From: Acidobacteriota bacterium
Lineage (GTDB): Bacteria > Acidobacteriota > Thermoanaerobaculia > Multivoradales > J023
DNA length: 64,000 nucleotides
Assembly (NCBI GenBank): GCA_029263315.1
Contig: JAJCXR010000032.1
Coordinates: 124,001 to 188,000 of the forward strand
Reading direction: 5' to 3'
How positions within the stretch are numbered: the stretch's first letter is position 1; each line of letters opens with the position of its first letter. A program made the position numbers and the translations under genes. Shown here in pieces: positions 1 through 64,000 of the stretch. The notes below the pieces were generated by a model, which had not been told where the DNA came from, searched no databases, and worked only from the letters and a program-made list of their open reading frames with translations.

Positions 1-2
1 TG

Positions 3-635
3 GTGCTCTATTCTCGGCTCGAGCTCATCGAGCCAAAGATTCGGTATCTTTTCGAAGACAAGGTTCCCAGCTGTCACAGTCAGGTTCGACTTCGCAACGG
101 TGCCATCGTGGGCCTCCATCTATTGCACCCCAAGCCCCCCTATCCAGCGGAAAGTCTGGACACCACTGAGCGCGATGCGGAGATTCTTGTGGTTGGCCGT
201 GAGGTCGGCACCCACGATCGGCCGACGGTGGTGGCCGGAGACCTGAACGACGTCGCCTGGTCCTACACCACACGCCTCTTCCAGCGCATCAGTGGATTGC
301 TCGATCCACGGATAGGTCGAGGGCTCTACAGTACCTTCCATGCCCAGATTCCCCTGCTGCGCTGGCCCTTGGACCACGTCTTTCACAGCCACCATTTCAA
401 GCTGGTGGAGCTCGAACGCTTGCCGAGCATTGGCAGTGACCACTTCCCGATCTTTGCTCGCCTCAGCCTCGACCCTTTGGCCCCCATTCAGCAAGAGGCC
501 CCGGAGCCGGAGAAGGGGGACGAAACCGAGGTCATCGAAAAGATCGAGACCGCCCTCGAAGAGAGCCCTGATCCACGGCAGAATGTCGACGACATCCAGT
601 CGCCGTTGACTTTTAGCCGCGGCGCGGCATACTAG
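3..635 (+). CDS. Endonuclease/exonuclease/phosphatase family protein, 3' part
   Basis: The reading frame is open to the left edge, so this is the C-terminal part of a longer gene and the first GTG is probably internal. Seen: VVAGDLND around residues 76-83, the metal- and phosphate-binding motif of the EEP (DNase I-like) fold, and GSDHFPI around residues 143-149, the terminal SDH catalytic motif. After the EEP core come about 60 residues rich in Glu and Pro without a recognised domain. EEP proteins cleave phosphodiester or phosphomonoester bonds in nucleic acids, lipids or inositides; the substrate cannot be told from this fragment. The next gene starts 9 bp downstream on the same strand, so the two may be cotranscribed. 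Confidence 0.8.
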   Translation: MLYSRLELIEPKIRYLFEDKVPSCHSQVRLRNGAIVGLHLLHPKPPYPAESLDTTERDAEILVVGREVGTHDRPTVVAGDLNDVAWSYTTRLFQRISGLLDPRIGRGLYSTFHAQIPLLRWPLDHVFHSHHFKLVELERLPSIGSDHFPIFARLSLDPLAPIQQEAPEPEKGDETEVIEKIETALEESPDPRQNVDDIQSPLTFSRGAAY

Positions 636-644
636 ACGGCAGTC

Positions 645-2375
645 ATGCGAGCTGCCGAGTCCCCACCCCACTTTTCAGAGCCACCACCTGCCCCCGACGG
701 CGAGATTTACTTCGGCACGCGATTGCCGAGTCTCGAAGAAGCAGGCTTCGAAGAGTTGGTCGAACGGCGGCCCGCCGGTCTCCTGCGGCGCTTTCTGGTG
801 GTCGTTTGGCACCTCAGAGGCCTCCTGCTCGGCGCCCTCATCGATCGACCACGGAGCTTGTCCAACTCGGCACGCCATGGCTGGCGCTACAACCGTTGGC
901 GGCTGCTCGGCCTATTGGCCCGACTGGGGGTGCGCCCGTCCCTGGCGTCGCAGCCCTTCGCGGTCCAATTGCGACGGCGTTTGGAAATGCTCGGACCCAC
1001 CTACATCAAGCTGGGGCAGGTGCTCAGCCTGCGCGAGGATCTTCTGCCGAGGGTCATCACCGAGGAGCTCAAACATCTACTCGACCGCTTGCCGGCGGTG
1101 CCCTACCGGCGTTTCATCGAGTTGGTGGAAGAGGGCCTCGGCGGCAGGGTCACCGACCATTTCCGCTGGATCGAACCCTCTCCCACCGGCTCGGCGTCCA
1201 TCGCCCAGAGCCACCGTGCCACGACCTTGGAGGGCGACTCGGTGATCCTCAAGGTGGTCAAACCCGGCATCCGCGAAACCTTGCGCCGGGACGCCCGACT
1301 GCTCAATCTCCTGGGTTGGGTGTTGCAGATTCCCTGGAGCCGCTTTCAGCCGCGCAGAGTGTTGCGAGAGTTTACCGAGTACACCTCCCGTGAGACCGAC
1401 CTGAAGCGGGAAGCCGACAATTGCGAGACCTTCGCCGCCAATTTCAGTGACCAGCCGGACATCTGTTTTCCCCGCATTTACCATCACCTCAGCAGCTCCA
1501 GCGTCCTGTGCATGGAGTTCTTCGAGGGCCTGCGGCCCGATACTGTGGCGACGGCCGCGCTGGACGACGAAACCAAGGACCGCATCGTCGATCTCGGTGC
1601 CTTCGCCCTCGTCCGCATGCTCTACCAGGATGGTTTTTTCCATGCCGACTTGCACCCCGGAAATCTTGTCATTCTACCCGGCCCCAAAGCCGGATTCATT
1701 GACCTGGGCATGGTCGGTCGCCTCGACGACGAGGTACGACGTAACCTGCTCTACTATTACTACTGTTTGGTATCCGGCGACGCCAAGGCGGCGTCCCGCT
1801 ATTTGACCCACGTCGCCGAGGTCGGACCCGGTGGCGATATCGACGGCTTCCGTCGCGAAGTGGAAGACCTCAGCCGCCGGTGGCAACGCAATTCCACCTT
1901 TGAAGGTTTGTCCTTGGGACGAATGATCCTCGAGTCCGTCGCCTTGGGGGCCCAGTTTCGCATCTACTTCCCCCTCGAAATGGTGCTGATGAGCAAGGCC
2001 CTGGTGACCTTCGAGGGGGTGGGACAGACCCTGCGTCCGGGGTTCGACGTGGCGGAGGTATCGCGCCGCCATATCCGGACTGTGCTGATTCAGCAATGGA
2101 GTCCGTGGCACCTGGCCATGGAGGGGTTGAGCGGAGCCCCGGAGATCATCGAAGCGGTGGTAAAGGCTCCCCAGCTGCTGGGACAGGGCATCCGTTTTCT
2201 AGAGAAAGCCACCAAGAGTCAAAACGAGAATCCCTTCGCCGGACTACGGGGAACTCTATTCGGCGGCTTCTGCCTGGTGGCGGGTGCGATTCTGGCCGCC
2301 GCCAACGGACCTTGGCCACTGTGGGCCCTACTTTTCATCACCGGCCTGCTGGCGGCGCTCAACAAGAAGAGTTAG
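645..2375 (+). CDS. ubiB: ABC1/UbiB (AarF) family kinase-like protein
   Basis: 576 residues with the signature of the ABC1/ADCK/UbiB atypical kinase family: a KxGQ-type motif (KLGQVLSLREDLLP) near residue 122, an Ala-rich-loop equivalent (GSASIAQSHRA) near 181, the lysine strand VILKVVKPG near 200, catalytic HADLHPGN near 333 and the metal-binding DLGM near 352. The C terminus (about 545-573) is hydrophobic and could be a membrane helix pair, as in UbiB. Family members support ubiquinone or other isoprenoid-lipid biosynthesis and have ATPase rather than protein-kinase activity. The Ala-rich loop is GSAS rather than AAAS, a small deviation. The symbol is a family assignment; a quinone role is inferred. 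It follows the EEP gene by 9 bp. Confidence 0.88.
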   Translation: MRAAESPPHFSEPPPAPDGEIYFGTRLPSLEEAGFEELVERRPAGLLRRFLVVVWHLRGLLLGALIDRPRSLSNSARHGWRYNRWRLLGLLARLGVRPSLASQPFAVQLRRRLEMLGPTYIKLGQVLSLREDLLPRVITEELKHLLDRLPAVPYRRFIELVEEGLGGRVTDHFRWIEPSPTGSASIAQSHRATTLEGDSVILKVVKPGIRETLRRDARLLNLLGWVLQIPWSRFQPRRVLREFTEYTSRETDLKREADNCETFAANFSDQPDICFPRIYHHLSSSSVLCMEFFEGLRPDTVATAALDDETKDRIVDLGAFALVRMLYQDGFFHADLHPGNLVILPGPKAGFIDLGMVGRLDDEVRRNLLYYYYCLVSGDAKAASRYLTHVAEVGPGGDIDGFRREVEDLSRRWQRNSTFEGLSLGRMILESVALGAQFRIYFPLEMVLMSKALVTFEGVGQTLRPGFDVAEVSRRHIRTVLIQQWSPWHLAMEGLSGAPEIIEAVVKAPQLLGQGIRFLEKATKSQNENPFAGLRGTLFGGFCLVAGAILAAANGPWPLWALLFITGLLAALNKKS

Positions 2376-2435
2376 TATCCGCCTGGATATTCACTCTCAC
2401 TGCCAAGGTTTGGCGCTTCGAGGGACCGTCGTCTC

Positions 2436-5249
2436 ATGCAGGCCTTGCTCGTCACCACGGATCGCACGACCCGTCAACAAATAGAGAGCTTCTTCGCCGG
2501 GCGTCAAGTCGAGGTTTCGACTTTCGAGCATCCGTCCCTCGCCTTGGAGCATGTCGATTCGTTGTACAACTTCGTCTTCCTGGACTTGGTCGGTGACGTG
2601 GACTTGACCCTCGAAGTGTGCAGGGTTGTCCGCCAGCACCACGGCAACAAATCGTACATTTTTGCCCTGCCCACCGCCGAGCGCCCCGAAGCCATGCGCC
2701 AAGCCCTCGAGGCCGGCGTCGACGACTACCTGCTGAAACCGGTCCACCCCTCCGCCCTGCAATTGCGCTTGGCCATCGGTCAGCGACGCTTGGCCACCCA
2801 ACGTCAAGTGGAGCGCGGCGAAAAGCGATTCCGCACCCTCGTCGAGACCATGAACGAGGGGCTCTTCGAGGTCAATGAGCAGGGGATCATCGAATTCGCC
2901 AACAGTCGCTTGAGCAAGCTGACGGGTTATACCCTCGATGAGCTGATCGGACAGTCCGCCGACCATCTCCTGGTGGACCCCATGGTGCGAGAGCGCCTAC
3001 CCGGCCAGACCTTGCTGGGCAGCGGCACCGGTTCGGAAGAGTACTCGATCCCCCTCAAGACCAAGACCGGGGAGCCGGTGTGGGTCAATTTGGTGGCGGC
3101 CCCCTTGCCCGGCCGAGACCTCGGTGCCGACGGCTCGGTGGGGGTGGTGGACGACATCACGGAAATGCGCAATGTTGAAGAGGAGCTGCGCTATCGGGAG
3201 CAGTATTTCCGCATCCTCCTGGAGAGCTCCTCCGATCTGATCACCATCGTCGACCTCGACGGTCGCGTCCTCTACCAGAGCCTTTCCAGCGAGACGATGC
3301 TCGGCTGGCGAGCCGACGACCTGGTGGGTAGCTCCATTTTCGATCTGGTGCATGGAGACGATCGCCAGCAACTGGAAGACAGCCTGAGTGCCGCCCTGGG
3401 GGACAACGGGGATGCCGCTTCCACGGAGCTGCGCCTCAAGCACCAGTCCGAAGACTGGCGCCACGTCGAATCAGTATTCAACAACCTGGTGGACAACCCG
3501 GTGGTGGGCGGCGTGGTCGTCACCTCCCGCGACGTTTCGGAGCGCCGTCGCGTAGAGCTGGCCTTGGAGCGCGAACGGGCCCTGTTCCAGCAGTTGTTCC
3601 GCAATTCCCCCGCCGGTATCGTCATTCTCGATCCGGAAGATCAAGTGCTCGATGCCAATCGAGCCTTTGTCGACCTCTTCCAATTTCAAGTCGATGAGCT
3701 ACGCGGCAAGGGCCTGGAGGAGGACCTCGTGCCGGCGGCCCAACGACAGGAAGCGGCGGAGCTGACGCAGCAGGTCATGGCGCAGCAGAACGTCGAGGTC
3801 GAGACAGTGCGCAAGCGCAAGGACGGAAGCGAGGTGGATGTCGCCATCCTCGCCTACCCCATCGGTTTCGCCGATCAGCACATCGGTGCCTTTGCCATCT
3901 ACAGCGACATCACCGAGCGCAAGGCGGCGGAGCGCCAGTTGTTTCACGACGCCTCCCACGACGCCCTCACCGGTCTGCCCAATCGTAGCCAGCTACGACA
4001 AAGGCTGGAGCTCGACCTACGGCGTAGCCATCGGCGCCCGGAGGTGCTCTTCGCCGTCCTGTTCATCGATCTCGACGGCTTCAAGAGCATCAACGACAAC
4101 CTGGGCCATGCGGCCGGTGACGAGGTTTTGGTCGAGGTGGCTCACCGGCTGCAGGCCTGCGTCCGGCCCGGCGATACCACGGCGCGCCTCGGCGGCGACG
4201 AGTTCACCTTGGTGCTGGAGGATATTCGCGAGCCCTCGGACGCGGTGCGAGTCGCCGAGCGCGTCCTCGCCTCCCTGCGCCGCCCCTTTCTCCTCTCCGG
4301 CCAAGAGGAATCCATTTCCGGCAGCATCGGCATCACCTATAGCTCCGGCGGCTACGAATCCGTTGACGATCTGATGCACGACGCCGACACCGCCATGTAC
4401 CGCGCCAAATCCCGTGGCAAGGCCTGCTATGAGATCTTCGACAAGGAGCTGCAGAAACACGCCACCCAACGTCAGGAGTTGGAGGACGATCTCGCTGAGG
4501 CCATCCGCGAGGGTCAATTGGAGCTGCATTTCCAACCGGTGGTGACCATGGCGAACAAACGCCTTCTGGGATTCGAAGCCCTGGTCCGCTGGCGCCACCC
4601 GCTGCACGGTCTGTTGATGCCCGCCCGGCTCATCCCCCTGTGCGAGGAGGCGGGTTTGATCGTCCCGCTGGGGCGCTGGGTGCTGCGCCGCGCCTGCCAG
4701 CAGATCGCCGACTGGCAGGAGCGTTTTCCGGAGCACGACGGCACCGGCATCAGCATCAACCTGTCACCCCAGGAAGTCATCCATGCCGATTTCCTCACCA
4801 ACCTCGACGAAGAGCTGGCGGCCAGCGGCATCCATCCGAGCCTCTTGGGTCTGGAGATCCGCGAGCAACAATTGATCGGCATCTCGTCCTCGCTCAGTGA
4901 CTTACTCTGGCAACTACACAGCCGTGGCATCCGCCTGATCGTCGATCATTTCGGAGTTGGAGATACCTCTCTCCGGGCCCTGCAGCGTTTTCCTTTCGAG
5001 ACCCTCAAAGTCGACGCCACCTTAGTGGAGGACATGCCGGAGGGGGGAGACGTCCACGAAGTGGTGCGCGCCGCCATCGCCCTGGGCGAAAGCCTCGGCC
5101 TGCAGGTGGTGGCGGAGGGCATCGAATCCAAAGAGCAGTACCAACGTTTGGAGAAACTAGGCTTACCCTGCGCCCAGGGCTACTTGTTTGCGGCCCCCTT
5201 AGTGGCGGAGGAGGCCACGGAGCTGATCTCCGAACCGCCTCCCTGGTAA
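2436..5249 (+). CDS. REC-PAS-PAS-PAS-GGDEF-EAL cyclic-di-GMP signalling protein
   Basis: 937 residues. Domains in order: a receiver-like domain (1-115) with FLDLV and LLKPV but lacking the usual N-terminal acidic pair, so it may not be phosphorylated normally; three PAS sensor domains (about 130-245, 255-370, 380-495); a GGDEF domain (about 505-670) with an intact RLGGDEF active site near 585 and an RxxD inhibitory site (RPGD) exactly five residues upstream; and an EAL domain (about 685-930) with FEALVRW, SINLS, LEIRE, LKVD and EGIES. In the EAL domain the usual DDFG metal motif reads DHFG, so phosphodiesterase activity is doubtful. It has no predicted membrane segment and is probably a cytoplasmic diguanylate cyclase with a degenerate EAL. 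It starts 60 bp after the UbiB-like gene. Confidence 0.93.
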   Translation: MQALLVTTDRTTRQQIESFFAGRQVEVSTFEHPSLALEHVDSLYNFVFLDLVGDVDLTLEVCRVVRQHHGNKSYIFALPTAERPEAMRQALEAGVDDYLLKPVHPSALQLRLAIGQRRLATQRQVERGEKRFRTLVETMNEGLFEVNEQGIIEFANSRLSKLTGYTLDELIGQSADHLLVDPMVRERLPGQTLLGSGTGSEEYSIPLKTKTGEPVWVNLVAAPLPGRDLGADGSVGVVDDITEMRNVEEELRYREQYFRILLESSSDLITIVDLDGRVLYQSLSSETMLGWRADDLVGSSIFDLVHGDDRQQLEDSLSAALGDNGDAASTELRLKHQSEDWRHVESVFNNLVDNPVVGGVVVTSRDVSERRRVELALERERALFQQLFRNSPAGIVILDPEDQVLDANRAFVDLFQFQVDELRGKGLEEDLVPAAQRQEAAELTQQVMAQQNVEVETVRKRKDGSEVDVAILAYPIGFADQHIGAFAIYSDITERKAAERQLFHDASHDALTGLPNRSQLRQRLELDLRRSHRRPEVLFAVLFIDLDGFKSINDNLGHAAGDEVLVEVAHRLQACVRPGDTTARLGGDEFTLVLEDIREPSDAVRVAERVLASLRRPFLLSGQEESISGSIGITYSSGGYESVDDLMHDADTAMYRAKSRGKACYEIFDKELQKHATQRQELEDDLAEAIREGQLELHFQPVVTMANKRLLGFEALVRWRHPLHGLLMPARLIPLCEEAGLIVPLGRWVLRRACQQIADWQERFPEHDGTGISINLSPQEVIHADFLTNLDEELAASGIHPSLLGLEIREQQLIGISSSLSDLLWQLHSRGIRLIVDHFGVGDTSLRALQRFPFETLKVDATLVEDMPEGGDVHEVVRAAIALGESLGLQVVAEGIESKEQYQRLEKLGLPCAQGYLFAAPLVAEEATELISEPPPW

Positions 5250-5715
5250 ACCTCGTCGCCCAATAAGTGCCCAATGCTTGGCCGCTATCATCAGCCAATG
5301 CCTATCCAACAGTGCCAACCGTTTTTGAAAAGGTGCGGTGCTGAGAAGATGCCGTCCACATTTGGTCGGAGAAGGTGCGGTCGGAGAAGGTGCCAACCAC
5401 ATTTGGTTCGTGCGGTGCTGAGAAGGTGCCAACCACTTTTGGTTCGTGCCGCCTTTCAGACTAAAGTGCAGTTATTCCGATATTATCGATGGCAGCCGCC
5501 TTTCAAGATGCTCGTGCTCCGAAATTTTCAGCCTGTGCAAAGAGGCGGATCGCTCGTCAGCGACTGAGGCGAGGCTCAGAACCATCAGAACCATGGGGTA
5601 GTCTTTGGAGAACTTGGAAAGTTACTAGCTCATGATGGGTCACCGTCCGGAACAGCAGGTGCGGGAGAGCACCGCTGGAGTCGGATCGGCGGGCCTTGAA
5701 GCCAGGAGGACGGAC
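5250..5715. repeat. Gene-poor spacer with degenerate GGTGCCAACC repeats
   Basis: No convincing gene lies here. Between about 5308 and 5455 the sequence is built from imperfect copies of a unit resembling AAGGTGCCAACCRYTTTTGG, including stretches at 5308-5336, 5385-5406 and 5425-5445. The same unit recurs just after the next gene (6589-6720). The opening copy at 5308 and the one at 6589 agree over about 29 bp with only three differences. A good Shine-Dalgarno (AGGAGGA, 5704-5710) precedes the downstream gene. Confidence 0.6.
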
Positions 5716-6609
5716 ATGAAGAAAGACAGAACGAAGTTCTATTTTTACCTTTGGTCGGCGGCGGCTTTGTACGTGATCGTGAACCTCGTCACTGCCTTGG
5801 ACATCCTAAACCTTGGAAACAAGGGATCTGTGGGCATCACTCTCTTGCTGTTCGGCTTCGTGCTCTTTTATGGTGCGGAGAGGTATGGGTGGCGAGGGCT
5901 GCTGATCTTCTTCGGAATTACCGCGGTCATCTCCTGGTCGATGGAAACTCTTAGCATCGCGACAGGTTTTCCGTTCGGCTACTATCACTATTCGAGCCAG
6001 CTGGGGCCCAAGCTGGGTTCCGTCCCGCTAATTATCATGCCGGCCTATTTCGGCAATGGGTTCCTAGCGTGGACGATCAGTCACATTTTCTTGAAAAACC
6101 TCGGCCCCGGAATGACCAAGCGCAATCTGTTTCAGGTCCCCACGGTGGCGGCCTTCGTCATGGTCATGTGGGATTTTTGCATCGACCCGGTGACCTCGAC
6201 GATCTCCAAGGACTGGATCTGGAAGGCTGGGGACAACTTCTACTTTGGAGTTCCGGTCCAGAACTACTTCGGGTGGTTCCTGACGGTGTTCCTGATTTAT
6301 CAGGCCTTTGCGGGCTACCTCCGCCAGCGCGAGAGGGCAGCGGCCGGGAGTGGTCTCGGCAATCCGCTACCCAAGAGTTATTGGTTTCTGGCCCCCGTCA
6401 TGTTCATTGGCACAGGAATCCCGGGCCTCGTACATCCCTTCGTACCGGCTCTAGTCAAAGCCCACCCGGAGATCTACTGGTCGATGTTTCTGGCCACTTT
6501 GATGACCATGATCTTCGTTTCGCTGCTTGCCATCGTGCTGGTCATGCGGTTCGGCCCAGAGGGGAGCCTGGAACGGGACGGGCCATCAAACAGTGCCAAC
6601 CGCTCTTGA
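5716..6609 (+). CDS. CruF-like carotenoid biosynthesis membrane protein (DUF422)
   Basis: I start at ATG 5716 because AGGAGGA lies 5 bp upstream; the frame is open from 5632. The 297-residue product is almost wholly membrane-embedded, with about seven hydrophobic segments. It has conserved-looking blocks WSMETLSIATGFPFGYYHYS (about residues 75-94), PAYFGNGFLAW and MWDFCIDPV, typical of the DUF422 family. That family includes CruF (1',2'-hydratase of gamma-carotene) and the haloarchaeal bisanhydrobacterioruberin hydratase. A role in carotenoid end-group hydration is inferred from the family; no other carotenoid gene is in the window. The gene stands alone and its stop codon lies inside a dispersed repeat, so the repeat cluster forms its last codons. 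Confidence 0.8.
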   Translation: MKKDRTKFYFYLWSAAALYVIVNLVTALDILNLGNKGSVGITLLLFGFVLFYGAERYGWRGLLIFFGITAVISWSMETLSIATGFPFGYYHYSSQLGPKLGSVPLIIMPAYFGNGFLAWTISHIFLKNLGPGMTKRNLFQVPTVAAFVMVMWDFCIDPVTSTISKDWIWKAGDNFYFGVPVQNYFGWFLTVFLIYQAFAGYLRQRERAAAGSGLGNPLPKSYWFLAPVMFIGTGIPGLVHPFVPALVKAHPEIYWSMFLATLMTMIFVSLLAIVLVMRFGPEGSLERDGPSNSANRS

Positions 6610-6720
6610 AAAGGTGCCAACCGTTCTTAAAAAGGTGCCTTGAAAGGGTGCCAACCGTTCTTGGATAGGGTCTTCATTCTCTTGCCGTTCTTAAAAAGGT
6701 GCCAACCGTTGTTGGAAATG
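6589..6720. repeat. Second cluster of GGTGCCAACC repeats
   Basis: At least four imperfect tandem copies of GGTGCCAACCGTTCTTRAAA run from the end of the CruF-like gene. The first copy matches the cluster at 5308, so the gene is bracketed by direct repeats. From about 6720 to 7011 I see no gene or clear signal. Such GTGCC-rich repeats can be footprints of a small non-autonomous repeat family; that is inference. Confidence 0.55.
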
Positions 6721-7011
6721 GTCTGCCAAGGGCCTCAAATATCGAGATGACACCGTCGATAATTCCCAAGAAATCCCGCCTCCCATCATCTCGCGACATT
6801 CCTTGCTCGACGAAATGCTGCTTCAGGGACACGAATCGACGATTCTAAGCCCGTTCAGAGTAAAAGCCCGCCCGATCAGAGGGAAATTCCAGTCCGCTGG
6901 GTGATTTCAACCAGAGCCCCTGGCCTGGGCAGGTAGCGAAGATCTCGGCCCATTGCGGATTCTCCCCTCGAGAGAAAAGGAGATTTGCTCTGTCCCTAGA
7001 TATCAGCTTCA

Positions 7012-8538
7012 TCACCCTCCCCCACCCATCCGCCGATCCAAGCTGCGATACTGAATCGCCTCCGCCACATGCGCCGTCTCGATAGTTTCACTTTGTGCCA
7101 GATCAGCAATCGTCCGCGCCACTTTGAGAATCCTCGTCATGGCCCGAGCCGACAGCCCCAAACGCTCGAAGGCGGCGTCCAGCAGACGCCGTGCCGCATC
7201 GCTGGGACGACACCAGGTCTCGAGGTCTTCCGGCCCCATGGACGCATTGACCGGGGGCACCCGTTGGGCAAAGCGCTGCCGTTGCAAGTCCCTGGCGGCC
7301 AGGACGCGGGCCGCGACGACGGCGGTGGGCTCACCGCTGCGGCCGCGCAGCTCTTCGAGCGACACGGACGGCACCTCGACATGCAAATCGATACGGTCCA
7401 AGAGCGGTCCGGAAACCCGGGAGCGGTAGCGTTCCACCGTCGGCGCTGGGCATCGACATTGGCCGCGGACATCGCCGAAATGCCCGCAGGGGCATGGATT
7501 CATCGCCGCTAGAAGGGCGAAACGGGCTGGGAACTCGAGGCGGGCACGGGTTCGGACGACGGTGACCTTGCCTTCCTCCAAGGGCTGCCGCAAAGACTCC
7601 AAAGCGTCTCGGTGGAACTCCGGCAGCTCATCGAGAAAGAGCACACCACCGTGGGCCAGACTTGCCTCGCCGGGACGGGGAATACTGCCACCACCGATCA
7701 TCCCGGCGGTGCTGACGCCGGGGTGGGGGCTGCGGAAGGGACGCTGTTGTAGCAACCGGGAAGGGGGCTCCTCCGCCACCAGGGAGTGGATCTTGGTGAC
7801 GGCGATGGATTCCGCCAAATGCAAGGGCGGCAAGAGCCCGGGAAGGCGCCGGGCCAACATCGTCTTTCCGGAACCCGGCGGACCGATGAACAGAAGATTG
7901 TGGCCTCCGGCGGCTGCCACTTCCAAGGCCCGCTTGGCCGCCTCCTGGCCTCGCACTTCGGCCAGGTCAGGCACCTCGAGCGCTGCCACCAGAGGATCGA
8001 GCCCACCCTGGGCGGCGTCGATGGGGTCTTCATCGAGTAGGTGAGACACCGCCTCCCCCAACGACCGGACGGGGATCACTGGAATGCCCCCGAGGGCCGC
8101 CGCTTGATCGGCATTGGGCCGCGGCAGAAGGACCTCCCGCAGCCCCTCACGGGTGGCCAGATCAGCGATGGACAAACCACCCCGTATGGGACGAATGGTG
8201 CCATCGAGGCCCAACTCGCCACAGAGCATGCGTCCCTCCAAGGCACTATCGGGGATCTGGCCGTGGGCCGCCATCAACGCCAAAGCGATGGCCAAGTCGA
8301 GGTGATTGCCCTCCTTGCGCAAATCGGCAGGCGCCAGATTGATCACCACAGCCCGCGGCGGCAGATCGAAGCCACAGTTTTTAATTGCCGAGCGCACCCG
8401 CTCTCGACTCTCACGGACCGACGCGTCGGCCAAGCCGACGATGATCATTTGCGGTAGGCCGTTGTGGACATCGACCTCGACCATCACCGGACGAGCATCG
8501 ACCCCCCAAGGTGTTGCGGATGTAGTTCTTGCCAACAT
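7012..8538 (-). CDS. comM: YifB/ComM family Mg-chelatase-like AAA+ ATPase
   Basis: 508 residues starting at ATG 8538. An N-terminal Lon-protease-like domain (about 1-170, ChlI) precedes an AAA+ module with Walker A GPPGSGKTML near residue 219 and Walker B-like VLFLDELPEF near 297, then the family block AAMNPCPCGHFGD near 345 and a C-terminal Mg_chelatase_C domain ending at the RSLDRR motif. This is full length for the family. ComM is a hexameric helicase that promotes branch migration during natural transformation in Vibrio; in other bacteria the role is less certain. The gene converges with nothing on its 3' side and is followed, in its own direction, by the repeat-bearing spacer. Confidence 0.95.
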   Translation of the reverse strand: MLARTTSATPWGVDARPVMVEVDVHNGLPQMIIVGLADASVRESRERVRSAIKNCGFDLPPRAVVINLAPADLRKEGNHLDLAIALALMAAHGQIPDSALEGRMLCGELGLDGTIRPIRGGLSIADLATREGLREVLLPRPNADQAAALGGIPVIPVRSLGEAVSHLLDEDPIDAAQGGLDPLVAALEVPDLAEVRGQEAAKRALEVAAAGGHNLLFIGPPGSGKTMLARRLPGLLPPLHLAESIAVTKIHSLVAEEPPSRLLQQRPFRSPHPGVSTAGMIGGGSIPRPGEASLAHGGVLFLDELPEFHRDALESLRQPLEEGKVTVVRTRARLEFPARFALLAAMNPCPCGHFGDVRGQCRCPAPTVERYRSRVSGPLLDRIDLHVEVPSVSLEELRGRSGEPTAVVAARVLAARDLQRQRFAQRVPPVNASMGPEDLETWCRPSDAARRLLDAAFERLGLSARAMTRILKVARTIADLAQSETIETAHVAEAIQYRSLDRRMGGGG

Positions 8539-8607
8539 ATCACCCTACTAAGACGACAAACGTCGGTGAAATACGCTGACAACTTCAATTTTTTTTCGAT
8601 CTGCCTA

Positions 8608-9738
8608 CTATTCCATGTCCAGCCAAAGGTCCAGACTGCCACGACACTTCCCGTTGAGCAACACGTCCACCTGATGGCAACCGGCGTAGTAGGTGCGAGT
8701 GCTGATCCGACGGACAGCATGTTTTTTGCTCACCGAGAGCCGTTGCCCAGGTTCCAAGGTCACGGTCTTGAGCTTGAACACCTTGGGTGTCGTGCTGCCG
8801 TTGGCCTTGACGTGGTGCACCGCGTAATCGATCACCAAAGGCGCCCCCGTCGACTGCTTCGACACCACATCGAAGCGCAGCTCAAAGCTCTCGCCCAAAC
8901 AGAGACGGGGCGGTTTCAATAGGAGCTTCTCCACCTCCACCGCAACGTCCGGGTCATAACCTAGTACTCTCAGGGCCCCGCCATGCCCCTCTTTGATCAA
9001 GGAGCGCAAGCCGTGACGCAGGATCCATCGGCGCTCCGGGGAGGCCTGCTGACTCCACCGATGGCATAACTCAACAAGGCGCTCTGGGTGATCCTTGCCG
9101 ATGTCATTGAGGTGATTGGCCACCGAGCGGCGCACGTACTCGGAAGGATCGTCTTTGAGGATTTCGAGCAGGGCAAGCCCCGCTGACGGATCTTCCTGGA
9201 AACGGCGCAAACGACATCCCCAAGGCAGCCGAGGCCGGGTCCCTTCCGACACCAATCGCCTCACATGAGGATCTTCGTCCCGAGCCCATTCGGCGAGTCT
9301 CGACAACGTCCGCTGTGGCTGCCGCTCGAGAAACGGGCGGATGGCAAACTCAGCCGAAAACAGAGGCGTCAAACAACGCATGGTTTCCATCGAGTCGTCG
9401 AAATGCTCGCCGCCGTGCTCACCCACGAAGTCGATCAAGGGCCAGGCAGCAAAACCCGCCATGGAGTCGCCGGGCTCCCCGGCATGCCAATGCTCGGGGA
9501 CCCGCCTGAGCAATGCCAGCGCCTCGGTGAGGTCGTCGGGCAATTGGCTACGCAGGACTCCGATCAGATGGCGCACCCGCTGCTTGAGCTCCAGATCTTC
9601 CAGCCCTCGCAACGCCGACTGCCGGAAAGCAGTCGCCGGAAAATCTTTCCAAGCTTTGCTCAGCGCCATGGCCATGCGCTCCACCGCCGCAGCTCCCAAT
9701 CCATCCTTCATCAACGGATTTTTTGCTTTGTCCGCCAT
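8608..9738 (-). CDS. AlkC-type DNA alkylation repair protein (HEAT-like)
   Basis: 376 residues, start ATG 9738. It consists of short helical HEAT-like repeats with the characteristic block DDPSEYVRRSVANHLNDIGK near residues 195-214, preceded by RRLVSEGTRPRLPWG near 161-175. These are typical of the COG4335 DNA alkylation repair family (AlkC/AlkD superfamily glycosylases), which remove 3-methyladenine and related lesions without base flipping. The last 120 residues look beta-rich and hydrophilic, matching the Ig-like C-terminal domain seen in many AlkC proteins. It lies 69 bp upstream of the YifB-like gene on the same strand and is divergent from the methyltransferase gene across a 168-bp spacer that must hold both promoters. 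Confidence 0.82.
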   Translation of the reverse strand: MADKAKNPLMKDGLGAAAVERMAMALSKAWKDFPATAFRQSALRGLEDLELKQRVRHLIGVLRSQLPDDLTEALALLRRVPEHWHAGEPGDSMAGFAAWPLIDFVGEHGGEHFDDSMETMRCLTPLFSAEFAIRPFLERQPQRTLSRLAEWARDEDPHVRRLVSEGTRPRLPWGCRLRRFQEDPSAGLALLEILKDDPSEYVRRSVANHLNDIGKDHPERLVELCHRWSQQASPERRWILRHGLRSLIKEGHGGALRVLGYDPDVAVEVEKLLLKPPRLCLGESFELRFDVVSKQSTGAPLVIDYAVHHVKANGSTTPKVFKLKTVTLEPGQRLSVSKKHAVRRISTRTYYAGCHQVDVLLNGKCRGSLDLWLDME

Positions 9739-9906
9739 CAGCGCGCCTTCTCAGTCATCCATCAGCATTAGATCTTTCGAGATCCAGGATAACCCTTGAT
9801 CTCCAGCCGAGGACGATACCAGGAAGCGCACCGACACGGCGCCTCGGACATGCAACGGCCAGATGACTGGACGACCAGCACGTAGCCTGGGATAACATCC
9901 CGAATC

Positions 9907-10707
9907 GTGACCTCCACGACCCAGACATTCAAGCACTTTCGGCAGTTCAATGGCCAGCAGCCCCCCACTTGGCTGGGAAGCCACTCCTCCCTCACCGCCA
10001 GCGACGCCGCTCGCCATTTTCCGGGCGACAGCCTGCAAAACAAGTTGGTTCGCCAACTCGGCAGCCAACGCCTTCTACCGATCAAAGAGATGCTCGAATG
10101 CGGCGAGCTCTTCGAGCGCGTGCGCCACAAGCTGCGCTCCCCGATCGTCGCCGATCTATGCTCTGGCCACGGTCTCCTAGGCATCCTCTTCGCCATCTTC
10201 GAACGTCGGGTCGAGCGAGTCCTACTCATCGACCGTCGACGCCCGGCCAGCTACCTCAAGCTCATCGACTGCGCCGTCCGAGTCGCCCCTTGGATCGAAA
10301 CCAAAGTCACCTTCCGCGAACAGCGCATTGATCGAGCCGGTCTGTCCCTCCCCGAAGGGACCAGCATCGTCTCCGCCCATGCTTGCGGCAGCCTCACCGA
10401 CCGCTGCCTCGATCTCGCCATCGCCGCCCGGGGCGCCGTCGCGGTCATGCCCTGTTGCTACCCCAAACGGGCCTGCCCCGCCCCACGCTCCCTACAAAAA
10501 GCCCTCGGCCTCGCAACCGCCTTCGACATCGCCCGCACCTACCGCCTCGAAGCCGCTGGCTACACCACCCACTGGGCAACCATCCCCGCCGTCATCACCC
10601 CAATGCACCGAATCCTCGTCGCCCGACCCGGCAACACCGGTGCCAGCCCGTCGAAGAACGACGACCATGGAATCCCCGAAGGCAGACAACTCTCGAAGAC
10701 AATGTAG
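9907..10707 (+). CDS. Class I SAM-dependent methyltransferase domain protein
   Basis: 266 residues. A SAM-binding motif I is visible as VADLCSGHGLLGI (about 81-93), followed by LLIDRRRP as the acidic post-I loop. The later block HACGSLTDRCLDLA and MPCCY resembles the HxCG...CCYH arrangement of the METTL25/Trm13/GSTCD-like methyltransferase group (Methyltransf_32), some members of which modify RNA. Substrate unknown. The last 25 residues are disordered-looking. It is the last chromosomal protein gene before the tRNA used as the integration site, which starts 86 bp downstream. Confidence 0.7.
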   Translation: MTSTTQTFKHFRQFNGQQPPTWLGSHSSLTASDAARHFPGDSLQNKLVRQLGSQRLLPIKEMLECGELFERVRHKLRSPIVADLCSGHGLLGILFAIFERRVERVLLIDRRRPASYLKLIDCAVRVAPWIETKVTFREQRIDRAGLSLPEGTSIVSAHACGSLTDRCLDLAIAARGAVAVMPCCYPKRACPAPRSLQKALGLATAFDIARTYRLEAAGYTTHWATIPAVITPMHRILVARPGNTGASPSKNDDHGIPEGRQLSKTM

Positions 10708-10793
10708 ACTTGTAGTTGCGCCACAGGCAACGATTGCCTAAAATCACGCTTCCTCGCCGGGGCGGGTTCCACCGTCGCCGCCATGCTTTCGAC

Positions 10794-10868
10794 GCCGATG
10801 TAGCTCAGGGGTAGAGCAGCTGATTCGTAATCAGCAGGTCAGCGGTTCAAATCCGCTCATCGGCTCCA
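10794..10868 (+). tRNA. tRNA-Thr (anticodon CGU)
   Basis: The sequence folds as a complete cloverleaf: acceptor stem GCCGATG (10794-10800) with CATCGGC (10858-10864), D arm GCTC/GAGC, anticodon stem GCTGA/TCAGC around the loop TTCGTAA with CGT as anticodon, T arm AGCGG-TTCAAAT-CCGCT, discriminator T and encoded CCA. It reads ACG codons. The 3' part from 10823 on serves as the integration core of the following element, and the integration leaves this copy intact. Confidence 0.96.
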
Positions 10869-10869
10869 T
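10823..10869 (+). other. attL: left attachment site inside tRNA-Thr
   Basis: The 47 bases from the anticodon stem through the CCA of the tRNA are identical to 51,097-51,143. Similarity continues 9 bp further left with two mismatches (10,814-10,822 against 51,088-51,096). This is the standard product of site-specific integration into a tRNA 3' end. Confidence 0.93.
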
Positions 10870-10940
10870 TCGCAAGCCTTTTGTTTTCAGAGACATAGCA
10901 GAGCTAGCCAAGTCGGTCGCAAGGCGCAGAATTGGCCCTA

Positions 10941-10962
10941 TCTGGACTGTTTCTGGACTATT
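10941..10962 (+). promoter_or_regulatory. Putative left integrase arm-type sites
   Basis: Two tandem 11-bp units, TCTGGACTGTT and TCTGGACTATT, abut here. The same 22-bp pair recurs exactly at 50,949-50,970 and a third unit lies at 50,930-50,940, both next to the integrase start. After excision these repeats would flank the attP core on both sides, like the arm sites bound by the N-terminal domain of lambda-type integrases. The remaining 10,869-11,166 spacer shows no gene. Confidence 0.65.
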
Positions 10963-11166
10963 CCGCAACTCCAAGTTGGGTCTGCCGTCTCTCCGGCTCA
11001 CACCGGACCGACACCCCTGCCTCTCCATCCTCGATAGCAAACGGCGCCTCCCTCACCGGCTCTGCAGGTGCCTCGCTGGACTCTCGCTTTGGACCTCTCC
11101 AAGGCGCGATGACGCCTGCTCGATGTTCTCGACGCTTCAATCGGTCTCGACCCTGGAGGCGACCCC

Positions 11167-12531
11167 ATGACCTACGTCAAGATTTCCCAGGAGCTCACCG
11201 ACTCGCCCGCCTTCCGGTCGCTGAGCTGGAACGCCGGCAACCTCTTGCTGCGGCTGTTATGCCATCCGCTGCTCAAATCGTTTGGGGTCATCCGGGCCTC
11301 GCCGGGCAGTCTCGAAGACGACCTCGACGAAGCCCTCGCCAAGGACGAGATCACCCGTTGCCTCGACGAGCTGATGACGGCGGGTTTCCTGGAGTGGGAG
11401 CGGGGCTGCATCGCCTTGCGGCTCGACCTGATGGAAAAGCCGAACCCCAACCAGATCAAACACTGGGGACGCCACCTGGACGAGCAGCGACCTTGCGAGG
11501 TGTTCACCAGGCGCTGCCGTGAGCTGGTCGAGCGAGTGCTGGAACGAGCGCGGGCGGACGCAGGCGGTGGTGCCCAGTGGATCGAGGCGCTACCTGAGCA
11601 GCTGGCGGAATTCATGCCCTCGAAGTCGGCGCAATCACCGGCAGAGCTGTTGGAGTCGAACCCTTCCCGGAACCCTTCCCGGAACCCTTTCGAGAACCCT
11701 TCCCACAAGGGTTGCCAGGACCCTCTCGGCAAGGCTTCTCCCGCTACCCGCGGCTCGTCGGCAGACGTGGGCGAAGACACGGGCGCAGACGTTCATTGGA
11801 ACGAGCTGCTTCCCGAGCAGGTGGCGAACGATGCGACCTCGAACGCCGAGGAACCGCCGGCAGAGGTGGTGGCAACGTGCTCTAGAGGCCTAGAAACAGC
11901 GGCTCTAGGGCCCGAGGCAAAGGGTTCCCGGAACCCTTCCCGGAAGGGTTCCCGAAAGACCCTGAGGAACTCTTCTCTCTCTTCTCTTAGCTCTATTCTC
12001 TCTTCTCAAGAATCGGCGGCAGAGGCGGGCGCGGGCGGCGTCGCTCGACCAGACAATGACAACACCACCGGGCCGCCGCTGGCCGCCCCCGATGTTGGGC
12101 AGCGGCGGCGGGACATGCAGCGCCCTCGCTTCGACCACCTGGCCGCCGCTGTTTTGGGAAGAAAGCGTTTGCGATCTCGAGATCAGAAGATCCTGTCCCA
12201 GCTGCGCCGAGAATTCGGCGACGAAGCCGATGCGGCCGGCGAGTGGGTGCTGGTGCGATACCTGGCCGAAGGCAAAGAGACACCGACCAGCCTGGGACTG
12301 GTGCGCTCGGTGCTCGAGGGGGGTGGGAGAGATTCCGACGTCCTGACCGACGACAGCGTCGAGGACTTCCGATGCTTCCTGGCGGCCAAGCTCGGGCAGG
12401 TCGAGCACCCCTTCGGCGAACGGCTCAGGCGGCTGTTGCCACGGCTGGGAGCACCCGGACTCCAAGGCCTGTCGAAGGGCCTCAACCGCTACCTCCAACA
12501 ACTGCACCTCAGCCAGGAGAAAGCCTCATGA
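11167..12531 (+). CDS. Phage replication-type protein with winged-helix-like N terminus
   Basis: 454 residues from ATG 11167. The N-terminal 130 residues (YVKISQELTDSPAFRSLSW onward) resemble the winged-helix start of phage replication/DnaD-like proteins that test for conserved starts such as 'SxxFRSLS'. The middle (about 155-300) is low complexity, including four tandem NPSR-like tetrapeptides encoded by 12-bp DNA repeats and a Ser-rich stretch. The C-terminal 120 residues are helical and may bind a helicase or loader. Its position as first gene of the early-to-late transcript, and the iteron-like DNA within it, suggest a replication initiator analogous to lambda O. Function is inferred, not shown by a catalytic motif. 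It overlaps the next gene by ATGA. Confidence 0.6.
   Translation: MTYVKISQELTDSPAFRSLSWNAGNLLLRLLCHPLLKSFGVIRASPGSLEDDLDEALAKDEITRCLDELMTAGFLEWERGCIALRLDLMEKPNPNQIKHWGRHLDEQRPCEVFTRRCRELVERVLERARADAGGGAQWIEALPEQLAEFMPSKSAQSPAELLESNPSRNPSRNPFENPSHKGCQDPLGKASPATRGSSADVGEDTGADVHWNELLPEQVANDATSNAEEPPAEVVATCSRGLETAALGPEAKGSRNPSRKGSRKTLRNSSLSSLSSILSSQESAAEAGAGGVARPDNDNTTGPPLAAPDVGQRRRDMQRPRFDHLAAAVLGRKRLRSRDQKILSQLRREFGDEADAAGEWVLVRYLAEGKETPTSLGLVRSVLEGGGRDSDVLTDDSVEDFRCFLAAKLGQVEHPFGERLRRLLPRLGAPGLQGLSKGLNRYLQQLHLSQEKAS
11658..11951. repeat. Iteron-like repeats inside the replication gene (candidate origin)
   Basis: Four direct 12-bp repeats of GAACCCTTCCCG with a fixed 12-bp period start at 11658, 11670, 11682 and 11694 (the last two with one to three changes). 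A second cluster at 11920-11951 holds two nested inverted repeats of the same motif: arms AAGGGTTCC/GGAACCCTT (11920-11938) and GAACCCTTCC/GGAAGGGTTC (11931-11951), each around one central base. Repeats embedded in an initiator gene are a hallmark of lambdoid-type origins. Confidence 0.55.
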
Positions 12532-13469
12532 TCCCCGAATACGGACGCCGCTACGTCGTCACCTCCCCCGGCGGTCGATCCCACCGGGTGCTTTGTCTGG
12601 ATGTCTTGAGGCCGGGCATGCTCCGCCGGTCCATCGCCGGCGAGGCGGTGGCAGCCATCGCAGCGGACCCGCCCTACTGCTCCGGTACCTCCCTGACGGC
12701 CAAGCGCTCCTCGGGGCGGCGCATCAGGACGCCGTACACCGCCTACGAGGGCGACAGCCGCAGCAACGAGGACTTCGTCTGGTGGGCCCGCACCTGGTTG
12801 CTCGAGGCGCTGGAGGTCTCCCAGCCGGAGACTTACTGCTTCCTGTGGACCGACTGGAGCCAGGTGGGCAACGCGGCCCATGCCTTGGGCATCGCGGGAT
12901 GGCTGCGCCGCGGCATGGCCACCTGGGACAAGACCGGGGCGGCACGGCAACCCCATCTCGGCTACATCCGGCACCAGGCCGAATTCTGCCACTGGGGCAC
13001 GGCCGGGCCCTTGCGGCGGGACATGCGGAAGGGCGGTCGTGCGGTGCCAGGCGTTTTCACCTGCAAGGTCGACGCCGCCAAAATCCACCGTCATCAGAAG
13101 CCGGTGGAGGTCTGGGAGTGGCTGCTCGCCGTGCTGGCGGACCGTCCGGGCATCGTCGTCGACCCGTTTGGCGGCTCCCTGTCGGCGCTGCTGGCGGCCG
13201 AACGGCTGGGCCGCTCGTCGGTGACCTTCGAGCGCAGCCCCAAGATCCTCATCTCGTCCTTCGAGCGGCTGGAGAAGCTCGGCTTCCGGATTGGCCCGGC
13301 CACCTGGCACGAGGACCTGCTGTGGCGGGTGGCGGCTGGCGAGCCCATCGCGGTGGCGGCCCGGCTGCTGGGCAAGACTCGGCAGGCGGTCTACAGCCGC
13401 GCCGCCAATGACAACGACTTCGGGGCTCGCTTCCAGGCCGCCAAGCTGGAGGGCGCACAACATGGCTGA
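12528..13469 (+). CDS. Phage DNA methyltransferase (DPPY type) with C-terminal HTH-like segment
   Basis: I start at ATG 12528, which overlaps the upstream stop by ATGA and follows CAGGAGA. The 313-residue product has the catalytic motif IV DPPYCSG near residue 48 and the SAM-binding motif I VDPFGGSLSALLAAERLG near 205, with motif IV before motif I, the beta-class order of N4-cytosine/N6-adenine methyltransferases. The last 50 residues (PIAVAARLLGKTRQAVYSRA) look like a helix-turn-helix. No restriction enzyme gene is adjacent, so it is probably an orphan phage methylase that protects DNA or regulates phage genes. It overlaps the next gene by 8 bp. Confidence 0.85.
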   Translation: MIPEYGRRYVVTSPGGRSHRVLCLDVLRPGMLRRSIAGEAVAAIAADPPYCSGTSLTAKRSSGRRIRTPYTAYEGDSRSNEDFVWWARTWLLEALEVSQPETYCFLWTDWSQVGNAAHALGIAGWLRRGMATWDKTGAARQPHLGYIRHQAEFCHWGTAGPLRRDMRKGGRAVPGVFTCKVDAAKIHRHQKPVEVWEWLLAVLADRPGIVVDPFGGSLSALLAAERLGRSSVTFERSPKILISSFERLEKLGFRIGPATWHEDLLWRVAAGEPIAVAARLLGKTRQAVYSRAANDNDFGARFQAAKLEGAQHG

Positions 13470-13656
13470 GCCCAGACGGCCGGTCAAGCGCTATGAGCCC
13501 ATCCGCCCCGTCCAGCTGACCCTACCCCTGGTGCCCAAGGCCGGGGGCAAGCTGCTGCCCTTCCCTGCTCGGCGACCGGTGGCCGTCGAGGACTGGCTGC
13601 TCCGTGAGTTTCTCCAAGGACGTGAGGAGCAACGGCCCAAGGTGCAACGGCCATGA
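13462..13656 (+). CDS. Small hypothetical phage protein
   Basis: 64 residues, Pro- and Arg-rich N terminus (RRPVKRYEPIRPVQLTLPL), with no recognised domain. Start ATG 13462 lies within the end of the methyltransferase gene, and the stop overlaps the amidase start by ATGA, so translational coupling on both sides supports it as a real gene. A TLPLVPKAGGKLLPFP segment with repeated prolines is the only visible feature. Function unknown. Confidence 0.6.
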   Translation: MAEPRRPVKRYEPIRPVQLTLPLVPKAGGKLLPFPARRPVAVEDWLLREFLQGREEQRPKVQRP

Positions 13657-14204
13657 GGGTCTGCATCGACGCCGGCCACGGTGGCCGCGACCCCGGCGCC
13701 ATCGGCCGACAGCCCTTCGAGCTGGCCGAGAAGGAAGTGACGCTGGCCGTCGCTCTCCTGCTCGAACAGGAGCTGGAGGCCCGGGGACATTGGGCCGTCA
13801 TGACCCGACGCTGCGACCGCAGCTTGTCCCTCAGCGCGCGGGCGGCCTTCGCCAACCGCCTGGGAGCCGAGGTGTTTGTCAGCGTCCACGCCAACGCCGC
13901 GGCGTCGGCCGAGGCCCAGGGCATGGAGGTGTTCCACTTCCCAGGGTCACCGCGAGGGCAGCTGCTGGCGGGCGAGATCCTGCGCAGCCTGCTGCGCCTC
14001 GAGGGCCACCGCGACCGCGGCGTCAAGGAAGCCAACTTCGCGGTCCTGCGCTTGACCCGCATGCCGGCGGTGGTCGTCGAGTGTGAGTTCCTCACCCACC
14101 CCGCCGGCCTGGAATTCCTGGCCGATCCCGAGAGCCAGCGGGCCCTGGCAGAGCGCATCGCCGACGGCATCGAATCTTTCGAGACCCACCTTGGCACCCC
14201 TTGA
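13653..14204 (+). CDS. N-acetylmuramoyl-L-alanine amidase (Amidase_3)
   Basis: 183 residues, the size of a bare Amidase_3 catalytic domain. Seen: IDAGHGGRDPGA at the N terminus with the first zinc His, a conserved Glu in AEKEVTL near residue 30, the second zinc His in VSVHANA near 76, and the catalytic Glu block VVVECEFLTHP near 147. It hydrolyses the amide bond between MurNAc and the peptide stem. It has no signal peptide, so export would need a holin; this is likely the phage endolysin although it lies upstream of the packaging genes rather than at the end of the tail module. Coupled to the preceding small gene. Confidence 0.9.
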   Translation: MRVCIDAGHGGRDPGAIGRQPFELAEKEVTLAVALLLEQELEARGHWAVMTRRCDRSLSLSARAAFANRLGAEVFVSVHANAAASAEAQGMEVFHFPGSPRGQLLAGEILRSLLRLEGHRDRGVKEANFAVLRLTRMPAVVVECEFLTHPAGLEFLADPESQRALAERIADGIESFETHLGTP

Positions 14205-14235
14205 CGCCCGAGGGTTCTAGCCTCCGAGCCGTGCA

Positions 14236-14568
14236 ATGCCAACTCGACCCCAGCGCCCCCGCGCCACACCCACCCGCAACGACCGGTCGCCGTCCGCCCG
14301 CGGCCGGTCGTCGGACTTCTACCGCTCCCTTGCCTGGCGGCGCTTCCGCCGTCGCTACCTGGCCGAGCACCCCCTGTGCGTCGACTGCCTCGACGAAGGC
14401 GTCGAGACCCTGGCCACCCAGCTCGACCACCTGCAGCCTGTCGTCGACCGTCCCGACCTCGCCCTCGACCCGTCCAACGTCGCCGCCCGCTGCGCCACCC
14501 ACCACTCCCGTCGCACGGTGCGAGAGCACGGTGGCTTCGGGCGGCGGCGACGGGGGGAGGGGGGTTGA
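14236..14568 (+). CDS. HNH endonuclease
   Basis: 110 residues with a basic N terminus, then FYRSLAWRRFRRRYLAEHPLCVDC, the QLDHL core of the HNH fold near residues 67-71, and DPSNVAARCATHHSRRT with the final metal-binding His. The Cys pairs CVDC and C..HH probably bind a structural zinc. Small HNH nucleases next to terminase genes are known to be needed for cos-site cleavage and packaging in HK97-type phages, which fits the position directly upstream of the terminase pair. The C terminus is a short Gly/Arg tail. Confidence 0.9.
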   Translation: MPTRPQRPRATPTRNDRSPSARGRSSDFYRSLAWRRFRRRYLAEHPLCVDCLDEGVETLATQLDHLQPVVDRPDLALDPSNVAARCATHHSRRTVREHGGFGRRRRGEGG

Positions 14569-14661
14569 AATCTCTGGAGGCCCTGGGAGGGCCAACCGCG
14601 GTGGGGCTTTCCTCGCGATCGCGGGAAAAACCGTCAAACAAAAAATTCGACCGCTGGGTCG

Positions 14662-14994
14662 GTGGGTTTCGCGGTGAGCGAAGAGACGCCCAAACCCGCC
14701 CGGGGACTGAGTCCAAGGGCCCGCGGCATCTGGACGCGCATCGTCGATTCCTGGGACATCGAGGCCGCCGGAGAGCATCATTTTGCCCTCCTAACGGAGG
14801 CTTTACGGTCCTTAGACCGGGCAGAAGAGGCCCGAAAGTACCTCGATACCCACGGTTTGACCTTCGACGACCGCTTCCAGCAGCCCAAGGAACGACCCCA
14901 GGTGGCCATCGAACACCGCCACCGCAACCTCTTTCGTCTGCTCATCCGCGACCTCGAGCTGGACTTCGACCCCGAGGACGACGGGGGCGCGTGA
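14662..14994 (+). CDS. Terminase small subunit (P27-like family)
   Basis: 110 residues if GTG 14662 is used; a second in-frame GTG at 14674 is equally possible. The sequence GLSPRARGIWTRIVDSW, the helical run around LTEALRSLDRAEEARKYLD and the block PHV-like RFQQPKERPQVAIEHRHRN match the phage P27 small terminase pattern. It recognises phage DNA and hands it to the large subunit. It is followed 3 bp later by the large subunit. The C-terminal acidic tail (DLELDFDPEDDGGA) is typical. Confidence 0.8.
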   Translation: MGFAVSEETPKPARGLSPRARGIWTRIVDSWDIEAAGEHHFALLTEALRSLDRAEEARKYLDTHGLTFDDRFQQPKERPQVAIEHRHRNLFRLLIRDLELDFDPEDDGGA

Positions 14995-14997
14995 TGC

Positions 14998-16194
14998 ATG
15001 CCGCGCCATCGCAAAACCAGGGGGCCCCGCCGAAAACGACCCGACAGCGTCCAGCTCTCGCCCGTGCAGCGGGAGGAGCTGCTGACCGGGCTGGCCTATC
15101 CCGCCCTCGGCCAGGGCTTCGACTCCGATGCCCAACGCCGCCAGGCCTGGCAACGCCACCGCGACGAGCTCCTCACCTACTGGACCACCCCGGCCGACCC
15201 CGACGCCCCCCGCGGCGATCTCGGCAGCCCACGGCCCGGCGGGCCCGGTTTGCGGCCCTGGGGCTGGTGGCGCTATGACGCCCCCGAGCCCCGCCGACTG
15301 GTCGCCGGCATTGGCGAGTCCGTCGACGGCTCCCCCGCCGCTTTCGGCATCCCCAGCCGCTGGCGCCAGCTCGACGGCGACGACCCACCGCGCTACGAGA
15401 GTGAGCGCGACTACCTCCAGCGGTGCAACCTGGTGGAACCCTGCGACGACCCCAGCCGCGGCTCAACGACGCCGCCCCAGTTGTGGAACGCGCCCCCCGG
15501 CGGCGTCTCCCTCGACTACGCCCGCCAGGTGCTCGACGGCACGCCGTCCATGGGCCGGCGCATCCGCCAGGCCTGCCGGCGCCACCTCGACGACCTGCGC
15601 CACGGCCACCAGCGCGGCCTCAGCTGGTGCGACACCCGCGCCAGGCACTTTCACCGCTGGTTCGACTTCCTCACCCTCACCTCGGCTGAATGGGCCGGGC
15701 GCCCCTGTGAGCTCCAGACCTGGCAAGCCTTCGGCATCGAGCTGCTGGGGGGCTGGCGCGACGCCGAGGGCTACCGTCGGTTCCGCACCGCCTTCTGGTT
15801 CGTCGCCCGCAAGGCCGGCAAGTCGACGCTGGTGGGGGGCGTCGGCAACTATTTGCTGGTGGCCGACGGTGAGCCCGCCGCCCAGGTCTACGCCGCCGCC
15901 ATCGACAAGGCGCAAGCCCGCATCGTCTACGAAGAGGCCGAGGCCTTCGTGCTCGAGCAACCGCACCTGGCCAAGATCATCGAGACCCGCCGCGACCACA
16001 TGCGCCACGGTCGCAGCCGCTTCCGTCCCCTGCCCCGCGGCGCCAAGAAATTCCACGGCTTCTCACCCCACGGCGGCCTCATCGATGAGCTGCATGTCCA
16101 CCCCGACGACGAGGTGGTCTCCGTGCTGCGCACCGGCACCGGGGCCCGCCGCCAGCCGTTGCTCTTCATCATCACCACCGCCGGGGACTCCTAG
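14998..16194 (+). CDS. Terminase large subunit, N-terminal ATPase part (interrupted)
   Basis: 398 residues carrying the packaging ATPase: Walker A VARKAGKSTL near residue 271, Walker B GLIDELH near 361, and the coupling motif FIITTAGDS at the very end. TAG at 16192-16194 stops the frame exactly after the coupling motif; six sense codons later a TAA follows (16216-16218), and then the same frame stays open to 17181 and encodes the nuclease domain. Both stops occupy positions where homologues would be expected to carry an aromatic residue, and each is one base from a Tyr codon. Either the gene is broken, or the halves act as separate subunits, or the stops are read through or are sequence errors. 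About 120 extra residues precede the ATPase core. Confidence 0.88.
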   Translation: MPRHRKTRGPRRKRPDSVQLSPVQREELLTGLAYPALGQGFDSDAQRRQAWQRHRDELLTYWTTPADPDAPRGDLGSPRPGGPGLRPWGWWRYDAPEPRRLVAGIGESVDGSPAAFGIPSRWRQLDGDDPPRYESERDYLQRCNLVEPCDDPSRGSTTPPQLWNAPPGGVSLDYARQVLDGTPSMGRRIRQACRRHLDDLRHGHQRGLSWCDTRARHFHRWFDFLTLTSAEWAGRPCELQTWQAFGIELLGGWRDAEGYRRFRTAFWFVARKAGKSTLVGGVGNYLLVADGEPAAQVYAAAIDKAQARIVYEEAEAFVLEQPHLAKIIETRRDHMRHGRSRFRPLPRGAKKFHGFSPHGGLIDELHVHPDDEVVSVLRTGTGARRQPLLFIITTAGDS

Positions 16195-16233
16195 GAATCC
16201 CCCGCCTTTGAGGAGTAATCCCACGCGGGAAAG

Positions 16234-17181
16234 GTGCTCGACGGCGCCGTCGACGACGACCAGTACTTCCCGCTGGTCTTCGAGATCGACGACGAGGACG
16301 GCTGGAAGGATCCCGAGCAGTGGATCCAGGCCAACCCCGGCGTCGGCATCAGCCCGAAGCGTGACTACCTGGCCGCCATCGTCCGCGAGTGCGAGAACCG
16401 CCCCTCCAAGCGCGCCGACAACCTGCGCTACCAGCTCAATTACTGGATCATCGGCGGGGCGTCCACCTGGTTACCCTACGACCGATGGAAGCGCTGCCAC
16501 CGCGGCGTCGGCGACTTGGAGCTGCGCCAGCAGCTGCTCGGCGAAGAATGCTACGGCGGGCTCGACCTGGCGGCGGTCAGCGACTTCGCCGCCTTTGCAC
16601 TGTTCTTCCCGGGGCGCAACGTCCTGCTGGTGTGGCATTGGACCCCCGGCGATGGTCTGGACGAACGCTCGAAGAAAGACCGCGCCCCCCTCGACCGCTG
16701 GGCCAAGGCGGGATGGATCGACGCCACCCCCGGCCGCACCGTCGACTTCGACAAGGTGCGCGAAACCATCCTCGAGCAGCGCCGGCTTTACCGTCTCGTC
16801 GAGGTGGGTTTCGACGAATGGAACGCCCTCCAGATCACCGGTCAGCTGCGCGACGCCGGGCTCCCCTGCGAGAAGGTGGGGCGCGGCTCCGCCGGCATGT
16901 CCGGCCCCAGCCAGTACCTCGAAAAGCTGGTGCTCGAAGAGGCCCTCGAGCATGGCGACAACCCCGTGCTCAACTGGCAGGCGAGCCACTGCGAGGTCAA
17001 ACGCGACGGCGACGACATCCGCCCGCACAAACCCCAAAAAGAATCGGCGCGCCGCAAGGTCGACGGCCTGGTCGCCAGCGTCATGGCCATGGCGCGCTGG
17101 CTCAAGACCGGAGCGGACCGCAAGGATTCCGTCTACAACCGGCGACACCGGGAGGGCAAATGGCGATCGGTGGTGATTTGA
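16234..17181 (+). CDS. Terminase large subunit, C-terminal nuclease part
   Basis: In the same frame as the upstream ATPase part. If translated on its own it would start at GTG 16234, with GGGAAAG directly upstream. The 315-residue product contains the RNase H-like nuclease domain: first acidic strand CYGGLDLAAVSDF near residue 108, middle acidic region VEVGFDEWN near 191 and a late conserved RRKVDGLVASVMAMA near 284. It cuts concatemeric phage DNA at initiation and termination of packaging. It overlaps the following small gene by 22 bp. Confidence 0.85.
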   Translation: MLDGAVDDDQYFPLVFEIDDEDGWKDPEQWIQANPGVGISPKRDYLAAIVRECENRPSKRADNLRYQLNYWIIGGASTWLPYDRWKRCHRGVGDLELRQQLLGEECYGGLDLAAVSDFAAFALFFPGRNVLLVWHWTPGDGLDERSKKDRAPLDRWAKAGWIDATPGRTVDFDKVRETILEQRRLYRLVEVGFDEWNALQITGQLRDAGLPCEKVGRGSAGMSGPSQYLEKLVLEEALEHGDNPVLNWQASHCEVKRDGDDIRPHKPQKESARRKVDGLVASVMAMARWLKTGADRKDSVYNRRHREGKWRSVVI

Positions 17182-17555
17182 AGCAGGCCCGCCGGGTGCA
17201 GCTCAAAGCCCTGCAACGGGCACGGATGCGGGCGCAAACCCAGGCCCTCGAGTCCCTGGCCGAGGGGGACACCGGGACCTTCGCCCAGCGTCTCGTCGCC
17301 TATCGCGGCTTGGTGGAACGGGAGAAAGATCTACAGACCGCTGCCCGCGGGCTCGGCTGGCTCGGACGCGCCGAGCGGCTCTGGGGCTTCGGCCTGCGCG
17401 AGCTCCACTACTACGCGGGACTGGTTCTGCTGGCCCTCGCCGCCGCCTGGCTACATCCGGCCCTCGGCCTGGCGGTGCTCGGCGTCGGTGCCTTGGCGAC
17501 CCTGCGTCGATCCAAGCCAACCACCACCACCACCGAACCGAAGGGGACCCGCTGA
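17160..17555 (+). CDS. Small membrane protein between terminase and portal
   Basis: 131 residues from ATG 17160. The N-terminal 80 residues are charged and helical. Two hydrophobic segments follow (about 82-98, YYAGLVLLALAAAWLHP, and 100-113), then a basic Thr-rich tail (RRSKPTTTTTEPKG). It overlaps the terminase end and its stop overlaps the portal start. Such a protein could be a holin-type membrane protein, but the position is unusual for one and I make no firm call. Confidence 0.6.
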   Translation: MAIGGDLKQARRVQLKALQRARMRAQTQALESLAEGDTGTFAQRLVAYRGLVEREKDLQTAARGLGWLGRAERLWGFGLRELHYYAGLVLLALAAAWLHPALGLAVLGVGALATLRRSKPTTTTTEPKGTR

Positions 17556-19381
17556 TGGGCTGGCTCGACGACATGACCGAGGAACGAAGCGGCTCCGACC
17601 TCTTCTCCACCCTGCGCGACCCCGCCCCCTGGCTGCTCGACGCCATGGGAGCCGCCCCCACCACCAGCGGCGAGCCGGTGAGCGAGGAGAAGGCCCTGCG
17701 CCTGTCGGTGGTTTATGGCTGCGTCCGCCTGATCGCCGAGACGGCCTCCCTGCCGCCGTTGCGGCTGTACCGTCGCGAGACCACCACCGACGATGAAGGC
17801 AGGAAGAGCACCCGCCGCCACCGGGTCGATAGCCCCGAGGCCCGGGTCATTCGCCAGCCCAACCGGTTCATGACCGAGGCCAGCTTTCGCGAGACCCTCA
17901 CCGCCCACTTGGCCCTGTGGCGCAATGCCTACGCCGAGATCGAGCGCGACAGGAACGGCGACCCCATCAACCTCTGGCCGGTGCCCCCCTGGCGGGCCCA
18001 GGTGGAGGTGGTGGACGGGCAGAAGGTGGTGGTGGTCGACGTCACCGCCCGCGACGGCTCACAGGAGCGGCGCACCCTATGGCCCGGCGACTATCTCCAC
18101 CTGCACGCCCTCTCCCTCGACGGCCTCAAGGGTCGCCCCCTGCTCTCCGGCGGCTGGGACGACGGCGACGCCCGCAACAGCGTTGGGCTGTCGCTGGCCA
18201 TCGAGAAGGACGCCGCCCTCTACTACCGCCACGGCATGAAGATGCAAGGCTATTGGGTCACCGAGGGAAGCTTCGACGACGACGTACGGGAGAAGCTCGA
18301 GCAAGAGCTGCGCACCCTCACCCAAGGTCTCGACAATTTCCACCGCACCGCCCTGCTCGAGGAAGGCGTCGAGTGGAAAGAGATGGGAGGCGGCGCCCCC
18401 GTCGTCGAGCAGCTGCTGGCCATGCGGGTGTTCCAAGTCCAAGACATCGCCCGTTTCTTTGGTATCACCCAGCTGCACAAGCTCGGCGACCTGAGCCGCG
18501 CCACCTTCTCCAACATCGGCGAGCAGCGGGAGGAGTTTTACACCGACACCATGATGGTTTACTTCCTGCGCTGGGAGCAGTTTGTTGGCCTTCAGCTGCT
18601 GTCGCCGGAGCAACAGCGGGACCACTACTACAAGTTCAACACCCGCGCCTTGCTGCGCGGTAGCTTCGCAGATGAGCTCGAGAGCCTGCGCGGCTCGGTG
18701 GTCGACGGCCTGCTGACCCTCGACGAAGCCCGCGAGCTCATCGACCGCGACCCCTACCCCAACGGCATCGGTGCCCTGCCCCGCTTTCAGCTCAACACCG
18801 CCTCGGCGGAGCCCACCGGCCAGGCGGCGGCAGCGCCACCGGCTCCAGCGCCACCAGCCAAGCCGAGCCCCGCCCCCTCGCCAAAGCAGCTCGCCCGCCA
18901 AGTTATCCAGGCCCTGCGTCCCAGCCTGCAACGCAGCGCCGAGCACTTCACCCGACGCGAGGCCCGGGCGGCACAGCGGGCCTGGACCCGTTCCAAGCAC
19001 GACCCCGCCACCTTCGAAACCGCCATGGAGCGCACCTGGCGCGAGCTGCCCGAAGCCATGCGTCGCGAGCTACAGCCCACCGTCGAGGCGGCTGTGGCGG
19101 CCGTCGAGGCCCTGGGTGGTGGGTCAGACAATCTGCGGGCCATCGCCGAAGAGCACCTCGACGACATCGTGGCTCGCTACCTCGAGCACTCGCGCCGCGA
19201 GCTCGCCGAGGGCCTCGCTAGTGCCTCACAAGATGGCGAGTCCAGGCCCGGACAATGGCTCGAAGCGACCCTCGACCACTGGCAGACGCACCGGGCCGAC
19301 GAGCTGGCCGGCGAAGAAATCGACCAACTGGCGGCTCGACTCGTCGAGGCTGCCTTTGACGGCGAGGAAAGCGATCCATGA
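17555..19381 (+). CDS. Phage portal protein (HK97 family)
   Basis: 608 residues, start ATG 17555 overlapping the upstream TGA. The N-terminal block LRLSVVYGCVRLIAETASLPPL (about 48-69), PNRFMTEASFRETL near 104 and the central QVQDIARFFGITQLHKLGD near 295 are characteristic of HK97-type portals, which form the dodecameric ring for DNA entry and head-tail joining. The core ends near residue 420; an Ala/Pro-rich linker and a helical extension of about 150 residues follow, longer than in HK97. It overlaps the protease gene by 4 bp. Confidence 0.93.
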   Translation: MGWLDDMTEERSGSDLFSTLRDPAPWLLDAMGAAPTTSGEPVSEEKALRLSVVYGCVRLIAETASLPPLRLYRRETTTDDEGRKSTRRHRVDSPEARVIRQPNRFMTEASFRETLTAHLALWRNAYAEIERDRNGDPINLWPVPPWRAQVEVVDGQKVVVVDVTARDGSQERRTLWPGDYLHLHALSLDGLKGRPLLSGGWDDGDARNSVGLSLAIEKDAALYYRHGMKMQGYWVTEGSFDDDVREKLEQELRTLTQGLDNFHRTALLEEGVEWKEMGGGAPVVEQLLAMRVFQVQDIARFFGITQLHKLGDLSRATFSNIGEQREEFYTDTMMVYFLRWEQFVGLQLLSPEQQRDHYYKFNTRALLRGSFADELESLRGSVVDGLLTLDEARELIDRDPYPNGIGALPRFQLNTASAEPTGQAAAAPPAPAPPAKPSPAPSPKQLARQVIQALRPSLQRSAEHFTRREARAAQRAWTRSKHDPATFETAMERTWRELPEAMRRELQPTVEAAVAAVEALGGGSDNLRAIAEEHLDDIVARYLEHSRRELAEGLASASQDGESRPGQWLEATLDHWQTHRADELAGEEIDQLAARLVEAAFDGEESDP

Positions 19382-19989
19382 CCGACCTACGAATCATTGA
19401 TGACGCGGAGCTGCGGGTGTCCGGCGAAGGCGCCAGCCGCATGATCGTGGGCTACGCCCCCAAGTGGAACCAGTGGTCCCGTCCCCTGACCTCCGGCAAG
19501 CGGCAATTCGTCGAGCGCTTTGCCCCCGGAGCCTTCGCCGGCCGCGACGGCGAGGTGGTGGCCCTCTACGGCCACGAGAAGCGCAACCTTCTACCCCTCG
19601 GCAGCACCCGGTCCGGCACCTTGCGCCTGCACGACGACGGCGTCGGCCAGGCCTTCGAGCTCGCCCCGCCGGATACCAGCTTTGCGCGGGATCTGTTGGT
19701 GTCGATCGAGCGGGGGGATTTGTCGGAGACGAGCTTTGCCTTCAAGGTGCCGAAGGGCGACGAAGCCGATGAGTGGGAGCGGGGCGAAAGTGGGCTCTTT
19801 CGGCGGACAGTGCACCGGGCGGTGCAGATGGATGTTTCGATCGTCGCCCGTGGGGCATATCCTGGGGCGGATCTCGCTGTACGGGATGCTGGGGAACGGT
19901 TGGATACGTTTCTTGCCGTCGATGAGGTGGTGGGTGGGCATCCGAATCAGCGGTTTGTCAATCGGCAGCGGTGGGTGGAGCTGGGGTGA
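19378..19989 (+). CDS. HK97-type prohead protease (peptidase S78)
   Basis: 203 residues. Conserved blocks: GYAPKWNQWSRPL, FVERFAPGAFAG, the catalytic His in ALYGHEKRN near residue 63, and the catalytic Ser in GDLSETSFAFKVP near 122, followed by VQMDVSIVARGAYPGAD near 148. The protease cleaves the capsid delta domain during maturation. In HK97-like phages the capsid gene normally follows directly; here a 4.3-kb cargo island separates the two. Codon use becomes less G+C-rich in the last 60 codons, towards the island. Confidence 0.93.
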   Translation: MTDLRIIDDAELRVSGEGASRMIVGYAPKWNQWSRPLTSGKRQFVERFAPGAFAGRDGEVVALYGHEKRNLLPLGSTRSGTLRLHDDGVGQAFELAPPDTSFARDLLVSIERGDLSETSFAFKVPKGDEADEWERGESGLFRRTVHRAVQMDVSIVARGAYPGADLAVRDAGERLDTFLAVDEVVGGHPNQRFVNRQRWVELG

Positions 19990-20380
19990 GGGTTTACACC
20001 TCGGGCGGCAGGCCGATAGAATCCTCGCCAGCTTGGCGGTTGCCTTCAAGTTGTAGATGTCTAGGGGATTGCTGAATTGACTGGTGGAGTCGGTGGAGGT
20101 ATGGGCACCTTGGCAGTTCTTTTCGGATTTGGGCTGCCAGCCGCCGACTTGCGGCGGTTGTGGCGATTACGTCTGCGGATTGACGTGTTGGCCCGGTAGA
20201 AACGGTGGATTGAATGGGATATATCGGCCGGGGTTAAGAATTTGGGCAGAGGATGAAAGTTCCTTCCTGAGTGCTCTGCGTCTCAGAATTGACTGGATGG
20301 CGGTTTCAGCTACGCACGTCGGATAACAAGGATATGCGATTTGAATACAGAGTCACGTCTGCGAGTACCAATTGAATAAC
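19990..20380. other. Left edge of the cargo island, no supported gene
   Basis: About 390 bp of lower G+C than the phage genes. An 80-codon frame at 20084-20326 is open but has no ribosome site or recognisable motif. I see no clear attC-like palindrome here, so the exact left border of the inserted DNA is not resolved. Confidence 0.4.
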
Positions 20381-20887
20381 ATGACAGGAACCAACCTACG
20401 CGGGGCGTCCATGAAGGATGATGAAACCAGGTCTTCCGATCCAGATCTATCGAAGCCTGAACCAGCGTCCCTCTCGGAGGTAAACGAGCAGGATGAGTCA
20501 ACACAAGAATCGGCACCTGAGCTGGAGGCGATGCTGAAGCAACTGGAGCTTGTGGACATCCGAATGCGGCACCACATTACACGATTCTGGGCACTGCCCT
20601 CAGCTTATCTAGGTGTAGTCTTTCTTGTCTTTTCCGGATTAGAGAAATCAGATCTGGATGCCCACCAGCCCTTCCTTTCGGGTGGACTAGTCTTATTCGG
20701 ATGTCTGGTTCTCGTGGCAATGGCGGCCTCCAACGAGGGTTTTGGCCGCTCTGTTCGAAGAGTAGGAGAAATAGAAGCAGCCCTTCATCTAAAGGTCTCT
20801 CCAAGAATGATGCTGCTGCAATTCTTGCCTTACTATCTGGTTGCCCTAGTTGGCATTGGTTACTCGATTGCAATGTTGGTCACGTGA
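20381..20887 (+). CDS. Cassette gene 1: predicted three-helix membrane protein
   Basis: 168 residues from ATG 20381 (TTG 20372 and ATG 20411 are alternatives; no strong ribosome site decides). The N-terminal 60 residues are acidic and probably disordered (KPEPASLSEVNEQDES). A short helix (LEAMLKQLELVDIRMRHHI) leads into three hydrophobic segments at about residues 69-85, 97-115 and 143-165. No known family recognised. It is first in a set with TIR and DUF4062 proteins; small membrane proteins next to such genes can be effectors or sensors of defence systems, which is inference. Codon use is poorer in G+C than that of the phage genes. Confidence 0.6.
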   Translation: MTGTNLRGASMKDDETRSSDPDLSKPEPASLSEVNEQDESTQESAPELEAMLKQLELVDIRMRHHITRFWALPSAYLGVVFLVFSGLEKSDLDAHQPFLSGGLVLFGCLVLVAMAASNEGFGRSVRRVGEIEAALHLKVSPRMMLLQFLPYYLVALVGIGYSIAMLVT

Positions 20888-20934
20888 GCCAAAATGTGGC
20901 GACCCAACTGCCTACTCTCCGTATATCCCACCGA

Positions 20935-20983
20935 CTCGAACGCACGGCGCGGCGCGCCGGCGCTCAGCCGGAGCCCGTTCGAC
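20935..20983 (+). repeat. attC-like site A after cassette gene 1
   Basis: Outer arms CTCGAAC (20935-20941) and GTTCGAC (20977-20983) are inverted repeats with one mismatch, and the inner part is G+C-rich and self-complementary around GGCGCGCC. The inner right segment GGCGCTCAGCCG is shared with site B (22569-22580). The upstream stop is 48 bp away and the next start 22 bp away. Confidence 0.5.
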
Positions 20984-21005
20984 CCAGGGCTTAAGAGGAA
21001 GCTTA

Positions 21006-22496
21006 GTGCGAATCGTTAGCGACAGAATCCTATGGCTCAAGAAGCATCGGGGCTCGGAAGCCTATCGGCTCAAGCTTCCCAGCCATACGAGATTTGCTCT
21101 AGGTCTACAGAATGGGACCTCTACCTTCTTGGTTCCGTCATCTCAGGGTACCTCTATAGTTGTATCTGAGATAAGCCCTTTGAGCTGGGGAGACTTGTGG
21201 AGACTCAGAGTGAAGCTTACAGACTCTCCTGGCGCCTCCCTGAAGCTCTTCGAGGTTCTCCGGGCGGGAGGGGTGAACATCGTGAAACAAGAAGTAACGA
21301 CAATCTCCTCTTCTCCGATGGCTGCGATAGAATTAGAGATGCTGCTCGATTTGAGGAACTATTCATCGGAAATAGATGGCGATACTCGCACGAGAAATTC
21401 TACCGAGAGTCCGGAATTCACTCCTAGTCACCTGCTCCATCAAATTCTGGAGGGAGTAGGTGAGGACACGGTTAGAGGAACGGCAGGAACGGCGACGAAT
21501 GATTGGCGGATTCAGTGCCAGAGGGCTAAGTTCTTTTTTGAGAACAAGGATTTCATTCCCCGTTTCGAGAGATCATTGGTTTCTGGCAGTGAGCTATTGA
21601 TCCCGAAGAGCCTAATTACTGAAAGGATCCACTGGAATCGAGATCTGGAAGGGGAAATCCCCTGTTTGGCAATCGCGGATACTGAAGAAGGCTTCCTGAA
21701 ACTTGATCTGCTCCAGCCTGGGCGCTTGGTGATGATCTTAGACATCAGGCACCAAGATCGTTTGGGAGCGTTCCAGAGTTTGCTTGACTACTTGATCAGC
21801 CATCGTCTTGATGTGAAAAGCACACTGCTTCGCACTACAAGTCTTAACTCGAAGGATGTGCTGATCACTGTAAGTGCAGAGATTGGCAGTGGCCTGGATA
21901 TTCTAGAGTTGCTAAGGAGTTTGCCTACAGTTGGTTTCGTAGAAGATTTGAAGATTGTGGATAGCTATGGGATCATCCCAAGTGTCCGTTCAGAGCTCCG
22001 CGGCGAGGGCCTACTTCGGGAGGCTTCTGAGGGTATTGTAGAGGATCGCGTTACTGCTGACACTGGTTCTGCGAAACGAGAGGCTAGACATAGCTATGAC
22101 GTTGCATTGTCATTTGCAGGAGAAGACCGAGCACACGCGGAAAGGCTGGCGGGGCTACTCACTGACCAAGGGCTTCGAGTCTTCTATGACCGCTACGAGC
22201 GTAGTGGTCTCTGGGGCAAGGATTTGTATCAGCATCTCCAGAAAGTATACAAAGATGACGCTGAGTACTGTGTCATCTTTGTTAGCGAGCATTATGCGAG
22301 GAAACTCTGGGCCAGACATGAGTTAAAAAATGCTCAAGTACGGGCATTCATGGAGGCAAGAGAGTATATCTTGCCCATAAGGCTGGACGACACCGAAGTT
22401 GCTGGAATACACAACACTCTGGCCTATATTGATCTACGCGAGGTTTCTATCGAAGAAATTGCTGAGGATTTGTTGGAGAAAATCAATGAGAAGTGA
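21006..22496 (+). CDS. Cassette gene 2: TIR-domain protein with two ACT-like domains
   Basis: I start at GTG 21006, preceded by AAGAGGAAG; an upstream ATG at 20850 would run through the palindrome. The 496-residue product ends in a TIR domain (about 360-496): SYDVALSFAGEDR, VFYDRYE, CVIFVSEHYARKLW and the likely catalytic Glu439 in ARHELKNA, expected for NAD-cleaving bacterial TIRs. The region before it has two segments that look like ACT folds: LRVKLTDSPGASLKLFEVL...VNIVKQE (about 65-120) and LVMILDIRHQDRLGAFQSLL...KDVLITVSAEI (about 240-318). ACT domains bind amino acids or other small ligands, so a ligand-gated TIR is a reasonable hypothesis. The TIR call is firm, the ACT calls rest on pattern only. 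Confidence 0.82.
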   Translation: MRIVSDRILWLKKHRGSEAYRLKLPSHTRFALGLQNGTSTFLVPSSQGTSIVVSEISPLSWGDLWRLRVKLTDSPGASLKLFEVLRAGGVNIVKQEVTTISSSPMAAIELEMLLDLRNYSSEIDGDTRTRNSTESPEFTPSHLLHQILEGVGEDTVRGTAGTATNDWRIQCQRAKFFFENKDFIPRFERSLVSGSELLIPKSLITERIHWNRDLEGEIPCLAIADTEEGFLKLDLLQPGRLVMILDIRHQDRLGAFQSLLDYLISHRLDVKSTLLRTTSLNSKDVLITVSAEIGSGLDILELLRSLPTVGFVEDLKIVDSYGIIPSVRSELRGEGLLREASEGIVEDRVTADTGSAKREARHSYDVALSFAGEDRAHAERLAGLLTDQGLRVFYDRYERSGLWGKDLYQHLQKVYKDDAEYCVIFVSEHYARKLWARHELKNAQVRAFMEAREYILPIRLDDTEVAGIHNTLAYIDLREVSIEEIAEDLLEKINEK

Positions 22497-22536
22497 ATTC
22501 AGTTTTGCTATTAGCGAATCACGCTGAACGCGTCGA

Positions 22537-22592
22537 ACCCAACGGTTCGAGTGCATGGCGCAGCACCGGCGCTCAGCCGTGTCACGTTGTCT
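22537..22592 (+). repeat. attC-like site B after the TIR gene
   Basis: Left core ACCCAAC (22537-22543) fits the attC consensus RYYYAAC; the right core is GTTGTCT (22586-22592). The inner sequence GGCGCTCAGCCG matches site A. The TIR stop is 40 bp upstream and the next start 25 bp downstream. Weaker than site C at the right core. Confidence 0.45.
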
Positions 22593-22617
22593 TCCAATGA
22601 AGGGAAGGAGAATCTAG

Positions 22618-23853
22618 ATGCCTCGAAGAGAGACGGTCGTTGATGTTCTGGTAGCCTCTCCAGGCGACCTCGAGCCAGAACGAAGAGTGACCGAGGAGGT
22701 GATAGCCGAGTGGAACAGGACTTGGTCACGAGAGAGGGCAGTCAGGCTCAACAGCTTGACTTGGGAAGCCGACACGTTCCCAGATTTTGGAAAAGACGCT
22801 CAAGACGTCGTAAACAGACAGCTTGGCGACGATTACGATATTTTCTTAGGCGTGCTGTGGGCCCGCTTCGGCACGCCGACAATGAGGGCTGCTTCCGGCA
22901 CACTTGAGGAATTCGAAAGGGCACTCGCGCGACACAGGGATGATCCCGAAAGCGTGAAGATAATGATTTATTTTAAGTCAGCCGCTATCTCCCCAGAGAG
23001 CGACCCAGAGCAGCTAAAGCAAGTGCAGGAGTTTCGCGCTCGGCTTAAAGAGCTGGGCGCTCTCTACCACACCTTCAACTCCGAAGATGATTTCGCTAGC
23101 TATCTCCGAATACATCTAAGCAAACAGGTCCAAGAGTGGATAGACCCAGGTTTCGCTAGAAGCAGAAAGAAGACCCCCGAGCCACGAACGGAGGGCGTTG
23201 ACGCAAGCGGTCCTCCAGAAGACGCCAATAAAGAGGAGGAAGGGTTTCTCGATCTTGTGGAAGCTGGGACCGAGAACTTTCAGGAGTTGGCGGAGCATTC
23301 GAGCAGGTTTACTGCAGTCCTAGGTGAGTTCGGCGAACGAATTTCGGCAAACACTGAGGAGCTCAACGCCCTTAAGTCGAAACCCTCCGAGGATGTCGCG
23401 TCCAGAAAACGCATTATCAAGAAATCAGCTAAGGCGACGGTTGGACTAGCTGAGGCAGTGGAAGTTTTCATTCAGGACTTCAGGAAGACATACGGCGCAG
23501 CGATGGACTCGTATGGCAAGGCTGCTGCGCTCATCGTCGACTTTGACCCTGAGGATTCCTCGTTGGTGCAAGACTCCCTCGAGACGGTTGTAGAGCTGAA
23601 GGAGACCTTAGAACGTTCCCTGGAACAGATGAAGGCTTTCCGAGTGTCTATTGAAAGCACGCCGCGAGTAACGACGGAATTCAACAAGGCAAAAAAGAGG
23701 GCCGTGCTGGCTTTGAGCTTACTAGAGACGGAAATGGAAGTGGGTATTAACTCGTCGAAGGAGGTAGAGTCCTTGATGTCAGGTGTGATCGAGAAGATCG
23801 AAGCGGGCAATGGCACCGACACCGAGAGCGACGATCTCGACAATGGAAGATAA
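22618..23853 (+). CDS. Cassette gene 3: DUF4062-domain protein
   Basis: 411 residues; AAGGGAAGGAG lies 7 bp before ATG 22618. The first 110 residues form a DUF4062 domain: VDVLVASPGDLEPERRVTEE, YDIFLGVLWARFGTPT and the Glu-bearing GTLEEFERA near residue 100. DUF4062 belongs to the wider TIR/nucleoside-deoxyribosyltransferase-like fold and is known as an N-terminal domain of STAND-type defence proteins. Residues 160-411 are long, charged helices without an NTPase motif, so this is a free-standing DUF4062 protein with a coiled-coil-like tail. Its TAA stop lies inside the next attC-like palindrome. A partnership with the TIR gene is possible but unproven, since cassettes need not be functionally linked. 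Confidence 0.8.
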   Translation: MPRRETVVDVLVASPGDLEPERRVTEEVIAEWNRTWSRERAVRLNSLTWEADTFPDFGKDAQDVVNRQLGDDYDIFLGVLWARFGTPTMRAASGTLEEFERALARHRDDPESVKIMIYFKSAAISPESDPEQLKQVQEFRARLKELGALYHTFNSEDDFASYLRIHLSKQVQEWIDPGFARSRKKTPEPRTEGVDASGPPEDANKEEEGFLDLVEAGTENFQELAEHSSRFTAVLGEFGERISANTEELNALKSKPSEDVASRKRIIKKSAKATVGLAEAVEVFIQDFRKTYGAAMDSYGKAAALIVDFDPEDSSLVQDSLETVVELKETLERSLEQMKAFRVSIESTPRVTTEFNKAKKRAVLALSLLETEMEVGINSSKEVESLMSGVIEKIEAGNGTDTESDDLDNGR

Positions 23854-23907
23854 CAATCGGCTGCACGGTACCGCGCAAGCGGGCCCCCTTGAGCGCTGAC
23901 GTTAGGT
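23848..23907 (+). repeat. attC-like site C after the DUF4062 gene
   Basis: The best of the set: 60 bp running from AGATAAC, which contains the gene's stop codon, to GTTAGGT (23901-23907), a perfect match to the attC right core GTTRRRY. The inner segments CGGCTGCACGG and GAGCGCTGAC give the partial, bulged complementarity expected of attC. Confidence 0.55.
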
Positions 23908-24322
23908 GTCACAGCAGGGCTGTTGGCAGCCAGGTCTGCCAATTTTCTGAATGATCTTCGTGAACGTGAGAAGAGATTCTCAGCGAAGTCCAGAAGGGGT
24001 GCCGAATATGGAAGGTAGCGCCCCGCCTTGACCGGCCGCATAGCACCAACTTGGAGCGAACTCGCTCCGTGCGTCGCTCAGCTCGACACGTTGGCTGCAG
24101 CCCCCACCCTTGACATGCCCTCACCCCATCCCCCACAATGCCACCACGACATCGACGATGCCCACGGGCCTGCGTGATCCAAGACCACCACACCCCAGCA
24201 TCGTAACGTAGCGGCCGTGACGCCGAGCGCGCGGAGCTACCCACTACCCTCTTTCAACGACGAGGGTGCGGGGGCTCCGCGTTCTGCGTTTCTGGGCTCT
24301 CCACCCTGGAGGACGAGCCCAC
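23908..24322. other. Right edge of cargo island and capsid leader
   Basis: No gene is supported. A further palindrome at 24045-24096 begins CACCAAC and ends GTTGGCT, with GTCGCTCAGCTCGACAC inside, much like sites A and B. From about 24100 the sequence returns to the G+C-rich style of the phage, and a strong ribosome site (TGGAGGA, 24307-24313) precedes the capsid gene. Confidence 0.5.
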
Positions 24323-25672
24323 ATGGCCGAGATGCGACACAAGGTCATCGAATGGCGCAGGGAGCGCAAGCAGCTCGCCGAGCAGGCGGGCCAGCTCCTG
24401 CGTGACGCCGGTGACGACGCCCTATCCACCGAAGCGGAAGAACGCTTCGACGCCATCCATGCCGACATCGGCAAGCTCGACGCCCGCATCGACCGGGCGG
24501 AGCGCCAAATCCTCACCGAGGAGCGGCTGAGCCAGCCCCAAGGCGCCAAGGTCGGTCTGCGCAGTTGGGACACCCCCGACGACCCGGAGACGGACCGAAG
24601 CCGCGACGACGGCAAATCCCGCGAGCACAGCCCCTGGCCCGAGAACCGCTCCCACGAGGACGAGGTGTCGTTCCGCTTCATCTGCGGCGGCGACACCTTC
24701 CTCGAGGTGCCGGAGGATGCCGAGGCCTTCGCCCTGCGTAGCGCCGAGGGCTCGGAGATGTACAACGAGATGGTGCGGGAGGATCGCTCGATCAACAGCG
24801 CCGCCGCCAATCAGGGCGGTTACCTCATCGCCCCGCGCTACACCGGCCAGCTGCTCCAGGGCATGGCCTCGTTCGGCGGCCTGCGGGACTCTCGGGCCCG
24901 CGACTGGCGCACCGGCCACGGCGCCAGCATCAACCTGGCCACCAACAACGACACCCAGATGGCCCATGTGGTCGGTTTCGGTCAGGAGACGCCAGAGGAA
25001 GACCTCGAATTCGGTCTGCTGACCTCCAACACCCTGCTGGGTAGCTCCGGCGTGGTGCTCGTCGACATCGACGTGCTGCAAGACGCCACCGAGACTAGCA
25101 ACCTCCAAGCCGATCTGTGGGACATCGCCGGCCGCCGCATTGAGCGGCGCATCCAGTTCGAGGCCACCACCAACGACCCGGCGGTGTCGGGACGTGGCAA
25201 CCCGGGCTTGCTGGTGGCCGCCGCCAAGGGCGAGGACGCCGCCCTGGTCAACGCCGTGGCCTTCGACGAGCTCTACAACCTGAAGCACAGCGTCAACCGC
25301 TACCACCGCAAGAACGGCGAGTGGGGCTTCGCCGACAGCACCGAGCTGGCCCTCAAGAAGATGAAGAACAACCAGGGGGATCCGGCGTGGGACCCCGGAG
25401 CGGTGAAGCTGGGCGCTCCCCGCACCTTCGACGGCGACCCCTACCACGTCAACGACTACATGCCCGCCATCGGGGCCGGTGCCAAGTCGATCTCCTACGG
25501 CGACATGTCGCGGCTGCGCCTGCGCATGGTGCGCCGCGTCACCTTGTTTCGCTTCAACGAGAAATACATGGCCAAGCACCAGGTGGGTTTCATGGCCTTC
25601 GTGCGCTTCGGCCACCTGCTCGAAGACCCGGGCGACATGCCCATCAGGTACCTACAGCACCCGGCGGCGTGA
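24323..25672 (+). CDS. HK97-type major capsid protein
   Basis: 449 residues from ATG 24323, chosen for its ribosome site. Residues 1-95 are a charged coiled coil (RREKQLAEQAGQL-like region), the delta scaffold domain cut by the protease. The body has the HK97 signature SINSAAANQGGYLIAPRYTGQLLQGM near 158-183, GLRDSRARDWRTG, the E-loop region and, near the C terminus, RRVTLFRFNEKYMAKHQVGFMAFVRFG. It forms the icosahedral shell. It is separated from its protease gene by the cargo island, and its own ribosome site probably keeps it expressed. Confidence 0.93.
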   Translation: MAEMRHKVIEWRRERKQLAEQAGQLLRDAGDDALSTEAEERFDAIHADIGKLDARIDRAERQILTEERLSQPQGAKVGLRSWDTPDDPETDRSRDDGKSREHSPWPENRSHEDEVSFRFICGGDTFLEVPEDAEAFALRSAEGSEMYNEMVREDRSINSAAANQGGYLIAPRYTGQLLQGMASFGGLRDSRARDWRTGHGASINLATNNDTQMAHVVGFGQETPEEDLEFGLLTSNTLLGSSGVVLVDIDVLQDATETSNLQADLWDIAGRRIERRIQFEATTNDPAVSGRGNPGLLVAAAKGEDAALVNAVAFDELYNLKHSVNRYHRKNGEWGFADSTELALKKMKNNQGDPAWDPGAVKLGAPRTFDGDPYHVNDYMPAIGAGAKSISYGDMSRLRLRMVRRVTLFRFNEKYMAKHQVGFMAFVRFGHLLEDPGDMPIRYLQHPAA

Positions 25673-25682
25673 GGAGAGGACC

Positions 25683-25967
25683 ATGACGAAAGCGAAGGCG
25701 ACCCGGCTCACCCACATCCGCATCGTCTCCCACATCTCAGGCCCTGGCCGCCAAATCAAGGCCGGCCGGGTGCTGGTGGTGGGCAACAACATCTCCCAGG
25801 CCGAGGCGGCCCGGTTGCTCGACAAGGGCCTGGCGGAGGACGCCGGCGCCGAGCTCATCGGCCAGGATCTCGGCCTGCTGGTGCAGCAGCTGAAGACCTT
25901 GCCCGAGTCGCAGCTCGCCTCCCTGCTCGGCCAGGTCGGCGACACCGAGGCCAAGGCCGAGGGCTAG
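25683..25967 (+). CDS. Small phage head protein, unknown
   Basis: 94 residues, ATG 25683 following GAGGAGAGG closely after the capsid stop. Beta-rich start (THIRIVSHISGPGRQIKAGRV) then ISQAEAARLLDKGLAEDAG, a pattern seen in short phage proteins of the capsid-connector region that bind at ligand-like pockets of neighbouring structural proteins. The C-terminal half is helical. No firm family; structural role inferred from position. Confidence 0.65.
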   Translation: MTKAKATRLTHIRIVSHISGPGRQIKAGRVLVVGNNISQAEAARLLDKGLAEDAGAELIGQDLGLLVQQLKTLPESQLASLLGQVGDTEAKAEG

Positions 25968-25971
25968 GACA

Positions 25972-26739
25972 ATGGCCACCGTCGACACCCTCTCCCCCGC
26001 CGCCGGCATCGGCTGCGTCGCCCTCGACGCGGTCAAGCGCCGCTTCGGACTGCCGGCCGACGATCCGACGGCCGACGCAGAGCTCGGCGAGCTGATCACC
26101 ACCGCGTCGGAGATCTGCCGGGCGGTGATCGGCCGTGAGCCGTGGCGGCAGGGCTACGAGGAAATCGTGACGGGCACGGGGGAGGTCGACCTCTTCACCC
26201 ACCATTGGCCCATCGAGGGGGTCGACGCTGTGACCATCGACGGCCAGATCCTCGACCCTGGCGAGGTCCGCGTCTATCGGCGCAAGCTGCGACGCCGCGG
26301 CGGTGTCTGGCAGCGGGGGGCGGAGATCACTATCACCTACCGGGCGGGCTGGCTGGTGCCCGGACAGCTCACCGTCTGGCAGGCGGCAGCATCGGTGCCC
26401 CACGGCGTTTTCGTGCCTGCCGGCGAGCTGTGGGCCGAGTGCACGACGGCTGGCGTCACCAGCAACGATCCTCCGTCCTGGCCGTCGAGGCCAGGCGAGA
26501 TCGTCGTCGACGGCGAGGTCCGTTGGACGCTTCGCCCCGCCCACCAGGCCGACGCCGTGCTGTGGGCCTGCGCCCTCGGCCTGGTGGTGCTGCTCGACGC
26601 CGGCTACCTCGAGGTGGAGCCCGGCATCGCCAGCGAGAGCGACGGCGAATCGACGGTGAGCTACTCCACCCGCAGCCGAAACACCGAGCATGCGGCGGTC
26701 AACAACCGCGTCCAGGCCCTGTTGCCGAGGTACCGTTGA
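25972..26739 (+). CDS. Head-tail connector (gp6-like adaptor)
   Basis: 255 residues. The N-terminal 60 residues, including KRRFGLPADDPTADAELGELITTASEICRAVIGR, match the helical gp6-like adaptor (phage_connect) that docks beneath the portal. The middle is beta-rich with VDLFTHHWPIEGVDAVTIDG, and the C terminus has STRSRNTEHAAVNNRVQALL. It is longer than HK97 gp6 because of an inserted beta region. Its stop overlaps the next start. Confidence 0.8.
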   Translation: MATVDTLSPAAGIGCVALDAVKRRFGLPADDPTADAELGELITTASEICRAVIGREPWRQGYEEIVTGTGEVDLFTHHWPIEGVDAVTIDGQILDPGEVRVYRRKLRRRGGVWQRGAEITITYRAGWLVPGQLTVWQAAASVPHGVFVPAGELWAECTTAGVTSNDPPSWPSRPGEIVVDGEVRWTLRPAHQADAVLWACALGLVVLLDAGYLEVEPGIASESDGESTVSYSTRSRNTEHAAVNNRVQALLPRYR

Positions 26740-27140
26740 TGCTCAACCGACGACCCAAAGGCCACGGCGCCGCCGCCCGCCTCGACCGTCGCCACGGCGA
26801 GCCGGTGGTGCTCATCGACACCTCGACGACCCCCGCCACCGCCTACCCGGTGGCCCGTGCCCGCGTCACCGATCGCGGCGCCGGCATCGCCCTCGACGGT
26901 GGCCGCCTGGTGGCCACCGGCCCCCGTCTCGAGGTGCGGCTGGCGGTCGAGCACTGGCCGCGGGGCTTGCCGCTCCCCGACTCCCCCGCCGTGCCGCCCG
27001 ACCGCCTGCGGGTGGTGCGGGGAGATGCGGCGGCGCTTGAAGATGCGATCGCAGACGCGGGCGACGACCTCGCCCTTCTCGGCGATCCGGTGGCGCGGCT
27101 GCGCCGCCCGGCGGGGGCCATCGTGCTGGAGGTGACCTGA
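26739..27140 (+). CDS. Phage head-tail joining protein, unknown family
   Basis: 133 residues. A basic start (MLNRRPKGHGAAARLDRR) is followed by beta-rich sequence (EPVVLIDTSTTPATAYPVARARV). No clear family. ATG 26739 overlaps the preceding stop, and its stop overlaps the next start, so it is a bona fide member of the structural operon. The position fits a head-closure (stopper) protein, which is inference. Confidence 0.6.
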   Translation: MLNRRPKGHGAAARLDRRHGEPVVLIDTSTTPATAYPVARARVTDRGAGIALDGGRLVATGPRLEVRLAVEHWPRGLPLPDSPAVPPDRLRVVRGDAAALEDAIADAGDDLALLGDPVARLRRPAGAIVLEVT

Positions 27141-27556
27141 TGCCCGAATTCGACCTCGACCACATCGACGGTCTGGTGGATCGCATGCGCGACGACGTCG
27201 AGGGCTTCCACCTCGACGAGCGACGCCACCGCCTGCGGGCCACCCTGCGGGAGTTGCAACGCTTGTCACCGGTGGACAGCGGCGAACACCGCGCCTCGTG
27301 GACCCCCTGGGGCCTCGGCGGGCCCGGCGTCTCCCGCGCCCGCGCCCAAGGTCACACCACGCCCCTCGGCGCCAACGCCGCCGACGCGGCCGTCGAGGGC
27401 TTGCCCTTGGGTGCCGACTTCGGCGTCGCCTCCAGCGACCCGGCGGGGCCGCGCCTGGTGTCGGGCTTGTCCAAGAAGGCCCGTCCCCACTATCCGCAAC
27501 AGGCGATCCGTCGAGCCCTGCGCCACTCCCACCGCCTGGCGGGGAGCAAGTCATGA
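27140..27556 (+). CDS. HK97 gp10-like head-tail protein
   Basis: 138 residues. An N-terminal helical segment with LRELQRLSPVDSGEHRASW (about 35-53) is the hallmark of HK97 gp10/neck proteins, whose homologues read TPVDTGxLRxSW. The C-terminal KKARPHYPQQAIRRALR is also typical. It forms part of the head-tail joining ring. It overlaps the next gene by 4 bp. Confidence 0.78.
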   Translation: MPEFDLDHIDGLVDRMRDDVEGFHLDERRHRLRATLRELQRLSPVDSGEHRASWTPWGLGGPGVSRARAQGHTTPLGANAADAAVEGLPLGADFGVASSDPAGPRLVSGLSKKARPHYPQQAIRRALRHSHRLAGSKS

Positions 27557-27990
27557 CCACCACCGCCACCCTCCGCGACCTGCTGCAACCCCGCCTCGAG
27601 GCGGTGCTGGCCGCCGACCCCTGGGGGCAAATGCTCGACCTCCACACAGATCCGGGACGCGCCGCCCCCGAGGCTCGCCACGGCTGGGTCGAGGCCCACC
27701 TACAGCTCGACGCCGACGACGTGCCCCGCCGTGGCCTGGCCCGCCTCGCCTGCGAGGTCGACGGCCGCTACATCGTCCACATCCAGCAGCCCGACGTCCT
27801 GCCCCTGGCCCAGGTCGACGCCCTCGCCGACGCCGTGGTGTCTGCCTTTCGCGGCCAGTGCCTGGAGGGCCTGCTGATCGATCAAATCCACCCCGGTGGC
27901 ACGGCGCCCAGCGACGCCCACCGGGGCTACCGCGCCCGCACCGTGGTGGTGTTCTTCACTGCCCGGGCGAGCCACGAGGTGAGCCCATGA
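27553..27990 (+). CDS. Probable tail terminator protein
   Basis: 145 residues from ATG 27553. The layout, an N-terminal helix (LRDLLQPRLEAVLAADPWG), a central beta-sheet and a final RARTVVVFFTARA strand, resembles tail terminator proteins of the gpU/gp11 type that cap the tail tube. The call rests mainly on position between the gp10-like gene and the tube gene and on size. Overlaps the next gene by 4 bp. Confidence 0.6.
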   Translation: MTTTATLRDLLQPRLEAVLAADPWGQMLDLHTDPGRAAPEARHGWVEAHLQLDADDVPRRGLARLACEVDGRYIVHIQQPDVLPLAQVDALADAVVSAFRGQCLEGLLIDQIHPGGTAPSDAHRGYRARTVVVFFTARASHEVSP

Positions 27991-29207
27991 GCAAGCGTCA
28001 TTACAAGGTCCGCGTCGCCCCCGAGACCACCCTGGGTGAGCGCCCCGCCGGCAGCTTCTACGAGGTCGACCTGCCCGGCCTCGATTTCTCCGTGCAACGC
28101 CCCATGTCGGCGTCAAACCGGGTGCGCCCCAACCTGGTGCCCCTGCCCGGCAAGAAGGGCCCCAAGGGCTTGACGGCCCAAGCCACCACCGACTTCGGCT
28201 ACCGCTACGGCGGCGAGCCCTACCTCTTCGAGAGCGCCTTCGGTACCGCCGAGCTACCGGCCATCACCCTCGACGCCGACGAGCTCCAGGCCGCCGACAA
28301 CGCCCTGGTGCGCAACGCCGGTTGGGGCAGCACCGGCCTCACCGCCGGCCAGGTGGTGTGGGTCGAGGCGGCCACCGCCGTCGCCAACCCGCCCACCGGC
28401 TTCCTCGCCCCCATCGTCGAGGTGAGCGGCAACCTGGCCAAGGTCGACCAGCGCTACATCACCCTGGTCGACGAGGTGGTGCCCCTCACCGTGCGCCACA
28501 CCGGCAACCTCAAGCTCGGCGGCCAGACCAAGACCTTGACCTTGGAATCGTGGAACGGCGAGACGGCCCGCGGCGACGAGTACAACGGCGTCAGCGTCAA
28601 CAGCTGGGGTTTCAACCTGCAATTCGGCCAGCAGGGGGCGCAGGTGGTGCAGCAGAGCTGGGGCGTTCAGGCCCTCACCCACCAGGTGCTCACCCAGCAG
28701 ATCCCCCAGCCCACGGTGGCGGCCGTCGAGGCCCGGGCCTTCGACAGCGGCGCCAGCTTCCAGGACCTGGTGAACCCCCTCGGCGGCCTCGGTTTCCGCT
28801 ATGGCGGCATGGTGCTCGACGAGGTGCTGTTCGACTCGGTGCAGCTGCAATACCAGACGCCGGTGCGCTCCCGCGGCGGCGCCGGGCACGACGGCTGGAA
28901 GCGCACTATCCGCGATCAGGACGCCACGGTGACCCTGACGGTGACCTTCGGCCGCCGCGAAACCACCGGCGACAGCCACCAAGACCTGCTCATCGATGGC
29001 GCCCTGGGCAACGACTCCAGCGACATCGGCTTCGGTTTCCGCGACCTCCTCGCCCGCCGCGCCTACCTCTATCTGCCGGTGCTCGAGGCCGAGAACGTAC
29101 GTTTGCCCGGGCCCGGCCGCGGCGGAGACGACTCGGTGCAAATCACTTACAAGGGATACGCCGAGGCCTCGGAGCTTTGGAGCCCCCTATTTCTGGCGTG
29201 GCTCTGA
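27987..29207 (+). CDS. Major tail tube protein
   Basis: 406 residues from ATG 27987. It is beta-rich throughout with repeated Gly-containing turns, and its start (MSKRHYKVRVAPETTLGERP) and body (FGYRYGGEPYLFESAFG; YNGVSVNSWGFNLQFG) match the long-form tail tube proteins of HK97-like siphoviruses. It forms the hexameric rings of the tail. A 50-bp gap containing AAAGGAG separates it from the chaperone gene, so translation reinitiates there. Confidence 0.78.
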   Translation: MSKRHYKVRVAPETTLGERPAGSFYEVDLPGLDFSVQRPMSASNRVRPNLVPLPGKKGPKGLTAQATTDFGYRYGGEPYLFESAFGTAELPAITLDADELQAADNALVRNAGWGSTGLTAGQVVWVEAATAVANPPTGFLAPIVEVSGNLAKVDQRYITLVDEVVPLTVRHTGNLKLGGQTKTLTLESWNGETARGDEYNGVSVNSWGFNLQFGQQGAQVVQQSWGVQALTHQVLTQQIPQPTVAAVEARAFDSGASFQDLVNPLGGLGFRYGGMVLDEVLFDSVQLQYQTPVRSRGGAGHDGWKRTIRDQDATVTLTVTFGRRETTGDSHQDLLIDGALGNDSSDIGFGFRDLLARRAYLYLPVLEAENVRLPGPGRGGDDSVQITYKGYAEASELWSPLFLAWL

Positions 29208-29257
29208 GCCACTTTCACCCACACGTTCCCCACACGTTTTCCACAAAGGAGATCCCC

Positions 29258-29815
29258 ATGGCGTTCAATCTCTACTCCGAGCTCGGCAAGCAGCAAAGCG
29301 GTGCCAAGGTGGCCCTCGCCGCCCCCGGCGGCCAGGTCGTCACCCTCTACCTGCGCAAGGGTGTCGGCAACACCGCCTTCCACATGGCTTGCGAAGAGGA
29401 GAAGAAACAGCGGGAGCGGGAGCGCCGCAGCCGCCTCGGCCTCGCCAAGGCCAAATCCACCAGCCGCGCCTTACAGCTGCAACAGGAGGCCACCGTCTCC
29501 CCCGGCGAGTACCAGCAGATCCAGCGGGAGCAGGCCTCCGGACGCCTGCTGCTGGGCTTCGAGCCCGCCGAGTGGGAGGGCCTCGAGGTCAACCCGCAGA
29601 ACCTGGCGGAGCTGCTGCGCCTGGACTGGATTTGGAGCCTGGTGCGCGACTGGTGCCTGCTCGACGACGACAGCGTCGAGGCCGAACGGGAGGAGGCCGA
29701 GGCGGCGGAAAAAAAGTCAGGGCCGTCTGGGGGTGGCAGCTCCGCCACGGACACCGAGCCGGCCACCTCCGGGCCCGCATCGAAGAGCGCGACGCCGTCT
29801 ACCAAGAGCAAGTAG
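29258..29815 (+). CDS. Tail assembly chaperone (G-like), zero-frame product
   Basis: 185 residues from ATG 29258, with AAAGGAG 6 bp upstream. It is helical with a very charged region (EEEKKQRERERRSRLG, near 45-60) and a low-complexity Ser/Thr/Pro tail. Position between tail tube and tape measure, together with a -1 slippery sequence near the end, marks it as the gpG-type tail assembly chaperone, which coats the tape measure during assembly. Most ribosomes should end at 29815; a minority shift at 29710-29716 and continue into the -1 frame. Confidence 0.85.
   Translation: MAFNLYSELGKQQSGAKVALAAPGGQVVTLYLRKGVGNTAFHMACEEEKKQRERERRSRLGLAKAKSTSRALQLQQEATVSPGEYQQIQREQASGRLLLGFEPAEWEGLEVNPQNLAELLRLDWIWSLVRDWCLLDDDSVEAEREEAEAAEKKSGPSGGGSSATDTEPATSGPASKSATPSTKSK
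29710..29716 (+). promoter_or_regulatory. -1 ribosomal frameshift slippery site
   Basis: The heptamer A AAA AAG stands in the correct phase with the chaperone frame, the same heptamer used by E. coli dnaX. The -1 frame is open from here to 30195. Confidence 0.8.
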
Positions 29816-30195
29816 CCGCCGCCGCCGACCTGCCCGAGGGCCCGCGACAGGCCTTGTTGGACGCCGCCGAGCGCCAGCTCGAGAGCAAGACGCCCCCCGA
29901 GCTCGCTACTTACGTCGAGCCGGACGACACCACCGCCTTGGCCTTCATGGCCTGGCGCTGGGTGTCGAGGCATCGGCCCCCCGCCTCCATCGGGCTGGGG
30001 GGCGCCTTGCACTCCCCCATCCCTTCCTACTGGATCGACTACTGGCTGGAGCGCAAGGCCGGGCTCGATGAGGGCGCCTTCCTGGGGCGCCTGCTCTGGC
30101 ACCTGCTCGAGGTCATGGACCAGATGTTCCTCGAGCACCACAACCGCCCGGCAGGTGACGAAGGCGACAAGGACGACACGAGAGACCGCCCGTGA
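29716..30195 (+). CDS. Tail assembly chaperone GT extension (-1 frame)
   Basis: No start codon with a ribosome site is needed: this frame is reached by -1 slippage from the upstream chaperone, giving a fusion of about 312 residues. The extension is structured (PPELATYVEPDDTTALAFMA; PSYWIDYWLERKAGLDEG) and ends in a charged tail. In lambda-type phages the gpT half recruits tail tube subunits while gpG holds the tape measure. Its stop overlaps the tape measure start. Confidence 0.8.
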   Translation, partial: VRAVWGWQLRHGHRAGHLRARIEERDAVYQEQVAAAADLPEGPRQALLDAAERQLESKTPPELATYVEPDDTTALAFMAWRWVSRHRPPASIGLGGALHSPIPSYWIDYWLERKAGLDEGAFLGRLLWHLLEVMDQMFLEHHNRPAGDEGDKDDTRDRP

Positions 30196-33100
30196 CTCAG
30201 ACCGTCGATTACACCGTCAACACCCGCTACACCAGCGACACCACCGGCCTCGATCGGGGGTCGGCGGCGCAGCGGGAGCTGACGGCCAGCGGCCGCGAAG
30301 CGGCCATCTCCAAGGAGCTGCTCGAGCGCTCGGCCCGCGAGACCGGCCGGGCCTACGACCAGCTCAACCGCAAGGGCAAGCGCGTCGCCCGCGAGCTGGA
30401 GCGGGTCGAAGGCCAGCTCGACGACACCTCCCGCAGCACCCACCAATACCGCCGCCAGGTCCGCGCCCTCGACGCCGCCTACAAGCAGGGCTTCGTCTCG
30501 CAGGCTCGCCACGCCGAGCTCCTGAAGCTGGCCGAGCGGCGCTATCGCAGCTCCACCTCCTGGCTCGGGCGCATGACCACCAGCTTCCGCGGCTGGATCG
30601 GTGCCGCCGCAGCCGCCGCAGCCCTCACCGTCGGCGGCGGCATCGTCTCCGCCGGGGACACCCAAGAGCAGTTGCTCAACCAGCTCGAGATCTCATTGCA
30701 GAGTCGCCGGGCCGCCGAGCAGGAATACGCCCAGCTGAAGGAATTCGCCGCCAGCACCCCGGCCCGCATCGAGGGTCTCACCGACGCCTTTTCGAAGCTG
30801 GCCATCCGCGGATTGAAGCCCACCATCGAGGAGCTGCGCATCTTCGGCGACATCGCCGGCGGCAGCCGCAAGTCCCTCGACCAGTTCGTCGAGGCGGTAC
30901 TCGACGCCAGCGTCGGCGAGGGGGAGAGGCTCAAAGAATTCGGCATCAAGATGCGCACCGTCGGCGAGCAGGTGACCCTCACCTTCGGCGACATGGCCCT
31001 CACCGTGCCCAAAGATGCCACGGCCATCAAGGACGCCTTGCTCGAAATCGGCCGGGCGCAGTTCGCCGGGGGCATGGCCAAGCAAGCGGAGACCCTCACC
31101 GGCAAGTGGTCGACCCTCCAAGACGCCGGCTCCCAGCTCGCCGCCAAGCTCTACGAGGCCGGCGTCGGCGACATCCTCAAGACCTGGGCCGACGCCGCCA
31201 TCTACCTGGCCACCCACCTCGGCCCGGTGATCGACCTGGCCAAGCAAGCGGCCGAGTTCTCTCCCTTCGGCTTGATCAACACCGGCATCTCCCAGGTGGG
31301 TGACGGCCTGGCCGACGATATCGCCGAGATCACCGCCCAGGGCGCCGAGCTGCGCGACGTCATCCACGGGACCCAGGCCGCCCTCGATTCGCTCAGCGCC
31401 TCGCGCATGCAAGAGCAGCTGGCCAAGCTTGGACAGGACAGCATCAAGGCCGAGGCCCAGCTCGACGCCCTCGGCGCCGGTATCGATCGCGCCTTCCGAG
31501 CCCGCGACTCCGAGGTGGTGGAAGCTCAGCGCCGGGCCTTCCAAGAGCAGGCCGACCTCGTCGATCTCTACCGCGTCAAAATCGCTGCCCTAGAAACGCA
31601 GCTGGCGTCCCTGGGGCCCGAGCAACGTCGACAGACCCAGCTCACCGACGAGCAGACGGCGGCCCTCGATGGTCTCAAACAGCAACTGACCGACGAGCTG
31701 GCGATCCTCCGCCAGTTGCGCCGCGCCGCCAACGACGGCGAGCGCGACCTCGCCGGCCTGCGTCAGACCCTCGAAGCCCTACAGCGGCAGAAGATCCAAA
31801 TCGACGGCGGCGAAGCCCGCCGCGAGCTGGAGGCCCTGCGCTGGGAGGTGGCGCAGCTGTCGCGGGATATCGAGCAGATCGAGAAGATCCGACTCTTCGA
31901 GACCGACGCCACCGCCGAGGCCGAGCTGCTGCGCCGTCTCATCGCCGCCGCCGAAGTGCCCGGCACCACCCTCAAGGGCCTCGACCGGCTGGAGACCGAG
32001 CTGCGCACCTTGCAGGATCTCGGCTTGCCCCTCGACGCCGACGGCCGAGGTGCCGCCAAGGTGCGGGAGCTCACCGAGTTGGTAGACGCGCTGCGTGACC
32101 GGCTGGCCAGCCTGCGGGGAGACCTGGAAGCCGTGCAGTCCCTCCAGGCGGTCGACGTGGCGCCGGCACCGGGTACCACCCCGGGCTTCACCGACCGCGA
32201 CGAAACCGCCGAGGCCTACCGTCGCAGCCCCCGCCTCGACGACCCGGTGGCCGAGCAGATCGCCCGCGCCCAGAGCGAGCTGGACGCCATGTCGGCGGCG
32301 GTCGCCGAGTCATTGCGCAACGGCCTGGTCGACGCCCTGCGCGACGCCGCCGAGGAGGGCCGGCTGGCCTTCGAGGATGTCTTTCGGGCCCTGCAAGGCC
32401 AGCTCGGCAATCTCTTCGAGCGGGCCGCCTTGAGCAGCGTGCAGCTCACCGGCGACCAGACCGCCGATGCCGCCGCCACCGAGCAAGCCCTCGGCCAGGC
32501 GGCGGCCGCCGCCTCGGCGGTGTCGTCGGTGCTCAGCGTCTATTACGCCGTCTACACCATCGTCGACTCCTGGGTCGAGGAGCGACGCTGGGAACGAGCC
32601 CACACCGGAGCCGTGCGCCTCGAACAGCTGCTCTCTGGCGAGGTGGCCGGCGACCTCCAGCGCTCGGGCTCCGCCGTCGTCACCCTGATGCAGCAGGCGG
32701 GCGAGGCCGCCGCCGACACCATCGAGGGCTTGCTCTACGCCTACCGTGGCACCCTCGATCGCCTGTCCGGCATCGTCGAGCTACGGGTCAACGAAGGCAC
32801 CTACGAGGTCGCCGTCGGCTCGTTCGCGCGCAGCTTCGGCCAGTCGGCCCAGGCGGCGTTCGACTACTTCATTGTTCAAGCGCTACGCCACGCCGAGATC
32901 TCGGGCGCTTCCGATGAGGTGCTGCAGACCCTCCAGCACAGCCGCGCCGAATCCGTCGCCGGCCTCGAGCAGGAGCTGGCGGTGGCACAGCAGATCCACC
33001 AGCTACCCTGGGACCAGGTGCAGCGGGCCATCCACTCGGCCGAGCAGAGCATGCGCGAGCTGTTCCGCTTCGCCGAGGAGAAGCTGCTCAGCATCCAGAG

Positions 33101-35171
33101 CTTCGAGAACATCGGCGCCAGCAGCGCCGCCGACGTCCTCACCCTGTATCAGTCGATCACCGGCCAGAGCCTCAGCGCCGGGGAACGCTTCGACGCCGAC
33201 GCCGCCAGCTTCAATCGTCTGCTGGCGGAGGTCGTCGCCCGCACCCAGACGGAGATCGCCGGTTTGACCGAGCGCATCGCCTCGCTGCTCGCGGCGGGCT
33301 TGGGTGCCGGTGCCGGTGCGTCGTTCACCGGGCCGCTCGGCGGCGGCGGCGTCCTCAGTCAGTCGCAGGAGCCCGGCGGCCGTCTGACCTTCGGCCAAGG
33401 CTACGGCCGGGTACAGCACAACCAGGGCGATCTGCTCTCTACCTTGCAGGGTCGACTCGCCGGTCTCGAAGCGTTCCTCGCCGCCCTGCCGCCAACCATC
33501 GCAGCCAGTTTCCGCCCCGCCGGTGACGGCAGCGGACGCCAGCGTCGGGAGACGCGGGAGGACTTCGGCCGCGACTTGCGGCGCCTGCGGTCCCTGGCCG
33601 ACGGCGCGGCCGAGGTGGGCCTTGCCCTGGAAGAGGAGGCCCACCGCTGGCAGGAACAGGCCGAGACCTTCCGCCGCGCCGGTGTGCCGCAAGACCTCAT
33701 CGACGAATGGCTGCACTTGCAGGAGGTGATCGAGGATCGCCGATTCGTCGAGGCCATCCGCGAAAGGGGCCGGGCCCTCGGCGAGACCGACTTTCTGACG
33801 TCGTTGCGCCAGTTGCGGGAGGCCCAGGCGGCCGAGATCGAGGAGGCTCATCTGCGGGAGGTGGGCATCGTCAACCTCACCGACATCGAGCGCGTGCACC
33901 GGGGGGAAGTCGAGGCCCTGATCGCCACCCGTGAGCGCGAGCTGCGCCAGTACACCGACCTGCTGGACGGCATCACCCCGTGGCAACGCACCCTGCTCGA
34001 CCTCGACGACGCCTTCGACGCCTACCGCCGCGAGCAGGTGGCCTTGGCCGAAGCGCAGCATGGTCTGGCCAGCTCCGCAGGCACTCTGACCGAGGCCCTG
34101 GCCCGCCTCGACGACGCCCAGCAGGCCACCGCCGAGGGCTTGTATACCGACCTATTGCAACGGCTCCAGTCGGCGGGCGTCGTCATCCCTGGCTTCGGTC
34201 GCACCTTGCTCGACCTGGAATTCGCCATGCTGCGGGCCGACTTGGCGGCCGCCGTGGCCCGCGAGGGCTTCACCGACTGGCTCGACGGGCAGGGCATCGT
34301 GCTCGCCGACCTCTTCGCCGGCATCGACCAGGCCTACCAGACCGCCGTTGCCAACCTCGACGCCCCGCCCACGGGGCCGAGCTTCGAGCCTCCCGGCCTG
34401 GGGGACGTCGGAGGCATCGGCGACAATCAAGCGACCGTGCGCGCCCTCGAGGCGGTCACCGCCGCCCTCGAGCAACTGCGGGGCGACGACCCGCGCAAGA
34501 CCGAGCCGGAGCGTCTGGCCGATTTACAGCTGCGTTATCGCCAGGCCCTCGACGCCGCCCTGGCCGGCGACAACGAGGCGGCCGAGGACGCCGCCCGCCT
34601 GGCGCTGGAGCTGCGCGAGGCCTTGGCCCTTTCGGGCACCGCCACCGGCCAGTACCTCGCCCTCTTCACCCAGCTTGACGGGGACCTGTCGGGCCTGCAA
34701 ACGGTGCTCGAAGATCAGCTCAGCGACCGCGAGGTGCAGTTGCACCAGCTGACGGTGCTCGAGCAGATCCGCGACAACACCGCCGCCACGACGACCGGGG
34801 GCTACACTCCTCCAGCGAGCCCACCGCCCACCGCCACCGGCGACGGGGACAGCCTACAAGGCCCGGCCTCGACCCTGCCCCGGCTCGGCGGCAAAGCTTT
34901 CGTGCCCGACACCCTGGTGCGACCGCCGGTCCCGACGCCGTCACGCACCCCGGCTGACCGTTCCGCCACGCTGCACGACCTGCTGGCCCGGGCCGTTGTT
35001 CTGCTCGGCGAGGGCAACCGGCAGCGGGTCGACGCCGGTCAGCGCGGCGAACGTCAGGCCCGGGAGCTGCGCCGCCAGCTCGAGCAGGCAGCCTCCCGTG
35101 GCCCCCTGCGCGACGCTGCCGTCGAGCACGGGGGTCGAGGCCGCGGTGATCGTCGGGGCGCTGAGCGATGA
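30192..35171 (+). CDS. Tape measure protein
   Basis: 1659 residues from GTG 30192, by far the longest gene. Mostly long helical, coiled-coil sequence rich in Ala, Glu, Gln and Arg. A hydrophobic segment near residues 134-152 (GWIGAAAAAAALTVGGG) and a second near 770-790 (AAAAASAVSSVLSVYYAVYT) fit the membrane-interacting parts of tape measures. The block TPARIEGLTDAFSKLAIRG near 192-210 is typical of lambda gpH-like tape measures. By the usual ruler relation, the length would set a tail of roughly 240 nm (1.5 A per residue, inference). No lytic transglycosylase motif noticed. Confidence 0.92.
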   Translation: MTQTVDYTVNTRYTSDTTGLDRGSAAQRELTASGREAAISKELLERSARETGRAYDQLNRKGKRVARELERVEGQLDDTSRSTHQYRRQVRALDAAYKQGFVSQARHAELLKLAERRYRSSTSWLGRMTTSFRGWIGAAAAAAALTVGGGIVSAGDTQEQLLNQLEISLQSRRAAEQEYAQLKEFAASTPARIEGLTDAFSKLAIRGLKPTIEELRIFGDIAGGSRKSLDQFVEAVLDASVGEGERLKEFGIKMRTVGEQVTLTFGDMALTVPKDATAIKDALLEIGRAQFAGGMAKQAETLTGKWSTLQDAGSQLAAKLYEAGVGDILKTWADAAIYLATHLGPVIDLAKQAAEFSPFGLINTGISQVGDGLADDIAEITAQGAELRDVIHGTQAALDSLSASRMQEQLAKLGQDSIKAEAQLDALGAGIDRAFRARDSEVVEAQRRAFQEQADLVDLYRVKIAALETQLASLGPEQRRQTQLTDEQTAALDGLKQQLTDELAILRQLRRAANDGERDLAGLRQTLEALQRQKIQIDGGEARRELEALRWEVAQLSRDIEQIEKIRLFETDATAEAELLRRLIAAAEVPGTTLKGLDRLETELRTLQDLGLPLDADGRGAAKVRELTELVDALRDRLASLRGDLEAVQSLQAVDVAPAPGTTPGFTDRDETAEAYRRSPRLDDPVAEQIARAQSELDAMSAAVAESLRNGLVDALRDAAEEGRLAFEDVFRALQGQLGNLFERAALSSVQLTGDQTADAAATEQALGQAAAAASAVSSVLSVYYAVYTIVDSWVEERRWERAHTGAVRLEQLLSGEVAGDLQRSGSAVVTLMQQAGEAAADTIEGLLYAYRGTLDRLSGIVELRVNEGTYEVAVGSFARSFGQSAQAAFDYFIVQALRHAEISGASDEVLQTLQHSRAESVAGLEQELAVAQQIHQLPWDQVQRAIHSAEQSMRELFRFAEEKLLSIQSFENIGASSAADVLTLYQSITGQSLSAGERFDADAASFNRLLAEVVARTQTEIAGLTERIASLLAAGLGAGAGASFTGPLGGGGVLSQSQEPGGRLTFGQGYGRVQHNQGDLLSTLQGRLAGLEAFLAALPPTIAASFRPAGDGSGRQRRETREDFGRDLRRLRSLADGAAEVGLALEEEAHRWQEQAETFRRAGVPQDLIDEWLHLQEVIEDRRFVEAIRERGRALGETDFLTSLRQLREAQAAEIEEAHLREVGIVNLTDIERVHRGEVEALIATRERELRQYTDLLDGITPWQRTLLDLDDAFDAYRREQVALAEAQHGLASSAGTLTEALARLDDAQQATAEGLYTDLLQRLQSAGVVIPGFGRTLLDLEFAMLRADLAAAVAREGFTDWLDGQGIVLADLFAGIDQAYQTAVANLDAPPTGPSFEPPGLGDVGGIGDNQATVRALEAVTAALEQLRGDDPRKTEPERLADLQLRYRQALDAALAGDNEAAEDAARLALELREALALSGTATGQYLALFTQLDGDLSGLQTVLEDQLSDREVQLHQLTVLEQIRDNTAATTTGGYTPPASPPPTATGDGDSLQGPASTLPRLGGKAFVPDTLVRPPVPTPSRTPADRSATLHDLLARAVVLLGEGNRQRVDAGQRGERQARELRRQLEQAASRGPLRDAAVEHGGRGRGDRRGAER

Positions 35172-37825
35172 CCGCCCCCGCCAGCCTCGCCGAGGCCCTG
35201 GCCCGCCGTGCCACCACCTTGCTCTGGGCCCTCGACCTCACCCTCTACGACGCCATGGCCGACAGCGAGCAGACGCGCTATCTGGCCACCCTCGATGTCA
35301 CCTTGCGCCCCGGTGACTCCATTGCCCCCGGCCGCCGCTACCAGGGGCGCCTCGAACGCCCCACCCTCAGCTGGTCTCTGGTGCGTGGCACCCAGGTCGA
35401 CGGCGACAGCAGCGCCGACGGCGCCCAGCTCGCCTGGCTAGACCTCAACGGCCGCGACGCCGATATCGCCACCGCCCAGCTCAGCGTCGCCGATCGGCCG
35501 CAAGTGCTGCGCCTCGGCCACCCGCAGCTCGACTCGTCGCAGTGGCTCGACCTCCATTTCAACGGCCGCAAGCTCGAGGCCACCGCCACCGGCTGGTCCC
35601 TCGACCTGCGCAGCCTCGACTTCCGCCTCGACCAGTTGCTGCCCCGTCGTCGTCTGCTGGGCCTCGGCGCCTGCCTCACCTTCGACGGCCAGCACCACGC
35701 CACCGTTGCCCCCTCCGGCGAGCTGATCCCCGCCGCCCCCATGGCGGTGGAGGCCCTGCTGCGCACCACCCACAGCGGCCATGCCACCGTGGTCAGCCGG
35801 GGAGCGGTGGCCCCCGGCGGTGACTGGGCCCTGTGGGTCCACGCCGACGGTCGGGCCCGCTGGACGCTGCGCAACAACACAGGCCAGGCCGTCGTGGTGG
35901 CCAGCCCCGACCCGGTCAACGACGGCAAGCTGCGTCGCCTCGCCGGTCTGTGGGACGGCACCACATCCCACCTGCTGGTGGACGGTCAGGTGGTGGCGTC
36001 TCTGCCCTTCGCCGGCCCGCCCCAGGTCACCCCAGGCCAGAGCCTCACTATCGGCGACGACGGCACCACCTTCCGCCGTTTCGTCGGTGAGCTCGACGAC
36101 ATACGGCTGTGGACCGGTGACGTCCCCAGCCTCGACGAGCTGGCCGCCTGGGCCCGTCGCGAGCTGCCCGAGGAGCAGCGCCGCCGCCCCCGCGCCTACT
36201 GGCGCATGAACGAGGCCTTCGGTGACACCGCCTTCGACGACTCCCTACACGAAAACGCCGCCGAGTTGCAGGGCCCCGACGTCGAAGCCATGTGGTCGAG
36301 CCTGCTGGAGGGCGCACCCGACCAGCGCGACCAGCTGCGCCCCCTCGGCCTCGGCGTCGAGCGCCGGGTGCCCGGCTTGCAGGTGGGGCCGCGCACCTGG
36401 CAGGTCTCCGACCTCGGTTGTCATGGCATCGGTCCCGTCGACGAGGGGGTCGTCTTCCTGCGTCCGCAGCGCACCTGGACCGCCGGCGATGTCGCCATCG
36501 TCACCGCCAGCGGCGGGCTCTCCGCCGAGCTGCCCGTCGACTGGATTCGCACCGCCGGACAGGTGGATTTCGGCGGTCTCGTCCCGCGTCAACACCTGCG
36601 AGTCACCACACCAACCCAGTCAGAGGTGGTGCGGGTCATGGCCCTGTCGACCTCCGAGGAGATCGCCGTCGCCGGGGGCGTGCTGACCGCCGAGGTGGCC
36701 GGCGAACCGGTGACCGTCGAGACCATCGGCTTCGAAGGCACGGCGTCGGACGTCACCATCGACCGTGACGCCAAGACCATCACCACCGCCGGCAGCTGGC
36801 AGCTCGTCGGCCAGCTGGCCGGCGACACCTTCACCCTCACCTCTCCCGCCAACTCCGGCACCTACACCCTCGCCGAGGCTTCCACCACCTGGCAGCTGCG
36901 GGTGGTCGAGGACCTGGCGGCCGACGAGGGCCCCGGCGTGCCCATCACCGTGGCCTTCGACGATCCGCACGAATACACCGTCGACCTCGAAGTGGGCACG
37001 ATCACCCTGCGGGGCACGCCGAGCCTGCCCCTGGCCATCGCCTTCCGCGGCCCCCTCGACATCGGCCGCAGCCGGGCTGACCTCATTCGCCACTTGGTGG
37101 AGATGGGGGGCATCCCACCGGCCGAGATCGACCTCGAAGCGTTCTCCACCTTCGCCAAAGAGGACAAGGGCCCCGTCGGCCTGTGGCTCGGGCCCGACGA
37201 CGAGCTCACCACCCGCCAGGCCATCGACCCCCTCACCCACGGCGCCAGTTGGGGCACCCGCTGGACCACCGGCCGCATTGACCTCGCCCACCGCTCCCTC
37301 AACGGTGAGCCCAGCCTAGAGCTACGCTTCCCCGAGCATTTCGTGCGCCTGGAGCCCGCACCCACCCGGCCGCCCATCCGCAGCCAGCAAGTCACCTACG
37401 CCCCCAACTCCGTCGAGCTGGCCCCCGACCAGGTGGCCCCCCTGGCCCGCCTGCGAGGCCTCGGCGACCCCGACGCCGTGGCCTACGCCGAGCGCCCCCA
37501 TCTGACCGCCGACGCCGTCGTCGACCCGGTGTTACACCGTCGCCACGCCCTCGCCGAAGAGCCGCCGCCGGTACCCACCCGCTATCACCTGGAGACCGAC
37601 GCCACCGTCGCCGCCCAACGTCTCTACCGGCTCGACGCCACTGGCCGCCAGGTGCTGCGCGCCGTGCTGCCCCTCGGCCCCTTGCTGCTGCTCGACTGGC
37701 GCCGCGCCCTGGTGCGCATCCTCTCGCCCCACCACGCCGGCCTCGAAACCGGCAAGGTCTTCCTGCCCCTGTCGGTCACCGTCGACGACTGGGCCCACCT
37801 GCTCATCGTCTTCCTTTGGGGGTAG
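35168..37825 (+). CDS. Large tail protein with LamG-like domain
   Basis: 885 residues, overlapping the tape measure stop by 4 bp. After an N-terminal 165-residue beta region comes a LamG/concanavalin A-like domain (about 170-330): LTFDGQHHATVAP, RTTHSGHATVVSRG, RRLAGLWDGTTSHLLVDGQV and ELDDIRLWTG. The middle has many beta strands and the C terminus ends VDDWAHLLIVFLWG. LamG domains in tail proteins usually bind host surface glycans. It takes the place of the distal tail or baseplate proteins. No catalytic motif seen. Confidence 0.75.
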   Translation: MTAPASLAEALARRATTLLWALDLTLYDAMADSEQTRYLATLDVTLRPGDSIAPGRRYQGRLERPTLSWSLVRGTQVDGDSSADGAQLAWLDLNGRDADIATAQLSVADRPQVLRLGHPQLDSSQWLDLHFNGRKLEATATGWSLDLRSLDFRLDQLLPRRRLLGLGACLTFDGQHHATVAPSGELIPAAPMAVEALLRTTHSGHATVVSRGAVAPGGDWALWVHADGRARWTLRNNTGQAVVVASPDPVNDGKLRRLAGLWDGTTSHLLVDGQVVASLPFAGPPQVTPGQSLTIGDDGTTFRRFVGELDDIRLWTGDVPSLDELAAWARRELPEEQRRRPRAYWRMNEAFGDTAFDDSLHENAAELQGPDVEAMWSSLLEGAPDQRDQLRPLGLGVERRVPGLQVGPRTWQVSDLGCHGIGPVDEGVVFLRPQRTWTAGDVAIVTASGGLSAELPVDWIRTAGQVDFGGLVPRQHLRVTTPTQSEVVRVMALSTSEEIAVAGGVLTAEVAGEPVTVETIGFEGTASDVTIDRDAKTITTAGSWQLVGQLAGDTFTLTSPANSGTYTLAEASTTWQLRVVEDLAADEGPGVPITVAFDDPHEYTVDLEVGTITLRGTPSLPLAIAFRGPLDIGRSRADLIRHLVEMGGIPPAEIDLEAFSTFAKEDKGPVGLWLGPDDELTTRQAIDPLTHGASWGTRWTTGRIDLAHRSLNGEPSLELRFPEHFVRLEPAPTRPPIRSQQVTYAPNSVELAPDQVAPLARLRGLGDPDAVAYAERPHLTADAVVDPVLHRRHALAEEPPPVPTRYHLETDATVAAQRLYRLDATGRQVLRAVLPLGPLLLLDWRRALVRILSPHHAGLETGKVFLPLSVTVDDWAHLLIVFLWG

Positions 37826-37827
37826 TC

Positions 37828-39141
37828 ATGTACGTTTCCGCCATCCTCGGCGCCTTGCCCAACTGGACCGCGGCGCCCGGCGTCACCATCACCGCAGGCA
37901 GCCAGGCCGCCGGTTGCCCCGCCGCCCACCTGACCGACGGCGACGACCTCGGCGCCGCCTGGCGTTCGACCGGTCTGTCACCGCTGGTCGACACCTTCCT
38001 GCAGGTCGACCTGGGCCAGCCGCGGCCGGTGTCGAGCTGCTACCTGGTGCGCCACGCCCACCGCCCCGGCGACGCCTGGCGCCTGCGCGGGGCCGACGCG
38101 GCGATCCCTACGGCACCACGACGGGGGCCGACACAGCTCGAGGTCGTCGCTGGCAACGTCTTCGGCGACCTCGCCGCCATTGACGACCCGGTGGACACCC
38201 CCAGCGCCGACGCCGTCGAGCTCACCGGGCCGGGCACGCTGCGGGTCACCTTCGAGGCCGCCGACGCCGCCCTTGCCGGTGGCCCCGCATCGCAGCTGCT
38301 GCGCCTGCGCGTCTCGGTCCTCGGAGCCTCGGCGGCCGATCCCCTGGCCCTGGCAGTGTCGTTGGTCAACGGCGGCGCTGTCGAGCCCGTCGGTTCGTTC
38401 CAGTGGACGGCGCCGAGCGAGACGGTGCTCGAGGTGCCCTTCGCCGACTCCCTCGACCCGGCCGGCCCCCTCGTCGTCGAGCTGGAAACCACCGGCGGCG
38501 GTAGCCTCCTTCTGGTGGCCATCGAGTGGCGTCCCGAGACGGTGGCCGACGCCGTGCCCACCGACACCGGTTGGGCCCCCCTGGTGCTCGAACCCGCCCT
38601 TGCCTTGCGCTACCTCGAGGTCGGCGAGCTAACCGAGGAGCTGCTGCGCCTCACCACCGCCCACCACCTCATCGAAGGCGGCCAGGTGATCGAGCGCCAA
38701 CACCGCCACTGGCGCGTCGACCTGCGGGCCCCCGAGCACCCCCGCGGCTACGTCCGCGCCGGTCTGCTGGCCCTCGGCCCCGCCTGGCCCTTCTCCCTCA
38801 CCCAGGACTTCCGCGCCCCCCGCATCGTCGACACCTCCACCACCGTGCGCACCGCCGACGGCAGCGTCTACACCCGCGTCGGCCCCTCCTACACCGAGGG
38901 CACCCTACCCATCGAGGCCGGCAGCCTCGAAGGTCCGCGGGATCTGCTGGCCCTGCGCCGCTTCGTTGGCGTCGGCGGCCGTTTCGGGGTCAGCCTGTTA
39001 CCCGAAGAGGCCGCCGCCCCCGCCCTGAGCTACTGGGCCCACCTGGCCGAAGGTGGCGGTCCCGAACATCAACCCGGGCAGATGTCCGGCGACGACCGGG
39101 CCTACTGGTGGCGCGAGTCGCTGGAAGCCCACGAGGTCTGA
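37828..39141 (+). CDS. Distal tail protein, unknown family
   Basis: 437 residues from ATG 37828. The first 150 residues look beta-sandwich-like, with LQVDLGQPRPVSSCYLVRH near 57-75, reminiscent of discoidin-type (F5/8C) carbohydrate-binding domains ('vDLG...v..i.l'). The remainder is beta-rich and includes RHWRVDLRAPEHPRGYVR. Possibly a host-recognition or baseplate component. Same strand and only 2 bp after the previous gene. Confidence 0.6.
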   Translation: MYVSAILGALPNWTAAPGVTITAGSQAAGCPAAHLTDGDDLGAAWRSTGLSPLVDTFLQVDLGQPRPVSSCYLVRHAHRPGDAWRLRGADAAIPTAPRRGPTQLEVVAGNVFGDLAAIDDPVDTPSADAVELTGPGTLRVTFEAADAALAGGPASQLLRLRVSVLGASAADPLALAVSLVNGGAVEPVGSFQWTAPSETVLEVPFADSLDPAGPLVVELETTGGGSLLLVAIEWRPETVADAVPTDTGWAPLVLEPALALRYLEVGELTEELLRLTTAHHLIEGGQVIERQHRHWRVDLRAPEHPRGYVRAGLLALGPAWPFSLTQDFRAPRIVDTSTTVRTADGSVYTRVGPSYTEGTLPIEAGSLEGPRDLLALRRFVGVGGRFGVSLLPEEAAAPALSYWAHLAEGGGPEHQPGQMSGDDRAYWWRESLEAHEV

Positions 39142-39146
39142 TCACC

Positions 39147-39515
39147 ATGGGTGAAGAAACCGAGAAAGAGCTGTTGCAGCTGGTGCGCGAGCTCATCCAG
39201 CAAGGCGAGGACCACGTCACCAGCGACGAGCTGGCCCGCTTCGAGGAACGGCAAAGCCAGCGCTTCGCCGCCCTCGACCAGCATCTGGCGCGGGTCGATG
39301 TCGCCCTCAACGAGCAGAGTCAGCGCATCGACCCCCTCGAAGCCGCCCTCAGCCGTCAACACCTGTCGGTGCGCGATGCCGGGCAAGGGGTCGAGGTGGC
39401 AGTGCGGATTCCGCAGGCGTTGAAGCGGGTGGTGTGGGGGCTGGTCTTGACCGCGGCCACTGGGGCGGCTGCGTGGCTGGCGGGACGGTGGGGGCTGTCG
39501 GTGCCGATGCCGTAG
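39147..39515 (+). CDS. Small coiled-coil protein with C-terminal membrane helix
   Basis: 122 residues from ATG 39147. Residues 1-75 form a charged coiled coil (ELLQLVRELIQQGEDH; ALDQHLARVDVALNEQ), and residues 98-116 (VWGLVLTAATGAAAWLAG) a single membrane segment near the C terminus. The layout and position at the end of the tail module fit a holin-like or spanin-like lysis accessory, though no family is recognised. Last gene of the structural operon; its stop is 3 bp from the stop of the convergent STAND operon with no terminator between. Confidence 0.6.
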   Translation: MGEETEKELLQLVRELIQQGEDHVTSDELARFEERQSQRFAALDQHLARVDVALNEQSQRIDPLEAALSRQHLSVRDAGQGVEVAVRIPQALKRVVWGLVLTAATGAAAWLAGRWGLSVPMP

Positions 39516-39518
39516 GGG

Positions 39519-40439
39519 TCACTCGGAGGTCGAGCGGTCCAGGTCGGCGAGGACGCTGGCAAGGTGGGAGCGGCAGATAGCGACGTGCGGGTGCTCTTCG
39601 CCGAGCTTGGCGATGAAAGAAGCGAGAGCCGTCTCTAGTAAGGTGCGGGCCTCGTCGAGGTGACCGAGGTCATGGAGCACCGTGCCCAGGTTGGTGCGGC
39701 GAATCGCGACCTCGGGATGGTCCTCCCCGAGATGCTCCAGACCACTCGCCAGCGCCGCCTCCAGCAGAGACCGTGCCCCCGAGAGATCCCCCTGAGCCTG
39801 AAGCACCCCCGCAAGATTCCCGCGGCGAATCGCGACCGAGGGATGGTCCTCCCCGAGCTGCTCAAGACCACTCGCCAGCGCCTGCTCCAGAAGAGACCGC
39901 GCGCCCGAGAGATCCCCCTGAGCCTTCAGCACCCCAGCGAGATTCCCGCGGCGAATCGCGACCTCGGGATGGTCCTCCCCGAGCTGCTCAAGACCACTCG
40001 CCAGCACCTGCTCCAGAAGAGACCGCGCGCCCGAGAGATCCCCCTGATCCTGAAGCACCGTGGCTAGATTCGACCGGCGAATCGCGACCGAAGGATGGTC
40101 CTCGCCGAGGTTCTGGAGGGCACTGGCCAGCGCCAGGCCGAGCAGACGCCGGGCGCCCTCCAGATCCCCCAGATCCTGAAGCACCGTGGCGAGATTCGAG
40201 CGGCGAGTCGCGACCGAAGGATGGTTCTCTCCGAGGTTCTCGAGGTCTGAGGCCAGCGCGAGTTCGAGCAACTCCCTAGCGCCTTCAAGATCCCCCATGT
40301 CTTGTAGCACACGGGCGAGATTCGAGCGGCTTTTTGCGACAGAGGGATGATCTTCTCCAAGGTTCCGAAGTTCCGACGCCAGAGCCCTCTCTAGCAGATC
40401 TCTTGCCCTTCCGAGATCTCCTAGTTTCCGTAGTTCCAT
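39519..40439 (-). CDS. TPR-repeat protein, split C-terminal part of STAND gene B
   Basis: 306 residues of seven consecutive 42-residue TPR_12-type repeats with the consensus GEDHPSVAIRRSNLATVLQ then GDLSGARSLLEQALASGL. ATG 40439 has AAGGAG 5 bp upstream, within the stop region of the preceding ORF, so it can be translated as a separate, coupled subunit. In the paralogue (42120-44306) the same TPR part is fused to the HNH-NB-ARC part. Repeats 2-6 are nearly identical at DNA level, showing recent repeat amplification. TPR arrays of this kind sense a ligand or foreign protein in STAND systems. Confidence 0.8.
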   Translation of the reverse strand: MELRKLGDLGRARDLLERALASELRNLGEDHPSVAKSRSNLARVLQDMGDLEGARELLELALASDLENLGENHPSVATRRSNLATVLQDLGDLEGARRLLGLALASALQNLGEDHPSVAIRRSNLATVLQDQGDLSGARSLLEQVLASGLEQLGEDHPEVAIRRGNLAGVLKAQGDLSGARSLLEQALASGLEQLGEDHPSVAIRRGNLAGVLQAQGDLSGARSLLEAALASGLEHLGEDHPEVAIRRTNLGTVLHDLGHLDEARTLLETALASFIAKLGEEHPHVAICRSHLASVLADLDRSTSE

Positions 40440-40449
40440 CGCAGTCTCC

Positions 40450-42117
40450 TTAGTTCCATCGCAAATCTTGACCGGCTTCCGCGACGGATGGATGTTCTTC
40501 TTTGAAGTGAACCTTGCGGTCCCGAGTCAAAGCTACTTCAAGCAATTCTCGTGACCTGGAACGATCCCCGAAATCATCACTTAACTGCAGGGCAGTCCCA
40601 ATTCTCATCCGCATTCCAAGAAGCCTGCCTTCGTCCAAGATACTTGGAGCCGCGGCAAGGGCTGCATCCAGGTGAGACCGGTTCGGACGGTAGAGCCTAA
40701 AGCCATCGGGAAACTCGATATGGTCCGCGAATGTGGCACAGCCTTTGACGAAGGCCTCCGTTGCTCCTTGACGACTCCTGGCTGTACCTGTCTTGAGCCC
40801 AAACTCTCGAGTCAAGCTGTGCATCCTCCAGTTGCCCTGGTCGTCTGCCTCGATGAGGTGCAGCCGCTGAAGCCATCGTCTGCTCTTGCGGCCCAGCCCT
40901 ACGGCTTCTGACAGCTCATCGGTGACCTGTTCGGGTTCGAAACAGGCGGCCAGCTGCCAGGCCTGGCGTACGAAATCCTCAAGACTGTTCCAAACCGTTG
41001 TATATGCTTGGGTAACAGTGCGCCTGTAGCGCACGTCACCGGCGACCTCTGTTTCAATTTCTTCACTGTTAGCCTTCAGCTCCTCAAGATAGCTCGCTGG
41101 CGTTCCGTCGGGATACGTGCCCAAGAAGGCCCCGGCTAGATCGAGAGCTAGGGCATGTCCGTCCAAGTGATCGACCAGTTCTTCGAAGCCTGGCGCGGTC
41201 TTCAAAGTACGCTCTGCAAGGCGTTCCAGCAACTCCACCGAAAACCTACGCTCAAGAAATCCCACGTCGACATGTTTGAACTGAGAACTCCCCAACCACC
41301 GACGGCGTGTCGTCACCAGGTAGTGAAGGTACCCCTCATGGGGCAATGGGCGTGGCTGCCGGTCCTCGTCCCAGGCCTCTACGTTGTCCAGAACGATTAG
41401 CACGGGAAAGGGCTGGCAGCTGACTTTCCGCAGGGCAGCCCACGCTCGTTCAGAGATTGGTCCCTCCGGAATACCCAACTCGTCGGCGATCACTCCTCCC
41501 CAGGCCGGCGTCAAGTCAGGATTCTCTGCGTCGAACCAGAAGATACCGCCAGGATAGACTCCCTCTTGAGCCATCTGATAGACGAGTTGAACTGCCAGCT
41601 CCGTCTTGCCGATGCCCGGCAGGCCCTCCACCGAGGCGGCGATGCGAACGGCCGAGGAATGGTTGAGCACGTCGCGCAACTGCGCGATTTCCTCGCCCCG
41701 TCCAACGAACTGGGCCGAAGGAGTGCGCGGCACGCCGTAGAGACGGCTGGCCACCAGGGCTGCGGCCGTACCGCTGCGTAGGCGCTCGGCGGCGCGGGCT
41801 ACGGCGTCGGCTTTCCACTGCCGCAGTTGCTCGACGGTGAAGTTGGAGTCGTCGTTGTCGATCAGCCGGGCATGGGTCGGGCACATCCAGATGCCGTTGT
41901 CGTAGTGGCTGCGCTGCCCGGGAGTCAGCGAATCGTCGTAGCGGGGGCCATTCTCCGAGGCCGCGGTGATGTGGCAGGCGTTGCCCAAGATCTGAAACTC
42001 GCCGGCTTCTTTCTTGGGACCGATGGTGAGGCGTCCGCAATCCAGGAAGGAGCAGGTATGGCCGACGCGGGCGGCAAGGATGCGCCTGGTGGGTTTTGAG
42101 AAGTTGTCGCGGGGCAT
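40450..42117 (-). CDS. STAND protein B: HNH-like nuclease plus NB-ARC ATPase
   Basis: 555 residues, starting 2 bp after the stop of gene A. Domains: an HNH-type zinc/nuclease domain (1-95) with CSFLDC, NACHITAASENGP and IWMCPTHARL; a linker (RLYGVPRTPSAQFVGR); an NB-ARC ATPase (about 130-400) with Walker A GLPGIGKTE, Walker B VLIVLDNVE and the sensor LVTTRRR; a winged-helix region; and only the beginning of the TPR array (HPSVAEAGQDL). The frame ends at 40450 and the TPR array continues in the next ORF. A direct repeat of GCGATGGAACTA, 20 bp apart, marks the break. Likely an abortive-infection type defence protein whose nuclease acts when the sensor is triggered; this is inference from the family. 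Confidence 0.85.
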   Translation of the reverse strand: MPRDNFSKPTRRILAARVGHTCSFLDCGRLTIGPKKEAGEFQILGNACHITAASENGPRYDDSLTPGQRSHYDNGIWMCPTHARLIDNDDSNFTVEQLRQWKADAVARAAERLRSGTAAALVASRLYGVPRTPSAQFVGRGEEIAQLRDVLNHSSAVRIAASVEGLPGIGKTELAVQLVYQMAQEGVYPGGIFWFDAENPDLTPAWGGVIADELGIPEGPISERAWAALRKVSCQPFPVLIVLDNVEAWDEDRQPRPLPHEGYLHYLVTTRRRWLGSSQFKHVDVGFLERRFSVELLERLAERTLKTAPGFEELVDHLDGHALALDLAGAFLGTYPDGTPASYLEELKANSEEIETEVAGDVRYRRTVTQAYTTVWNSLEDFVRQAWQLAACFEPEQVTDELSEAVGLGRKSRRWLQRLHLIEADDQGNWRMHSLTREFGLKTGTARSRQGATEAFVKGCATFADHIEFPDGFRLYRPNRSHLDAALAAAPSILDEGRLLGMRMRIGTALQLSDDFGDRSRSRELLEVALTRDRKVHFKEEHPSVAEAGQDLRWN

Positions 42118-42119
42118 GG

Positions 42120-44306
42120 TCAGGTTTGCTCGCGGAGGGCCTGCTCGACGCTAGCGAGGTGGGCGCGGCACTTGGCGACGTGAGGGTGCTCTTCTCCGAG
42201 CTTGTCGATGAAGGCAGCGAGGGCCGTCTTGAGCAGACTGCTGGCCTCGTCGAGATGGCCAAGGGCGCAGAGCACTGTGCCCATGTGCATCCGGTCGAGC
42301 GCGACGTAGGGATGGTCCCCCCCAAAGTTGCTGAGATCGCTCGCCAGGGCTAGCTCTAGCAGCTCCCTTGCGCCGTCGAGATCACCCTGTTCCTTTAGAA
42401 CTACGGCGAGATTCGAGCGCGCGGTCGCGACATTGAGATTCTCATCCCCGAGGTGTTCAAGGGCACAGGTCAAGGCTAGCTCTAGCAGTTCCCGCGCACC
42501 CGATAGGTCCCCCTGAGCTTGAAGCACCGTCCCGAGGTTTGAGCGGCGAGCCGCGACCTCGGGATGGTTCTCCCCAAAATGCTTGAGGCCACTGGCCAGG
42601 GCCAGTTCGAGCAGCTCCCGAGCGCCATCAAAATCACCTTGCTCTCTAAGCAACCACCCGAGATCGTTGCGCCTATCCGCGACATCAATATGATCCCCTC
42701 CGAGGTGCTCAAGGGCGCTCGCCAACGCCTTCTCTCGTAATTGCCGTGCAGCGGACAAGTCACCGCTCGACTGCAAGGCCGCTCCAATGCGATCCTGCAT
42801 CTTCGAAAGCTTGCCCCCATCTAGGAGCTTTGGGGCGGCGGCCAGCGCTACATCTAGGTGGGCACGATTCCGACGGTAGAGCCAGAAACCGTTGGCAAGA
42901 TCGAGGCGATTAGCGAACTCGGCACACCCCTTAACAAAGGCCTCCGCTACTGTGTGCAGGCTCTCTTCCGATCCCGCCCTGTAACCAAACTCCCGCGTCA
43001 ATCGGTGCATCCACCATCGACCCTCGCCGTCTACCTCGATGAGGTGCAGACGCTGCAACTGCCGCTGGCTCTTGCGGCTCAACCCCACAGCTTCGGACAA
43101 CTCATCGGTCACCGGCTCGGGCTCGAAACAGGCGGCCAGCTGCCAGGCCTGGCGCACCGAGTCGTCAAGGCGATCCCAAAACGTGGCGAAGGCCTGCGAG
43201 ACGGTGCGACGGTAGCGCACGTCGTCGGCAACCTCCCCCTCGATCTCGTCGCTGTTGGCTTTCAGCTCGGCCAGGTAGCTGGCCGGCGTCTCGCTGGAGT
43301 ACACGCCGAGGAACGCCCCCGCCAGCTCGACGGCCAGGGCGTGGCCTCCCAGGTGCTCGACCAGCTCGGCGAGGCCGGGGGCATAGGCCACCTGGCGGCC
43401 GGCCAGGCGCTCCAGCAGCTCCAGGGCGATTGTGTCGTCGAGGAAGCCCACCTCCACGTGCTTCTCAAACGCCGAGCCCCCCAGATGACGCTGGCGAGTG
43501 GTCACCAGGTAGCGGATATGGGTCCCGCGAGGGAACGGCTGCGGCTTCGACTCCGGGCTCCACGACTCGACGTTGTCGAACACCAACAAGGTGGGCTCCT
43601 GGTGCTCTTCAACCTGCTGCATTGACGCGGCGGCTCGCTGGTCGACGGGCCCCTCGGGGATGCCCAGGTCATCGGCGATGGCACCGCCCCAGGTCAAGAC
43701 GAGGTCGGGGTCTTCCGCATCGAACCAGAAAATGCCGCCAGGGAAGGTGCCGTCGTGGGCCAGTTGGTAGACCAGCTGCAAGGCTAGCTCCGTCTTTCCG
43801 ATGCCGGGCAGACCCTCCACCGAGGCGGCGATGCGAACGGCCGAGGAATGGTTGAGCACGTCGCGCAACTGGACGATCTCATCTGCCCGGCCCACGAAGG
43901 CGGCCGAGGGGGTGCGGGGCACGCCATAGAGACGACTGGCCACCAGGGCTGCGGCCGTACCGCTGCGTAGGCGCTCGGCGGCGCGGGCTACGGCATCGGC
44001 TTTCCACTGCCGCAGTTGCTCGACGGTGAAGTTGGAGTCGTCGTTGTCGATCAGCCGAGCATGGTTCGGGCACATCCAGATGCCGTTGTCATAGTGGCTG
44101 CGCTGCCCGGGGGTCAGCGAATCGTCGTAGCGGGGGCCATTCTCCGAGGCCGCGGTGATGTGGCAGGCGTTGCCTAGTATCTGAAACTCGCCGGCTTCTT
44201 TCTTGGGACCGATGGTGAGGCGTCCGCAATCCAGGAAGGAGCAGGTATGGCCGACGCGGGCGGCGAGGAGGCGCTTGGTGGGTTCCGAAAAGTTGTCGCG
44301 GGGCAT
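42120..44306 (-). CDS. STAND protein A: HNH-NB-ARC-TPR (full length)
   Basis: 728 residues starting at ATG 44306, the position matching the paralogue's start (an upstream ATG at 44333 is possible). HNH-type domain (1-95) with C..C, H, N and CxxH ligands (CSFLDC; ACHITAASENGP; IWMCPNHARL); VGR linker; NB-ARC with GLPGIGKTE near residue 165 and LLVFDNVE near 235; winged helix; and six C-terminal TPR_12 repeats from about residue 505. This is the architecture of signal-transducing ATPases with numerous domains, here with a nuclease at the effector end and TPRs as sensor. It is in an operon with gene B. Its N-terminal 150 codons are nearly identical in DNA to those of B, so they arose by duplication. 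Confidence 0.88.
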   Translation of the reverse strand: MPRDNFSEPTKRLLAARVGHTCSFLDCGRLTIGPKKEAGEFQILGNACHITAASENGPRYDDSLTPGQRSHYDNGIWMCPNHARLIDNDDSNFTVEQLRQWKADAVARAAERLRSGTAAALVASRLYGVPRTPSAAFVGRADEIVQLRDVLNHSSAVRIAASVEGLPGIGKTELALQLVYQLAHDGTFPGGIFWFDAEDPDLVLTWGGAIADDLGIPEGPVDQRAAASMQQVEEHQEPTLLVFDNVESWSPESKPQPFPRGTHIRYLVTTRQRHLGGSAFEKHVEVGFLDDTIALELLERLAGRQVAYAPGLAELVEHLGGHALAVELAGAFLGVYSSETPASYLAELKANSDEIEGEVADDVRYRRTVSQAFATFWDRLDDSVRQAWQLAACFEPEPVTDELSEAVGLSRKSQRQLQRLHLIEVDGEGRWWMHRLTREFGYRAGSEESLHTVAEAFVKGCAEFANRLDLANGFWLYRRNRAHLDVALAAAPKLLDGGKLSKMQDRIGAALQSSGDLSAARQLREKALASALEHLGGDHIDVADRRNDLGWLLREQGDFDGARELLELALASGLKHFGENHPEVAARRSNLGTVLQAQGDLSGARELLELALTCALEHLGDENLNVATARSNLAVVLKEQGDLDGARELLELALASDLSNFGGDHPYVALDRMHMGTVLCALGHLDEASSLLKTALAAFIDKLGEEHPHVAKCRAHLASVEQALREQT

Positions 44307-44416
44307 AGCCGTCCGCCCTCCGAGCTCAGCCAATAATCTTCTGCTCTCTAGCAGACGCCATCTTATCAGCGTCGCCCGGCTGGATCAGGTCACGGGGCTC
44401 TCGGGAACACTCGGCG

Positions 44417-44611
44417 CTAGTCCTCGATATTCAGGTGCGCCCGCAGCGCCTCGCGAACGATCTCCGACGCCGATACCTCACGTTCGAAGGCGGTGCGCCG
44501 GAGCGCCTGGCGTTCGTCTGGGTGGAGGTAGGCCACAAACCGGATGAGCCCGGTCTTGGTGACCGTGGTCTTCCCGCCTCGGGGGCCCGTCGGGTGGTCC
44601 TCAGTCCTCAA
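44417..44611 (-). CDS. Ribbon-helix-helix-type small protein (second of pair)
   Basis: 64 residues if TTG 44611 is the start, which overlaps the preceding gene's stop by 11 bp. The C-terminal 40 residues, with FVAYLHPDERQALRRTAFE and SASEIVREALRAHLNIED, form a strand-helix-helix typical of Arc/MetJ or CopG-type DNA-binding proteins. It is related to its neighbour, both ending in an IED tail. It lies 110 bp upstream of STAND gene A, so it may regulate that operon or act as an antitoxin-like partner. Confidence 0.65.
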   Translation of the reverse strand: MRTEDHPTGPRGGKTTVTKTGLIRFVAYLHPDERQALRRTAFEREVSASEIVREALRAHLNIED

Positions 44612-44786
44612 TGCAGAGATATTCCCGCACGGCCGTTCGGATGATGTCTGATTCCGAGCGCCTCTGCTCGAACGCTGCCACGCGGAGGGCTTCGGCCTCG
44701 TCGTGGTGGAACCAGATCGTTTTCTTCTTGCCGGACTTCGTGATGGATCCCGCCTCCGGCGGCGGCGTCTCGTCTTTGCTTGCCAT
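44601..44786 (-). CDS. Ribbon-helix-helix-type small protein (first of pair)
   Basis: 61 residues from ATG 44786. KKTIWFHHDEAEALRVAAFEQ gives the strand and first helix, RRSESDIIRTAVREYLCIED the second helix. The N terminus is disordered and charged. Together with the overlapping downstream gene it could form a hetero- or homodimeric repressor. It is divergent from the helper-RadC operon across a 109-bp spacer that contains repeated TACAGA motifs. Confidence 0.7.
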   Translation of the reverse strand: MASKDETPPPEAGSITKSGKKKTIWFHHDEAEALRVAAFEQRRSESDIIRTAVREYLCIED

Positions 44787-44820
44787 GCGCCGGATGCTAG
44801 CAACCCCAGCTTTACATCTA

Positions 44821-44834
44821 TACAGACTTACAGA
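44821..44834. promoter_or_regulatory. Direct TACAGA repeats between divergent operons
   Basis: TACAGA occurs at 44821-44826 and 44829-44834 with an 8-bp period, next to the A+T-richest stretch of the spacer. Arc/CopG-type repressors bind short repeated half-sites, so this could be the operator of the adjacent gene pair. The spacer also holds a ribosome site AAAGGAG before 44896. Confidence 0.35.
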
Positions 44835-44895
44835 AGTATGGCAACATCCGACGACCAGGTCATACACCCCGGATTCAGAAAGGAGACCCATAACC

Positions 44896-45213
44896 ATGCA
44901 CGACCCTAGCCACCCGTCGCCGGTCCTACCCTCCCCCATGTCGGCCTCAGATGTACAAAGCCACGTCGGCGATATCGGATTGACCATCCGTCAGCTGATG
45001 GGGCGCCTTGCCCAGCTTTCTTGCCGACTCGAACAGGAAGACGCCCTGTCCCTCGAGCTGCGAGACGGCGTCCACACGGTCTGCCGTGACCTGCTCGACG
45101 ACGCCGCCGAAACCCTCCATAGGCTCGGCTCGATGTCGGAGGACGACATCATTCGGCGCCACCTCGAAGCCAGCGACCTCGTCGAACGGCTGGCTGCCCA
45201 TGGCGCCGCTTGA
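44896..45213 (+). CDS. RadC-associated helical helper protein (copy 1)
   Basis: 105 residues from ATG 44896, preceded by AAAGGAG. All-helical after a short Pro/Ser-rich start. Its C-terminal half (ELRDGVHTVCRDLLDDAAETL) is clearly similar to the product of 61866-62204 (ELADGLRCVQSDLLADAVETL). Both genes overlap a radC gene, so the pair is a conserved module. No known family; a partner or regulator of the RadC-like protein is inferred from the repeated linkage. Confidence 0.7.
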   Translation: MHDPSHPSPVLPSPMSASDVQSHVGDIGLTIRQLMGRLAQLSCRLEQEDALSLELRDGVHTVCRDLLDDAAETLHRLGSMSEDDIIRRHLEASDLVERLAAHGAA

Positions 45214-45832
45214 GCCGCCACCACTTGAACGACTGCTGGAGCTCGGGGCCGGGGCTCTGACGGATGCCGAGCTTCTGGCCGTTATCCTCAGCCCGCAGAG
45301 CGAGGACACCGCCCGCAACCTGCTCGATGGCGCCGGAGGCATCGACAGGCTCCTACAGATCGAGCCTGCGGCGCTAAGGTCCCACGGGCTCGACGACGGG
45401 GTCGTCGGCACCCTGGCAGCGGCGCGGGAGCTGGTTCAGCGCGGCTTGCTGGCCGACACCGTGCGGGCACCCATGGTCGACCCCAACCGCATCGCCCGCT
45501 ACCTGCTGGCACGCTACGGCACCCCAGACCAAGAAATCGTTGGAGCCCTCTATCTGGACGGGGACGGACGACTGATCGCCGAGCGTCCTGTATTCCGCGG
45601 CGCCCTAGGCCACGCCATCGTAGAGCCCCGACAGATCTTGCGCGGTGCCGTCCACCACCAGGCAGCCAGCTTGATCGCCTGGCACACCCACCCGAGCGGC
45701 AACTTGACGCCCTCCCGCGACGACCTGGACTTCACCCGCCGCCTGTCGTTGGCTTGCCAGTTGGTGGGCGTCCGCATGCTCGATCACCTGATCATCGGCA
45801 CGGCTGGCCAGTGGCGATCCATAGAAATCTAG
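45200..45832 (+). CDS. radC: RadC-family JAB/MPN domain protein (copy 1)
   Basis: 210 residues from ATG 45200, 14 bp inside the helper gene. The N-terminal half is the RadC helical part (LLELGAGALTDAELLAVIL), the C-terminal half the JAB/MPN metalloprotease-like fold with an intact JAMM motif HTHPSGNLTPSRDD near residues 154-167 and a candidate Glu in the EPRQILRGA strand. RadC proteins are widespread on phages, plasmids and genomic islands. The cellular function is unsettled; a repair role is not supported by later work in E. coli. A strong terminator follows. Confidence 0.9.
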   Translation: MAPLEPPPLERLLELGAGALTDAELLAVILSPQSEDTARNLLDGAGGIDRLLQIEPAALRSHGLDDGVVGTLAAARELVQRGLLADTVRAPMVDPNRIARYLLARYGTPDQEIVGALYLDGDGRLIAERPVFRGALGHAIVEPRQILRGAVHHQAASLIAWHTHPSGNLTPSRDDLDFTRRLSLACQLVGVRMLDHLIIGTAGQWRSIEI

Positions 45833-45901
45833 AGCTGCGACTCGACTTGACACTGCTGGACGCCAGCGCGGTTCACCATGGGGCCCGACTGTCTTTCTCC
45901 A

Positions 45902-45953
45902 GACCGGGGGAGGACGGAGCCACTCGCGGCGCCCCCTCCCCTGGTCCTTTTTT
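45902..45953 (+). terminator. Rho-independent terminator after radC copy 1
   Basis: Stem GACCGGGGGAGG (45902-45913) pairs with CCTCCCCTGGTC (45935-45946) with one G-T wobble, followed by a six-T run (45948-45953). The next gene's ribosome site starts directly after it. Confidence 0.85.
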
Positions 45954-45971
45954 GCTAAAAAGGAGCACCCA

Positions 45972-46784
45972 TTGAACCGCCATCGAATCCTCTCCCTCGT
46001 CGCGGCCGTCTTGCTGGCCGCCACCCTGCACAACGCCACCGCCGCCAACGCTGAGACGGCACCGGACGCTGTGCAGCGGGCAACCTTCGAAACCGCCGAC
46101 CTGGCCCTCGACACCCACGGAGCCTGCACCAGCGAAGACTGCTGGCGAGGTTGGCTCGAGTGCACGAGCCCGGCCGACGCAGACGTCACCACCTGCGACG
46201 CCATCATGGAGGCCTGCAAGATTTCCTGCCAGGCCACGCGAGCGGCAAAGGCCGTCCAGCACACCTGGGTGCCGCCATGCTTCGTCACCCTACGGGTCGA
46301 CAAAGACGTGACCTTTGTGGCCGTCGACCATGTCCGCGAGTACCGCGCCCTCGGCCACCAGACCCGGGTCTGGTTCGCCGGTATCAACCGCCCCCGCGTC
46401 TTCGATCTGCCCCTCGAGCGCTGGCATGCCCTGATGGCACACGGCTGCCCCACCTCCCCCGACCAGGTCGTCGAGACCGTCGTCGCCGGGCTGCTCGACG
46501 ATCCGGACGCCGCGGCATTCGTCGCTCAGCGGTTGCGCACGCCGACCGATGACGAGATCCAGACCCAGGGCTTCCTGACGGATCTCGTCGTCCGCGGGTC
46601 CCGCCGCGCTGCCCAGCGCTGGGGCGACGCCGAGACGTTGACCCGCCTGGCCCGCTCGGCCCTCGTCGAGGCCGAAGCGGTCGGCCTGACCTCCGGCCTG
46701 TCGGAGGCCGATCGGGAGGAAATGGCCGAGCTCATCGGCCGAACCGTCGCCCTGGCCTTGCGGCGCATCGGGTGGCACCAGTGA
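45972..46784 (+). CDS. Secreted Cys-containing protein, unknown
   Basis: 270 residues from TTG 45972, chosen because AGGAG lies 6 bp upstream. Residues 1-27 form a signal peptide (basic start, LSLVAAVLLAAT core, TAANA cleavage region). Six Cys between residues 48 and 100, in CTSEDC, LEC, TCDAIMEACKISC and PPC, suggest disulfides and an exported location. The rest is helical and charged. It has no recognised family. Its stop overlaps the next start (GTGA). A phage-encoded secreted protein of this sort may be a lysogenic-conversion gene, which is inference. Confidence 0.7.
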   Translation: MNRHRILSLVAAVLLAATLHNATAANAETAPDAVQRATFETADLALDTHGACTSEDCWRGWLECTSPADADVTTCDAIMEACKISCQATRAAKAVQHTWVPPCFVTLRVDKDVTFVAVDHVREYRALGHQTRVWFAGINRPRVFDLPLERWHALMAHGCPTSPDQVVETVVAGLLDDPDAAAFVAQRLRTPTDDEIQTQGFLTDLVVRGSRRAAQRWGDAETLTRLARSALVEAEAVGLTSGLSEADREEMAELIGRTVALALRRIGWHQ

Positions 46785-47062
46785 GCGCCGTCAAGCCCAT
46801 CGAGTCGCTTCCAGAGGACGACTTCACCACCTTCGGTAACAAACTCGACGAGCTGCAGGCCCACATCCGGGGCCTGGTGGGTTGCCTCGATGCCCTGCAG
46901 CAACTGGCACCGACGACCGCGCCATCGTTCTGGGCGCTGCGCTTACAGGCTGAAGCTTTGCGCAGCACAGCACAGACCCTGGGGCTCTACCCGCGGATCG
47001 GAGATCCTGCAAACGACACCAAGCAAGGAGGCGAGCATGCCCAGAATTCCCAAGGTACCTAG
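46781..47062 (+). CDS. Small hypothetical helical protein
   Basis: 93 residues from GTG 46781, overlapping the upstream stop; another GTG at 46772 is in frame. It has a helical core (FTTFGNKLDELQAHIRGLVG; RLQAEALRSTAQTLGLYP) and a polar tail. No family recognised. It overlaps the next gene by 26 bp, which supports coupling in an accessory operon. Confidence 0.5.
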   Translation: MSAVKPIESLPEDDFTTFGNKLDELQAHIRGLVGCLDALQQLAPTTAPSFWALRLQAEALRSTAQTLGLYPRIGDPANDTKQGGEHAQNSQGT

Positions 47063-47345
47063 AAACATACGCGCCGAGGTCATCGAGGCCCTTCGAACCC
47101 AAGAAGAGTGCAAGGCCGCTGCGAAGCGATACTCCGACGCCAAGGACGACATCAGGCGTCTGCTCCGGGACTTTGCCTTCAACGGCGGCAAGCCCATCGC
47201 CGCGGCCTCGGCCGGTGACTACATCTTGACGTTCTATTTCGGCCTCAAGACAACGTACCCTGTGCCTGACGACGTCAAGGCAATGTACAAGAAGACCGAG
47301 GACAACGGCCGATTCGTGCCGTCGTTCGTGCGCAGCCCTGGATAG
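47037..47345 (+). CDS. Small hypothetical protein
   Basis: 102 residues from ATG 47037, preceded by AAGGAGG. Basic N-terminal helix (IRAEVIEALRTQEECKAAAK), a lysine- and arginine-rich middle, and a beta-rich end (GDYILTFYFGLKTTYPVP). No family recognised. Third gene of the apparent operon beginning at 45972. Confidence 0.55.
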   Translation: MPRIPKVPRNIRAEVIEALRTQEECKAAAKRYSDAKDDIRRLLRDFAFNGGKPIAAASAGDYILTFYFGLKTTYPVPDDVKAMYKKTEDNGRFVPSFVRSPG

Positions 47346-47552
47346 GGCCCACCAGCTGTTCGAATGAGGGTAACTCCACGCCAAAAGGGACGCCCCTACA
47401 GGCTCCTCTTCACGTTTCCCGCGGATCCGCTGGCGGCCCTACTCCACCAGTTGGGTGAAGGGCTGGTACGCTGTCTCTCGGTTGAACGTGGGGCAGGGGC
47501 TCTTTCCGGCACAGGGTCGGGAGGGATTGTCCTGCCCTGGAAAGGAGTAGCC

Positions 47553-47654
47553 ATGCAGATTTTCCTTGGTTGGACACTGGATCTTTTGATGCTCTTCGCA
47601 GGCACCGAGGCCGAAGACGACAAGGCCTACGGCGTCGTCGACCCCAGCGGCTAG
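47553..47654 (+). CDS. Candidate 33-residue peptide gene
   Basis: ATG 47553 follows GGAAAGGAG by 6 bp, better than any start in the longer frame opening at 47364. The peptide begins with a hydrophobic stretch (MQIFLGWTLDLLMLFAG) and ends acidic (TEAEDDKAYGVVDPSG). It stops 13 bp from the stop of a convergent TPR gene that belongs to an HTH-TPR regulator pair. A hairpin (GGGCAGG 47491-47497 with CCTGCCC 47531-47537) lies just upstream. Too short to prove coding; a secreted or membrane-active signal peptide is a hypothesis. Confidence 0.4.
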   Translation: MQIFLGWTLDLLMLFAGTEAEDDKAYGVVDPSG

Positions 47655-47667
47655 TCCTCCAGATCCC

Positions 47668-48633
47668 TTATTTTCCCAGCGGCGCCCACTTGCCGGGCGC
47701 CGCTTCGGTCATCTGGTGCAGCAATGAGTCCACCTGCGCCAGGGTCATTCCTTTGCCGGCCAAAGCCGCGTTGGCGAGACATACCATCGCGGTGCTGGCG
47801 ATCTTGTGCCCCTGTAAGTGGCCGATCAATTTGGCGGCACCCACCGCGACCTCGGAGCATTGCTGACCTCGGCCGAGCTCGAGAAGGCATCTGCAGAGCC
47901 AAAGTGTGGCAAACGCAGCTTCGAGAAACTGGCCACCCTTCAGGTAGAAATCTTGGCAGCTCTCAAGATCCACAATCGCATCCCGAATGTGGCCAGTGTC
48001 GATTCGAATCAACGCCCTAACCCTCACGCAGTCGATCCAAAGCCCCACTGGAAGGTCCATCCGACAGGCAGCGTCGGCCAGGACGACGGCACGCTCCGCC
48101 TCCCCTTCGGCGAGGGCAATGCGTGCCAGGTTGCTCAGAGCTGCGACCCGAAAGTCGACTTCGTTTTCCGGAAGCTTCTTGAGCGCCCTTCGGAAGCAAA
48201 TGCGCGCCGCCCTCGGCTCATCGAGGTGAAGGAGGAAACCACCTTGGGTGATGAGGGTTTCCCCAACCCCAATGCTGTCTCCGGCCAAAGTGAAGATGCC
48301 AATGGCCTCCCGAGACATCCTCAGTGCGGCTTCCAGGTCCCCGCGATCCAACTGTGTATGTGCCTGCCGCCGCACCGCGTCGCCCAAGGCCCAGTAATCG
48401 TCTATCGCCTGGGCCCTCTCCCGGGAAGTCTGGAGGACCACGATGGCTCCTTGGATATCTCCGATCTTCCGGAGTGCAGTGCCTGCGAGGGCCAGGAGCC
48501 GTGGGTGGAGCCTGATGTCGGCAAGCTTCATGGCCGCCTGGCTCTGCCCGAGGACCTCGAGTGGATCGCTGAGGAGAAGACGTCGAAGACGAAGCCACGT
48601 GATGAACCCGCGTAGCTGCCGAACGTCACTCAT
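47668..48633 (-). CDS. TPR-repeat regulator-like protein
   Basis: 321 residues of helix-turn-helix solenoid: repeats such as ALAGTALRKIGDIQGAIVVL, DAVRRQAHTQLDRGDLEAAL and VAALSNLARIALAEGEAERA. No catalytic motif. Its start overlaps the stop of the HTH gene by ATGA, so the two form a coupled pair. HTH plus TPR pairs resemble split RNPP-type (Rap/PlcR-like) peptide-responsive regulators, though the solenoid could bind protein partners instead. Confidence 0.72.
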   Translation of the reverse strand: MSDVRQLRGFITWLRLRRLLLSDPLEVLGQSQAAMKLADIRLHPRLLALAGTALRKIGDIQGAIVVLQTSRERAQAIDDYWALGDAVRRQAHTQLDRGDLEAALRMSREAIGIFTLAGDSIGVGETLITQGGFLLHLDEPRAARICFRRALKKLPENEVDFRVAALSNLARIALAEGEAERAVVLADAACRMDLPVGLWIDCVRVRALIRIDTGHIRDAIVDLESCQDFYLKGGQFLEAAFATLWLCRCLLELGRGQQCSEVAVGAAKLIGHLQGHKIASTAMVCLANAALAGKGMTLAQVDSLLHQMTEAAPGKWAPLGK

Positions 48634-48974
48634 GAAACCGTCTCTCCTAGCAGTTTTCGGACAATGTGGTCGGGTGGGAAGTCTTCAACCTTCATCGCCG
48701 GTCGGTCCGGCCGCAATAGCTCCTCATCCAGGTCACAGGCCGCCTCGTAGATGAGCAATCCAGGCTTTTCATTCAGGTGCAAGATCACCTCAAAGATTTT
48801 CTCCAAAGGAATTCTTCCAGCGCGTGCCTTGCGACGGCATTCTCCGAAGAAGGAAGCGGAAAGGCCCAAGCGCTCCCGAATCGCCTTCTTGCCGCCCACC
48901 GAGTCGGCCCGTTCGTCGAGCAAGGCGTCGAATCTAGCAACAACGCGAGTCTGCCACTCCTGAAAATATTCCAT
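48630..48974 (-). CDS. HTH (XRE/Cro-like) DNA-binding protein
   Basis: 114 residues from ATG 48974 (a GTG at 48983 is in frame). A helix-turn-helix is visible as GGKKAIRERLGLSASFFGEC (about 27-46) followed by RIPLEKIFEVILHL. The rest is acidic. A 15-bp perfect palindrome lies 16 bp upstream, between candidate promoter elements, as expected for an autorepressor. It is a candidate lysogeny regulator of this element because no other phage repressor is evident. Confidence 0.7.
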   Translation of the reverse strand: MEYFQEWQTRVVARFDALLDERADSVGGKKAIRERLGLSASFFGECRRKARAGRIPLEKIFEVILHLNEKPGLLIYEAACDLDEELLRPDRPAMKVEDFPPDHIVRKLLGETVS

Positions 48975-48990
48975 GTGTCTCACGGTAAGG

Positions 48991-49005
48991 TTGTCGTAGC
49001 GACAA
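48991..49005. promoter_or_regulatory. Operator palindrome upstream of the HTH gene
   Basis: TTGTCGTAGCGACAA is a perfect 6-3-6 inverted repeat. On the minus strand it lies directly after a TTGACT -35-like box (49011-49006), in the spacer of the presumed promoter, the classic place for a repressor site. Confidence 0.6.
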
Positions 49006-49379
49006 AGTCAATAAACTTTCTTCATCAATTCCTCTCCCCGCAGTACCTTCTCTGCGTACGGTGACCGGAGGCGAATGGCCATCGATCCTGCCCACGTTCA
49101 ACCAAAGCTCTGGGCTCCGCGCTAGCTCTTCGCCTTCGGTCCCCATCGCAGGATCATGGACCGTTTGTAGGGAGGATGTGTCGATGAATTGTCCGCTCGT
49201 GTTGTAAAGGCCAAGACGAGCCAGGGCCCCCTTTTCCACGCCGACGGATGCCGGGGACTGAGCCGCACCGCCCGCCGTATTGTTTTCAAAGCCGCAATGA
49301 GACTCCGACCTAAGCCTTGGTGCGGATGTCGAAGAGCCCCGGCCCTGGCGGAGAGCCAGGTCGGGTAAAGGGGGAGCCG
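49006..49379. other. Spacer with divergent promoters, no gene seen
   Basis: About 370 bp between the HTH gene and the excisionase-like gene. The part next to the operator is A+T-rich (AATAAACTTTC). The rest has open frames on the minus strand without ribosome sites. A plus-strand ribosome site (AAGGGGGAG, 49368-49376) precedes the next gene. Confidence 0.4.
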
Positions 49380-49706
49380 ATGAATCCACAGCCGCAATTC
49401 TCGATTCAACTGACGGATGACCAGTGGGAGGATGTCCGGAAGATCCTCGAGCAACTTTGCGATGAAGCCAGGGCAGGAATACAGAGGTTCGAGTTGCGAT
49501 CGCTGGCGCTTCAGGCCAGGGGCGGAGACTTCCTCCTCTCCCGGCTCGAAGCTGGAATCCTCCTGACAATCAAGCCCGGCACTGTTGCCAAGGAACGGCG
49601 CGAGGGAAAGTTGCCCGCCGCTCCCCACTGGAACGGCAAGTTCTCGTTCCGGGCCCTACTCGACGCCTACGACCTCAGCACGGCGGCGAACGACAACTCA
49701 CGGTAG
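49380..49706 (+). CDS. Excisionase-like small DNA-binding protein
   Basis: 108 residues from ATG 49380. The C-terminal half reads LLTIKPGTVAKERREGKLPAAP then GKFSFRALLDAYDL, the helix-wing pattern of MerR/excisionase-type winged helices (a helix, 'TV.kw...G.lP', then 'f....ldAy'). The N-terminal half is helical. It converges with the integrase gene and overlaps its 3' end by 40 bp. A recombination directionality factor is a good guess from position and fold; it may instead be a general regulator. Confidence 0.6.
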   Translation: MNPQPQFSIQLTDDQWEDVRKILEQLCDEARAGIQRFELRSLALQARGGDFLLSRLEAGILLTIKPGTVAKERREGKLPAAPHWNGKFSFRALLDAYDLSTAANDNSR

Positions 49707-50917
49707 GTCCCCTCGATGCACTCGAGTAGGTGTCCTTCGAGGGTTTGGAGCGCACTGCGGCAGGCAGGAGAAGCTCCTTGTGAGTAGACGTAGCTGGAAG
49801 TGGCACCGCCCGGGGTGTGGTTGAGCAGTGCCTGGACGATAGGAATGGGGACGCCCAGGGTTTCCATCCAAGACGCGCCAGTACCACGCAACTTGTGTGG
49901 CTTGAAATGTTGTATCCCCGTCCGAGTCCGGCACCGCATGACCTCAGAGTTCCACGAGTTCATTGGTGCATCAAATTTAGATCGATGAGGAAAGACCCAT
50001 TTCCCCCTGGTACCGGTCAGCGGGTGCAGCTTTTCCAGAGTCTCGACGGCCAGGGTCTCGAGCGGAACGTAGTGACGTGTCTTGTTCTTGGGATCCTCGA
50101 TGACCCACACGCGGCTTCCGGCGACTGTATCGACGCGATCCCATCGCATCTCGAGCACCTCGCCGGGCCTCTGGACGGTGCAAAGGATCAGGCGAAAGAA
50201 GGAACCCGTCACCCCCTGGACCTGCTCCCAGTCTTCCCACAGGGTCTTGATTTCTTCCGAGGAGTAGACCACCGGAGTTGGGTTCTCGTCATAGCGCCAA
50301 GTGACCTTCTCGAGTGGATTGGAAGGAATGAGAAGCCTCGATTGCGCCCAGCTGAAGACCGTCGAGAGGTGACTCTTGCAGCGGTTCGCTTGGGTGGGCT
50401 TGCCGCGTCCCTTGGGCGGTTTGTCACCAATCGATTCGATCCAGCCCAGGAGCATTTCCGGCAGCAGCTCGGCAACCGGCGAGTCACCGAAAAGGGGCAA
50501 GACCTCGCGCTCCAGGGAGCGCCGGTACTCTCGCAGGGTCTTCGGCTTGTACTCCGGGGCCTTCTCGACGAGCCACCGGTCGTAGATGTCCTTAACAGTC
50601 TTGATGCCCCTGGCACGGGCGGCGATGGTCTGGACGGGGCTCTTGCGCAGCTCACGGGCCCGGTCACGGATTTCGTCAAGCGGGGTCGTCTCCCCCTCGA
50701 TCAGCCGGCGGGTGGCATCGGGCCCTTCTCCTACGACCTCACCCAGCCTCGTGCGGCGGCCGCGATGGCGAAGGAAGTAGGTTTTGCGGCCGCTCCGGTA
50801 AACGATGACATGCAGGCCAGGGACGACCGAATCCCACCACTCGGCTTGCTTCTCCTCAGTCGGTGGTGCCAGGCGCGCCAGCCACCGTTCGTTGAACTTG
50901 AATTTTTTCCTCGGCAC
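49667..50917 (-). CDS. int: Tyrosine-type site-specific recombinase (phage integrase)
   Basis: 416 residues from ATG 50917. N-terminal arm-binding DUF4102-like region (KFKFNERWLARLAPP), a SAM-like core-binding domain (about 110-215), and the catalytic domain with Arg in QRPGEVLEMRWDR near 250, HKLRGTGASW near 346 (HxxR), LNHTPGGATSSYVYS with the last His and the nucleophile Tyr near 372-377. All residues of the R-H-R-H-Y set are present. It recombines the tRNA-Thr 3' end with attP. It is transcribed away from attR, and its start is 180 bp from that site. Confidence 0.93.
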   Translation of the reverse strand: MPRKKFKFNERWLARLAPPTEEKQAEWWDSVVPGLHVIVYRSGRKTYFLRHRGRRTRLGEVVGEGPDATRRLIEGETTPLDEIRDRARELRKSPVQTIAARARGIKTVKDIYDRWLVEKAPEYKPKTLREYRRSLEREVLPLFGDSPVAELLPEMLLGWIESIGDKPPKGRGKPTQANRCKSHLSTVFSWAQSRLLIPSNPLEKVTWRYDENPTPVVYSSEEIKTLWEDWEQVQGVTGSFFRLILCTVQRPGEVLEMRWDRVDTVAGSRVWVIEDPKNKTRHYVPLETLAVETLEKLHPLTGTRGKWVFPHRSKFDAPMNSWNSEVMRCRTRTGIQHFKPHKLRGTGASWMETLGVPIPIVQALLNHTPGGATSSYVYSQGASPACRSALQTLEGHLLECIEGTYRELSFAAVLRS

Positions 50918-50929
50918 GTCCTTCCCCTG

Positions 50930-50970
50930 TCTGGACTATTTCAAGCCGTCTGGACTGTTTCTGGACTATT
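50930..50970 (+). promoter_or_regulatory. Putative right integrase arm-type sites
   Basis: Three 11-bp units: TCTGGACTATT at 50930-50940, TCTGGACTGTT at 50949-50959 and TCTGGACTATT at 50960-50970. The last two are an exact copy of the pair at 10941-10962 at the other end of the element. Confidence 0.65.
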
Positions 50971-51021
50971 TCGCGGAATCTCCGTGACACTCAGTGACTC
51001 GCCACGAAACACGAATTTGTC

Positions 51022-51036
51022 GTATCATACTGATAC
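51022..51036. promoter_or_regulatory. Palindrome in the attR-integrase spacer
   Basis: GTATCATACTGATAC is a perfect 6-3-6 inverted repeat. It may bind an excisionase or a regulator of the integrase promoter, which must lie in this spacer. Confidence 0.45.
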
Positions 51037-51096
51037 ATAGCCACTTACACAAGGCAAATGACACGAGGTGACATGAGAAAACATCGAGAGCAACTA

Positions 51097-51143
51097 ATTC
51101 GTAATCAGCAGGTCAGCGGTTCAAATCCGCTCATCGGCTCCAT
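51097..51143 (+). other. attR: right attachment site
   Basis: Exact 47-bp copy of 10823-10869. It contains the 3' half of the tRNA but the 5' acceptor strand and D arm are missing, so it is not a tRNA gene. Two mismatches just upstream (51093, 51096) mark the end of identity. Confidence 0.92.
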
Positions 51144-51488
51144 GCATCCTCTTTAGAATCAACAGTTAGCAATTTCGCGACGAGCGGTCAATGGGCCGAA
51201 AATGGGCCCTTGGGTCCCATTTGGGTCCTGTGTGCATGCAACTTGACGGGATTTGGTGCAATCCCATGCACTGGGATTTTGGGCTGGGCTGCTGATTGGG
51301 GGTCAGGAATTCAGGGTTCCAATAAACAAAAATACGCGCCCGGCGATCTAGACCCTTCAGAGCCATCCTGGCAAGCGCCCGCGGTGAGGAACCAGAAGGC
51401 ATGAACCCTGGGTGACGAATTCCCTGTGCACCTTGAGCGTACTACTGGACTCTATTTCAAACAGCCAGCTGACACCGTCAACTGATTC
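51144..51488. other. Right flank of the element, no gene seen
   Basis: Around 51192-51230 four TGGGYCC-like units are spaced 10-12 bp apart. They do not match the arm repeats inside the element. They could be arm sites of another integrase using the same tRNA end, or chance. Confidence 0.3.
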
Positions 51489-54400
51489 TTGGAGCTTTAT
51501 CTCTTGCACTACACACGTTGTTTTTTCGCCAAGCCCCTACTTGCCCTCTTATTGAGCCTCTTTGCGGTGTACTCGCCACAAGCAGCCTCCGCCGTCACAA
51601 CTCGCCAGATGACGGACTCGCAGGCCATCTTTCAATCTGTCCGCGATGTGGAGATCAGCCCCGACGGCCAATGGGCAATCTATACCGGCTTCCGTGAGGA
51701 GCCCAACGTCCGCCTTCTCTTCAGCGTGCCGACGGCTGGAGGGGTTGCGACGCAGCTGGCCGAGCGCCCGGTGCTGATTTCGAAGATCACCGCTGACAGC
51801 TCACGGGCCGTCTATGTCGGCGATGACGACAATCCAGGGCAGTACGACCTCTTCAGCATTCCCATCGGCGGTGGCGTAGCGACCCAGCTCAGCGATGTCC
51901 ACATCGGAGGCGACGGCGGAATCCTTACGACCTGGGATCTCAGCGCCGAAGGCAGCCGAGTCGTCTATCGGGCCCGGCTCAGCTCTGACGACCCCTATGA
52001 GCTGTTCAGCGTCAGCGTGACGGGAGGACCTTCGACGCGGCTCAACGACGATCTCGTCACTGGCGGCGAGATCACCTCGGTGGCCCTGAGCCACGACGGC
52101 ACCAGGGTGGTCTATAGAGCCGATCAGGAGTCGGATGGGAAGTTCGAGATTTTCAGCGTGCCCCTGGGAGGCGGTATCGTGACACGGCTCAACTCGCCAC
52201 TGATCGCGGGACGTACGGTCAAGCGTTTCACCATCGGCCCGGACGACGCCAGCGTGCTCTACATTGCCGACCAAGATTCCGACGATGTATTTGAGCTCTA
52301 TCGCGTACCTCTCACAGGTGGCTCATCGAGCAAGTTGAGCGGCGCCTTGGTCAGTGGTGGAAATGTCACAGAGGCTCTCTTTGCGCCGGACGGCGGTCAC
52401 GTGGTCTACCGAGCAGATGGCGACACCGATGATATGTACGAGCTCTATGCCGTCCCGAGCCTGGGAGGCTCGGTCGTCAAGGTCAGTGGTCCCTTGGTGG
52501 CTGGAGGTGATGTCGAGTTCAATTCCAGCAGGATCAGTTGGCTGGTCGATGAATCGAGCCAGTGGGTCGCCTACCTAGCCGATCAGGACACGGATCATGT
52601 GACTGAGCTCTATGCCGGCCCCTTGGCCGGCGGCCAGGTGAACAAGCTGAGTCCGCCGATGATGAACGGAAGCGATGTTGCTGCCGGACTCATCACGCAT
52701 CAGGGTCATGTCGTCTTTCGAGCAAATACAGAAGTTGGTCTCTTCCATGGTGGTCCCATCACTGAGCTCTACCATGAGCTCTACAGCTCTGCGTTGAGCG
52801 GTGGACCGGCCATCAAACTAAACACACCCATGATGCGCCGCATCAATAGTTTCTCCGAAATAGGGGACCTTTTTCAGGTGCATTCCGGAGAGGTCTTTTA
52901 CATCGCGCCTCAGGAAACCGTTGTCGCGGAGGCTTACCGCGTTGCGATCACCGGCGGTTCCCCCATCCGTCTCAATATACCGACGGCGGCCGTCTTGAGC
53001 TTTCAGCTCAGCCCCGATGGAAGCTCGTTCTTTTACACCGGAGCTGTCATACCGGGGCGATCCCATCTATTTCAACGGCCAACCTCTAGCCCCGGAGAGC
53101 ATCTTCAGCTCAGTGCACCATCGAGCTTCGTGCGCGGCTTGACCGATCAGATCGAGATGAGCACTCCGACCGGTCAAATCGTCTTTAGTGGCTCTCAGGA
53201 GACCTTGAAAAGCGAGCTCTTCAGCCTTCCACTCCAGGGCGGGCAACCCCTGAGGCTCAGCGACACCATGGTGGTGGGAGGCCACTTGGACTCCTTTGTC
53301 CTGAGCCCCGACGGGACGAGACTGGTTTACCTGGCTGACCAAGATACGGCAGGTTCTACAGAGCTCTACAGCACCTCGGTGACGGGAGGGGATGTGGTCA
53401 AGCTCAGCATTCCTCCCGCTGACGGCGGAGGCGCTCTCTTTCGCCTAACCGAGCCGTTTACGCCGGATGGTCAGACAGTCGTCTACAAGGCGTATCAGGG
53501 CCCAGATCCCGATTGCGGTCTCCTTTATGTAAAATTTGAGCTGTTCAGCGTCGCCAGCCAAGGAGGGGCTGCGCGAACGCTCTATTCGCCTCAAGGAAAG
53601 TGTGAGGATATCTTCGAATTCAAGATCGACTCGACAGGAAGCTTCGTCGTCTTCACAACCTTTGTCTATAAAGAGGGTACGACCAAACTCTTCAGTGTGC
53701 CCGTAACAGGGGGTACAGTAGTCGAACTAAATCCCCTGGGAAGGGTTAGCTTTTTCGAAGACGGTTTCGAAATCACCGCTGACGGCACCCGCGTCGTGTT
53801 CGAGGGCCGCGTCGAGGGTGATGAAGAGGATCAGCTCTACAGTGTTCCAATTGGTGGCGGTGAGGTGGTTCGCCTCAATGACTTCTTGCCAGCAGGCGGT
53901 CGCCTTTCTGATTTTGGTCTTAGCTCCGACGGTCAGCGAGCAGTCTATAGGGCATCTCAAGTTTTGTTCGAACAACCCCATCTGCTCTACAGCGTATCGG
54001 TCGAAGGCGGACCTACCACAGAGCTCAGTGGCACTATGGTAGACGGGGGGGGGGTCGGGCGGTTCGCCATCAGCTCCAGCTTTGGCCGCGTGATCTTTTC
54101 AGCGGACCGGGAAACCGACGGGGTCGTCGAGCTCTACAGTGTCTCTCTGGCAGGCGGCCCGGTGAGCAAGCTGAGCAACGAGTTGGCGTCTGGCGATCAG
54201 GTCGACGAGTTCATCATCAGTGAGGATTCTGAGCACGTGGTCTACCGTGTACGTCGAACCCAAGACGACTATCCCGAGCTCTACAGCGCGCCCCTCGGTG
54301 GTGGGCCTGCGGTTCTCCTGTCCCACCCCCTGACCGTTGGTGAGTCCATCGACTTGTTCGAAATCAACGCTCAAGGGTCCCACGTCCTCTACTACGTAGA

Positions 54401-54677
54401 ACAAGCAGCTGAAGATTCCGGTGCTTTCTACCGCGTTCCGATGGCAGGAGGCCAAGCTATTCGTTTCAGCTCTAGCTCTATCCGCATCTCTGACCAGTTC
54501 CTCCGCCCGGATGAGCATTGGTTCTCATCCGACGGTTCCAGCTTGCTTTACGCCGGCACACTGGACGGCGATTTCTCGGAAGAGGTGTACTTGGCTGAAG
54601 AGTTGGATCTGTTTCTCGACGGATTCGAGTCGGGCAGCACAGACCAGTGGTCGGCCACGGTACCAGAGTTGCCTTGA
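51489..54677 (+). CDS. Secreted TolB-like (PD40) beta-propeller repeat protein
   Basis: 1062 residues from TTG 51489; no strong ribosome site decides the start. A signal peptide is visible (LLALLLSLFAVYSPQAASA, about 17-35). The body has some 20 PD40/TolB-type repeats with the pattern LSPDGTRLVYLADQD then ELYSTSVTGG and a Lys-Leu-Ser end, each a propeller blade. The C terminus is LDLFLDGFESGSTDQWS, a short motif I recognise as recurrent at the ends of exported proteins in some Acidobacteriota, possibly an anchoring or sorting signal (inference). It is probably an exported binding protein of unknown ligand. The gene lies outside the phage element. Confidence 0.85.
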   Translation: MELYLLHYTRCFFAKPLLALLLSLFAVYSPQAASAVTTRQMTDSQAIFQSVRDVEISPDGQWAIYTGFREEPNVRLLFSVPTAGGVATQLAERPVLISKITADSSRAVYVGDDDNPGQYDLFSIPIGGGVATQLSDVHIGGDGGILTTWDLSAEGSRVVYRARLSSDDPYELFSVSVTGGPSTRLNDDLVTGGEITSVALSHDGTRVVYRADQESDGKFEIFSVPLGGGIVTRLNSPLIAGRTVKRFTIGPDDASVLYIADQDSDDVFELYRVPLTGGSSSKLSGALVSGGNVTEALFAPDGGHVVYRADGDTDDMYELYAVPSLGGSVVKVSGPLVAGGDVEFNSSRISWLVDESSQWVAYLADQDTDHVTELYAGPLAGGQVNKLSPPMMNGSDVAAGLITHQGHVVFRANTEVGLFHGGPITELYHELYSSALSGGPAIKLNTPMMRRINSFSEIGDLFQVHSGEVFYIAPQETVVAEAYRVAITGGSPIRLNIPTAAVLSFQLSPDGSSFFYTGAVIPGRSHLFQRPTSSPGEHLQLSAPSSFVRGLTDQIEMSTPTGQIVFSGSQETLKSELFSLPLQGGQPLRLSDTMVVGGHLDSFVLSPDGTRLVYLADQDTAGSTELYSTSVTGGDVVKLSIPPADGGGALFRLTEPFTPDGQTVVYKAYQGPDPDCGLLYVKFELFSVASQGGAARTLYSPQGKCEDIFEFKIDSTGSFVVFTTFVYKEGTTKLFSVPVTGGTVVELNPLGRVSFFEDGFEITADGTRVVFEGRVEGDEEDQLYSVPIGGGEVVRLNDFLPAGGRLSDFGLSSDGQRAVYRASQVLFEQPHLLYSVSVEGGPTTELSGTMVDGGGVGRFAISSSFGRVIFSADRETDGVVELYSVSLAGGPVSKLSNELASGDQVDEFIISEDSEHVVYRVRRTQDDYPELYSAPLGGGPAVLLSHPLTVGESIDLFEINAQGSHVLYYVEQAAEDSGAFYRVPMAGGQAIRFSSSSIRISDQFLRPDEHWFSSDGSSLLYAGTLDGDFSEEVYLAEELDLFLDGFESGSTDQWSATVPELP

Positions 54678-54685
54678 TCCATGGG

Positions 54686-54708
54686 CCAGGCACTTTTGAA
54701 GTGCCTGG
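54686..54708 (+). terminator. Perfect hairpin after the PD40 gene
   Basis: CCAGGCACTT (54686-54695) and AAGTGCCTGG (54699-54708) form a 10-bp stem with a 3-base loop. There is no T run, so it may be a bidirectional or weak terminator, or a dispersed repeat. It stands between two convergent operons. Confidence 0.5.
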
Positions 54709-54741
54709 CAACTGATCCGTCTTCGGCCAGTAGTGCTCGAC

Positions 54742-58016
<3,275 letters not shown>

Positions 58017-58020
<4 letters not shown>

Positions 58021-59248
58021 GGGGTCTCCGTTGCGGTCGAGGACTCGGGGGCCTTCCAGTTGCGGACGTCGATCTTGCCGGTGACGGCGGCTGAGATGAG
58101 GGCGGTGCGTCGTTCTTGGAGGAGGTCGACAGTCGTCTCAGCGGTTCCTATCAACTCGTCAAATGTACTCAAGTGCTTCGACAATTCGGCCACAATTAGA
58201 ACCTGCTCCCTGGCGGGTGGAAAGGCGACTACAAAATTTCGAATAGCCTCGACATTGACCCTTTTGAAAGTCGATCCAACCATGGCAAGGTCTAATTGGC
58301 TCCCTACGACCGATGATTTCAAGCAGTGCAGAAGGAACGGGGATTCAGTAGATGAGCTGGGCCGAATAAGACAGACGTCTTGCCCCATGGCAAATGGAGG
58401 AAGATCTTTGCCGACGAGGGATGCTTCTCCTACAGTTGCATTCCGAGTGTAGATAATATCGCCGGTTTGGGGCCGCCGCCCTCCTTCGACCAACGCCTTA
58501 TAGAACAGCTTGGTTGTTCGTTTTGCCGAGGTCAAGTCGACATACCAACCCTTAACTTCGCCAATGCTGGCAAGAGGATACCCGTCGTCGACGAACTCTG
58601 CAGTTATATGCTTGCAATCGACCAAGCGAGAGTAATATTTCAGAGCTGCTATGGTCCAATGCGCCGGAACCTCCCCCAACCATTCGACGCCCGAATCGCG
58701 CATGGGGACGTCGGGGTCCAAGCCTTCGGTGACCGCATGACTGATGACGGCCTGGCGTTTCTCTTTGAGCAAGGCGATGAGCTGCTGCTGCTTCTCAATC
58801 AGCGCATCCATCTTTGCCGTCTCGTAGTCAAGGAACTTGGCGATTTGGGTCTGTTCTTCTAGAGGAGGTAACCAAATGCGAATAACGGAGACATCTGCTC
58901 CCGTGAGTAAGGGCTGAGCAGTTGTTGAAATGAAGGGGGTGTAGTCGACTACCGCCAACGCGTGACGAACGAACTCAAGAGAAGTCCCGGGCATCAAGTC
59001 GACAATAAGCGCGTTATCCGAGATCCAGCTTAGCGGAGGTGCCACATTCACGGCTCCGCAGGCACCCACACGGCCAACGATAAGAGTTTGCTCGGTTCGT
59101 AGGAACTCTGGCGAGAAGCCAATGGGGCCGTTCGAACCATAGACAACGAAGGTCCCTTCGTGCTTGGAGAACCCACTTGGAGGCGATTTGCCCGAAGATA
59201 CTTTTGCTACTCGGCGAAGATAGAGCGTCGGCACACTACTTCTCGAAC

Positions 59249-59252
<4 letters not shown>
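58017..59252 (-). CDS. hsdS: Type I restriction-modification specificity subunit
   Basis: 411 residues from ATG 59252. Two target-recognition domains are separated by conserved coiled-coil spacers: [20 protein letters not shown] with [20 protein letters not shown] near 130-180, and [21 protein letters not shown] near 340-360. Its G+C is lower inside the recognition domains than in the flanks (for example 58140-58680), as is usual for rapidly exchanged specificity regions. Its start and stop each overlap the neighbouring gene by 4 bp. Confidence 0.93.
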
Positions 59253-61612
<2,360 letters not shown>

Positions 61613-61865
61613 GGAGGGTCCTATCAATGCGAGACCATAAGTTGAGGGGCCGTGGGCCGAGGGGAATTTCCAATGATCTGACCAGAGCATCATGCCATCG
61701 GTCAGTGGAAAGGATGATAGCGGGCCAAGGAGAGGAGGTCGAGATGGAGTGGCCTATCGATTTGGCCCGTTGACACCCCACCAGCCCCACGAATAGGACT
61801 CCCAGCCCACAAAGAACCGGACCCCACCAACTCATCCTGGGGTCCCAAAACCTGGGAGAACTGCA
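61613..61865. other. Divergent spacer between hsdM and helper copy 2
   Basis: No gene supported. It must hold the hsdM promoter on the minus strand and the start signals of the helper-RadC operon. A GGTCCTATC...ATAAG region near 61618-61640 is the A+T-richest part. Confidence 0.35.
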
Positions 61866-62204
61866 ATGCTGATCCATCCCACCGCCGCCCGAAGTGTATC
61901 CACTCGGACCGCCCGCAAAGGCCAGCGACAAGCCGTCCTGCGGAGCGCCCGCGGAGATATCGCCGCCCTCGCCGACGACCTCCGAGCCCTCGACGCCCGT
62001 ATCGCTGGAATCGTCGAGGGACTGCCGACACAAGCCGCAACCTTCGACGCCCTGTCCGAGCTGGCCGACGGCCTGCGCTGCGTCCAGAGTGATCTCCTGG
62101 CCGACGCCGTCGAGACCCTCGATGCTTTGTCCTCCCGCAACGACACCGAGCTACGACGCCGCTGTGCAGAGCGCCGGGCATGGCGATTGGCGGAAGGAGA
62201 GTGA
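61866..62204 (+). CDS. RadC-associated helical helper protein (copy 2)
   Basis: 112 residues from ATG 61866. All-helical; the region ELADGLRCVQSDLLADAVETL aligns with the helper at 44896-45213. It overlaps the RadC-like gene by 25 bp, as the first copy does. N terminus differs. No known family. Confidence 0.68.
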   Translation: MLIHPTAARSVSTRTARKGQRQAVLRSARGDIAALADDLRALDARIAGIVEGLPTQAATFDALSELADGLRCVQSDLLADAVETLDALSSRNDTELRRRCAERRAWRLAEGE

Positions 62205-62902
62205 AAGCCGACGCAACAACCGACGGGACGCAACGGCCGCTCGGTGGTCAGAACGACAACCTGCCCAATCGCCTCCTGCGCGACGGTCCACGTTCCCTTT
62301 CGGACGCCGAGTTGGTGGCCGTGTTGCTGCACTCCAGTTGCCGTCGCGGCTTGGCATCGGAGATTGCCCACGACCTGCTGCGCGACCTCGGAGGGCTGGC
62401 AGGGCTGAGTGAGGTCGACGGCCACTTGATCGACCGTCCAGGGGTCAGCAAAGTCCGGGCGGCGATTCTCATGGCTGTCCGTGAGCTCGCCGCCCGGCTC
62501 GGACGCACCAAGCTACTCGAGCGCCAAGTGCTCGATCACCCTGCCGTCGTCGCCAATTACTTGACCTTGCGATACGCCCGCGCCGACCAGGAAGTCCTCG
62601 GCGTCCTCTTCCTCGACACGCACCACCGCCTGATCGCCGATCGCGAGCTGTTCCGCGGCACCTTGACGCGCATCCAGGTCGAGCCCCGCCAGATCTTTCG
62701 GGAGGCGCTGCGCTATCGAGCGTCCTCGATTGCCTTGTTCCACACGCACCCGACCGGCGACCCAACGCCATCGGAGGACGATCGCGCCTTCACCCGTCGC
62801 ATCGATCAGGCGGGCCGTCTGGTGGGGATTCGGCTGGTGGATCACCTGATCCTTGGTGGGTTAGGCCGGTGGACGTCCATGACCCGCCAAGGGCTGATCT
62901 GA
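62180..62902 (+). CDS. radC: RadC-family JAB/MPN domain protein (copy 2)
   Basis: 240 residues from ATG 62180 (a GTG at 62201 with AAGGAGA just upstream is also possible). N-terminal RadC domain (LLRDGPRSLSDAELVAVLL) and JAMM motif HTHPTGDPTPSEDD near residues 191-204. Similar throughout to the product of 45200-45832 but clearly diverged, so the two pairs are not a recent copy. It lies next to the type I system, divergent from hsdM, and may belong to an anti-restriction or mobile-element context; the function is unproven. Confidence 0.88.
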   Translation: MAIGGRRVKADATTDGTQRPLGGQNDNLPNRLLRDGPRSLSDAELVAVLLHSSCRRGLASEIAHDLLRDLGGLAGLSEVDGHLIDRPGVSKVRAAILMAVRELAARLGRTKLLERQVLDHPAVVANYLTLRYARADQEVLGVLFLDTHHRLIADRELFRGTLTRIQVEPRQIFREALRYRASSIALFHTHPTGDPTPSEDDRAFTRRIDQAGRLVGIRLVDHLILGGLGRWTSMTRQGLI

Positions 62903-63239
62903 GGTAGCCCAGAGGGCCCCCAGGGCCGGTGGAAGGCCCGATGATGACTGGGCCATGGGTTGCCTTGGTCCCTGAGTGAGAGGGCATACCACGGCCCTGA
63001 AGCCTTCCCCATGGGATCTCCGCGGGGATGCCAGATGCTCCGGCCGCTGGGCAGCCCAAAGCTGCCAACTCCGCCCGCACCACCCCTGATCGATCGTTTC
63101 CGCGACATTCCGCGAGATATCCGCGTTGGGGTGGTTGACCACCCTGGGCGTTCCTTGATGGCTTCCACGTCTGCACAGTGATGCAGAACACAACGGGGAC
63201 GGACAACCCGCCCTCGAAACCGCTTCAAAGGAGCACCCC
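62903..63239. other. Spacer, no gene seen
   Basis: About 337 bp without a supported frame. AAAGGAG at 63227-63233 serves the next gene. Confidence 0.4.
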
Positions 63240-63722
63240 ATGTCAGCCACCACTGCAACCACCGCCGCAACCCCCACCACCGCCACCCCGGACTTCGAAT
63301 TCTTCCAAGGCACCCTCAGTGAGAGCAGCACCCGTCCTCAGATCACCGTCCGCAGGGGCGGCCTGATGGTCATCACCCGTGCCGCCGTCGACATGTTGGG
63401 TGACGCGGTGACCCATGTGCAACTGGCCTACGACGCCAAGACCGGCACCGTCGGCATTCGGACCGCCACCGAAGACACCGCAGGCGCCTACCGGCTGCGC
63501 ACCCAGCCGAAGGGGCCGTCCCGACTGGTGAGCGGCAAGCGGTTCTTCCAACACCATGGCCTGACGGTCGACAAGGCCCACACCTACACCGCCGAAACCT
63601 TCGGCAACGGAATCGTCGGCTTCCGGCTGACGGTTACTGAGGCGACCGAACCCGCCACCGACTCCGCCACCCCGGCCCCTGCGAAGAAAGCCGCTCCCCG
63701 CAAGATCAAGACCGCGGCTTGA
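63240..63722 (+). CDS. Accessory protein of unknown family
   Basis: 160 residues from ATG 63240 with AAAGGAG upstream. A Thr/Ala-rich start (TATTAATPTTATP) is followed by a compact beta-rich core (ISVRRGG-like TVRRGGLMVITRAAVDMLG; GNGIVGFRLTV) and a Lys/Pro tail (PAPAKKAAPRKIK) typical of nucleic-acid-associated proteins. No family recognised. A strong terminator follows, so it ends a transcript. Confidence 0.65.
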   Translation: MSATTATTAATPTTATPDFEFFQGTLSESSTRPQITVRRGGLMVITRAAVDMLGDAVTHVQLAYDAKTGTVGIRTATEDTAGAYRLRTQPKGPSRLVSGKRFFQHHGLTVDKAHTYTAETFGNGIVGFRLTVTEATEPATDSATPAPAKKAAPRKIKTAA

Positions 63723-63742
63723 TGTCCGCTGAATCGTCCACC

Positions 63743-63783
63743 GCCCCTCCCGTGCTCAACCGACCGGGAGGGGCTTTTCTTTT
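63743..63783 (+). terminator. Rho-independent terminator
   Basis: GCCCCTCCCG (63743-63752) pairs perfectly with CGGGAGGGGC (63765-63774), followed by TTTTCTTTT. Confidence 0.93.
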
Positions 63784-63812
63784 CAGAGCCCACAACCACG
63801 AAGGAGATTCGA

Positions 63813-64000
63813 ATGTCACGACGCAATCGCTACGAGCTCAACTATGCCCGCATCCAGGCCCTGCTACGGCGACCTCTCGTCCAGCTGCAACCCGAGGACG
63901 TGATCCGGCTCAAAGGCGACGGCTTCATGGACCTCGTGGCGGAGGTCCTCCTGCCGTGCGAACAGACGGGCGCGACGATGCTGTCGATATGCCATTACTT
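63813..64000 (+). CDS. Accessory protein, 5' part (cut by window edge)
   Basis: ATG 63813 with AAGGAG 6 bp upstream; open to the end of the window (62 codons). The fragment KGDGFMDLVAEVLLPCEQ then MLSICHYY-like MLSICHY resembles DUF6908-type proteins of plasmids and islands, but the fragment is too short to be sure. Its presence after the terminator suggests a further accessory region to the right. Confidence 0.6.
   Translation, partial: MSRRNRYELNYARIQALLRRPLVQLQPEDVIRLKGDGFMDLVAEVLLPCEQTGATMLSICHY

Follow-up and report, generated by a model that had tools for sequence, protein, structure and literature searches.

A predicted TIR NADase with two ACT-like domains on an integron-type cassette among the head genes of a prophage

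Introduction

Where the trigger of bacterial TIR effectors is known, it mostly consists of phage proteins or nucleic acids, detected via dedicated sensors, and TIR NADases fire when they are brought together. BtpA/TcpB, AbTir and BtTir carry the TIR fold, with the Glu of the WxxxE motif, at the C-terminus of a single polypeptide. In SARM1 a C-terminal TIR is joined to an allosteric metabolite sensor, and the protein is built with ARM and SAM domains. ACT domains usually bind amino acids and change their oligomeric state upon ligand binding; ACT-like domains occur in SerB2 (in tandem), threonine ammonia-lyase and PRK08577, and the output of ACT regulators is a metabolic enzyme. An ACT-like adaptor fold is also found in TRADD-N, which acts in apoptosis and immunity (PMC8195603).

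Integrons are described as stores of anti-phage genes (Darracq et al., 2025, reviewed in PMC12409362), and TIR genes in integron cassettes are reported in PMC11089894. Arrays of attC sites without an integrase (CALINs) have been described in phages and in one prophage, one of which has tail, scaffolding and terminase genes as its neighbours; the cargo named in the available sections of that source comprises methyltransferase and toxin-antitoxin genes, not TIR or DUF4062 genes (PMC9892861). The DUF4062 protein Swarozyc is a TIR-like NADase which cleaves NAD+ and acts against phages via the portal (PMC13174449).

The gene described here lies in a window of 64,000 nucleotides from an Acidobacteriota bacterium. 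With BtpA/TcpB, AbTir and BtTir its product shares the TIR fold, the WxxxE Glu and the C-terminal position of the TIR in one polypeptide, but the tandem ACT-like half and the prophage cassette context are its own. It would resemble SARM1 in coupling an allosteric metabolite sensor to a C-terminal TIR, if the proposed gating by the ACT-like domains holds, although the sensor half of SARM1 is unrelated to the ACT-like half. ACT-like domains are common to this protein, SerB2, threonine ammonia-lyase and PRK08577, whereas the output here is a TIR domain. The integron cassettes of PMC12409362 and PMC11089894 are likewise single-gene, attC-flanked and carry defence or TIR genes; the present cassette differs in lying inside a prophage head-gene operon, and ACT-TIR is not named in the available parts of these two sources. 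Swarozyc represents the family of the neighbouring cassette, a separate gene, while the protein described here has a canonical TIR. The ThsA gene that adjoins the TIR gene in Thoeris is lacking, the neighbours being a membrane protein and the DUF4062 protein. New are the ACT-ACT-TIR order, the finding of it beside another NADase-type cassette at a hotspot for prophage cargo, and a sister prophage with swapped cargo.

Results

Reading frame and TIR domain

The gene and its domains are located in the window as follows.

21006..22496, plus strand: ACT-ACT-TIR protein, 496 aa, GTG start
21063..21179, plus strand: possible SpoVT/AbrB-like hairpin (RLKLPSHTRFALGLQNGTSTFLV), residues 20-58, from a PRK08577 match
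21195..21365, plus strand: ACT-like domain 1 (ACT1), residues 64-120, profile and fold matches
21720..21959, plus strand: ACT-like domain 2 (ACT2), residues 239-318, pairwise, profile and fold matches
22095..22484, plus strand: TIR domain, residues 364-493, Pfam as well as sequence and fold matches to solved TIRs
22320..22322, plus strand: codon of Glu439, the predicted catalytic Glu

A sequence-only reading had placed an open reading frame at 21006-22496, and it was recovered with these very borders on the plus strand, encoding 496 aa. An AGAGGA resembling a ribosome-binding site lies about 8 nt 5' of the GTG at 21006, and the GTG follows the GTT of the upstream attC site 1 at a distance of 29 nt. 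A longer frame starting from TTG at 20850 was rejected, as it would traverse attC site 1. Because of the AGAGGA, the spacing to the GTT and this crossing, the GTG start is preferred.

The same reading had claimed a TIR domain at residues 360-496 with Glu439 in the catalytic position, and both parts hold. PF13676 matches residues 366-480 with an E-value of 6.5e-18 and 65.8 bits against a curated cut-off of 28, the whole domain spanning 364-493. The closest solved TIRs by sequence are BtpA/TcpB, BtTir and PdTIR, and by fold AbTir (7uxu; TMt 0.78 for the AF2 model in Foldseek). In an alignment of 15 sequences (the query and 14 relatives) neither W435 nor E439 varies, and E439 pairs with the Glu of BtTir WTEYE, the catalytic Glu of that protein. 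The alignments support E439 as the predicted catalytic Glu, and the protein would presumably cleave NAD. Its TIR subfamily occurs widely and is joined promiscuously to many unrelated partner domains, which fits the expectation for an effector module.

The ACT-like half

ACT folds had been proposed at residues 65-120 and 240-318, and matches to PRK08577, threonine deaminase and GlnD together with Foldseek matches to SerB2 support residues 64-120 and 239-318 as ACT-like in family and predicted fold. Comparison with ACT-family profiles, which had been suggested along with this proposal, gave a divided outcome: NCBIfam PRK08577 matches residues 21-120 with an E-value of 1.3e-9, whereas ACT1 reaches only about 0.04 and about 15 bits with Pfam ACT/ACT_4, below the gathering score of 27, and the domains are therefore termed ACT-like only. 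The ACT1 part alone matches PRK08577 (6.6e-4) and threonine ammonia-lyase (0.007) and carries the motifs DxPG at 73-76 and GVNI at 89-92. For ACT2, residues 231-311 match the C-terminal ACT of threonine ammonia-lyase at 8.3e-4 (in one of 396 genomes searched), a match which is weak taken alone, yet falls exactly on the ACT domain; the match to the ACT of GlnD is weak as well (0.043). ACT2 keeps the Gly (RLGAF, 252-256) and has RLDV where ACT1 has GVNI, so that the Asn is absent. Similarity between the ACT1 and ACT2 modules was not detectable.

Structure prediction, also suggested earlier, succeeded for the full-length protein and not for its N-terminal part. The full-length AF2 model has its alignment depth confined to the TIR part and covers neither 150-220 nor 308-357. 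With this model the top Foldseek match outside the TIRs was tandem-ACT SerB2 (5is2, E 5.9e-6), and AF1403, also an ACT protein, was matched too (1y7p, E 3.2e-4), while a single-sequence fold of residues 1-325 alone was unusable and discarded (pLDDT 38). Of the beta-alpha-beta-beta-alpha-beta ACT fold, the order beta-alpha-beta-beta appears in both ACT1 and ACT2, with the last helix/strand uncertain and block pLDDT values of 62-79 and 37-62, respectively. As the SerB2 alignments are long and loose (rmsd >20 Å over >400 columns), they support the domain types and not their mutual arrangement. Bcl-2-like PDB matches at 114-161 had E-values above 0.5 and were taken as chance.

The PRK08577 match starts at model position 14, in the AbrB-like half; separate matches in archaeal genomes suggest that the model has two halves, one AbrB-like at positions of about 2-52 and one ACT at about 53-132. 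Residues 20-58 contribute to the match, since the score is 38.2 bits with them and 19.8 bits for the ACT1 part alone. On their own they match no Pfam or NCBIfam family, and pLDDT is low there. An AbrB-like, possibly dimerising, hairpin may precede ACT1. A second such hairpin suspected by eye near 190-235 had no profile support and low pLDDT, and was dropped.

The N-terminal half had no homologue among the plasmids and viral contigs searched, in 396 genomes from its phylum, or among 84,980 species genomes that were scanned. Since the scans of genome contigs and viral sequences detect nothing but close relatives, more distant homologues may exist. The sequence-only reading knew of no described defence system with this domain order, and the order proved absent from any other sequence in the collections searched. 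A literature search for a pairing of ACT and TIR domains in a phage context found no such report. Three features go beyond that reading: the attC-flanked prophage cassette, the DUF4062 cassette which follows it, and the possible AbrB-like stretch before ACT1.

A cassette array between protease and capsid genes

The prophage has its head genes in the order terminase (two ORFs), portal, prohead protease, cargo, capsid protein and head-tail adaptor, and the gene lies in the cargo.

19378..19989, plus strand: prohead protease (Peptidase_S78), left flank of the cargo
20332..24094, no strand assigned: variable cargo of low G+C between flanks conserved in two sister prophages
20372..20887, plus strand: first cassette ORF, 171-aa membrane protein (8xMP PF24838 at 0.0089, below cut-off)
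20917..20985, plus strand: attC site 1, 5' of the TIR gene, GTT 20977-20979, 31-nt repeat, model R2
20977..22585, plus strand: gene cassette with the ACT-ACT-TIR gene; 1609 bp, counted from one GTT to the next
22528..22594, plus strand: attC site 2, 3' of the TIR gene, GTT 22586-22588, model R2
22618..23853, plus strand: next cassette, DUF4062-type protein of 411 aa (PDC-S60; Pfam DUF4062)
23851..23909, plus strand: probable attC site 3 (TAACAATCGGCTGC...GAGCGCTGACGTTAGGTG), by eye, overlapping the DUF4062 stop codon
24033..24098, plus strand: probable attC site 4, GTT at 24090, R2 E 1.3, read by eye
24323..25672, plus strand: major capsid protein, right flank of the cargo

The cargo has a G+C content of 47-54%, compared with 66-74% in the flanks, and its ORFs are separated by GC-rich imperfect palindromes ending in GTT. 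Two of these palindromes, attC sites 1 and 2, are homologous to repeats on contig C54 of the same genome. The covariance model R2 was built solely from four C54 sites, so that the window sites are out of sample, and its best matches in the window are attC site 2 (E 6.1e-8) and attC site 1 (E 1e-7), followed on the same strand by site 4 (E 1.3). Site 3 was matched neither by R2 nor by the other covariance model, R1, and has no excess stability; sites 3 and 4 rest mainly on reading by eye. The bottom strand of attC site 1 forms a hairpin of paired arms with extrahelical (bulged) bases, and paired L arms, extrahelical bases and a position 3' of an ORF are what is expected of attC sites. Folding energies of the single candidates are unexceptional, and the four sequences show little covariation of paired bases; what identifies the sites as attC is their homology, their position and the integrases found alongside such sites. 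A home-made scan for arms plus AAC/GTT did no better in the window than on shuffled sequence and was replaced by the covariance models, and an Rfam search gave nothing convincing.

On the sequence evidence, the ACT-ACT-TIR gene forms a cassette which, together with two or three others, makes up an integron-type array with attC sites in the prophage, and the cassette has presumably been mobile in the past. A CALIN is defined by two or more attC sites with no integrase nearby; the array corresponds to one, having two strong and two weak sites in an assembly where no integrase scored above cut-off. The assembly is 92% complete, so the absence of an integron integrase above cut-off in it is not proof; candidates in this genome turned out to be XerC/XerD-like. 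Promoter matches across the cassettes were at chance level only, and expression of the cassettes therefore probably depends on transcription from outside.

The next cassette begins with the ATG of the DUF4062 gene, 32 nt after the GTT of attC site 2. Its product matches PADLOC PDC-S60 over residues 7-173 (1.3e-52) and Pfam DUF4062 below cut-off (0.0056). The array would thus probably hold two NAD-cleaving effectors, the ACT-ACT-TIR and the DUF4062 protein. The latter carries a further C-terminal half, and its E97/E98 in SGTLEEF stand, by numbering only, at the place of the catalytic E97 reported for Swarozyc of K. pneumoniae.

Sites of the same kind occur elsewhere. R2 matches 14 of 40 genomes (this one and its relatives), an integron integrase was found in 11 of 40 relatives searched, and on two contigs (G018:C59 and G033:C485) R2 sites share the contig with integron integrases above the curated cut-off. 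There, integrase and attC share one strand and the sites follow the integrase on its 3' side, an arrangement like that of reverse integrons. In another relative (L013) an R2 site lies directly 3' of another TIR gene. The minus-strand array on C54 (L110, 341480-346000) is of low GC and contains a TIR-CHAT gene (344720-345880) and small ORFs with the sites 3' of ORFs; the stop codon of the TIR-CHAT gene overlaps a classical GCCTAAC box. A third attC-like group with ORFs between the sites is seen at about 320-322 kb of C54 (L120, R2 at 1500-1568, 2127-2192 and 2850-2936 of this locus). A maturase-like ORF (L110 2162-2812) near an attC-like sequence (C54 329404-329422) resembles group IIC-attC introns.

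A sister prophage on contig C8 of the same genome is homologous to window positions 17733-20331 and 24095-24857, the right-hand homology resuming only a few bases away from the site 4 GTT. At the same protease-capsid junction (L131 5485-9787) it carries a trypsin-like protease, a group II intron maturase fragment, a 286-aa protein, an FRG-domain protein and a DUF3800 protein, as would fit an exchange of cargo at one fixed place. The C8 cargo thus likewise holds a maturase fragment; no attC sites were found in it by R1 or R2. Viral contigs scanned with the capsid yielded no relative. The large terminase of the window prophage is split over two ORFs (14998-17181), through a broken gene or an assembly error, and a third copy of a related prophage, truncated where contig C17 ends, has its capsid gene in two frames (L130, 68000-77811).

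Discussion

From the domain content and the genomic setting we infer ligand gating and an anti-phage function: the protein is most likely a TIR NADase directed against phages, whose activity is controlled by its ACT-like domains through metabolite sensing or through assembly. The C-terminal TIR would be kept inactive or dispersed by the regulatory half with its two ACT domains. During infection a small metabolite, an amino acid or a nucleotide, would bind to or leave the ACT domains, which would alter the oligomeric state and bring the TIR domains together; their assembly would lead to cleavage of NAD+ and to death or arrest of the infected cell. Because TIR NADases fire by proximity and ACT domains switch oligomers, a metabolite-gated TIR effector is the simplest reading. 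The full explanation, a mobile integron-type cassette in a prophage hotspot which encodes a metabolite-gated single-protein TIR NADase effector, is given a probability of about 0.5. Extending it to a prokaryotic counterpart of SARM1, gated by amino acids or nucleotides through its tandem ACT domains, moved by integrons as a one-gene cassette and serving as swappable anti-phage cargo beside a second NADase cassette, is a tentative proposal which we consider doubtful as a whole.

The ACT-like domains might instead serve as assembly modules and not as sensors, and the TIR would then respond to a phage protein or to proximity. ACT2 is without the N/I motif, the ACT-like TRADD-N domains act as adaptors (PMC8195603), and there are other TIR and DUF4062 systems which detect the capsid or portal of a phage (PMC11312562, PMC13174449); however, ACT1 keeps DxPG and GVNI and its best matches are to metabolic ACT families, and pure assembly is considered less likely.

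The missing integrase, chance-level promoters, split terminase and singleton architecture would also suit a stored and mostly silent cassette, the passenger of a partly decayed prophage and without a present role. An intact reading frame with intact catalytic residues and the AGAGGA before the start argue against such a state, as does the swapping of cargo between the sister prophages, which suggests use, and silence appears unlikely. That the TIR makes a signal for a partner effector as in Thoeris, the partner being the DUF4062 or the 171-aa membrane protein, is very unlikely: no ThsA-type protein (SIR2, SLOG or Macro) is present among the neighbours and cassettes are independent mobile units, even though the neighbouring cassettes point in one direction and there are weak PADLOC matches to ThsB.

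If the protein is ACT-gated, destruction of NAD would be tied to metabolite levels shifted by infection, in a compact sensor-effector made by one gene. For the prophage, the locus shows that interchangeable, defence-like cargo made of integron cassettes can be accommodated in the head-gene operon of a phage, with genes of two different NAD-cleaving families adjoining in it.
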